Positions 1-35,942 of a stretch of 35,942 nucleotides of DNA are shown here, in pieces. Source of the stretch: a virus. The stretch's first letter is position 1, and each line of letters begins with the position of its first letter. Below the pieces are notes generated by a model, which ran no database searches, was not told the DNA's origin, and saw nothing but the letters and a program-made list of their open reading frames with translations. Position numbers and translations under genes: made by a program. The stretch is taken from positions 1-35,942 of the IMG/VR virus record IMGVR_UViG_3300022679_000012. One strand, given 5' to 3'.

Positions 1-290
1 ATGGCCGTGGCGATCTGGTCGGCGGTGTACCTCGGCGTCGCCGTGTAGGTGATGACCTCGATGCCTGGCGTCGATAGGTCCGAGCTCTCGACGGCCTTCC
101 AGTAGGTCCGATCCGGCCTGGGCCCGTAGGTCACCCGCCGGTAGCCATATTGCGCGAGCACCTCGGGCGCCTTCTTGTCGAGGATGGTGCTCGGGAACAC
201 GCCAGGGCGATCGTGGCCCTCAAGCTGCACGGTGATCATGCGGGTCCGGCTGGTGCGCAGGATGTGGCCTTCAGGTGTTCGATAGTCCAT
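1..290 (-). CDS. Hypothetical protein next to the tail fibre genes (3' end outside window)
   Basis: An open frame starts with ATG at 290 and runs off the left edge, giving about 96 residues. A GGAG ribosome binding site lies 7 bases upstream, and the start is 13 bases after the stop of the receptor-binding candidate gene. The visible part is soluble and moderately basic, beginning MDYRTPEGHILRTSRTR, with a central GYRRVTYGPRPDRTYWKAVE stretch. No signal peptide or membrane segment is seen. I do not recognise the family. Small genes directly downstream of phage fibre genes are often fibre-assembly or tail-tip proteins, so that is a position-based guess only. Confidence 0.7.
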   Translation of the reverse strand, partial: MDYRTPEGHILRTSRTRMITVQLEGHDRPGVFPSTILDKKAPEVLAQYGYRRVTYGPRPDRTYWKAVESSDLSTPGIEVITYTATPRYTADQIATA

Positions 291-303
291 TGTCTTCTCC
301 TTG

Positions 304-2568
304 TTAAAATGCGTTTACGAATGGGAACGGGTCACCGATGGCGAGGTAGATGTAACGGCCCCCATCCACGTTGAGGCTGGTATTTCTGACTTTAAAACCA
401 TTGGATAGAAAGTCGTAGGCCTCGGTGCCTTCAGCATTGCTGATATCGGCTTGCAGCAAGGCATCAACAGTATTGTAGGGGTTACGTGCGGAGTCGAGAA
501 TTCGCCAGTTCGATGTGTTGTCCACACGCTTACCAAGCAAATACCTCGGCCTGAACCCAGTGTAAATCCTCGGCCCGTCTACACTCCCGTTGCCGATGTA
601 ATACCCGACCTTGAGAAAGCTGGGGATGGAGCGGAACAGGTAGGCAACGTAGGTGCCTCCGTTGGCGTTGACGTTGGTGTTAGTACCCACCGTAAACGAT
701 GTGGCACCCGGCGTGGTCTGATTCCACATTGTGGTACTTGTCTGGACTGCTGCGGTGCTTTCCAGAAGAAGCGTCTTATCCCACGGTGTAGCAGCCGACT
801 GATACTCGCAACCGACAGCCCAGTTCGACGTAGCGTCAAGCCGCTTCACAATCATCCACTCAGGCACACCGCCAAGGTTATGCGCCACCGTCCGACCAGC
901 AACACCATTCCCGGTGTAGGTCACGATGTCCATGCCGTAGGCCGGGAGCATGTTGAAGACCCATGCTATAAAGGCTGCTGTGTTTGTATTGATGTAGGCG
1001 TTAGTACCAAGTGAAAACCCATTTGTTAAGAACGCTGTTAGGCTCGTAGCATCTGGTGCCTCAGCACTGGTTAAATTTGTGAATATCGCATTTCCCGCCC
1101 CACGAACCGGGTCGAACAGTTGATGCGCATAAGCCGCCACACGGCTCTTTAGCCATGTCATACCCTTGCTGGAAACATCAAAAGCTGCACCTGTGATATC
1201 TTGGGCTGCTCCTGTTCCTGTGTACTCGGTAACCCACAACCCCTGCTCACTGTCGATGACCGGCGTTTCAGATGCAGGCCAGTTGGCGGTGCAGATGGGA
1301 AGTGCGCCGGTTATGGGGTAGTCGAAACCTTCTGCTCCGAAGTTGGCACTGACGCTTTCCCCTGACGTGAAGCCAGTCACGGCAAACCACAGCGGATGTA
1401 GTCCTGATAAGCTGTAAGTATTTTGCAGTACACCATTTTTGTAGAAAGACACTTCAAGGTCATTGGAGTTGACTACCGCCCCGATTATGTCACCGGTTGT
1501 CCATGCAGCACTGTCGGGTGAGGCATAACTACCATCTTGTAAGACTTTACCATCTGGCCGATACCCAATCCCTATGGAATCACAAAACATCTGATGCAAG
1601 TCCTGTGTTTCTTCACCTAAGCCTACATATAGGTAGGTCGCAGATGCGTAACTCTCCGCTTTGAACTCCGCTTGCCAGTTGCCGGAACTTGGAATTGGTG
1701 ATGTGGAGTAACGGCTTTCCCAATTTACCGTACCACCCTCAGATGTGGCCCGAAGGCCAGCTTCCGACACAGCCATGTCTGAGGCGCTAAGTGGATCGAA
1801 CGTCGGGAAGTTATTCGTCGGGGTGTCGGTGGTCTGCTCAACCCCACTGTTCGTGAAGTCGTTGCCATTTCCGCTGGAGTCTTCGCCAAGGTCTGAGGCG
1901 TTGCTGAAGTCCAGGTGGAACCCGTTGGTGCCGTAGCTGCCGGTATAGCGTTTGGGAACCCAAGTGTTATATTTGAACTCACCGAAGGATGTTACCGGCT
2001 CGACCAAACCATCTAAGGAAATGAGGTTTGTGATGTATCCATCGGTATAATACGATGAGTTGTAGTGTCCGATATTCCAATCGAATCCCTGAAATATTGT
2101 GTTCATGTCCACGGAATTGAGAGGCGGGAAAGTCCCTGTCAGTGCAACCGGCGCACCATTAACCCACAACTTAACGCGGTCTGACGCTGTGGCTTGTGTT
2201 GCGTCCAACTCCAAGTGGATGTTATAATGCTGTGACACATCCCGATATACCGCAGTGGTCGCAATATTCGCTATAAGACCACCGCCTGCATAGGATACTA
2301 CAGCCAGAGTGTCGTTAGTCTCAAAGTAGAGCCAGCAGTAGTCGCTACCACCATAGTAAGATGCGATTATCCCTTGGTACGCACCGAGTTTAGCCCTCTT
2401 GACGGAGACATTTACGGTCTGCTTCTTGCGGTCGTCTGCGGTCGTTGAGGTCGTAAGTGCTCTACTTCGACTCAGCTTGCTGGCACCGTCGAACTTCGCA
2501 GCATAGTCAATCGGGAAGGGGTAGAACGGCTCGGAAGCCGGAAGCATTCTGTGCGCGAGGTTTCTCAT
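304..2568 (-). CDS. Tail fibre / receptor-binding protein with LamG-like, SPRY-like and tandem C-terminal repeats
   Basis: A 754-residue protein probably carried on the tail and contacting the host surface. Residues about 20-190 look like a LamG/concanavalin-type beta sandwich (KFDGASKLSR at the start, then WNIGHYNSS and YTDGYI). Residues about 285-420 match a SPRY-like pattern: GIGYRPDGK, TTGDIIGAVV, VSFYKNGVLQ and a closing NFG. From about 442 to the end there are three diverged copies of a roughly 103-residue unit, each opening with a YTGNG-like turn and ending in a GF...N..aaY pattern. The ATG overlaps the stop of the upstream fibre-anchor gene by one base (TAATG) and has a GGAGG site. 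No peptidase or depolymerase motif is recognised. It could instead be a second fibre subunit rather than the receptor-binding tip. Confidence 0.75.
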   Translation of the reverse strand: MRNLAHRMLPASEPFYPFPIDYAAKFDGASKLSRSRALTTSTTADDRKKQTVNVSVKRAKLGAYQGIIASYYGGSDYCWLYFETNDTLAVVSYAGGGLIANIATTAVYRDVSQHYNIHLELDATQATASDRVKLWVNGAPVALTGTFPPLNSVDMNTIFQGFDWNIGHYNSSYYTDGYITNLISLDGLVEPVTSFGEFKYNTWVPKRYTGSYGTNGFHLDFSNASDLGEDSSGNGNDFTNSGVEQTTDTPTNNFPTFDPLSASDMAVSEAGLRATSEGGTVNWESRYSTSPIPSSGNWQAEFKAESYASATYLYVGLGEETQDLHQMFCDSIGIGYRPDGKVLQDGSYASPDSAAWTTGDIIGAVVNSNDLEVSFYKNGVLQNTYSLSGLHPLWFAVTGFTSGESVSANFGAEGFDYPITGALPICTANWPASETPVIDSEQGLWVTEYTGTGAAQDITGAAFDVSSKGMTWLKSRVAAYAHQLFDPVRGAGNAIFTNLTSAEAPDATSLTAFLTNGFSLGTNAYINTNTAAFIAWVFNMLPAYGMDIVTYTGNGVAGRTVAHNLGGVPEWMIVKRLDATSNWAVGCEYQSAATPWDKTLLLESTAAVQTSTTMWNQTTPGATSFTVGTNTNVNANGGTYVAYLFRSIPSFLKVGYYIGNGSVDGPRIYTGFRPRYLLGKRVDNTSNWRILDSARNPYNTVDALLQADISNAEGTEAYDFLSNGFKVRNTSLNVDGGRYIYLAIGDPFPFVNAF

Positions 2569-3689
2569 TAGTCATCCTCCCACAGTTTCCGGATGAAAGT
2601 CTTCGTTCCATCGGTCCAAAGCCAGAAGAGCGTTACCGCGCTGGCCGTACTGTTCAGGTTCACATCATAACCGGCGGCATCGATGTCAGTATCCAGGCCC
2701 ATCGTGCGGCCACCCGTACCATCCTGAATCACCTTCAACTCGCAGCCCCTGCCATGCACCATATTGCTCACGGCCAGGGTGATGTCTCCAGTTAAGGTGA
2801 GTACGACTGATGGCTCGGTGGCCAAGTCAATCGTCACGGTGCCGGAGGATCCGGACTTCGCCGTGGCGTCATAGTTCTGTGGGCCCGTCCACCCCTGGGC
2901 CGTGTCGGTCAGGGCCGCATCTGTCAGCCCGATGGTGGCCAGCACCGCAGCTGCGTTGGCATCGTCCAGGATGGTGCGCGCAAAAGCGGTGATGTCCGCC
3001 AGGCCGATCGCATCCGATGCGGTGAAGTACGGCAGCTTATTGGCCGCCGGCGACAACCCGACCAAGGCCTCGAGGATCTCCTCGCCAGCACCTCCGGCCA
3101 GCGCCGTGCCGATCGCGGTCGCTATGCCCAGCTTTTCATAGAAGCCGGCAGCGGTCGTCTCCGCCACCGCAGTGGTGAGTAGGGCGGAGATGATCAGGGC
3201 CCCGATCGAGGAGACGGCGACGTTCTCCAGGCCATCGCCGTCGGTGTTCCATCGGATGACCTCGAGGGCAGCAGGCTCCGGCAGGTTGATGCCGGAAAGC
3301 TCTGTAGTCCTGGGCAGCGTCACGGCCAAGAGCAGCTGCCTGGCCTGCTCCTGGTTGATCAGGCATTGCTTGTCCCAGGCGTTGGTATACAGCTCAGGGC
3401 TAACACCATGCAGCGTCGGCAGCCGCAGCTTCTGGTCGATCGTCGTGTCTCGATCGATGTGGATCTTATAGTCGGAGGTTGGCGCCACCGCGAACACGAT
3501 CGCATCGCCGTCTGTGTTCATGCTGAAGTCAGTGTCCAGGACAAGCTCCTCGGTCGCGCCAGTCGCGATCGTGATCCTGGTCACGACCAGGTGCGAAGAG
3601 CTCTGGAACTGGAAGGTCACAGGAAACTCCAGCGTTACCCCGTTGCCGGTGTACAGGTCGGGCGTGATCGTTGTCTGTTCGACAGTCAT
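2568..3689 (-). CDS. T7 gp17-like tail fibre protein (virion-anchor part)
   Basis: A 373-residue protein at the T7 gene 17 position, right after the giant gp16-position gene. The first 130 residues fit the phage T7 tail-fibre N-terminal anchor: YTGNGVTLEFPVTFQFQ, a VTRI strand, a TDFSM turn, then IHIDRDTTIDQ and NQEQARQLLL. The middle is alanine-rich and helical. The last 110 residues follow a common phage fibre pattern (TLTGDITLAVSNM, ELKVIQDGTGGRTM, then LFWLWTDG). It lacks a long shaft and receptor tip, so it probably anchors the 754-residue protein encoded after it. The start is ATG with GAGGAG about 6 bases upstream. Confidence 0.85.
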   Translation of the reverse strand: MTVEQTTITPDLYTGNGVTLEFPVTFQFQSSSHLVVTRITIATGATEELVLDTDFSMNTDGDAIVFAVAPTSDYKIHIDRDTTIDQKLRLPTLHGVSPELYTNAWDKQCLINQEQARQLLLAVTLPRTTELSGINLPEPAALEVIRWNTDGDGLENVAVSSIGALIISALLTTAVAETTAAGFYEKLGIATAIGTALAGGAGEEILEALVGLSPAANKLPYFTASDAIGLADITAFARTILDDANAAAVLATIGLTDAALTDTAQGWTGPQNYDATAKSGSSGTVTIDLATEPSVVLTLTGDITLAVSNMVHGRGCELKVIQDGTGGRTMGLDTDIDAAGYDVNLNSTASAVTLFWLWTDGTKTFIRKLWEDD

Positions 3690-3701
3690 CTCTCTTCTCC
3701 T

Positions 3702-6700
3702 CTATTCTTTGCGTTGTCGATAGAAAAGTACAAATGGGTTCTTGGTTTCGCCCTTGGTCAGGGCCATGGCGCCATCGATCGCCTGGTTGGTTGCGTTGGC
3801 TGGCAAGCCGAACATGTAGCCGCCCGTTTCGATGGTCTTCTTCCGCAGCTGCCGATAGTCCTTGTCTGTCATCCGCTCCGGACCAACGGCCGCCGCGGCC
3901 GCGTCAAACAGCTCCACCCCGAGCTCGCCCGGTGCCTGAATGATGCCGGCAGCCGGTGGCCCGTCATAGCCCCAGTACCGACCAGTGAAGGCCTTGTCCA
4001 AGGCCATCCTGCCGACGTCACGAGCGATCGGGAATGATCCCACAAACATGTCAAGGATCCCGTGCGTCGCCTCTTTGGCCACGTCCTTTGCCTTGGTATC
4101 CTTGTCGGGGATCCCAGGCTTGCCGGCCCACGTCTCGATCATGCTCTGTGCGGCGAGAACCCAAAAGAAGCCCATCATCGCCTCGCCGGCGGTTATTTTC
4201 CCGTCGCGATACTTGTTCTTGGTTTCCATCATCCGGTTGAGCGTAACCGATGCCGCCGTGTAGAAGGGAACCAGGATCTTTTTTGCCGGCCCACCGCGCT
4301 GCCAGCCGCACAGGTCCTTCAGCGACGCGGAGGCCTGTGTTGTTCGCACGGTCATGTCCGCGTGATCGATGGCCATCTTCTCGTCACCCTTGTACTTCTT
4401 CATGCCCTCGCGGTATCCTGCCACCCAGGTGGGCATCGCCACCGCTCGATCCATGGCGGTTATCCAGGAGAAGAACAAGTCATTGAGCTCGGCCTTGCCG
4501 ACGTATTTGTCGCCGACCTTGAACTTCCAGGCGCTGGGATCCCACTGGCGCATCATGTCGGCCACCTCCCGGTCCCAGCTCTTGACCCGGCTGCGCATGT
4601 ACGGGCTTTTCTCGTAGATCCACGCGGACGTCTCTCGCGGCTTCGTATAGAAGATCCTGGCCGCCTCGATGGCCGGCTTGAGGCCGACGGCATCCACCGT
4701 CAACGTGTAGGCGCTGACCTGCTTCAGGGCGGTCGTGGCCTTTAGCCCCAGCGTCACGACGGTCGAGTTCATCCTGGCCTTGTTCAGATAATACTCGAAC
4801 TTGTCCTTGTATTGCGGCCGCGGGTTGGCGATGTGCTGCAGCCATGGCATCAGCTGGGCATATTTCTCAGCCCCCATGTACTGCTCGAAGGTGGCCCTGA
4901 ACTCTGGATTCTGGATCAGCCGGCCGGCATCGCGGACGCCCACCCCGTGGGTCGTATGGTGGATGCTGTCCATCAGCGTCTCGTAGGCGACATCCATCTT
5001 CAGCCTGGGCGGCATCGCACCGCCGACGCGACTCTTGGTCATGCCGCTCTGCGTCGTAGCTACCCGGTACTTGTTTTGCTGGGTCGTGACATCGATGTCC
5101 TTCTGGTGCTGCTCGCCGGCGCGCCAGGATAGCTCCTCGTCGAACTTCAGCGGGAAGTACCCGCCCTGGACAACACCGTAGGGCGTTTCGACATCAACAC
5201 CATCGACCAGCTCCATCTCGGTTCCGGTCAGCTTGCGGTTCGTCTTCTCGAGCTCCGGCCGGATGTGCTCGTATATGTCCCATATTCCGCGAACGACCTG
5301 CCACTCCTGGGGCGTCAGCATGTTGGTGATCGACCGGACGTTTTCCATGTTCCAGCCGTACCCTTCTCTGAGCGCCTTGAGGTTGCCCTCATTGCCAGAG
5401 TTGAGCGCCACCATGATGATCTCCTCCCGGCTGAACGGCCGCTTGCGCAGCTGCTCCGCCAGGGCGCCTGTCGGGTTTGGCACATAGTGCTCCTTGCGGC
5501 CCCAGGCCTTGCGCTCCTTCATGGGCACGTTGCTGAAGGCCTTGTCAAGCCGGCTGGCGACATCCTCCCACATCGTATACTCGCGGACCTCGGCATCGGC
5601 TGCCCACCGGAAGAGGTAGTCATAGAAGGGCCCACGATCGTAGTGGTCCGCCTCGCGGAAAATAAACTCCGGCTTGACCAGGCCGGCCGTGTCATAGGCC
5701 TCGCTGGCGCTTTGCAGGCGGCTCTTATCCCTCCTGGTGTAGGGAACCATTTTAACCTTGAGCTCGCCGGTCTTCTCGTCTTTGACCATGGCCTTGAAGT
5801 GCTGGGGCTCTCCGCGCTGTTTCTTGTGGGCTGCCAGCTTGGCGCTCATCTCCTCGATGGCCTCGCCGACCTCCTCCTTGCGGATAGAGTCCAGTAGCCG
5901 GTTCTCGTTGCGGCCCAGGTACGTCAGAACCTGCACCGCATTGTCCAGGTCACGCAGCTCGGACAGCGTCAGCTTGGTGACCTTCCGCGTGTCCGATGCG
6001 TTGCGCAGCCACATAGGGATAACTTCCATGGCGCCCGTATCGTCATCGTTCTCGCGGATGAACTCCTCCAGGCTTTGCAGCTTGTCGGGCCGGACGACGC
6101 CCGTCTTAATCCCCACATCGTAGCGGGAGAGAAGGGCCCGTACCTGCTCGGCGTGTTCCCAGTTCACCGTGCTCTTTTTGTTGCCCTTCTTCGGCTGGGT
6201 CGTTTTGGCGTTGCGTTTCAGCCTGGCCCGTCGCTTTTTGACCTCGTCGGAGATCTTCTTGCGCTCGCGCATCTTGGCGATGATGGCGCGCTGCCGGTTT
6301 TTCTCCTTCAGGGCCCCCTCGAAGTCGCCGGCCGCGAACGCGGTCCTGGAGGCCTTCGCCGCCATCTGCATGGTGGCCTTGAGCGAGTCGCCCTCGGTCA
6401 TGTATACCTTGGCCACCTCCTCAAGGGACATGCGACCCATTCGGCCGCGCACCAGGCGCTCGATCTGCTTGTCGGTCAGCGGGTTCCCGACCCGCTCCTT
6501 TACCTGGGCCTCGAGGGCAGCCGCCTCCTTGGCCAGTAGAGCGCTGTATTCAGGCGTCAGCACGGCCTCATCAGACTGGAAGGTCTTGTCATATTCGCGG
6601 CTCTTCTCGATCACCAGCTCCTGGGCGATCCGCTTGCGGTTCCTGGCGGACGTCAGCATGCCCAGCATCTCATCCGGTCCCGACATGCCGTAGCGATCAA

Positions 6701-9700
6701 CAAGCTCCTGGACGGTTTCACCGGCCTTGTTACTGAACAGCTTCGGATGCTCACGGGCTATCGCACTCGAGATCTTTTTGCCGAAGACCATCTCGAAGGC
6801 TTTGCGGTTGATGCCGCCGGCGCCTCGGAGCTCGTCAATGAACTTGGCCTCAGGATCTGCAGCGGCTGCCTTCTCCGCGTCCTTCTTCCAGCCCTTGAGG
6901 AGTTTATTATACTCGATGATTCGCTTCTTCCGGATGGCCGTGTCGGCCGCTTCCCCGGCCTTGCCAAGCGCTTGTTTGTAGTCAGACCATGCCTTTTCTC
7001 CGATGAGCTGCTTGCCTTCGCCCTCGAGCCAGTAGGCCTTGAGTTCCATGAAGTCTTTTGCTGCACTGATCTCCTCCTCTGTCGCCAGCAGCCGGTCGAA
7101 TACCTGGCGCATATCGTCATCGATCTTGACGTCCAGCGGCCGGATGCTGCGGTAAATGTTGAGCAGCCACTTCCGCAGGCTGGCGAATGCCTTGGTCAGC
7201 GCCGGCGTCGGGGCCTTTCCCTCGCGAAGGTAGACCTCGCCTGCCTTTGCGAACTTCTCCTTTTGCTCAACCGTCAGCTCCTCGCCCCACTTGGCGCCCA
7301 GAAAGTCGAGCGTCGTCTGCCAGTCCTTCTTCAGCTGCGGATCCGCCTTGCCGCTGAAGGCCAGCTTCTGCATGTCGTCCATAAAAACATGGAACAGCTC
7401 GTGAGGCATCGTCGACTTGTTGGCCTTCTCGAAGAACGTGATGGCCGTTTTTTGACGCTCGAAGGTTGTGGCACCCAATGGCTTGCCGTCGTTCTGGAAC
7501 AGCGGCATGGGCTCCCTGGTGGCCTTGGCGCGCATCTCGCCGGTGATGGGCATGGACCAGACGTCTATGGCCCCCTCCTCGGCCTCGATGCCGTTCATTA
7601 TATCCTCTTCGATGCGCTGGTGAAGTCCTTTCAGTTCAACCTTCGGCTTCCCCCAGCTCTTCTTTCCGAAGGTCTTCTTCATAATGCTGGGCAGGATCTC
7701 GTCATAGAAGCCCTTCATGCCCTTGCCGCCGACCTGGAGGTCTTCGCCGATGTACTCCTTCCCGTCGCCGCCCTCGAGGATTTTCTTGGCCATGTCCTTG
7801 CCGACGACGTCTTCGAGCTTTGCCTTGGGCACATCATAGAACAGGCCGCCGTGCCGGCTAACGGCCTCGGGCACGATCCGGTCGAGAGAGATCGGCGACG
7901 CATGGCTCTTGGTTAAAACGCTCAGCCGCACAACATCGTCCTTTACGTGCATGACGTTGACCGAGTCGACCTGCTTGCTCAGATCGTACCGTGCGTTCTG
8001 CACCTCGCCAGGCGTCCATGCGATCGCGTCGTAACCGTTTTCGGCAGCGTAGCGGACCATCTTCCGCATGGCCAGGCCGGCCCAGGCTGGCGTCTTCTTG
8101 TAAGGCATGTCCGGTACACCTGGGAACATCTTGTCGGCGAGCGATGCGAGCTCCTCTCGCTCCGCCATCGATGCGTCTGCGCCCATCTTCTCGAGCTCCT
8201 TGTAGCGAAGCACCTCCTCTCGGCTCACAAACCCTTTCTTGCGGCCCGTCTGCGCCCAGTCGCTCTGGACCTCCTCGATGAAGAGGATCCGCTCGCCGTT
8301 GGGCCCGATCCGGTCGTTGTGGCGGATGTGGACCAGGATGTTCTCCTCTGTGAAGTGGGTCGGGTTGACAAAAGACCTATTACCCCTGCTGAGCTCTCCG
8401 ACCTCCCGCTCTATCTCGTTCCACCGAACCAGGTCTTCGCCGGCGATGTCCTTGCCGGCAGCGAAATATTTGTCGGATATTGCCTCGCGCTCTCTGTACA
8501 GCTCCGCCATGCGCGCGGCCGACCGACCCCTGTTGTCCAGCCGGATCAGCGTCTCGCGATAGTTGCTCTTGGGCCCCCCCTCCATCTGCCATTCGGGATG
8601 GTTGGTGTTGCTGGTCGTGGCCGTGATCTCCTCGATCAGGCCGGTGCTCGGCATCTTCTCGACGGCCTCGATGAGGCTGCGCGGTGAGTCGTCCACGATC
8701 TGGTCGTCCAGCATGATGCGCCACTTGTCGTTGTGAACGCGCTCGATGAAGACGTCCGGCAGCTCGGGATGTTCATACGTCTCGGTGAAGCCCGTCGTCC
8801 GCCCCATCCTGGTGCGCAGGTTCCAGGCGTCAACGTCGAGGATGTTGTCGACCATCTCGGAGTCTTCCTTGACCGTCTCGATCAGCTTGACCTGGTTGCG
8901 GCGAACGTGCTCCATGATCTCCTGCTTGGTGACCTTCTCGCCGGCGCGGCTCTCGAGGTAGCCCTCGATGTCACTCCATTCCATCTCTTCGGCCTTGAAC
9001 TCGTTCTTGCCCTGGTAGGCGCGCACCTGCTGGAGCATGTTCTCGGCGCTGGACGACTTCGGCAGCTTCTTTTCAAGCACCGTCTCCATCACAGAGTACC
9101 ACGGCGCCTGGGACTGGAAGAGCGTCTCGTGGTCGCCCCACTGTTCCTTGAACTCCTGGAGCTTGGACCGGAATGATTCGTAGGCCTCTTCGGGCGTCCA
9201 GTCCTTTTTGATCTCCACGTTGAACGTGGGCCTGGCGCGCTTCTGGCCGTTGACCCACTGGGGCCCATCGATGACGGTGAACTGCAGGTATTTGGGCATC
9301 TCCTTGCCGCCCATGTCGACGCCGGCGAAGGGGTCCCATACGCCATCGAAGCGGATGTCGCGGTAGGCAGGGTTTTTCCCGATGAACTCGTTGACCAGCG
9401 TCTCGCCCGATCGGCTTACCTGGTAAAGTGTTTCCGGCCCCTTGAGCCGCATCTGTCCGAGCTGATTCATCTCATTGACCAGGGTGGCGGAGGCATCTGA
9501 TGGCGACATCTGCTCCAGGATCTGGACAGCATGCTGCTGCCGGCCCTCCTTGATGGCGTCCATGTACTTGGCCGAACACTGGCTGTCACAGGTGATGCAC
9601 TTTCCGGTGGTGCAGCAGCGGTTACTGAAGACGCCTTCCTGCTTGGCGCCGTTGCGGTTGAACTTATAATAGAAACCCAGCTCCTGCAGGGCCTTCAGCT

Positions 9701-12700
9701 TGGCAGCAGGGATCCCCATCTTGCGCAGCGTGTCGTAGGTCAGGCCCACCTCGGTATGGCCCACCTTCTGCATGTCCTCGGGCAGGGTCTTGTCCTCGCG
9801 GAAAAACACCTCGTTTCTCTCGAGCACCCGCTTGGCCAGCAGCTCGCGCTCCTCGATCGGCAGCTGCCAGGACTCATCGAGGCCCTCGGCAACGCTCTTG
9901 AGCTTCTTCTTCCGGACGCCCTCGGAGTCTTTGGGGCTGATGCGTGTCGTCTTCAGCTTGGGCGACTCGAGGTGCAGCGGTGTTTCCAGGATCTGCTCGG
10001 GCCGGATCCCGTTGTCGATGATAAAGTCCATCGTCATCTCGACCGTCTTGCGGTCGTTGAGCTTGGACCCGCCGACCATAAACTCGTCGGTGATCAGGCG
10101 CATGACCGGATTTAGGCCGGCGTCGTGCAGCTTCTTGAAGCCCTGCAGGCGGAGGGCGCCCTCGGGGCCGGGAAAGTCGATCGGGCCCGTGACCTGGATG
10201 ACCAGGTGATCGCCATACTTGTCAGCGATCCGGCGCAGGATCTCCATCGGGACATCAGCGTACCAGCCGGTCGTCACAGCGGAGAGCTTGATCGGGAACT
10301 CCGACCTGGGGTTGCCGGTGGCCTTCTCGTATTTCGAGAGCATGGCCTCGGCGTAAGCCTCCCAGGAGGTGATGCCGTTCTTGTCCTGGCCGCGCAGCTC
10401 CATCAGCCAGTCGCCTTGCTGGTTGCCTCGAATGAAGGCGCTCGGGGAGTTGACCAGGGATAGGAACTCTTTATTGGTCATCTTCGCGATCTTCTTCCGG
10501 ATGACGTCCGGATGCATGACGCGAACGCCCTGAGACTCCTGGGGCTGCCACTTGGCATACAGGTCGGGGAATGTGTCGGCCAGCTTGTTCCAGACGGCCG
10601 CCTTCTCATCGACGCCCAGCGACATGAACTTCTTCCTGGCCGCCTCGAACCTCTTCGTATAGGAGCCCTTCTTCGGCTTCTTGAAGTCCGCCGGCTTCAG
10701 CTTGACGCCCAGCGCCTCGGAGAGGAAATCAGCCATGGGCTGCACCATCTCGGCCGCGTTCGTTCCACGCCTGGCCTTGGTCAGGATCTTGTTGAAGATG
10801 CTGCCTCCGGACTTGGCGCCCTGGTCGTAGTTTTTGTAGCAGGAGCCATGGCAGCTCACCAGGTCCTTGGCCACGTCGGGCAGGATGATGCCGTCGTTAA
10901 TAGCGGAAAGCAGGGCCCCGTTGCGGTGGCAGCCCTTCGACATTTGGATCAGCGGCTGGCCCTCCAGCTTGGCGTCCTTCGGGATCGATGTCGACCAGAG
11001 GTCTGTGCCCATGCGCTCGTCGACGATGACGATGTCCTTCATGGCCTCCCAGTGAACGGGATCGTGGGCCTCGGACCCAAATCGGGAATAGTCACGCGCT
11101 GTGTAGAGGATCTCGGTAGGCTTGCCCTCGCCAAAGCCTCGACTGACGACGCCGTTGGCGCGACGCAACCCAGGTCGACCAGGCAGTGCTGTCGTCGTGT
11201 CGATCCTGGTGGCCAGATCGGCCTTGCCTTTCAGGTGGGGAGGGACAGCGTCGGGCTTAAACGACAAACCCGAGACAGCTGTTGCCGCAGCTGAATCGGG
11301 CTTGCCTGTCTGAGAGAGGATTTCCTCCCGACCGGCGACTCGACCCCTTTCGCCGCTTGATGCTGCTGCGGTCGATTCGGGCGTTGCGGCTGCTCGGAAG
11401 GAATTAGGATCATACGACGTTTGCTTGTTTGGGTCAACACCCTTCTGCTCCAGGCGCTCCTTGAAGGCTGACCACTCCTCTTTGCGCACCTCGAGGTTTC
11501 GCCACTCCATGTACTCGGCCGGCGACATCCCCGATCGGGCACCCATGGCCCTGGCATGGGCTTCATACAGGGCAACGGCTATGTCAGCCTCCCGTTTTGG
11601 CCTGCCAGAGGCCACGATTTGCTCGTGTAGCTGCTCGAGGGGCTCGCGGGGCATCTCGATAGGCTTCTGGAACAGATAGTCATATTGGCGTTCTAAGGCC
11701 TCCAGGGCGCCGTCCACCTCGGCCTTCTGTGCGTTGATGATGACGTCCTCATACTCGCTGACCTTGACGTGATCCTTGAGCACCTCATAGGCCTCGCGCA
11801 GCTGCTCCTTCGGCAACCTGGCCAGGAGGCTCGCGGAGTCGAACGCCACCGGCTGGCCCAGCTGCACCATCTCGGCGAAGTCACCCTCCTCGATCGCGAA
11901 CTCCTTGAGCAGATTCTTGCGGGTATGGGCGTCCAGCTCCATGATCTTGGCGCTGTCGATGAAGGCGGTCTTCTGCATGCCGGCCTTCTCGAGCTGCTTG
12001 CGCAGGAGATCCTCGGCCAGCTTCGGCGATCGCTGCGCCAGCTTGCTGCGGCCCATGACCTCGGGAATGGACACCATTGCGTCTTTAAAGTAGAACCCTG
12101 CCCCGAGTACGGACTGGGCGATGATCTCATCAGGAGAGCCGCCACCGGCTGCTGTGGGGATCCCAAACGCGCCGGCGCCAGCCAGGATCCTGGCCGGTAT
12201 CGGTTTCAGGGGCCCTGTCAGATATTTGACGCCCATCCAGCTGGGAACCATATGGAGCCCGTGCAGGATAGATCCGAACATGTAGCCCTCGCCACCGGCC
12301 AGGAGAGTATGCCCCTTGTCGCCACCCGTCTCCTCATACGTTGAGAAGAGGCTCTCGCCGGCCATGACGTAGGGCAGCGGGATCTTTCCCTTCATGCCCT
12401 GCGCCGCCAGGTTGGTCAGGATCAGCGGCAGCGCGATCACCTCGCCGGCAACCATGTTGAGCCAGCCAGGCGCCTCGACGTCGAAGTCCTTGACGGCCGG
12501 CTTGACGCTCCAGCCCGTAGGTGTTTGCCCGACCTCGATGCCGTATCGCCGGACCTTCTCGACAGGCGTCGACATCTCGGCCAATTTACTGGGCACCGCG
12601 GCGAGCAGGTTACCGGCGGCCTTGCTGGCCTCTGGAAACAACGTCTCGGGAACCATGGACTGGCCAGTCATGCGCGCTATGCCGGCGGCCTCGTTCCAGA

Positions 12701-13154
12701 AACGCTTGGTCGTGTCCATGAATCGCCGGTAGCCGTAGTCCGCCGTTTTCCTGTAGCCCTGGCAGAACCGCTCGGTCAGAGACAGGTTCTCGAGATCATC
12801 CTGGGCCAGCATCATGTTCTCGGCCTTGGACAGCTCTCTGGCCATCGCCGGCGTGTCCCTGGGGTTGATCAGGTCGGATGGCTTCGGCTTTGTGACATGC
12901 TGGTGCAGCTCGTCGACCCGCTCGTCCTGGAGGGCTGACGGCCGGACGCCCGTGACGTCGCTGATCGTCAGCTTTTTGGCGGCCGTGTCAGGGTTGATGC
13001 TCGATACCTTGCTATGCGTCTCATCGATGTTGCCGCCATCCGGGTTAAGGGAAAGCGATTTCATCGTCAGGGGCGCCTTCTTGTCGAGATCAGAGGTGTT
13101 CACAGGCTTCGGATCTTTGCGCTTGATCCCCAGCTCGTCGAGTGTCAGTGGCAT
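3702..13154 (-). CDS. Giant polyvalent virion protein (gp16 position; cysteine-rich, zincin and polyvalent modules)
   Basis: A single 3,150-codon gene in the place of T7 gene 16, likely an internal protein ejected with the DNA. Modules in order: residues ~230-360, hydrophobic stretches that may insert into membrane; ~640-1200, a cysteine-rich region with Cys742, C768-x3-C772 and a C1180-C1181-x4-C1186-x2-C1189-x3-C1193 cluster around a barrel-like middle (GP88/radical-SAM-like); ~1340-1405, an EMEWSDIEGYL module; ~1560-1860, the EEVQSDW and GMKGFYDEILP domain seen in many large phage polyvalent proteins; ~1880-2060, a zinc-peptidase with H1918-E-L-F-H1922 and a distal GEVYLREGK; ~2105-2190, a GMSGPDEML helical module; ~2640-3150, a C-terminal domain like LPD38 of other phage giants. 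No soluble lytic transglycosylase motif was seen. Its ATG directly follows the preceding stop (TAAATG). Module names rest on remembered family patterns. Confidence 0.85.
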   Translation of the reverse strand: MPLTLDELGIKRKDPKPVNTSDLDKKAPLTMKSLSLNPDGGNIDETHSKVSSINPDTAAKKLTISDVTGVRPSALQDERVDELHQHVTKPKPSDLINPRDTPAMARELSKAENMMLAQDDLENLSLTERFCQGYRKTADYGYRRFMDTTKRFWNEAAGIARMTGQSMVPETLFPEASKAAGNLLAAVPSKLAEMSTPVEKVRRYGIEVGQTPTGWSVKPAVKDFDVEAPGWLNMVAGEVIALPLILTNLAAQGMKGKIPLPYVMAGESLFSTYEETGGDKGHTLLAGGEGYMFGSILHGLHMVPSWMGVKYLTGPLKPIPARILAGAGAFGIPTAAGGGSPDEIIAQSVLGAGFYFKDAMVSIPEVMGRSKLAQRSPKLAEDLLRKQLEKAGMQKTAFIDSAKIMELDAHTRKNLLKEFAIEEGDFAEMVQLGQPVAFDSASLLARLPKEQLREAYEVLKDHVKVSEYEDVIINAQKAEVDGALEALERQYDYLFQKPIEMPREPLEQLHEQIVASGRPKREADIAVALYEAHARAMGARSGMSPAEYMEWRNLEVRKEEWSAFKERLEQKGVDPNKQTSYDPNSFRAAATPESTAAASSGERGRVAGREEILSQTGKPDSAAATAVSGLSFKPDAVPPHLKGKADLATRIDTTTALPGRPGLRRANGVVSRGFGEGKPTEILYTARDYSRFGSEAHDPVHWEAMKDIVIVDERMGTDLWSTSIPKDAKLEGQPLIQMSKGCHRNGALLSAINDGIILPDVAKDLVSCHGSCYKNYDQGAKSGGSIFNKILTKARRGTNAAEMVQPMADFLSEALGVKLKPADFKKPKKGSYTKRFEAARKKFMSLGVDEKAAVWNKLADTFPDLYAKWQPQESQGVRVMHPDVIRKKIAKMTNKEFLSLVNSPSAFIRGNQQGDWLMELRGQDKNGITSWEAYAEAMLSKYEKATGNPRSEFPIKLSAVTTGWYADVPMEILRRIADKYGDHLVIQVTGPIDFPGPEGALRLQGFKKLHDAGLNPVMRLITDEFMVGGSKLNDRKTVEMTMDFIIDNGIRPEQILETPLHLESPKLKTTRISPKDSEGVRKKKLKSVAEGLDESWQLPIEERELLAKRVLERNEVFFREDKTLPEDMQKVGHTEVGLTYDTLRKMGIPAAKLKALQELGFYYKFNRNGAKQEGVFSNRCCTTGKCITCDSQCSAKYMDAIKEGRQQHAVQILEQMSPSDASATLVNEMNQLGQMRLKGPETLYQVSRSGETLVNEFIGKNPAYRDIRFDGVWDPFAGVDMGGKEMPKYLQFTVIDGPQWVNGQKRARPTFNVEIKKDWTPEEAYESFRSKLQEFKEQWGDHETLFQSQAPWYSVMETVLEKKLPKSSSAENMLQQVRAYQGKNEFKAEEMEWSDIEGYLESRAGEKVTKQEIMEHVRRNQVKLIETVKEDSEMVDNILDVDAWNLRTRMGRTTGFTETYEHPELPDVFIERVHNDKWRIMLDDQIVDDSPRSLIEAVEKMPSTGLIEEITATTSNTNHPEWQMEGGPKSNYRETLIRLDNRGRSAARMAELYREREAISDKYFAAGKDIAGEDLVRWNEIEREVGELSRGNRSFVNPTHFTEENILVHIRHNDRIGPNGERILFIEEVQSDWAQTGRKKGFVSREEVLRYKELEKMGADASMAEREELASLADKMFPGVPDMPYKKTPAWAGLAMRKMVRYAAENGYDAIAWTPGEVQNARYDLSKQVDSVNVMHVKDDVVRLSVLTKSHASPISLDRIVPEAVSRHGGLFYDVPKAKLEDVVGKDMAKKILEGGDGKEYIGEDLQVGGKGMKGFYDEILPSIMKKTFGKKSWGKPKVELKGLHQRIEEDIMNGIEAEEGAIDVWSMPITGEMRAKATREPMPLFQNDGKPLGATTFERQKTAITFFEKANKSTMPHELFHVFMDDMQKLAFSGKADPQLKKDWQTTLDFLGAKWGEELTVEQKEKFAKAGEVYLREGKAPTPALTKAFASLRKWLLNIYRSIRPLDVKIDDDMRQVFDRLLATEEEISAAKDFMELKAYWLEGEGKQLIGEKAWSDYKQALGKAGEAADTAIRKKRIIEYNKLLKGWKKDAEKAAAADPEAKFIDELRGAGGINRKAFEMVFGKKISSAIAREHPKLFSNKAGETVQELVDRYGMSGPDEMLGMLTSARNRKRIAQELVIEKSREYDKTFQSDEAVLTPEYSALLAKEAAALEAQVKERVGNPLTDKQIERLVRGRMGRMSLEEVAKVYMTEGDSLKATMQMAAKASRTAFAAGDFEGALKEKNRQRAIIAKMRERKKISDEVKKRRARLKRNAKTTQPKKGNKKSTVNWEHAEQVRALLSRYDVGIKTGVVRPDKLQSLEEFIRENDDDTGAMEVIPMWLRNASDTRKVTKLTLSELRDLDNAVQVLTYLGRNENRLLDSIRKEEVGEAIEEMSAKLAAHKKQRGEPQHFKAMVKDEKTGELKVKMVPYTRRDKSRLQSASEAYDTAGLVKPEFIFREADHYDRGPFYDYLFRWAADAEVREYTMWEDVASRLDKAFSNVPMKERKAWGRKEHYVPNPTGALAEQLRKRPFSREEIIMVALNSGNEGNLKALREGYGWNMENVRSITNMLTPQEWQVVRGIWDIYEHIRPELEKTNRKLTGTEMELVDGVDVETPYGVVQGGYFPLKFDEELSWRAGEQHQKDIDVTTQQNKYRVATTQSGMTKSRVGGAMPPRLKMDVAYETLMDSIHHTTHGVGVRDAGRLIQNPEFRATFEQYMGAEKYAQLMPWLQHIANPRPQYKDKFEYYLNKARMNSTVVTLGLKATTALKQVSAYTLTVDAVGLKPAIEAARIFYTKPRETSAWIYEKSPYMRSRVKSWDREVADMMRQWDPSAWKFKVGDKYVGKAELNDLFFSWITAMDRAVAMPTWVAGYREGMKKYKGDEKMAIDHADMTVRTTQASASLKDLCGWQRGGPAKKILVPFYTAASVTLNRMMETKNKYRDGKITAGEAMMGFFWVLAAQSMIETWAGKPGIPDKDTKAKDVAKEATHGILDMFVGSFPIARDVGRMALDKAFTGRYWGYDGPPAAGIIQAPGELGVELFDAAAAAVGPERMTDKDYRQLRKKTIETGGYMFGLPANATNQAIDGAMALTKGETKNPFVLFYRQRKE

Positions 13155-14954
13155 TTATTCCTCCAGCTTGTAATTGAGTACACCTTCTGGTCCGCCCACC
13201 TTTTCGTAGATTCTGTAGCGCAGCTGGTCCCTGTCGACGTCAGCCGCGGCCGGCTCCCGCCTGATAAGATCTTCCGCCAGGAGGTCCAGCTTCTCGACGA
13301 CCGTGGGATCGTACCCGCTAACGATCTCACCATAGGGGATTTCGCTGCCAGGGCGCCCAACGTCAGCGCCCAGGACGTCCTTCGGATAAATGTCCGGCTT
13401 TCCGCCCCACTCTTCCCAGAAGTGCCGGTCAAGAATGGCGTCGCCACCGAGCTCCTTTGCTTTGTCCATGATCTGGACGCCGGTGGCCTCCGGGTTCTGT
13501 GATACCCAGGTTTGCAGCGCGGCAGTCGTCTCGTTGATGTTCTCAGGTGACAGGCCGCCCTTGCGCTGGTCCGCAAAGGTCTTGAGGAGCGCGATGCCCT
13601 GCCCCGTGCTCTTGCTCCGGTCGTACTTGAACAGCTGCTCGGCCGTCTTCTCCATCCCCATGCGCTCCTGGCGCTGGTTGTAGAGGTGCAGCTTCCAGAC
13701 GGCCATGGCGTCCTTCATCGATAGCGTTTTGCCGGGCCGGCCTGGATCCGGCATCGTGTAGGCCGCAACGTCCTCAAACGAGGTGATCGGGTCAGACCCT
13801 GGGGCTTCATATGCCCTGGCGTATAACTCCCCGAGAAGGGCCTTTGAGGTCGTCGGAGAGTCACCGGCGGCCACCTTCGAGAGCCACCAGCTCTGTTGGT
13901 CGGCCTTGAGGCCTGAGTTGGAGATGACGTCGGGCGTCAGCTTTGACGGGTCGTTCACCCACAGGCCCATGAACTCGGAGTTCTTGTTGTCAGCGAAGTC
14001 CTGCTCGGCTTCCTTCTGCAACCGGCGCTCAAGGGATACCTGGGCGGAGAAAAGGGCGTTGGCTTTCTGGCCGATCTCGGGCGTCGAGGCATGCTTCCGG
14101 ATCCAGGCCACGGCCTCCTTTGGGTCACCGGTCACGGCCTGCATCTGCAGGGCGCCGGCTGCCAGCTTGTTGCTCTCTTGCTTCTCGTCCTCGGTGCGCG
14201 CAGATTTTTTGATCGTATCGGCGACCGATGCGGGGATCCGGTCCTTCCACTTCTCCAGCTGCATGTCGACCAGCTTGGGCGCCACGACCATGAGCTCCTT
14301 CAGGTACTCGACGCGCATGTCTTGCTCGATCTTGTCCAGCACCGCGCCGTTGTTAGTGCCGGGGTGCAGCTCGTTGTAGTCGTCTTTGACCTGGGAGAGC
14401 TTGTCTTCAAAAAATGCAGTGTCGCCCACGTTGGTCCGGATCGCGGTGACAGCCTGGCTGTGCATGGCCTCGAAGGCGGTCTTCTTCACGATCTGGTGCT
14501 GCTTGGCGTAATGGCCGACCACGGCGTTCAAGCCCTCGGTGCGCCGGCCATCAAAGCGAACCTCGAAGCGAGCGATCTGGTCATCGTTCTTCAGCGTCTT
14601 CTTTATCTCGTCGTAGGCCTCGTCGTAGATCTGGTCGGCCTCATCGATGATGCCTCGCTCAAACCCTTCCCTGGTAAGGGCCTGGTCGCCCTCAAGTTGC
14701 AGGAGTGGGTCCACGCGATCACGCTTGATCTGGTCGAGCTCCGCGATCTTCTTTGACACGTCAACCGCGTTTTGCTCTTGCTGGAACTGAATGGCACGAG
14801 TGTTTTGCAGCTCGGCGGCCTGGCTCAGCGTCCGGCCGAGCCTGCTGGTCGCAGCGTTCTTCGGGGCCTCGAGCGGCATCTTCGTTCCATCGAGCACCGC
14901 GCCCCGTGCGCCTGGTGCCTGTACCCTTCTGGCCGTCTGTGTCAGCGCTCCCAT
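13155..14954 (-). CDS. gp15-like internal virion (ejection) protein
   Basis: A 599-residue, mainly helical and charged protein between the gp14-like and giant gp16-position genes, the place of T7 gp15. The N-terminus (MGALTQTARRVQAPG) and long helices (AELQNTRAIQFQQEQNAVDV, DEADQIYDEAYDEI) resemble internal core proteins of T7-type phages, which form the periplasmic part of the DNA-ejection channel. No enzymatic motif, cysteine cluster or membrane segment was seen. The ATG overlaps the previous stop by one base (TAATG). Assignment rests on position, length and helical character more than on a diagnostic motif. Confidence 0.7.
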   Translation of the reverse strand: MGALTQTARRVQAPGARGAVLDGTKMPLEAPKNAATSRLGRTLSQAAELQNTRAIQFQQEQNAVDVSKKIAELDQIKRDRVDPLLQLEGDQALTREGFERGIIDEADQIYDEAYDEIKKTLKNDDQIARFEVRFDGRRTEGLNAVVGHYAKQHQIVKKTAFEAMHSQAVTAIRTNVGDTAFFEDKLSQVKDDYNELHPGTNNGAVLDKIEQDMRVEYLKELMVVAPKLVDMQLEKWKDRIPASVADTIKKSARTEDEKQESNKLAAGALQMQAVTGDPKEAVAWIRKHASTPEIGQKANALFSAQVSLERRLQKEAEQDFADNKNSEFMGLWVNDPSKLTPDVISNSGLKADQQSWWLSKVAAGDSPTTSKALLGELYARAYEAPGSDPITSFEDVAAYTMPDPGRPGKTLSMKDAMAVWKLHLYNQRQERMGMEKTAEQLFKYDRSKSTGQGIALLKTFADQRKGGLSPENINETTAALQTWVSQNPEATGVQIMDKAKELGGDAILDRHFWEEWGGKPDIYPKDVLGADVGRPGSEIPYGEIVSGYDPTVVEKLDLLAEDLIRREPAAADVDRDQLRYRIYEKVGGPEGVLNYKLEE

Positions 14955-15490
14955 TATTTCACCCCTACGTGTGTGCTGCGTTTAAAGCGGTCATACATCC
15001 TGGATCCGCCGGATAGAAGAGAGCCGGCCGCGTCCATGTAGCTGGCCTGCTCCTTGTTCTCCGCGTACCAGCGATCCATCTTGCCGCCCGACCTGATGTT
15101 TCTTTGCTGCTCGCGCATGCGCCACTTGTTGATCTTCAGGTCGGCCATGATCAGCCCCTTGTCGATCGCGGCCTGCATATGCGTGTCCTCGAGGACGTCC
15201 GCCGTGGACGTGCCGACTTCCATGGCCAGGCCCGAGGCTGCCATGGTGGCCACCTGGCGGCCCTCGAGCATCGATGTCTGCCGGTCGAGCTCTCCCTTGT
15301 CGAAGCGCGCCTTGGCGGTGGCGATCCGGATCTCCTCGTCGATCACCTTGGCGTTGTTCTCCGCCACCTGATAATTGTATTCGCCGGCGTCATTGGCTTG
15401 CTGGCCTTGCTTATAAAACCCATAGCCCTCCATCGCCGTGCCGGCACCCATTGTCAACATCTGGCCAATCAGCCCAAAGTCAAAAGCCAT
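14954..15490 (-). CDS. gp14-like internal virion protein
   Basis: A 178-residue protein. The frame is open further upstream, but I choose ATG 15490, which overlaps the stop of tail tubular B by one base (TAATG) and has GGAGG 10 bases upstream. It opens with MAFDFGLIGQMLTMGAG, a short hydrophobic glycine-rich segment, followed by a long helix (YGFYKQGQQANDAGEYNYQ, then AENNAKVIDEE) and a REQQRNIRSGG stretch. This layout is typical of phage internal proteins in the T7 gp14 position, which form the outer-membrane part of the ejection channel. It is followed immediately by the gp15-like gene. Confidence 0.8.
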   Translation of the reverse strand: MAFDFGLIGQMLTMGAGTAMEGYGFYKQGQQANDAGEYNYQVAENNAKVIDEEIRIATAKARFDKGELDRQTSMLEGRQVATMAASGLAMEVGTSTADVLEDTHMQAAIDKGLIMADLKINKWRMREQQRNIRSGGKMDRWYAENKEQASYMDAAGSLLSGGSRMYDRFKRSTHVGVK

Positions 15491-18075
15491 TATTCGACTA
15501 CCTCCAATCGCGGAATGATGCCGATGACTGAGATCGGCAGCGGCAGGGCCTGCCGTATGCAAACGCGGCCGTCCGACTGGTACTCATCCTCGAGCACCTC
15601 AATCACAGACATGTCCTCCGGCTCGATCGGCCGCATAGGCGGATCCGCCGGCGTTCTGAACTGCGCATCGTACATGTTGCCAAAGTCAGCCCCGATCTGG
15701 ATCCCGACCGTCTTGCTGAGCCGGACGTCGACATCCACCATGCGATATCTGAAGCCCTGGCCATTGGCCTCCACGTTCTCGAGGTTGGGCCGCATCGTCT
15801 CCAGGTCAACATTGTAGCCCAGGCCAACATGCACCTTGGCACCGGGTTCCTGGAGCGTTATCTCGCCACCGTCCACGACCTGGCTGGCAGCCGGGCTGCC
15901 GTCAGATAGGATCTGAACCGTCTCGCCCTCGAGGTGGCTCAGGCCTGTGATCGTGGTGATTGCCTTGGCAGCCTTGCCGCCGTCGGTCGTGGCGTATTCC
16001 GGCCAGTCGCTGCCGTCTGTGTTGACCAGATCAAAGCTGTCGCCGACGACGTTCTCGACCGTATCGAACAGGTAATTGATCTCGTCGCCAATGAGGTCGG
16101 TATCAGTCTCGAACTCCTTCATGGGAAGGTGCGAGATCCTGACTGTGTCATCGTCAGACAAGCCGTGGCCGGAGGCCGTCACCGTCACCGTGCCGTCAAC
16201 CGCCACAGAGATGTCGGTGATGTCGACGCCGGCCCAATAGGTGGCCCCGCAATCGATGCAAAAGGCGTCCTCGGCGACGTCACCCCTCTTGAATGTCGGC
16301 GCCAGGCGCTCGATGTAGCGCGTGTAGGCCCCGTCGATGTAGCGTTTGACGACCATCCACAACTGGTCATACCCGTCGCCAGGGATCGTCGCGATCGACT
16401 CGACCTCTCCGCCGTAGTCGTGGCGATGCCAGCCGGCCACCTCGTGGGCCCTGACATAGGTCATCCCGAGGAGGAGCCCGTCGCCGCGCCTGGTCCATAC
16501 AATCGAGTCCGGGTCCTGGGCGAAGGCCAGCTCCTTCAAGGTGTTGGCAGCCGCGGATGTCAGGTGCTCGCTCATCACCAGGAGGTCTTCCGACTTGTAG
16601 CCGTCGTCGACATAGTCGAACACCAGCTCGTGCAGCCGGCGCCCATGCCGGCGGACAAATAGGATGACGTTGCCGACGATGCAGGGCGTCACGTCTTCGG
16701 ATCCCCACCAGGACTGCGGCTCGAGCCTGGGCACCGTGATGGGAGAGATCCCGACCTGGCTGTCAGCGATCAGCGCCCACTCGCCGGCAGCCGTGCCCAT
16801 GATCAGGTTCTTCAGGCTGACGGCCCACAGGATCTGGTCCTGGCCATTGGCGAGCAGTTGAAACGTGGCCGCGTCATCGTCGCGCAGGGGAAAACTCTTG
16901 TTGTAGTTGTAATAGTTGGCAGCCTGGCTGAAGAAGACCTTTTGAGGGCCGTTGTCCGGCGCCAGGGCGGTGAATCGCTCCTTGTGGAAGGTGATGATGC
17001 TGGGCACGTCTCCAGCATCCTCAAATGGATCTCTGAAGCCCGGCGGTGTTTCCTCTGTGTTTGGCACAAACAAGCCCTTGTCGGCGAACCTCGGGGCATC
17101 AGAGCTCCCCAGGTAGCCATAGGTGCCGGCATATTCGCGATAGACCAGATAGCGACCAGCGCCATCGACCGGGTCCCAGCTCAAGGAGACGTAGTTACTG
17201 CTAGAAAGGGCGGCTGCCGCGCTGGCCAGGTAGATCCGCCTGACCGATCCGCCAGAGACATAGGCGGTGAAGCCCGTCGTGTTCACGATGGTGAAGCTCA
17301 CGCCGGCGACAACGCCAGCAACCGTATACTCCTCGCCGTTGACCTCGGTCATACCGGTAACGCCATCGAGCTCGACGATGTCGCCATTCTCGAAGTCATG
17401 GCCGGCTGCCGACACGACGCCTGGGTTCGCCTGCGTGATTCCTGTAATGTCGTACTCTTGGAGCGCTGGCAGTCCCTCCTCGTCGGTATCCTCATCAACG
17501 GCGGTGATCTTGTAGCGGTACTCGGTGCCGGTGGATCCGGTCACAGATACAACCACGCCCTCCGGTCGTTCGACCTGGGGCCCCACGGGGAACGTGTCGA
17601 TCGTCCAGGCTGTATGCCCCGTCCTGGATAGCCGGTAGATGGCATCCCAGTCCGGATGCGTCATGAACAAGATGTCAGCACTCTGGCAAAAGCGGATCTC
17701 CTCCAGCTGGGAAGCCTCCCAGGGAATAACGACGGCGCCGATGCCGTTGACAAGCTCATAGGGTGTGCCGCCGCTCTCGATCTGCCAGCCGTCCATGTAG
17801 AACCTGGCATAGCCTTCTCCGCCGGACGTCTCCCCAAGCTCGATCATGTAGGACTGGTCCTTCGAGAACACAAACGGGACCAGCCGGACGGCAGCCGCGG
17901 GGTTTTTCGCCGTGGCGACATATACCGATCCGCTGCGGCCTGTGAAGCCGCCATGGGGGTGGACAATGCCGTTAAGCATGGTCTTGGCCCCGCTGGCATA
18001 CTTCGCAAGATCGATGCGCGCATCAAGCTCTGGCGACAGCTCTCCAGCGTTGAAGTTCTTCTGCATTAGTTGCAT
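15490..18075 (-). CDS. Tail tubular protein B (gp12-like nozzle)
   Basis: An 861-residue protein with the hallmark N-terminus of podovirus tail nozzle proteins: QKNFNAGELSPELDARIDLA, then KYASGAKTMLNG, PHGGFTGRSG and RLVPFVFS. Six copies form the nozzle below the gp11-like ring. Later segments are beta-rich (FFSQAANYYNYNKS, FVRRHGRRLHELVF, and a closing MRFRTP-like region reading MYDAQFRTPADPPM). Residues about 185-280 hold an inserted Ig-like or ubiquitin-like unit with TGMTEVNGEEYTVAGV, a motif often repeated in tail nozzle proteins; a related unit recurs near 610-690. ATG 18075 is preferred over ATG 18066 because GAGGT lies 9 bases upstream of the former. Confidence 0.88.
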   Translation of the reverse strand: MQLMQKNFNAGELSPELDARIDLAKYASGAKTMLNGIVHPHGGFTGRSGSVYVATAKNPAAAVRLVPFVFSKDQSYMIELGETSGGEGYARFYMDGWQIESGGTPYELVNGIGAVVIPWEASQLEEIRFCQSADILFMTHPDWDAIYRLSRTGHTAWTIDTFPVGPQVERPEGVVVSVTGSTGTEYRYKITAVDEDTDEEGLPALQEYDITGITQANPGVVSAAGHDFENGDIVELDGVTGMTEVNGEEYTVAGVVAGVSFTIVNTTGFTAYVSGGSVRRIYLASAAAALSSSNYVSLSWDPVDGAGRYLVYREYAGTYGYLGSSDAPRFADKGLFVPNTEETPPGFRDPFEDAGDVPSIITFHKERFTALAPDNGPQKVFFSQAANYYNYNKSFPLRDDDAATFQLLANGQDQILWAVSLKNLIMGTAAGEWALIADSQVGISPITVPRLEPQSWWGSEDVTPCIVGNVILFVRRHGRRLHELVFDYVDDGYKSEDLLVMSEHLTSAAANTLKELAFAQDPDSIVWTRRGDGLLLGMTYVRAHEVAGWHRHDYGGEVESIATIPGDGYDQLWMVVKRYIDGAYTRYIERLAPTFKRGDVAEDAFCIDCGATYWAGVDITDISVAVDGTVTVTASGHGLSDDDTVRISHLPMKEFETDTDLIGDEINYLFDTVENVVGDSFDLVNTDGSDWPEYATTDGGKAAKAITTITGLSHLEGETVQILSDGSPAASQVVDGGEITLQEPGAKVHVGLGYNVDLETMRPNLENVEANGQGFRYRMVDVDVRLSKTVGIQIGADFGNMYDAQFRTPADPPMRPIEPEDMSVIEVLEDEYQSDGRVCIRQALPLPISVIGIIPRLEVVE

Positions 18076-18078
18076 GGC

Positions 18079-18690
18079 TTAGGACCTCGCTGCGAGGTAG
18101 GGGTTCATCTGAGGCATCTCGCTTTCGACCGTTGGATTGTACCCGGAGATATCGTTGATACGGATCGCCTCGGCCATGAAGAGCGGCGTGTCCTCTCTTA
18201 GCTGGTCGCGCAGCTTGCTCACCGCCTTGGACCCGGTCATGCCGATGCACAGCTGGATGGCAAAGTAATTTGCGAATGCCATGGCGATCGTCGGCGGCAT
18301 CAAGTTGTGGTCGGTGATGTTCGCCGTGTAGAGCAGGTAGGCGTTTTCGACATCGGTCCACAGCTTGCCACCCACGATGTCGAATGTCTTCGGCGTGTTG
18401 CCGGCCCTCAGGGTAAAGGGATTGTTGTAGTCCACGAGAGCCCGAGGCATCAGGCAGTCGCCAGGCAGCGTGTAGCTGTATTCAAAGTCGATCGGCGGCT
18501 CGGATGCATCCAGGGCCAAGGCCTGCAGCTTCCTCGCGAATTTCCAGTCGTGAGACTGCAAAAAGGCCTCCCAGGAGGGTTCCCACAGGTTATTGCACCG
18601 GATGGCCGTTGGCTTGTCCTCGGTGATGATGCCAATCTGCTTCTGGCCCATCATCGTCAGGGCCAGGTTAGCGAGCTGTGTCTGATCCAT
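18079..18690 (-). CDS. Tail tubular protein A (gp11-like adaptor)
   Basis: A 203-residue protein matching the gatekeeper/adaptor that forms the ring between portal and nozzle in T7-like phages. Diagnostic segments are ANLALTMMGQKQIG at the N-terminus, PSWEAFLQSHDWKFARK, a YTLPGDCLMPRAL stretch, and AFANYFAIQLCIGMTGS. It is encoded 3 bases before tail tubular B, as in T7. Its ATG lies within the last codons of the preceding membrane-protein gene (23-base overlap) and has an AGGAGA site, so translation may be coupled. Confidence 0.87.
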   Translation of the reverse strand: MDQTQLANLALTMMGQKQIGIITEDKPTAIRCNNLWEPSWEAFLQSHDWKFARKLQALALDASEPPIDFEYSYTLPGDCLMPRALVDYNNPFTLRAGNTPKTFDIVGGKLWTDVENAYLLYTANITDHNLMPPTIAMAFANYFAIQLCIGMTGSKAVSKLRDQLREDTPLFMAEAIRINDISGYNPTVESEMPQMNPYLAARS

Positions 18691-18976
18691 CCTTCTGTCT
18701 CCTCTTGAGTTTATAATAGCTGGCGAGCATCGCCCGGCCGGCCTGCTCGATCTCGTCGGGCGTCATGGTCTTGCGCTTATCCTCGTTGCGGAAGAAGTTG
18801 ATCAGGCCGTTGACAAGCAGGAGGGCTGCCAGGATGCCGGCGTAATACTGCGGGTTGAATGAGACGCCGAACGCCCCGAGCATGTAGACCAGCCCCCTGT
18901 AGGTGCTGGGTTGCTTCGCGTATGAGATGATCGTGGCCAGGATCCGCTGTGCCTTTGTGATGTCAGCCTTGCTCAT
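18668..18976 (-). CDS. Small membrane protein, holin candidate
   Basis: A 102-residue protein with two closely spaced hydrophobic segments, roughly residues 28-42 (GLVYMLGAFGVSF) and 46-61 (YAGILAALLLVNGLIN), and a basic C-terminal tail (SYYKLKRRQKDG). The KQPSTYRGLV lead-in is common in small phage membrane proteins often annotated as holins. The next gene upstream is another membrane protein with a coiled coil. A two-segment pinholin-like or holin role is plausible, but the location amid tail genes rather than beside the M23 peptidase is unusual. ATG has GGAGG 7 bases upstream and overlaps the previous gene by 14 bases. Confidence 0.6.
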   Translation of the reverse strand: MSKADITKAQRILATIISYAKQPSTYRGLVYMLGAFGVSFNPQYYAGILAALLLVNGLINFFRNEDKRKTMTPDEIEQAGRAMLASYYKLKRRQKDGSDTAR

Positions 18977-19562
18977 CGCCAGACCTCCTTTTGTGGTGTT
19001 CGTTTACGCTTCCGGATAGTTTCGCCAGGTCGCTCACAAGGGTTGTAAACATCTTTGTGATCTCGTCCTTCGACTTCTCGCGCTTAGCGTCCGCTTCCAC
19101 GATGGCCTTCTGTATCGACTCAAGCCGGTTGTCGAGCCTGGTCTGGCATGATATCCGGCACTGTTCGCATTCGCCTCGAGGCAGATAGTTGGTTATGCCG
19201 TCATCGCGGAAAAGCACCTGGCGGAAAAACTGCTCCTGCCCGTCAAGCCGCTGTGATATCGTCGTCTCAACGCTCTTGAGGGCGCTCTCCAGGTACCGGC
19301 GATCGTCCTCCTGGTGCTTGGCCGCCTCGATGCGGATCTTCTCAGCACGGGCCTCTGTAGCGACCTCGTAGGACTTATGCCGAACATCGACGCCATCAAT
19401 GCGCGCCGCCAGCTCGGCTTGCTTCTCGGTCAGCGTCTTCAGGCCGAACCTGATTGTGGCATAGACGCCGCCCACGGTGAACATGAACGTGAGCAGCCCC
19501 CATATGGTGATCAGGGCCCTGAAGTCCAGCATTATTGGTTGTGCTATTATTTCAGCCTCCAA
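18963..19562 (-). CDS. Membrane-anchored coiled-coil protein (spanin-like candidate)
   Basis: About 199 residues from a TTG start that lies 9 bases after the previous stop (TAA-GGGGGCTCC-TTG); an ATG at 19532 would give 189 residues, so the start is uncertain. An N-terminal hydrophobic segment (ALITIWGLLTFMFTVGGVYA) is followed by a long charged coiled coil (residues ~40-115), a cysteine patch C-x2-C-x3-C (ECEQCRISC), then a second coiled coil. Such a one-anchor, long-helix layout resembles Rz-type inner-membrane spanins, but those are usually shorter and paired with a lipoprotein, and no lipobox partner was found. The cysteine patch could bind metal or form disulfides. No family was recognised. 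Confidence 0.6.
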   Translation of the reverse strand: MEAEIIAQPIMLDFRALITIWGLLTFMFTVGGVYATIRFGLKTLTEKQAELAARIDGVDVRHKSYEVATEARAEKIRIEAAKHQEDDRRYLESALKSVETTISQRLDGQEQFFRQVLFRDDGITNYLPRGECEQCRISCQTRLDNRLESIQKAIVEADAKREKSKDEITKMFTTLVSDLAKLSGSVNEHHKRRSGDEQG

Positions 19563-19571
19563 GGAGCCCCC

Positions 19572-19985
19572 TTACTGAACGATAAGCCTGATCGTGACCG
19601 ATAGGCCCTGAGGCGCTGCCGGTGGCTGGTTGTCGACCATTACCGATACGGGCGTCGCCAGGTCGGACTCGTTTCCGGATGTGTCGATCGCGGTTACAGA
19701 GAACCACTTGGTCACCACCTCGCCGGCGGGAACCGTCATCGTGTAGTCAGCGGTCAGCTGCTCGGCAGCATCCGGCTCATTTGGGTTGTAGGGGATGGGC
19801 TCGCCGAACGCGACCAGGGTCGTGTCTGAGTCGCCGGCATAGAGCTGGTAGGATGCGACATCGGGCTCGGCGCCCTCGGTCTGCCAGCGGACATCGATGA
19901 CCTTGTCGATGGCGTCCTGGGCGACCGCCGGGAAAGTAAAGAGCAGGCAAAAGATCGCCAGGAATAGGATTGATGCGTATTTCAT
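19572..19985 (-). CDS. Exported protein with fibronectin-III-like domain
   Basis: A 137-residue protein from ATG 19985, chosen over an upstream GTG because GGGAGA lies just before it and a classical signal peptide begins there: MKYASILFLAIFCLLFTFPA followed by an AVAQ cleavage site. The mature part is a beta-rich unit with VIDVRWQTEG, DVASYQLYAGD, KWFSVTAIDTSGNESD and QPPAAPQGLSV, a fibronectin type III pattern. It would be secreted to the periplasm or cell surface. Signal-peptide proteins are unusual inside a phage structural block; a sister gene with its own signal peptide lies immediately upstream. Role unknown: surface exclusion or a decoration protein are both possible. Confidence 0.75.
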   Translation of the reverse strand: MKYASILFLAIFCLLFTFPAVAQDAIDKVIDVRWQTEGAEPDVASYQLYAGDSDTTLVAFGEPIPYNPNEPDAAEQLTADYTMTVPAGEVVTKWFSVTAIDTSGNESDLATPVSVMVDNQPPAAPQGLSVTIRLIVQ

Positions 19986-20013
19986 TGGTTTCTCCCTATG
20001 CACCCTGTCGGTC

Positions 20014-20739
20014 CTACCGCAGGGCCTTCATGTAGATCGTGTAGTCCTTGGAACCATCGGGGGCACTGTCCGTCAGGTCGATGGTGTTGGCGTCAGTATC
20101 GATCGCTGGGATCGTTGTGATGGTGGTTCCCACGACAAACCGATAGACGCCGGTATCGGCCCCGTTGTCACCCAGGTCCTGTCCAAGCGCGATGAGGACG
20201 CCCTCTCCAATATCGATGACGTCGTCGGTTTCGGTGGCGCCATTCACGTCGCTGAGCGTTGCCGATGTGAATGTCATATAGGCCTGGGTCGTGGACCCGG
20301 TAAGCCCGTCCGCAAACGTGAACGTGTCGCTGATCGGGTTGCCGAACTGGTCGGTCCCGACGATCACCAGGGTGAAGGCGTCGATCGACGTGTCGGCATC
20401 GGTGATGGCATAGACCAGGTTGCGAGCAAACAGCGGGTTCGCGTCGGTGCCGGCCAGGGCGCCGTCCACCGTCTCCTCGGCATCGATGAACTTGTCCACG
20501 TCGGCAACCGGCACATTGGTCAGCGTTTGGATGGTGTATTCATAAGGCCGATCGATGGCCGGCCAGCTGCCACCGGTCTTGGGCCCGTACATGAGCCGGG
20601 TCACCGTGTCGAGGTAGTAATCCCCATCAGCCCCGATCGCATCGCTCGGAGGCCCCGCTCCATCTGTTATGCTTCCCGCCATAGCCGTGAAAGAAAAAAG
20701 CAGCATAATAGCTGCCATGATCAAAACAATGCGTCTCAT
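20014..20739 (-). CDS. Exported beta-rich protein with phage GDYYLDT...YGPKT motif
   Basis: A 241-residue protein starting with a signal peptide (MRRIVLIMAAIMLLFSFTAM, cleavage near AMAG). Residues 29-60 hold a motif common in phage tail and bacterial collagen-like proteins: GPPSDAIGADGDYY, LDT and YGPKTGGSW. The remainder is threonine/aspartate-rich and beta-strand-like (DAFTLVIVGTDQFGNPISD, FTFADGLTGS). ATG has a strong AAGGAGG site. Together with the next gene it forms a pair of exported proteins between the capsid cement gene and the tail genes. It could coat the virion or the infected cell; I cannot choose between these. Confidence 0.7.
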   Translation of the reverse strand: MRRIVLIMAAIMLLFSFTAMAGSITDGAGPPSDAIGADGDYYLDTVTRLMYGPKTGGSWPAIDRPYEYTIQTLTNVPVADVDKFIDAEETVDGALAGTDANPLFARNLVYAITDADTSIDAFTLVIVGTDQFGNPISDTFTFADGLTGSTTQAYMTFTSATLSDVNGATETDDVIDIGEGVLIALGQDLGDNGADTGVYRFVVGTTITTIPAIDTDANTIDLTDSAPDGSKDYTIYMKALR

Positions 20740-20756
20740 CTGAGCCTCCTTGCTTA

Positions 20757-20774
20757 TGGGGCCCGTAGGCCCCA
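20757..20774 (-). repeat. Intergenic GC hairpin, copy 1
   Basis: A perfect 7-base-pair inverted repeat with a 4-base loop lies between the 128-residue gene and the exported-protein gene. Its core GGGGCCCGTAGGCC (14 bases, plus-strand reading) is identical to a second copy near 21759. No T-run follows on the minus strand, so it is not a clear intrinsic terminator; it may stabilise or mark transcript ends. Confidence 0.6.
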
Positions 20775-20793
20775 GCTGGTGTTCAGTAAAGGG

Positions 20794-21180
20794 CTACTCC
20801 TTGCGCAGGAGTTTAAAAGCGACCTTGTTGAGCTCGAAGCGCGTCATGCTCTCGCTGATACCGCGTTTCTCGACTTCATCAGGAAACCGCTGCGTGATAA
20901 ACCCGACGACCTGCTTCTTGTTGTCCATGGCAAGCAGCTGCTCCTCGAGCAACGTCTGCGGCTGCATGAACTTCTGGAGCTCGGCCTCTTCCATGTCGGC
21001 CTTCTCCTGGGCGTCATTGATCAGGTCAAAATACTCCTTGGGCGGCGTGTCCACGCCCTCGTAGATCATGCCGACCGTCCAGCGCCGGCGCGAGCGACCA
21101 GGTCCGCTGGGCGGAATCCAGTGGCGTCGTCTCCGACATATATACCGCTTGACCTCTGGTGCCTTCTCTTCCTCTGCCAT
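20794..21180 (-). CDS. Hypothetical protein of the head module
   Basis: A 128-residue protein, ATG with AAGGAGT 7 bases upstream. It begins with an acidic then strongly basic stretch (RYICRRRRHWIPP, then GRSRRRW), continues with GMIYEGVDTPPKEYFDLI and a long helix, and ends with a helical basic tail. No membrane segment. It sits downstream of the capsid cement gene and upstream of the exported pair. The basic N-terminus would suit DNA or capsid-interior contact, but no family was recognised. Confidence 0.6.
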   Translation of the reverse strand: MAEEEKAPEVKRYICRRRRHWIPPSGPGRSRRRWTVGMIYEGVDTPPKEYFDLINDAQEKADMEEAELQKFMQPQTLLEEQLLAMDNKKQVVGFITQRFPDEVEKRGISESMTRFELNKVAFKLLRKE

Positions 21181-21205
21181 GTCGTACTCCTTTCAATGAA
21201 AGTAT

Positions 21206-21237
21206 GCCCTCCCAGGGCTGGCTATCCCCAGGAGGGC
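21206..21237 (-). repeat. GC-rich intergenic hairpin after capsid cement gene
   Basis: Arms GCCCTCC and GGAGGGC pair over 7 bases, with three further GGG/CCC pairs inside after a small mismatch. It fills the gap between the cement protein gene and the 128-residue gene. No U-tract follows, so termination is unproven. Confidence 0.4.
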
Positions 21238-21277
21238 TGCATCGAGGAGGAACAACCCCCCACCGATGGGTAGGGGC

Positions 21278-21721
21278 TTAGTATGTCGGAACGCCGCTGG
21301 TCAGACCAAAGTCTTCGGGCGCCTTAACGATGGGCACATCCTTCGTCCAGAAGCAGTTGAGCTCGCCCGTGGTCGGGTTGGAGCCCGTGACGTCATACTT
21401 CATGTTGGTGAAGATGTCAGTCTCGGGGTTCAGGATCTCGGCCTCACCGAGAACGAACTGGGCCCCCAGCGTGAGGTCCGCCAGAAGGATGGTCTTGGAC
21501 AATACGGTCTGGACCGTGTCGTCCATGGTGACGACCGAGTCGGCCTGCAGGGACACGATGAGGTTGGTCAGCGTATTGAAGGCCTCGGTGACCTGGAGCA
21601 CGAGCTTCATGGGCTCGCCACGGCCAACGCCGATGTTCCCGACCTTGACGACGTTGGTGCTCGTCGCGTCGGCTGTGATTGCCTGGTCCTCGCTGTAAAC
21701 GTTGTTGTGGTCGACGTACAT
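21278..21721 (-). CDS. Bbp16-like capsid cement (decoration) protein
   Basis: A 147-residue protein encoded directly downstream of the major capsid gene. It matches the Bbp16 family: MYVDHNNVYSEDQAITADAT, STNVVKVGN, GVGRGEPMKLVLQVTEAFNT and a LIVSLQADS strand. In Bordetella phage BPP-1 this protein sits on the outside of the capsid and stabilises it. No signal peptide. Start ATG has AAGGAG 9 bases upstream. Family assignment is from motif memory and gene order; both agree. Confidence 0.8.
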   Translation of the reverse strand: MYVDHNNVYSEDQAITADATSTNVVKVGNIGVGRGEPMKLVLQVTEAFNTLTNLIVSLQADSVVTMDDTVQTVLSKTILLADLTLGAQFVLGEAEILNPETDIFTNMKYDVTGSNPTTGELNCFWTKDVPIVKAPEDFGLTSGVPTY

Positions 21722-21758
21722 GGTAAAATCTCCTTTCGAGAGAATTAATTGCGATTGT

Positions 21759-21778
21759 GGGGCCCGTAGGCCGGCCCC
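21759..21778 (-). repeat. Intergenic GC hairpin, copy 2
   Basis: GGGGCC pairs with GGCCCC across an 8-base loop in the 90-base gap between the major capsid gene and the cement gene. It shares the 14-base core GGGGCCCGTAGGCC with the copy near 20757. A smaller hairpin (ACGCC/GGCGT) lies next to it at about 21792-21805. Confidence 0.6.
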
Positions 21779-21811
21779 TCGCCTTTATACTACGCCATCA
21801 GGCGTTGGAGC

Positions 21812-22789
21812 TTAGGTCAGCGCAGACTCAGCCTGCAGGCCGTCGACACGACGTACCGGGATGCCCTGGAAGGTGGTGACCCTGCGGCCAAAGATCTCTT
21901 CCAGTTTAAAGCCACCCCACTTCTCATAAGCGGCGATGTCCATCTGCGTTTTCATGGTGCGGTTGCAGTAGAAGACGGGCTTGCCCATGTTGAGATTCGG
22001 GATCTTGTTGATCGCCTCGATCATCTTCCAGGCGGTCGGGTTGGTGCTGTCCAGCCAGTTGTCATCGGTGCCGGCAAGCTCGACGTTGGCGATGCGAACC
22101 GCATAGCGCCAGTCGCGAACCGCGATGCCACAATCCCACTTGTAGTGAGTCTCATAGCCTTCGTACTTGCCGCCGGCCGCGTCGTACAGCTGGACCTGGC
22201 CTTTGTCTTCAACCAGCATGCCGGCCTTGCTGCCCTTCGGGAAGATGCCGTGGATGGTGTTGTAGCTCCAGACCAGCAACCAGATGCTGGTGACGTCGTC
22301 GCCGCCCCCGCCTGCGCCAATGACGTGCGGCGAGGAAAGATCCGGATAGCGAACGTCAAGACCCATAAACTGCTCGGGGTCAGTAGAGCTGTCGCCGTAG
22401 AACAGGGTATCCATGAACTCCTGGTTCATCGCCTCGATGTGAGCGCGATCCTCAGAGAGCCGGAACTCCTTGGTGTTGCCGTTGAGGTCCGCCAGGGACT
22501 TGTCAATGGGCGCATAGGCTTCCAGCATGCCAAGGGCCTCATCGACCTGGGCGGTCGTGGATTTCGAGGGCTGGACGCCATAATTCAGCTTGCGCCAGGT
22601 AGGCGTCGGCAGGCCGGTGCGAACGGTGGTGCGGTGGCCGGTGGGCAGATTGCCCTCGACCCAGACGATGTCGTCCAGGAGCTCGTTGGTTTCGTTCATC
22701 AGTTCGATGACGGCTGCCGTGGAGCCATTCGGGTCAACTCGTTTCGCCCAATCTGCCAGGCTAAGGGCCAGCGTGTTTCGTGTTGCCAT
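21812..22789 (-). CDS. Major capsid protein (Bbp17-like, HK97-type family)
   Basis: A 325-residue protein resembling the BPP-1 Bbp17 family of major capsid proteins. Recognisable segments are LSLADWAKRVDPNGSTAAVI, ELMNETNELLDD, TGHRTTVRTGLPTPTWRKLN and a C-terminal FQGIPVRRVDGL. It lies between scaffold and cement genes, the usual order. Hairpins flank the gene on both sides, which may set its expression apart. ATG start with AAGGA about 11 bases upstream. In BPP-1 this family has a permuted HK97-type fold; whether that holds here needs a structure prediction. Confidence 0.88.
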   Translation of the reverse strand: MATRNTLALSLADWAKRVDPNGSTAAVIELMNETNELLDDIVWVEGNLPTGHRTTVRTGLPTPTWRKLNYGVQPSKSTTAQVDEALGMLEAYAPIDKSLADLNGNTKEFRLSEDRAHIEAMNQEFMDTLFYGDSSTDPEQFMGLDVRYPDLSSPHVIGAGGGGDDVTSIWLLVWSYNTIHGIFPKGSKAGMLVEDKGQVQLYDAAGGKYEGYETHYKWDCGIAVRDWRYAVRIANVELAGTDDNWLDSTNPTAWKMIEAINKIPNLNMGKPVFYCNRTMKTQMDIAAYEKWGGFKLEEIFGRRVTTFQGIPVRRVDGLQAESALT

Positions 22790-22841
22790 GATTCACATTC
22801 CTTTCGTTTGGGGTTGCCAGGACCTCCTTGGGCCTTGGCTG

Positions 22842-23636
22842 TTATTTGTACATACGATCGGCGATGGACTTCTTCACTTCAGCTGCCGCCTGCTTCGCGC
22901 CACCGAGGTTGTCGATCATGTCCTCGGTTACATGGGGCGAGAGCTTGTGCAGATCCAGGATGAAGTCCTTATTGAAAGCCATGCCGGACAGCTTGATGGC
23001 ATCGATGACGGGCTGGCTGAAGATGCGGGAAAGCGCCTGGTCGGCCGCATCGAGGTTGGCCTGGAAGTCGCCCTTCCACTCCTGCTTCAGAGCTTCGGTC
23101 GTCTTCTGGACGCTCTCCTTGATGTGGTTCGACAGCCTTTCCTCCTGTTTGCCCTTTGCTTCTTTGGCATTTTTAATCTCGTCCTGGAGCAGCTTCTGTG
23201 CCGTCTCCGGTCGCATGCCATACTTGTGGGCATTCTCCTGCCAGGCCTTGATGACGCCATCCGCATCGACGCCCTCCATGCCCTTGAGCTCGTCCATGAC
23301 CCCATCCGGAGGCGTGTAGCCATCCGCTTTTTCGGGAATCACGGGAACCTTGCCCTTGAGCTCGAGGTGCGACTTTGCCAGGTCATCCAGCGACTCGTAA
23401 GCCGCCAGGCTTTCATCTGCGCGGATGTCCTCAGAGAGGGATCCGAGCCACTCCGGAGCGGAAGAGCCGCCTTCGCCACCTGCAGCCCCGCCTTCGCCGG
23501 CGTCACCTTCACCGCCAGCATCTCCACCTTCGCCTCCTGCATCGCCACCGCTGGCCCCCGCGTCGGCTGCTTGTCCACCGAGAAGCGTGTCTGGTGCGAA
23601 GAAAGTCATGTCGTCTAATGCTTTAGGTACAATCAC
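22842..23636 (-). CDS. Capsid scaffolding protein
   Basis: A 264-residue protein starting at GTG 23636, which overlaps the upstream stop (GTGA) and has GAGGAGG 7 bases upstream. It has a low-complexity Gly/Ala/Glu/Asp region at about 20-60, a PEWLGSLSEDIRADESLAAY module, then a long charged helical part (KNAKEAKGKQEERLSNHI, EWKGDFQANLDAADQAL) and a helical C-terminus ending in KKSIADRMYK. This acidic N-terminus plus helical body, encoded immediately before the major capsid gene, is characteristic of T7 gp9/podovirus scaffolds that shape the procapsid and then leave. Confidence 0.8.
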   Translation of the reverse strand: MIVPKALDDMTFFAPDTLLGGQAADAGASGGDAGGEGGDAGGEGDAGEGGAAGGEGGSSAPEWLGSLSEDIRADESLAAYESLDDLAKSHLELKGKVPVIPEKADGYTPPDGVMDELKGMEGVDADGVIKAWQENAHKYGMRPETAQKLLQDEIKNAKEAKGKQEERLSNHIKESVQKTTEALKQEWKGDFQANLDAADQALSRIFSQPVIDAIKLSGMAFNKDFILDLHKLSPHVTEDMIDNLGGAKQAAAEVKKSIADRMYK

Positions 23637-24043
23637 TTTGTTTCCTCCTCTTGGATGAATGATTCCAACCGCGCTTGGACGTCCAGGTCCGCGTTCCTCG
23701 ATCGAATGTACCGGCGCTTGGTTAACCGGAAAGCCAGGATCGGGTTCGCATGGAGGACCAGGTCGTGCAGCTCACCCGCGAAGTCCTTCAACGCGCAGTT
23801 GTAATTGGTGTATGCGTTCCCCGTGAACGCGGTTGCGTGTATCCGTAGTGATTCGAGAAGCCACTCGAGCACATCGAGGCCGGCTTTGCTCGAGAACGTC
23901 TCGGATATTTTGCGCCTGAAGTCCTGCTCGTCGCCCATCTCGCGCAGCTTCTTCATGGCCTCCTCGACGGCCCTGGGCTTCATGAGATACTCGTTAGAAA
24001 AGAGATCGACCTCTCGGTCAGCCAGTGGATCTACGTGCGACAT
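23633..24043 (-). CDS. Bbp19-like protein
   Basis: A 136-residue protein between portal and scaffold, the position of Bbp19 in BPP-1-type phages. The central motif (FSSKAGLDVLEWLLESLRI, then NYNCALKDFAGELHDLV) resembles the family pattern of a short helical pair ending in a conserved lead-in to a basic helix. ATG follows the portal stop directly (TAGATG) and has GGAGG upstream. The role of the family is not firmly known to me; membership in the capsid-assembly block is clear from context. Confidence 0.6.
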   Translation of the reverse strand: MSHVDPLADREVDLFSNEYLMKPRAVEEAMKKLREMGDEQDFRRKISETFSSKAGLDVLEWLLESLRIHATAFTGNAYTNYNCALKDFAGELHDLVLHANPILAFRLTKRRYIRSRNADLDVQARLESFIQEEETK

Positions 24044-25789
24044 CTATGCCTCCATCTTGTCTTTGAGGTCTGCCAGGGCGTTGCCGCCGCTGGTATCCAT
24101 TTGACTCATGGCCTGCATCTTCTGCATCTGCGCCATTTGCTGCTGTTCCTGCATCTGCGCCTGCTGCATCTGCGCGCGCTGCATCCGGAGCTTCTTGATC
24201 TTGTCCATGGTCCTGAGCAGCTTCGGCGGCGCCCCGATGGAGTCGTGGAAAGCCTTCATCACCTCGTCCTCATCGACGCTATCCCAGGCCGTTGGCGGCT
24301 GCTGGAGGTTCATCTGTGTCGTGGCCAGCTCGGCCGCGAACCCGACATAGCTGCGGATGGCATCCACGCCAACCAGCTTTTGCGCCTGGGCCAGGAGGCT
24401 TTTGTACTCGATCTCGAGCGTCAAGCCGTCAAGCTCATCCGGCATCGGCGGGAGCATTCCCTGGCGTTCTGCCACCAGGTAGACGCGCTGCAGGACCGGG
24501 TCCAGGAGCTCAAAGAACTGACGCTCGATGACGGGCCCCAGCATCATCAACTTCTCCTCGTGCATCTCGGCGACCTCGGTGGCGGTCTTCGGGTTGCGAT
24601 CGGCGAGCATGAGGAAGAGGTCATTGTACAGCCCCTCGCGGATCTCCATGATCAGGTCCTGCTTGTGGGCGGCCGCCGCTGACAGGTCCAGCTGAATGTC
24701 GTAGAGCTTGCGCATGCCGAACTGGGCAGCATGCGGGTTGGGCGCCTCGTTTTGACCGCCGGCGAAGGTCTGCAGCATACGCTGGTGGCCGATCGCGCCA
24801 ACGGTCGCAGGGTTGACGCCCTTATTGACGCCCACCGACATGTCCATGCACAGCCGCTGGAGTTCCTTCACGTCACCCAGGACGTCCATGCCGGGGCTGT
24901 TCCCATAGGTGTGGGACCCGGTCGTGTTCCACCGCGCAGCGGCCCCAGGAAAGCCGTCAAATCCAGAGAAGCGGAGGGCCTGGTCGGTCTTGCCATCCAT
25001 CCACCAGAGGCTCGTGTATGGCATGTCGGTGTTGAGCGGCGTCAAGCCGGTGAAGTCCTCATTGGGCATGATCAAATGGTTGATGCGATGATACTCCAGC
25101 CTGGCCTTGGTTTCGGTGCCTCCCTTCAGCTTCATCTGGATCTCGTCCGGGAGAGCCTCTTTGCCGAAGCGCTGCACCAGCTGGCGCGTTGTCTGCCATT
25201 CCATCCGGAGAACAGAGTCGGGCATGCCGAACTGATCGCAGGCCAGCAGGTAGGATCCGACCGTGAAGGCCTTGAAGCGCACCCCCATACGACCGTTGGG
25301 CTGGACATACATGAAGCCGGTGCCGAAACCGCTCAACTCCTCATACAGCTCGTGGATCTCGGTGTAGAAGTTGGACTCGTTGAGCACCGTATACATGCGG
25401 TCCTGGACCTCGTGCAGCCACTCTTTCACGGGGCCGTATTTGGCGAGCTCCTTGTCGCGCAGGGTGAGATTAAACCAGGGCCTTGATGGTGAGGCCAGGC
25501 CTCCCTGCATGCCGGCAGCCAGCGTCCTCAGGGCGCGCTTAGCGGTGCCATTGATGATGTTCCCGTGGCGCTTGCTCCCGATGTTGGGCATCGCCCCCTC
25601 GGTCATGTACATGCCACGCCAGGGCAGCATATAGTCGGAGATGTCCTTCCAGTGCGGGATCCAGGTCGCGGCATCGTTGGTCATCTCGGCCATGATGCCG
25701 GAGGCCTGCCGGAGCAGATCCTGGACCTTCTCCGATCTTAGCCGGCCGTTCCCTCGGAAGGGTATTACTTGTGCGGCTTCAGCCATCAT
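24044..25789 (-). CDS. Portal protein (head-tail connector)
   Basis: A 581-residue portal of the T7-type head-tail connector family. It forms the 12-mer ring through which DNA is packaged. Typical segments: WKDISDYMLPWRGMY near 47-61, NGTAKRALRTLAAGMQGGLA, SPSRPWFNLTL, then an ELYEELSGFGTGFMYVQP strand-helix and PKTATEVAEMHEEKLMMLGP near 400-420. The C-terminus (about 540-570) is rich in glutamine and methionine and predicted to be helical, like portal barrel regions. ATG overlaps the preceding stop (ATGA); a second ATG follows in frame immediately. Confidence 0.9.
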   Translation of the reverse strand: MMAEAAQVIPFRGNGRLRSEKVQDLLRQASGIMAEMTNDAATWIPHWKDISDYMLPWRGMYMTEGAMPNIGSKRHGNIINGTAKRALRTLAAGMQGGLASPSRPWFNLTLRDKELAKYGPVKEWLHEVQDRMYTVLNESNFYTEIHELYEELSGFGTGFMYVQPNGRMGVRFKAFTVGSYLLACDQFGMPDSVLRMEWQTTRQLVQRFGKEALPDEIQMKLKGGTETKARLEYHRINHLIMPNEDFTGLTPLNTDMPYTSLWWMDGKTDQALRFSGFDGFPGAAARWNTTGSHTYGNSPGMDVLGDVKELQRLCMDMSVGVNKGVNPATVGAIGHQRMLQTFAGGQNEAPNPHAAQFGMRKLYDIQLDLSAAAAHKQDLIMEIREGLYNDLFLMLADRNPKTATEVAEMHEEKLMMLGPVIERQFFELLDPVLQRVYLVAERQGMLPPMPDELDGLTLEIEYKSLLAQAQKLVGVDAIRSYVGFAAELATTQMNLQQPPTAWDSVDEDEVMKAFHDSIGAPPKLLRTMDKIKKLRMQRAQMQQAQMQEQQQMAQMQKMQAMSQMDTSGGNALADLKDKMEA

Positions 25790-26196
25790 GCACCCCCTAG
25801 TGTTTTGCGGAGAAGGCCAGGCTTGTCTTCATCGGACTTCAAGCCGCTGGGCCCCGTGAGTAGTGTCGATCCCCTGCCTCGCATCGCACCGACGGCGGCC
25901 CTCGCCCGGCTGGCGGCCTCCTTTACCTCTGGCGCTTTGGCAGGGTCCTCGAAGTCGAGGAGCGTCTTTTGCAGCGGGGCTTTTGGAGGTGGCGCAGGTG
26001 CTTTGGGCGCCTCCGGCTCGTTGAGCATTGCATTGAGGCCTTCACCCAGGCCGAAGCCTGCCAGGCCACCGGCGAGCGCTCCGCCCATGCCCTCCATGAG
26101 CCAGCTGCCCATGTTTCCCCAGCCCTGCCAGGGGTTGTCGTTAAACGCCCCCAGGCCGGCGCCAACCAGTCCGCCGCCTATGCCGAATAGACTCAT
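25786..26196 (-). CDS. Glycine/alanine-rich head-associated protein
   Basis: A 136-residue protein upstream of the portal gene. The N-terminal half is glycine-rich and partly hydrophobic (MSLFGIGGGLVGAGLGAF, then GGALAGGLAGFGLGEG), followed by a proline/alanine linker (EAPKAPAPPPKAPLQ) and a basic end with RGRGSTLLTG. Small proteins with a glycine-rich head and a GRGSTLLTG-like end are common next to podovirus portal genes; function is not known to me. Start overlaps the previous stop by one base (TAATG). Confidence 0.65.
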   Translation of the reverse strand: MSLFGIGGGLVGAGLGAFNDNPWQGWGNMGSWLMEGMGGALAGGLAGFGLGEGLNAMLNEPEAPKAPAPPPKAPLQKTLLDFEDPAKAPEVKEAASRARAAVGAMRGRGSTLLTGPSGLKSDEDKPGLLRKTLGGA

Positions 26197-27479
26197 TACG
26201 CACCTCCCAGCATGCGGTTCCGGAGCTCGACGCTCTCGTCGCCGACCCCGAGATTGTTGGTCAAGGTCATGTAGTCGGAGAGGCCCAGGCGGCTGCCCCT
26301 CTGCCGTTTTGCCATGGGCACGGCGCGCTTGCCGTCGCGGTTGCCTTTATTGTCGGGGCCTATCGGCTCTTGAGGCTTCACGCTGCCGCCGCTCGGGTTG
26401 TTCGAGCCGGCGGTCGGAGAGAATCCCCGGTTGAGTGCCGCCCCGGCCAGCTGGAACTTGCCCAGGCCGGACATCTGCCCAGGCTGGCGTTCGTTGCCAG
26501 TCCGGCCGACCTCGTGCTCGGCCATGTTGCTCATCTCGCTGGCCTTGGTGGCCACGTTGCCGGCCGCGATGCCGGTACCGGTTGCTCGTTCGATGAGAGA
26601 CTGCGCGTTGATAGTGTTGGTCAGGGTAGACCCCAGGAAGTCGGGGCCGATGCCGATCGCCTTTTGCACCACCGGGTTGGTGAGGTCCATGCCCATCTTC
26701 ATGGCGCCCAAAGCAACCGCTGGCCCCAGGGCCATCGAAACCATCTGGCCGGGCACCTGGGAAAGGTTCATGCCGGCCTTGGTCATGTGGTCGAGCATGC
26801 CCTGGTCTTCCATTATGCCGGAGAGCAGGCCGACCTCGTCAGAGGTGATCGCCCGGGTTGTGCCCAGGTTCTGCAGGGCGCCTGCCAGCTCGGCGACGTT
26901 GGTCTTACCCAGGTCCGCCGGCGCGCCGGCCACCATATCGTTCGACATCGGCCCGAATGCCGTGTCCACCGTGTCCGCCTTCGGACCGAACCCGAATGCG
27001 CTGGCAACCTTGTCGGGAACGCCCAGGACGTTGCTGATAGCCTGGCTAATGGCGTTCTTGACGGTTCCGCCCCAGTAACTTCCGAGATGCCCGAGGTCCT
27101 TCGAGAAGGAGCCCCAGGGGTCGTCCATCGTATCCCACGACGGGAGCTGGCTGGCATAGTAGGCGTTGTATTGCTGGGCGGTTGGCGATTGAAGCATGGC
27201 CTTGGTGATGTCGGAGAGGTTGGCGCCGGAAGATCTGGACCCCCCATCACCTGAATGCTGGTCACCACCCAGGGCATCGATGCTCGCCCTTTCGGAAGGG
27301 GTGCCGACGCCGCCATAGGCCGTGCTGTCAGGGTTGGCGCCAGAGTATGCGCCCCCTCCACCACCACCGCCACCGCTGCTGGAAGAGCCTCCTGGGTCAT
27401 TGTCGCTGCCGTGTTCGCCGACATCTCCGCCACCGAGCCCCATCGAGCACCACAGTGGGTTTACCTTAAATCTGATCAT
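26196..27479 (-). CDS. Putative structural protein with Gly/Ser-rich N-terminus
   Basis: A 427-residue protein between large terminase and portal. Residues 15-45 are a Gly/Ser run, residues 90-110 read SPTAQQYNAYYASQLP, and the body is small-residue-rich and helical (ALGPAVALGAMKMGMDL). The C-terminus is basic and contains MAKRQRGSRLGLSDYMTL. No enzyme motif was seen. Its place inside the head block and glycine-rich ends suggest a virion or ejected protein, but I do not recognise the family. The start overlaps the terminase stop by one base (TGATG). Confidence 0.6.
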   Translation of the reverse strand: MIRFKVNPLWCSMGLGGGDVGEHGSDNDPGGSSSSGGGGGGGGAYSGANPDSTAYGGVGTPSERASIDALGGDQHSGDGGSRSSGANLSDITKAMLQSPTAQQYNAYYASQLPSWDTMDDPWGSFSKDLGHLGSYWGGTVKNAISQAISNVLGVPDKVASAFGFGPKADTVDTAFGPMSNDMVAGAPADLGKTNVAELAGALQNLGTTRAITSDEVGLLSGIMEDQGMLDHMTKAGMNLSQVPGQMVSMALGPAVALGAMKMGMDLTNPVVQKAIGIGPDFLGSTLTNTINAQSLIERATGTGIAAGNVATKASEMSNMAEHEVGRTGNERQPGQMSGLGKFQLAGAALNRGFSPTAGSNNPSGGSVKPQEPIGPDNKGNRDGKRAVPMAKRQRGSRLGLSDYMTLTNNLGVGDESVELRNRMLGGA

Positions 27480-29044
27480 CAGTACCTCCCTCCCAGCGCA
27501 TCCGGCCGGCTATCCGAGAGCGGATCCGGCGGTGCCTGGTCATATCCTACACCGTATTGATTTTGCATGCGGCTCCATTGCGGGTTGCCGGCGACATGGC
27601 CGCGGGGCGCCAGGCCGGCCCGAGAAGCCTCTCTTCTGCTTATGACTGGATAGGCAAAGGTAAGGGCCAGGGCGTCCGCGCAGTCGGGAGAAGGGAAGCC
27701 TCGCTTCTTTGTGTCCTGCTTCTTCTCGAGCTGTATGGCGCTGGCCTCTCCTCCACCTGCGAAACCGTATTCCGGAGCGGTGAGATCGTCGCGCATCTCG
27801 GGATCGTCAGGAAGGCAGCCGCCCTCCTTGATCCAAGAACGCATGCGGCCCCACATCTCGGTGCGCTTGTTGAACCAGTGCGTCGGATCGTCAGCTGCGG
27901 ACCCGAACGGCACCTCGACGACCAGGTCACCGTGCCCCAGCTGCCGGAGGCGATCGATCACGCCAACGCCGGCGCCTTGGTCGACGAAGACGACGTCCGG
28001 ATCCCAATCGTGAATGACCTCGTTGACCCGGCCGGCCACGACCATGTTGTCGGGGATCCGGAGCTTGATCTGCGGGAACATCGCATAGCCCTGACGCTTA
28101 CAGATAACGCTCTGGTCATCGCCCTGCCTGGCGACATCGACGCCCAGGATCTTCGGCATATGATAGTAGGCGGAGCGCTGGACGTCCTTGCCCATGCGAC
28201 TCTCGACCATGGCCTCGGATATAAACTGCATGTAGCCGGCCCGGGGCTCCATGCCCCTGACGCGAACGCGCACAAAGTCAGAGTCCTCGCCGTAGTCCTC
28301 GACCCACTCCTGCAGCTGCTTCTTGTTGGCCATCTTGGCCGTCCGGCTGTCGATCTCCATCGTGTACCAGCGGTGCCTGAACCGCTTAAAGCACTGAGAG
28401 AAGCGGCCGGTGTTCCTGGTCCGGTTGCCGCAGGCGATCCACATCGCACCGATCGTGGTCATGGCGCCGTCGGCCGTCTCCCAAATGATGTCCTCGATGT
28501 TGGAGCTCTCGTCGAAGAGCATCAGGACGCGGCCCCCAGGGCCCTCTTCATGCGTACCGGCGAAGGCCTCCGGATTGTTTGATGACCAGGGCACCGCGGA
28601 GACGCCCCAGGTCTTGGGGCTCGCTACGCAGGCGAACCTGGTGGCCGTGTAAAGCATCCAATCCCTGGTCCGGCTGAGACTGTTCCACTTGCCGCACTCG
28701 CGCCAGGTCTTACCGGTTAGCTGCTCCTTGGTGTTGGCGGTCATAACGCCGTTGAGGTTGGGCCTGGTCTTGACGGCCCAGTTGGCCACCCAGTTCATCC
28801 AGGCGGACTTGCCGATGCCGTGGCCGGATCCGATCGCCATCTGGACGGCCTTCTCGATGCCGACCGTCTTGGTGAGCTCGCCCAGCTGCCGTAGCGCGTT
28901 GGCCTGCCAGACGTCGGGCCCTTCATGGTGGGCCAGCTGCCCCTCGCCCCAGGGATAGTCGAACAGGGTGAAGCCCAGGGGATCGTCCACAAATTGAGCG
29001 GTGGCCTCGATGAGGGCTGCAGCTGGATCTCTTGCCTCAAGCAT
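27479..29044 (-). CDS. terL: Terminase large subunit
   Basis: A 521-residue DNA-packaging motor. Walker A is GSGHGIGKS at residues 72-80, Walker B is VLMLFDES with D178-E179, and an ATPase coupling-like segment IACGNRTRNTGRF follows at about 203-214. The RNase H-type nuclease has D303 in ILGVDVARQGDD, D355 in VVFVDQGAG and a third acidic site in SPDCADALALTFA near 452-463. Length and order fit the terminase family. The start ATG has GGAGG 6 bases upstream and overlaps the small-subunit stop by 8 bases. It packages DNA through the portal encoded two genes downstream. Confidence 0.93.
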   Translation of the reverse strand: MLEARDPAAALIEATAQFVDDPLGFTLFDYPWGEGQLAHHEGPDVWQANALRQLGELTKTVGIEKAVQMAIGSGHGIGKSAWMNWVANWAVKTRPNLNGVMTANTKEQLTGKTWRECGKWNSLSRTRDWMLYTATRFACVASPKTWGVSAVPWSSNNPEAFAGTHEEGPGGRVLMLFDESSNIEDIIWETADGAMTTIGAMWIACGNRTRNTGRFSQCFKRFRHRWYTMEIDSRTAKMANKKQLQEWVEDYGEDSDFVRVRVRGMEPRAGYMQFISEAMVESRMGKDVQRSAYYHMPKILGVDVARQGDDQSVICKRQGYAMFPQIKLRIPDNMVVAGRVNEVIHDWDPDVVFVDQGAGVGVIDRLRQLGHGDLVVEVPFGSAADDPTHWFNKRTEMWGRMRSWIKEGGCLPDDPEMRDDLTAPEYGFAGGGEASAIQLEKKQDTKKRGFPSPDCADALALTFAYPVISRREASRAGLAPRGHVAGNPQWSRMQNQYGVGYDQAPPDPLSDSRPDALGGRY

Positions 29045-29663
29045 CGGAGCCTCCGGTGATTGCCTTGCGGTACTTCTGGTCCAGGGCCTTGTTCAGCGCC
29101 ACGGCGATCGACTCAAGACCGTCCCGGACGCCTTCATCGGCGCCGGCCACCATCTTGAGGATCTCCTCGAGGCGTCTCAGGGCCTGGCCCTTGTCCCAAA
29201 AGGCGTAGACCCACTCGGTCGTATCCTCGACCATGTTGCCCTCGTTGTCGTACCGCTTCTTCCTGGTGCACTTGAAGGATTTGACGGCCCGTGCCACCTT
29301 CTCTGGCAGTTCGTTTGGCGGGATGATGCCAAGGGCATCCATGAGGTTGGCAGCGGATGAAAACGCGATCGCGGCCTCCTCGCGCATAATGCGATCGGCG
29401 GTGATCTCGGCCTGCCACAGTTTGCGCTCCAGCTGGGCGGAGACGTGAGCTCTCACGTTTGCGTAGGAAAGAAGGCGGGAGGCTCCGGCTTGCGCGGAGT
29501 TGACGGTGGTGCCTGGATACGCGGCTTGATACGCTTTGACGCCGGTGCCAGGGCCGTTGTATTCGGCTACAAAAACGGCCTCCCGATCAGACAGTGGGTC
29601 TGTGGGAAGCCGCTTGGGCTGGTCGTTTAAAACGACGAGCGGGTTTGATATGTTTGTGCCCAC
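29037..29663 (-). CDS. terS: Terminase small subunit
   Basis: A 208-residue protein with an N-terminal DNA-binding pattern of the Terminase_2 type: LSDREAVFVAEYN, GTGVKAYQAAYPG, SAQAGASRLLSYANVRAHV and ITADRIMREEAAIAFSS. The C-terminal third is helical (WDKGQALRRLEEILKMVAG) and probably forms the ring and large-subunit contact. Start is GTG 29663 with AGGAG about 10 bases upstream. That site lies inside the 3' arm of a 12-base-pair hairpin, so translation may be controlled. It overlaps the large subunit by 8 bases. Confidence 0.85.
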   Translation of the reverse strand: MGTNISNPLVVLNDQPKRLPTDPLSDREAVFVAEYNGPGTGVKAYQAAYPGTTVNSAQAGASRLLSYANVRAHVSAQLERKLWQAEITADRIMREEAAIAFSSAANLMDALGIIPPNELPEKVARAVKSFKCTRKKRYDNEGNMVEDTTEWVYAFWDKGQALRRLEEILKMVAGADEGVRDGLESIAVALNKALDQKYRKAITGGSDA

Positions 29664-29710
29664 GGGGCTAAGCTCCTTTTGGGGATGCTCAGGAGCTTAG
29701 CCTATAGGCT
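29664..29710 (-). promoter_or_regulatory. Hairpin that covers the terS ribosome binding site, with competing palindrome
   Basis: In the transcript, arm GGCTAAGCTCCT (29702-29691) pairs perfectly over 12 bases with AGGAGCTTAGCC (29677-29666), loop 13 bases. The 3' arm contains the AGGAG ribosome binding site of the GTG start at 29663. A perfect 12-base palindrome, AGCCTATAGGCT (29710-29699), overlaps the 5' arm by four bases, so the two structures compete for the outermost four pairs. This looks like a translational control element or attenuator for terminase expression. No U-tract follows, so it is not a standard terminator. Confidence 0.6.
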
Positions 29711-29734
29711 TAGAGTTTTACAGGGTGAATTGGC

Positions 29735-30145
29735 CTACTCGTTGCAAGCGATCGCCGCGTTGGCCATGAACGTCGCCTCGCGGATCTTGCGTATGGCGAC
29801 TGTCCGCTCTGCCGACGGTGGGCACTCATCCAGGATGACCAGGGCCATCGCCTTGCCGGCTTCCCGGACGCGGCCATACCGCTCGGCCTGGTCGCCCTTT
29901 GGCCGGTGATAGGTGAACCAGTTGCGGATGTCAGCCTCCGACTGGCTGATGACTCCCGGCACATCCTGGGTGTGTTCGATGGGCTCGCCCTTGAACGCCT
30001 CAGACATGGAGCTCGCGGCATCACCCATGGCCTTCTCGAAGTCGACCAGCGGCTCCTCGGTGGCCGTCATAACTTCGCCCACCTCCTTGTCGAGCTCTTC
30101 CTGGTACGATGCTTCGAGTCGTCGCGTTTCGTTCTCGTCTGGCAT
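29735..30145 (-). CDS. Acb2/Tad1-type cyclic-nucleotide-sponge domain protein (anti-CBASS candidate)
   Basis: A 136-residue protein from ATG 30145, which has GGAGG 7 bases upstream; the longer open frame upstream lacks such a site. Residues 1-65 are acidic and helical with no known match. Residues 73-136 fit the helical hairpin domain shared by Acb2 and Tad1: NWFTYHRPKGDQAERYGRVR, then EAGKAMALVILDECPPSAER, then TVAIRKIREATFMANAAIA and CNE. In phages this domain binds cyclic di- or trinucleotides or cyclic ADP-ribose signals and blocks CBASS or Thoeris immunity. The extra N-terminal region is longer than in typical stand-alone Acb2. It sits between a hydrolase gene and terminase. Ligand choice cannot be inferred by eye. 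Confidence 0.75.
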   Translation of the reverse strand: MPDENETRRLEASYQEELDKEVGEVMTATEEPLVDFEKAMGDAASSMSEAFKGEPIEHTQDVPGVISQSEADIRNWFTYHRPKGDQAERYGRVREAGKAMALVILDECPPSAERTVAIRKIREATFMANAAIACNE

Positions 30146-30156
30146 AATGTTCCTCC

Positions 30157-30861
30157 TCACAGTAGATGTATCGGCATTGACAATGTGTTCCCGATGAGCA
30201 CGAGCCCACTGCTCGCGAAGTCCGCCGGCACCCACTCATCGCTGGGTCGCACGTCTGGATGGCGCCATGCTACCGGTGGCCAAAAGAATGAAAAGCGCTT
30301 GGACGGCGCCGTGTCTGAATGGTACTCGAGGATCCACCCCATGGCCTGCAGGATCTCCGCCACCAGCTCGGAGCAGAATAGGCTCGACAGGTCTTCCAGG
30401 TCGTCGCCCTCGTTGAATCGATCGAACACCGCGGCCACCAGGTCCAGCTTGCTTCGCTCGTATGGCAGGCCCTTGAGCTGTATCATACGGTCTGCCATGG
30501 CCAGGACCTGGGCGCCACTCGGAGGGGCCGCCGGGATCCGGACAGCAACGTGGCCATTGTACTGGGCAACCCGGGTCGACATGCTCACCAGCTGAACGCC
30601 GGAGCGCTTGGTGCCGGTCATGATGTCGTCTCCCTCGGAGAGCGTTGTCGACTCCAGGAGGAGCAAGGTCTGCGTGATCGGATCCCTGTAGGTTATCCCA
30701 ACATGCGTCCACATCGACGTGTCGTGGGAGTGACCGGCCATCCCCTGTCCCATCTTGATCAGGTTGCTGACAGGCCCGTCTCCCGAAAAAAGCACGATCG
30801 ACCCCGTGCATATCCTCGGCCGCAGCTGGTCGTAGTTCTTGAGCTTATCCTGATGTATCAT
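30157..30861 (-). CDS. Permuted NlpC/P60 (YiiX/C92-like) hydrolase
   Basis: A 234-residue protein; I prefer ATG 30861 over TTG 30882. It matches circularly permuted papain-like amidases: LRPRICTGSIVLFSGDG at the start, catalytic His53 in WTHVGITY, Glu70 in LLLLESTT, and the nucleophile Cys163 in SLFCSELVAEIL. The His-before-Cys order is the mark of the permuted group. Members cleave amide bonds in peptidoglycan or lipid-like substrates. Next to an M23 peptidase it could help lysis, but no signal peptide is seen. It overlaps the upstream gene by 17 bases and is 11 bases before the Acb2-like gene. Confidence 0.75.
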   Translation of the reverse strand: MIHQDKLKNYDQLRPRICTGSIVLFSGDGPVSNLIKMGQGMAGHSHDTSMWTHVGITYRDPITQTLLLLESTTLSEGDDIMTGTKRSGVQLVSMSTRVAQYNGHVAVRIPAAPPSGAQVLAMADRMIQLKGLPYERSKLDLVAAVFDRFNEGDDLEDLSSLFCSELVAEILQAMGWILEYHSDTAPSKRFSFFWPPVAWRHPDVRPSDEWVPADFASSGLVLIGNTLSMPIHLL

Positions 30862-31153
30862 CAGACCCCTCTCTGATTCCAAGCAGTTTATTGATCTTGT
30901 CGCGGTTCTCCCTGAGCATGCGGACCTTCTTCATCGTCAGGCCCATGCGCTTGGCTGCCGACCTCGATGCGTTGCGGTTGGTCAGCCCCTTGGCCTTGAA
31001 GCCCTTGAAGTGCTCATCGTAGGCATTAATCGCCAGGTTCACCTTGCGATATGTCTCCCGCAGTACCGGGTCTGTGAAGACCGTCTCCTTTGCCTCGTCC
31101 ATGTTTTTAGCGCCGGCCAGGATCCCCAGCGGGTCATACAGCTTGTCGTTCAT
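30845..31153 (-). CDS. Small hypothetical protein, possible helix-turn-helix
   Basis: A 102-residue protein from ATG 31153 (ATGA overlap with the upstream stop, AAGGAG immediately upstream). The upstream frame extension is not needed. It has a helical acidic N-terminal half (ILAGAKNMDEAKETVF) and a basic C-terminal half with a helix-turn-helix-like run (RNASRSAAKRMGLTMKKVRM). A DNA-binding role is a guess. It ends inside the start of the hydrolase gene. Confidence 0.6.
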   Translation of the reverse strand: MNDKLYDPLGILAGAKNMDEAKETVFTDPVLRETYRKVNLAINAYDEHFKGFKAKGLTNRNASRSAAKRMGLTMKKVRMLRENRDKINKLLGIREGSDDTSG

Positions 31154-31485
31154 CTCTCCTTGACCTCCTCCCCTACGCGTCGCTCCTTGAGGATCCAGAC
31201 CTCCTTGGGCGTCGTTCGCACCGTCATGTACGGCAGCCGGTGATATCTGAAGTGATCGCACCAGGCCCTCAGGAGCCGTACCTCCGAGCCGTCTTCACGG
31301 TAGTCTCTCCCCAGCTTGAACCTGGCGAAGAACATCAACCGCCCAACGTCTTCCCTGGACTTGGTGCCCTTTTGGTGCTGCGTCTCATGCTGCGGCTTCT
31401 CATGGGCCAAGAAGAGGCAGTCATTGAGGCGGTGACTAAATTCTGGCAGGACATCGAACCCTGCCAGCTCGAGCCCCTCTCTCAT
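31150..31485 (-). CDS. Hypothetical protein
   Basis: A 111-residue protein from ATG 31485, which overlaps the M23 gene's stop (ATGA); the longer open frame would overlap that gene by 64 bases. It has a His/Gln/Lys-rich middle, and aromatic and basic residues at the end (CDHFRYHRLPYMTVRTT). Nothing is recognised. It lies between the peptidase and the small helix-turn-helix candidate in one translationally coupled series. Confidence 0.6.
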   Translation of the reverse strand: MREGLELAGFDVLPEFSHRLNDCLFLAHEKPQHETQHQKGTKSREDVGRLMFFARFKLGRDYREDGSEVRLLRAWCDHFRYHRLPYMTVRTTPKEVWILKERRVGEEVKER

Positions 31486-31997
31486 AGGTTGCGCACCGAC
31501 TCTGAAAGCGTTCGCACTCGCTGGATTATCCCCATGGCTGCCCATACGGCCGCAGGATCGATGCGAACAAATTCAAGATGGATGTGAGGCGTTATAGGCT
31601 CATTGCCATCACGCGCTGGATACCTGGTCCTCAGGTCTTGGGCCCGGCCAATGATCTCGCCGGCCTCGACGTATGTGCCAACCGTCAACGCATCAGGATT
31701 AAACCCGACGTAGAGAAGTTCGATGCGGCACCAGGAGGCATCGATCGATATGCCTGTGTAGTGTTCAGCCCCGATACCAGAGCTATAGCACCTGATGTGC
31801 CTGAAGATCTGCCCGACGACTGGCGACAAGACGGTATCCCCCGGCTCGATAAACAGATCGAGGCCCGGATGGGATTCCCTGATGGTACGGCCGTCCCTGA
31901 ACCGCTTCCTGCTGGCACCATAGCTGCCGGACCCATACGCGTCATTCGGCCTTGGATGCCAGTGCCCCGTGGGGCTCACAAATACGATTGAGCTCAT
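31482..31997 (-). CDS. M23 (LytM-type) peptidoglycan endopeptidase
   Basis: A 171-residue protein with the zinc-site pattern of the M23 family: H43-x3-D47 in SHPGLDLFIEPGDTVLSPV and H138-I-H140 in the PHIHLEF segment; H43, D47 and H140 are the expected zinc ligands and H138 the catalytic base. Beta strands around YVEAGEIIGRAQD fit the fold. It would cut peptide cross-links in the cell wall. No signal peptide is seen, so export would need a holin or it is carried by the virion. ATG with GGAGGAG upstream, 2 bases after the VRR-NUC stop. Confidence 0.85.
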   Translation of the reverse strand: MSSIVFVSPTGHWHPRPNDAYGSGSYGASRKRFRDGRTIRESHPGLDLFIEPGDTVLSPVVGQIFRHIRCYSSGIGAEHYTGISIDASWCRIELLYVGFNPDALTVGTYVEAGEIIGRAQDLRTRYPARDGNEPITPHIHLEFVRIDPAAVWAAMGIIQRVRTLSESVRNL

Positions 31998-31999
31998 AC

Positions 32000-32422
32000 T
32001 TAACTCCTCCCGTTTGGATGTGGCTGTTCAAGATAGTGAAGGATGCATTTGGTGGCGCCGTTAAAGGAGCTGACGGCGTAGCACATATAGTCACCAGCGA
32101 GATCGGCCAGCCATAAAGCCTGGTGCTCGGTGAGGGCCTTGCGAATAGACTTTGTGCCCGGCCTTTTAAGCTCGAGGTAAAGGCCGCCGCGAACGCCACC
32201 GTCAACGCATCGTATCGCCGGCAAGAAGAGATCAGAGACGCCGGAAACGAGCCCCATGGCGATCAGGTGGCGCCGGAATGCCATCCGCCTGCCTTTGGGC
32301 ACATAACTCACCAGCGCCTCGTTATTGACCATGTGGAGGCGTTCCAACTCGTGATGCTGTGGCTCCATCGCTCGAGCCCAGGTGATGATCCTCTTTTGCA
32401 GCTCGTGCTCAGTCTCTGGCAT
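32000..32422 (-). CDS. VRR-NUC domain nuclease
   Basis: A 140-residue single-domain nuclease of the PD-(D/E)XK-related VRR-NUC family. Conserved features: H30-MVNNE lead-in, D64 in GLVSGVSDLFLP, E84-L-K86 in GLYLELKRP, and Q101 in LTEHQALWLADLAGDY. The family resolves or trims DNA joints in replication and recombination. The gene overlaps the upstream coiled-coil gene by 14 bases and its end contains the ribosome binding site of the M23 gene. Confidence 0.85.
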   Translation of the reverse strand: MPETEHELQKRIITWARAMEPQHHELERLHMVNNEALVSYVPKGRRMAFRRHLIAMGLVSGVSDLFLPAIRCVDGGVRGGLYLELKRPGTKSIRKALTEHQALWLADLAGDYMCYAVSSFNGATKCILHYLEQPHPNGRS

Positions 32423-32672
32423 CTACGACCTCCATCCCCTGCAGATCTCTTTTGGCTGTCAAATCCAGCAGCCTCCCCTCGAGGAAACGCAGCTGCGAAT
32501 TAATGCGTTCAAACCTGACCTCGATGGCGCCGAGCTTATAGTCTTCAGATATTTTATGCTCGAGCTTTGGCAGGGCGGCCGCGATGACGTCATCCTCCCA
32601 TTCAGAATAGACCTCCTCGACAAGCTCGTTGACTTCTGACAGGAACCTCTCGGTCTTTGTTTGTTTCGGCAT
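32409..32672 (-). CDS. Small coiled-coil hypothetical protein
   Basis: An 87-residue protein from ATG 32672 with GGAGAGG about 7 bases upstream. It is charged and almost entirely helical (FLSEVNELVEEVYSEWEDDV, then RINSQLRFLEGRLLDLTAKR). No enzyme motif. A strongly structured 115-base untranslated leader lies before it. It overlaps the nuclease start by 14 bases and may be a partner of it. Confidence 0.65.
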   Translation of the reverse strand: MPKQTKTERFLSEVNELVEEVYSEWEDDVIAAALPKLEHKISEDYKLGAIEVRFERINSQLRFLEGRLLDLTAKRDLQGMEVVDARD

Positions 32673-32698
32673 CGATCCTCTCCTTGGTTGGTTGAGAA

Positions 32699-32784
32699 CC
32701 CTCGCCACCCCCCAGCTGTTACCCGGGGCCAATCCCCGGTGGGAGCGTAACACTATCCAATCCCCAAACCGAGGGGGGCGAGGG
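32699..32784 (-). ncRNA. Structured intergenic element (candidate RNA)
   Basis: Between two small genes the sequence folds at three nested levels. The outer stem pairs 32699-32711 with 32773-32784 over 12 base pairs with one bulged A and is nearly all G/C. Inside, GTTAC at 32718-32722 faces GTAAC at 32747-32751, and the inner stem CCGGGG (32723-32728)/CCCCGG (32734-32739) closes a 5-base loop. The 9-base CCAATCCCC occurs twice (32729 and 32757). No open frame covers it. It could be a leader RNA, a processing site or a terminator-like element; no U-tract follows. Confidence 0.5.
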
Positions 32785-32786
32785 CG

Positions 32787-32945
32787 CTATTCTTCCTTTC
32801 CAGACCACTTTTTATACCATCGGTCAATCTTTTCCCACACACGATTGTAGTGATGAACATTCTCAAGCGCTCCGTGGTAAACCACTGGTTTTAAGTGTTC
32901 CTTAATTTCGCGCATAATTTCTTCCATTCTCTGATTTCCTTGCAC
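32787..32945 (-). CDS. Very small hypothetical protein (52 residues)
   Basis: From GTG 32945, with GGAGG 6 bases upstream; an ATG at 32927 would give 46 residues. The sequence is helical and charged (MEEIMREIKEHLKPVVYHGA) and ends in an aromatic basic tail (WEKIDRWYKKWSGKEE). Codon use and the ribosome binding site make it credible although nothing is recognised. A short hairpin (GCCCC/GGGGC) precedes its ribosome binding site. Confidence 0.6.
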   Translation of the reverse strand: MQGNQRMEEIMREIKEHLKPVVYHGALENVHHYNRVWEKIDRWYKKWSGKEE

Positions 32946-32971
32946 ATCACACCTCCCAGCCCCGTGGGGCG

Positions 32972-33070
32972 CTATGGTGTTGACAGCCAGGCGAATGCCA
33001 CCGCCGCGGCTGCGAGCAGTAGCAACGCCAGGTCGTCGATCATGATCATCTCAAGTATTTTCTTCCACAT
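32972..33070 (-). CDS. Very small membrane protein (32 residues)
   Basis: ATG 33070 has GGGAGG 5 bases upstream. The peptide begins MWKKILEMIMIDD and continues with one hydrophobic membrane helix (LALLLLAAAAVAFAWL). It overlaps the preceding gene by 20 bases. A single-helix micro-protein of this kind could be a lysis inhibitor, a host-membrane effector or a small spacer; nothing more can be said. Confidence 0.6.
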   Translation of the reverse strand: MWKKILEMIMIDDLALLLLAAAAVAFAWLSTP

Positions 33071-33251
33071 GGCAACCTCCCGCGATGATGTGCTTGATCC
33101 TCTCCTCAAGGGCAGCCATCTCTTCCCTGGTGCCATAAGCCGCAAAGGTCAGATGCGACATCTCCTCATTCTCTCGATCTGGCAGCCGGTTGAGCATCCA
33201 GGTTGAGTGAACGGGTTGCTCTGCGAAAACGTACTTCAGCCAGTTTCTCAT
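33051..33251 (-). CDS. Small hypothetical protein overlapping the SANT-like gene
   Basis: A 66-residue frame from ATG 33251 (MRNWLKYVFAEQPVHSTWML), with a helical C-terminal half (TREEMAALEERIKHIIAG). Its first 86 bases overlap the end of the SANT-like gene in another frame. A later ATG at 33161 would avoid the overlap and give 36 residues. The aromatic N-terminus looks like real coding sequence, so either both frames are used or the SANT-like protein ends differently. Unknown function. Confidence 0.45.
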   Translation of the reverse strand: MRNWLKYVFAEQPVHSTWMLNRLPDRENEEMSHLTFAAYGTREEMAALEERIKHIIAGGCHVEENT

Positions 33252-33600
33252 ACTCCTCGATCTCCTCTCTCGTCGCAAAAGAATACTTCTTCTCGATCAG
33301 GTCCAGGGCCTCCTCGAGGTGCAGGGGCTCAGTGGGCTCCCGATATACCCCACTGTCGACGGTGAGCTTAACGTCTCCCCTGGAGTTCCACCCTCGATGC
33401 CTGGTGATGCCCATCTTGGATGCCCGGCACTTGATAGACATCGGCGACTTGCCAAGGCGCATGGCGATCTTGTTGACCGGCGTCTTGTAATAATGCTCAC
33501 GTATGTAGTCGGACTCCTCCTTGGTGTACCGCTTGCTGCGCTTTGTTTTTCCGCCCAGCTCCTCTGCCGATAGCGTGTCAACGGCTCTATTCTGCAACAA
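33166..33600 (-). CDS. SANT/Myb-like DNA-binding protein
   Basis: A 144-residue protein from TTG 33600 with GGAGG 6 bases upstream. Residues 24-66 match a Myb/SANT-type helix-turn-helix: RYTKEESDYIREHYYKT, PVNKIAMRLGKSP and MSIKCRASKMGI. Such domains occur in phage regulators and homing-type proteins. The rest is charged and helical. It overlaps the preceding gene by 14 bases. It may regulate the adjacent genes. Confidence 0.7.
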   Translation of the reverse strand: MLQNRAVDTLSAEELGGKTKRSKRYTKEESDYIREHYYKTPVNKIAMRLGKSPMSIKCRASKMGITRHRGWNSRGDVKLTVDSGVYREPTEPLHLEEALDLIEKKYSFATREEIEEYEKLAEVRFRRATRSLNLDAQPAARSRE

Positions 33601-33835
33601 ACACCTCCCTGTATGCCGGCGTGATGTTGAAGTTGTCGATACTGTCGCACAGGATCGGCGTGACGCGCCCCTCGAGGTGGATCTCGAGCTCGGGCGTTAT
33701 AGCCATGGGCCGCGGTCTGATCTCAACGATGAGGCCACCAGGCGCCACCAGCGTCGGATGAATAAAGTCGCCAGGCTTGAGCAGGCTGGCCTTCCGGATG
33801 ACGATCTTGCTCTTCATGATTTCCTTTGCAGTCAT
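33587..33835 (-). CDS. Small beta-rich hypothetical protein
   Basis: An 82-residue protein from ATG 33835 (ATGA overlap with the upstream stop); ATG 33817 with its own AAGGAAA site is an alternative. The pattern (KIVIRKASLLKPGDFIHP, then PGGLIVEIRPRPM) suggests a small beta barrel. No family is recognised. Confidence 0.6.
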   Translation of the reverse strand: MTAKEIMKSKIVIRKASLLKPGDFIHPTLVAPGGLIVEIRPRPMAITPELEIHLEGRVTPILCDSIDNFNITPAYREVFVAE

Positions 33836-34251
33836 GGCTTATTCCCCCTCTCGATCATGGAATCCATAAACCTCCGGTGCTTGTCGATGACAATCTGGAA
33901 GGCAGCTACCTCACGGCCATGCTCGTCAATCCTGGATCGTAGCGCCCTGCAGTATATGTCGAGGTCGCTGACCATCGCCTCAATGCGATCCAGGCGCTCT
34001 TCGGTTTCGCTCTGTTCCCCCGGGGACGCAAACCAGCTAAGGCCGGAAAGATCAGGAGCCCCCATCGTGACCCGCCCTATCCCACCGTAGAACCTCTGGA
34101 CGATCTCCATGACGCGGTCTATATCCAACACCCCGTCGTCCTCGTCTACCAGCAGGAATGCGTTTTCATGCAGCCAGCCGTGCAGCCTTCTGGCGGCCGA
34201 GGCCGTACCAGCGTAATCCCACCTCACAGCGCTTTCTTCATTCATATTCAT
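33832..34251 (-). CDS. Hypothetical helical protein
   Basis: A 139-residue protein, ATG with AGGAG 7 bases upstream. The first half has a WDYAGTASAARRLHGWL segment and an acidic patch (VDEDDGVLDID). The second half is a charged coiled coil (EERLDRIEAMVSDLDIYC, then RSRIDEHGREVAAFQ). No enzymatic motif. Confidence 0.6.
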   Translation of the reverse strand: MNMNEESAVRWDYAGTASAARRLHGWLHENAFLLVDEDDGVLDIDRVMEIVQRFYGGIGRVTMGAPDLSGLSWFASPGEQSETEERLDRIEAMVSDLDIYCRALRSRIDEHGREVAAFQIVIDKHRRFMDSMIERGNKP

Positions 34252-34266
34252 GCCGATCTCCTCTCT

Positions 34267-34548
34267 CTACGGGTTCTTATAGCCATGCTTGGCCTTGTAT
34301 TGAATCACTCGGCGCCTAACATGGTCGCGGCATCTGTTTTGAATCTGCCGAACCCTGGTCCTCGACACGCCATGCAGCTCTGACAGCTCACTGAGTGTTG
34401 CGCCGGCAGCCGTCTGGAGGAAGATATCCCGGTTCCTTTCAGACAGCGGCTGCAGCGTAAACACGAGGAACTCCTTCCACTCCATGATCGTGTCCGGTGG
34501 CCAGCCGTGGGATCCTGGGTAGCCCAGTAAGATAGGCGCCAATTCCAT
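34267..34548 (-). CDS. Sigma-region-4-like helix-turn-helix protein
   Basis: A 93-residue protein from ATG 34548; the longer upstream frame overlaps another gene and is a shadow. Residues 32-80 match sigma-70 region 4: LQPLSERNRDIFLQT, GATLSELSELHGVS and RTRVRQIQNRCRDH. It lacks regions 2 and 3, so it is not a full sigma factor. By position, ahead of the nuclease, lysis and packaging genes, it is a good candidate for a late-gene activator like other small phage region-4 proteins. Confidence 0.7.
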   Translation of the reverse strand: MELAPILLGYPGSHGWPPDTIMEWKEFLVFTLQPLSERNRDIFLQTAAGATLSELSELHGVSRTRVRQIQNRCRDHVRRRVIQYKAKHGYKNP

Positions 34549-34550
34549 CG

Positions 34551-35084
34551 TTAGTCTCCCTGGTCGAACTCGGCAATCGTCAGGCCGAGGTTGGCAATGA
34601 GCTGCATGACGTCGTCGACCTTGAGCTCCAGGTCCGCGACGGTCCTGTTTGTGGATGCGATCTGGGCGCCGTGATCCCCGATTGTTTTCCATATCTGGTT
34701 CAGCCGGCCGTTGTTGGTTGCCCTGGTCAGGACGTCTTCCGGATCCAGCCCGGTAGAGCGCAGCAGCTCGTCTACCCAGGTGTTCTGGCATGACCTCAAC
34801 TCACCCTCCTTCTCGAGCCTGGCCTGCAGGAGGGCCATGATCTGGCGCACCTCGTGCGTCGATAAGGCATTCCAGATGGCGTCGACCGCCTCAATGGCCG
34901 CACAGCTGGACAGGTACTTACGCGTGATCTCTGCCGGCGATGTGACCCCTGGCCGCCTACTAATTTCCGCTTCAGCTGCGATCTCAAGCTGTTTGCGAGC
35001 CCATGTTGCCCCATCCATGCCTTGGGGCTTGCCGATCCTTCTCATCTTTTCCATGAAACCCTCTGATACTTTAATCTCTGGCAT
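34551..35084 (-). CDS. Hypothetical helical protein
   Basis: A 177-residue protein from ATG 35084, chosen because GGAGG lies 6 bases upstream. An ATG at 35183 would overlap the upstream stop (ATGA) and add 33 residues, so a longer form is possible; if the short form is right, 35085-35179 is a 95-base untranslated gap in which I see no other feature. The protein is helical and charged (EGFMEKMRRIGKPQGMDG, then EVRQIMALLQARLEKEGE) with a coiled-coil end (LELKVDDVMQLIANLGLT). Not recognised. Confidence 0.6.
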   Translation of the reverse strand: MPEIKVSEGFMEKMRRIGKPQGMDGATWARKQLEIAAEAEISRRPGVTSPAEITRKYLSSCAAIEAVDAIWNALSTHEVRQIMALLQARLEKEGELRSCQNTWVDELLRSTGLDPEDVLTRATNNGRLNQIWKTIGDHGAQIASTNRTVADLELKVDDVMQLIANLGLTIAEFDQGD

Positions 35085-35179
35085 TTGTTCCTCCTCTGTG
35101 TCAGTTATGTGGATTTTCTTCCATGGCCCACCAACCGCCTCGGCCGGCGAGCTGAATAGTTGGCAAATAACCTGGTGCC

Positions 35180-35641
35180 TCATTCGCCTATCCCTTCCGC
35201 CAGCTCTCTCAGCCTGGCAATAGACCCGCCGGCGGCAGCCATTTCCTTAGCGAAGGCCTGGGCCTCTTTGATGTATTTGGACTCGTTGTACATCTGCCCC
35301 TTGGTTTTCATAATCGTGTTGCAATAGGACCAGGGATTCTTGATGTCCTGAGACTTGTGATATTTGATGTGAGACTCGAGACAGTACAGAACGGCCTCAG
35401 GATGCGAATTTTGATTCGAACAGTGCTGGACCCACTGGTATGGGTTCCACCTCGAGATCGTCCCATTTTGAGCCTCTGAGCTAGCTCGGCAGGCATTTTC
35501 TATCTTGGTCAATAGCTCAGTTGGAATAACAGAGCTAAAGTGCTTGCTTGGAGCTGAGCTCGGGGCTGGAGTTTTGGGCTTGCTTTTGGCTGGATTGGGC
35601 GAGCCCTTGCGGCTCGATCTTTTTTGTTTTTTATCTTGTTG
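35180..35641 (-). pseudogene. C-terminal part of a replication-initiator-like protein
   Basis: This frame is open from a stop at 35644 down to 35180 but has no ATG or GTG; the only usable start is TTG 35512 (110 residues). Upstream of that the same frame reads a basic Ser/Pro linker (KRSSRKGSPNPAKSKPKTPA), then a domain with RWNPYQWVQHCSNQN, AVLYCLESHIKYH and KNPWSYCNTIMKTKGQMY. The end of phage O-type and DnaD-like replication proteins often follows this kind of pattern. So the N-terminal DNA-binding half seems to be missing at the composition junction. Either the gene is broken or the sequence is misjoined there. Confidence 0.4.
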
Positions 35642-35942
35642 CTATCGTAAATATACCTAGGGATTACGCCCTGTTTTGCTACCTTCAAGGCATAATTTTG
35701 TAACACTGAGCGTCCTCTCTGCTTGTCTTCAGTAAGGTCTGGTATTGATACACCTTGTAGTTGATGACTGATAGGGAATAAGTACCTATCAATAACAGGG
35801 ATAGTGCGTCTATGACTTAGGATCTCATACCGGATAACCTTTCCACGGTCTTCTGCAAGTGTGACAAACACAAGTTTCCCTCTGTACCATGTAAACCAGT
35901 TGAGTACATTGAATTGCTTGTTGTCTCCTGTAAGAGAATAGG
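35509..35942 (-). pseudogene. Portal-like gene fragment (cut at window edge)
   Basis: The frame enters from the right edge and continues to 35509. Its first two thirds look real: NVLNWFTWYRGKLVFVTLAE, then ISHQLQGVSIPDLTEDKQRG and RSVLQNYALKVAKQG, a pattern seen in a type of phage portal protein different from the window's own 581-residue portal. The last 35 residues are low-complexity and coincide with another gene's frame, so the true fragment probably ends near 35620-35640. Base composition here is much more AT-rich than the rest. Confidence 0.45.
35600..35632 (+). terminator. Intrinsic terminator pattern on the plus strand
   Basis: CGAGCC (35600-35605) pairs perfectly with GGCTCG (35611-35616) around a 5-base loop, followed by ATC and two runs of six T broken by one G. 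It would stop rightward transcripts, yet no plus-strand gene is seen nearby. On the minus strand the same bases encode the lysine-rich linker of the replication-like frame. It lies at the junction with the AT-rich end. Confidence 0.45.

Follow-up and report, generated by a model that had tools for sequence, protein, structure and literature searches.

An Acb2-type hairpin protein with a conserved N-terminal helix in a viral packaging operon, and its in-frame fusion to a RyR domain in a sister virus

A gene next to the terminase genes of the IMG/VR virus record IMGVR_UViG_3300022679_000012 (35,942 nt, the whole of which was analyzed and is called the window here) was identified as probably encoding an accessory immune-evasion protein, namely an Acb2-type cyclic-nucleotide sponge, as judged from its sequence and predicted fold. 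Acb2 proper forms hexamers, binds cyclic di- and trinucleotides, and blocks CBASS. Two elements are new, as read from the sequences: the N-terminal helix, which is conserved, and the occurrence of this gene, within its lineage, in a form fused to a RyR domain. The comparison relies on two sister viruses, L095 and L096, which are IMG/VR contigs whose terminases are 88% identical to those of the window. The gene and its parts are as follows.

29735–30145, minus strand: gene of the Acb2-type hairpin protein, 136 aa (open reading frame; PF24729, 1.3e-12; phrog_1454, 2.4e-19)
30152–30156, minus strand: Shine-Dalgarno GGAGG of this gene (from the sequence; same arrangement in L096)
30056–30145, minus strand: conserved N-terminal helix region, residues 1–30 (AlphaFold2 helix 4–28; kept in L096)
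29942–30055, minus strand: variable acidic linker, residues 31–68 (pLDDT about 60–70; pN/pS 0.79 against L096)
29738–29941, minus strand: hairpin domain, residues 69–136 (Pfam match 78–134; AlphaFold2; Tyr79 at the position of T4 Acb2 Tyr8)

An earlier note on this DNA had recognized the Acb2/Tad1 hairpin pattern in residues 73–136, and the motifs it quoted are indeed present. The profile search that it named beforehand as a test matched PF24729 (Acb2/Tad1 hairpin) to residues 78–134 with E = 1.3e-12 and 48.2 bits against a curated cut-off of 27, covering the model in full (positions 1–58 of 58), and phrog_1454 was matched at E = 2.4e-19. The same Pfam model matches T4 Acb2/Vs.4 at 7.1e-20. 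Using a profile of 13 homologues, the PDB structure “Acb2 homolog 43” (9ptq) was matched at 4e-8 and the Tad1 chains at E 0.003–0.004; a single-sequence search of the PDB sequences with the window protein found nothing, and PADLOC gave no match. The homologues share the core consensus FxYHxPxxxQxxRY...ANAxIA. These matches identify the window protein as a real member of the known Acb2/Tad1 sponge family, and it likely functions by ligand binding. Relatives occur in 128 named phage records and at least 532 IMG/VR stretches, and the hairpin name is already used in public annotation; as the family is common and already named, belonging to it is nothing novel. The closest subfamily comprises the phrog_1454 stand-alone hairpins of Brevibacillus, Paenibacillus, Gordonia, and Mycobacterium phages, which have the same core and are usually about 66–80 aa long.

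The fold of the protomer was predicted with AlphaFold2 (56 aligned sequences, mean pLDDT 83.6), and the helical hairpin, whose absence the same note had named as a refutation, is present in the resulting model. It consists of a helix (4–28), a low-confidence stretch (29–65), a short helix (70–76) that precedes the hairpin, and two long antiparallel helices (84–107 and 112–134) with pLDDT mostly above 90, and it contains no strands. The published Acb2 protomer is composed of a short helix and two long antiparallel helices (PMC12043709), which is the layout predicted for the last three helices of this model. Tad1 instead carries an N-terminal four-stranded antiparallel β-sheet (PMC12043709), and its identity with the window protein was ruled out since no such sheet was modeled. 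The label “Acb2/Tad1-type” hence holds for the Acb2-like helical layout and fails for Tad1, the anti-Thoeris protein, with which the window protein shares the C-terminal helical hairpin family as seen in the profile matches above. Foldseek gave a probability of 1.00 to many Acb2/Tad1 hairpin models in the viral model libraries. Against the PDB, it listed T4 Acb2 (with cGAMP) at E 3.5 and a probability of 0.38, not above unrelated bundles, and the VIA Z-score of 6.1 to T4 Acb2 was no higher than those of unrelated helical bundles. Such weak separation is expected for a small helical hairpin, and these scores were therefore not taken as proof.

Tyr79 aligns with Tyr8 of T4 Acb2, a residue at which mutation disrupts the binding of cyclic dinucleotides (PMC12657218), and the tyrosine is more than 90% conserved among 56 homologues. 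The ligand-stacking Phe82 of T4 Acb2, which is specific to the T4 ligand site and does not define the family, is matched by Ala133; the alignment there has no gaps, but the similarity is weak. Alanine at this position is general in the subfamily, whose C-terminal block ANAxIA is nearly invariant, and another residue could stand in for Phe82. With Tyr79 kept and Phe82 replaced, the predicted pocket is related to that of T4 Acb2 but probably not identical. The subfamily-wide change from Phe to Ala beside a nearly invariant ANAxIA would also fit a protein that binds a different small nucleotide, such as a cADPR isomer, a cyclic mononucleotide, or some other signal, in place of the cyclic oligonucleotides of CBASS. 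Ligand switching does occur among these hairpins, as illustrated by Tad1, a gcADPR binder from the same Pfam family (PMC12043709). The conserved tyrosine and the short-helix Acb2 layout lacking the Tad1 sheet argue against such a switch, which we regard as rather unlikely. The favored Acb2-type assignment is in line with the features shared with T4 Vs.4 and PaMx33/PaP2 Acb2, which are the PF24729 hairpin, one short and two long antiparallel helices, and the Tyr8 equivalent. The differences from T4 Acb2 are approximately 65 extra N-terminal residues, the loss of Phe82, an identity of only about 25%, and the location in a packaging operon.

The extra residues are preceded by clear signals for translation. 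The gene starts with ATG at 30145 on the minus strand, and its GGAGG lies directly 3′ of the TGA stop (30157–30159) of the upstream gene. Since this Shine-Dalgarno sequence abuts the upstream stop and precedes the ATG, the hairpin gene is probably translationally coupled to its neighbor. The reading frame is intact and ends directly after ACNE. GC contents by codon position in the first 65 codons (0.69/0.37/0.77) resemble those of the adjacent genes, indicating that the extension is coding. A true internal start, by which the extension would be mistranslated upstream sequence, was ruled out because it is the ATG at 30145 that has the good Shine-Dalgarno sequence, and because L096 retains both this signal and the same N-terminus. 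The added N-terminal region proposed earlier is hence real, as evidenced by the strong Shine-Dalgarno sequence, codon bias, and conservation of residues 1–30 in L096.

The extension had been described as about 65 acidic helical residues, of which the acidity was borne out (18 D/E versus 5 K/R in residues 1–69), whereas a confident helix was predicted only for residues 4–28, with pLDDT above 90 for residues 1–20. Between the window and L096, pN/pS was 0.30 for residues 1–30, 0.79 for the linker, and 0.50 for the hairpin, values that derive from two sequences with synonymous sites in the linker near saturation. With residues 1–30 constrained and the linker nearly free, the extension amounts to a single conserved helix followed by a leash-like segment. 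The further statement that known stand-alone versions are shorter is right for most of the family: 76 residues precede the conserved Phe in the window protein, compared with a median of about 11 (mostly 8–20, as is usual for the phrog_1454 proteins) among 119 distinct homologues, for which start codons were chosen by a simple Shine-Dalgarno score so that single lead lengths are approximate. It is not a rule, however, because leads of at least 35 residues occur in roughly one-tenth of these homologues and BFVD family members measure 118–195 aa. The long leads each appear different by eye, one being Cys-rich and another containing a hydrophobic segment. In the locus L093 (5962–6180 plus an upstream frame), the longer frame of a hairpin homologue, whose start codon is uncertain, opens with a strongly hydrophobic segment, and this homologue is possibly a membrane-anchored sponge. 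For the extension of the window protein, no match was found in Pfam, no credible one in the phage records, and none among the window open reading frames, and a wide search for further copies of this N-terminus found only L096.

The orthologue in L096 occupies the same slot with the same Shine-Dalgarno sequence and N-terminus, and is 51–55% identical along the whole length of the window protein. Its frame (1349–2119, 256 aa) runs 129 residues past ...ACNE and contains a RyR domain (PF02026, 3.4e-11), giving an in-frame fusion of the N-terminal helix, the Acb2-type hairpin, and the RyR domain. The junction between hairpin and RyR domain includes an SD-like AAGGAGGAGGAGG with no start codon shortly downstream, for which reason a complete RyR domain can apparently be made only from the fused frame. 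We infer from this arrangement that the L096 gene arose by fusion of two neighboring genes. In none of the 50,697 named phage records did a single site cover 80% or more of the fusion. The search that finds PF02026 in L096 detected no RyR domain in the window record, and L095 has no hairpin-protein gene in this slot, its upstream gene being followed directly by the terS RNA hairpin. The slot before terS thus exists in three states, i.e., empty (L095), hairpin alone (window), and hairpin–RyR fusion (L096), and their occurrence in close relatives points to a site for accessory immune-evasion cargo. The missing RyR half and the stop placed exactly after ACNE might be read as signs that the window gene is a decayed, non-functional remnant of an L096-like fusion. 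This is very improbable considering the intact frame, strong Shine-Dalgarno sequence, normal codon bias, and purifying selection on both N-terminus and hairpin, besides which most hairpin proteins of the family have no RyR domain.

According to a 2026 preprint (PMC13232231), Thoeris is defeated by phage proteins with a RyR domain, which cleave or sequester 2′cADPR and 3′cADPR; the members were assayed there as individual R12 domains, and Acb2 is not mentioned. Homologues that bind without cleaving were also reported (PMC13232231), which makes sequestration as likely as cleavage for the L096 domain. Its putative ligand-site residues H70, W73, H95, and D112 (numbered from the start of the C-terminal part) are spaced by 3, 25, and 42, and the same spacing is found for H75, W78, H100, and D117 of RyDEP when compared by counting rather than by alignment to the RyDEP sequence. 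Pectobacterium phage proteins share 58% identity with the L096 domain; a sponge-type RyR member has been reported from the Pectobacterium phage group and is not necessarily the same protein as this match. Like RyDEP and the sponge-type homologues, the domain belongs to PF02026, and it differs in being a C-terminal fusion, which the window protein lacks. For 120 distinct hairpins, RyR genes lay close by at 3 loci, which are L079 (immediately downstream), L051, and L080, compared with 1 of 79 terminase loci other than L096. One fusion and three neighborhoods are too few to exceed chance, and enrichment is therefore not claimed. In L079 (5989–6535), the RyR-domain frame begins at the stop of the hairpin gene, and this pair is possibly a two-gene counterpart of the L096 fusion.

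The earlier note had placed the gene beside terminase, which was confirmed by the following features of its surroundings.

30157–30882, minus strand: upstream gene of the same operon (PF05708, E = 0.023, below cut-off; weak matches to C92 papain-type peptidases)
29037–29663, minus strand: terminase small subunit, terS (PF03592, 4.6e-11)
27479–29044, minus strand: terminase large subunit, terL (phrog_2, 1.2e-29; phrog_5902, 1e-50)
29658–29709, minus strand: strong RNA hairpin between the sponge gene and terS (MFE −30.8 kcal/mol, z −3.8)

The upstream gene, which is conserved in L095 and L096, the sponge gene, terS, and terL form a tight run, and neither promoter-like nor terminator-like sites were found at the two junctions of the sponge gene. 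Being located immediately ahead of terS within the same operon would suit a packaging or virion role, in which terminase or portal would be bound by the N-terminal helix, with the hairpin acting as an oligomerization scaffold instead of a sponge. It would also agree with an N-terminal helix at least as conserved as the hairpin, and with homologues beside portal or terminase genes, which are gp24 of Gordonia phage Chidiebere (directly after portal) and gp9 of Arthrobacter phage Jasmine (two genes before the large terminase). These two homologues are also precedents for a location among packaging genes. However, the terminase genes are the same in L095, which lacks the hairpin gene, so this gene is not needed for packaging; furthermore, most annotated homologues examined lie in non-structural regions, and signal binding is what the L096 fusion with a RyR domain suggests. 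A packaging role is accordingly judged unlikely, and the sponge remains the preferred reading of the gene.

Several other elements of this region were observed. The RNA hairpin holds the terS Shine-Dalgarno sequence in its 3′ arm, with the outer stem containing or adjoining the start codon, and it could control terS translation or form part of a packaging site. Similar hairpins are present in L096 (~2140–2192, z −4.6) and L095 (~3110–3165, z −6.2), and a scan of the collection for this pattern gave only these two sister contigs. In the locus L155, a stand-alone RyR-domain gene (~6637–6984) is located shortly downstream of a related terL (4501–5901), and by its domain it is another predicted signal-binding gene among packaging genes. 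The closest named terminase to the window terL is that of BK063671 (vir555), with 56% identity; its host is given as Methanomicrobiales, a link too weak to name the host of the window virus, and a search of bacterial and archaeal genomes yielded no related terminase. The window also encodes a sigma-70 region 4-like protein (34267–34791, minus strand; PF04545, 2.2e-07), which possibly regulates the transcription of the virus itself.

As for the mechanism, the two long antiparallel helices would most likely assemble into an Acb2-like oligomer and hold the cyclic oligonucleotide products of CBASS-type (or type III CRISPR) enzymes, such that the suicide effector stays off. Residues 1–30 would be a conserved helix of their own, tethered by the flexible acidic linker, and probably serve as a binding or assembly module. 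The slot in the packaging operon is exchangeable among its three forms, and the L096 product probably also captures the cyclic ADP-ribose signals of Thoeris. We further suggest, with somewhat less than even confidence, that this lineage represents a modular two-signal sponge composed of the N-terminal helix, the Acb2-type binder, and, in the sister virus, the RyR domain, whereby one polypeptide disarms both CBASS and Thoeris and the window protein is the single-signal form.

Phage sponges and RyR proteins have so far been studied singly, and L096 provides a natural in-frame fusion of both families. The three states of the slot offer a ready test of whether phages unite, within a single protein, counter-defenses directed at different nucleotide signals, and the same comparison bears on what the extra N-terminal helix adds to a family that is itself already described. 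If the two-signal reading is true, a single protein would be aimed at two different defenses, CBASS and Thoeris.
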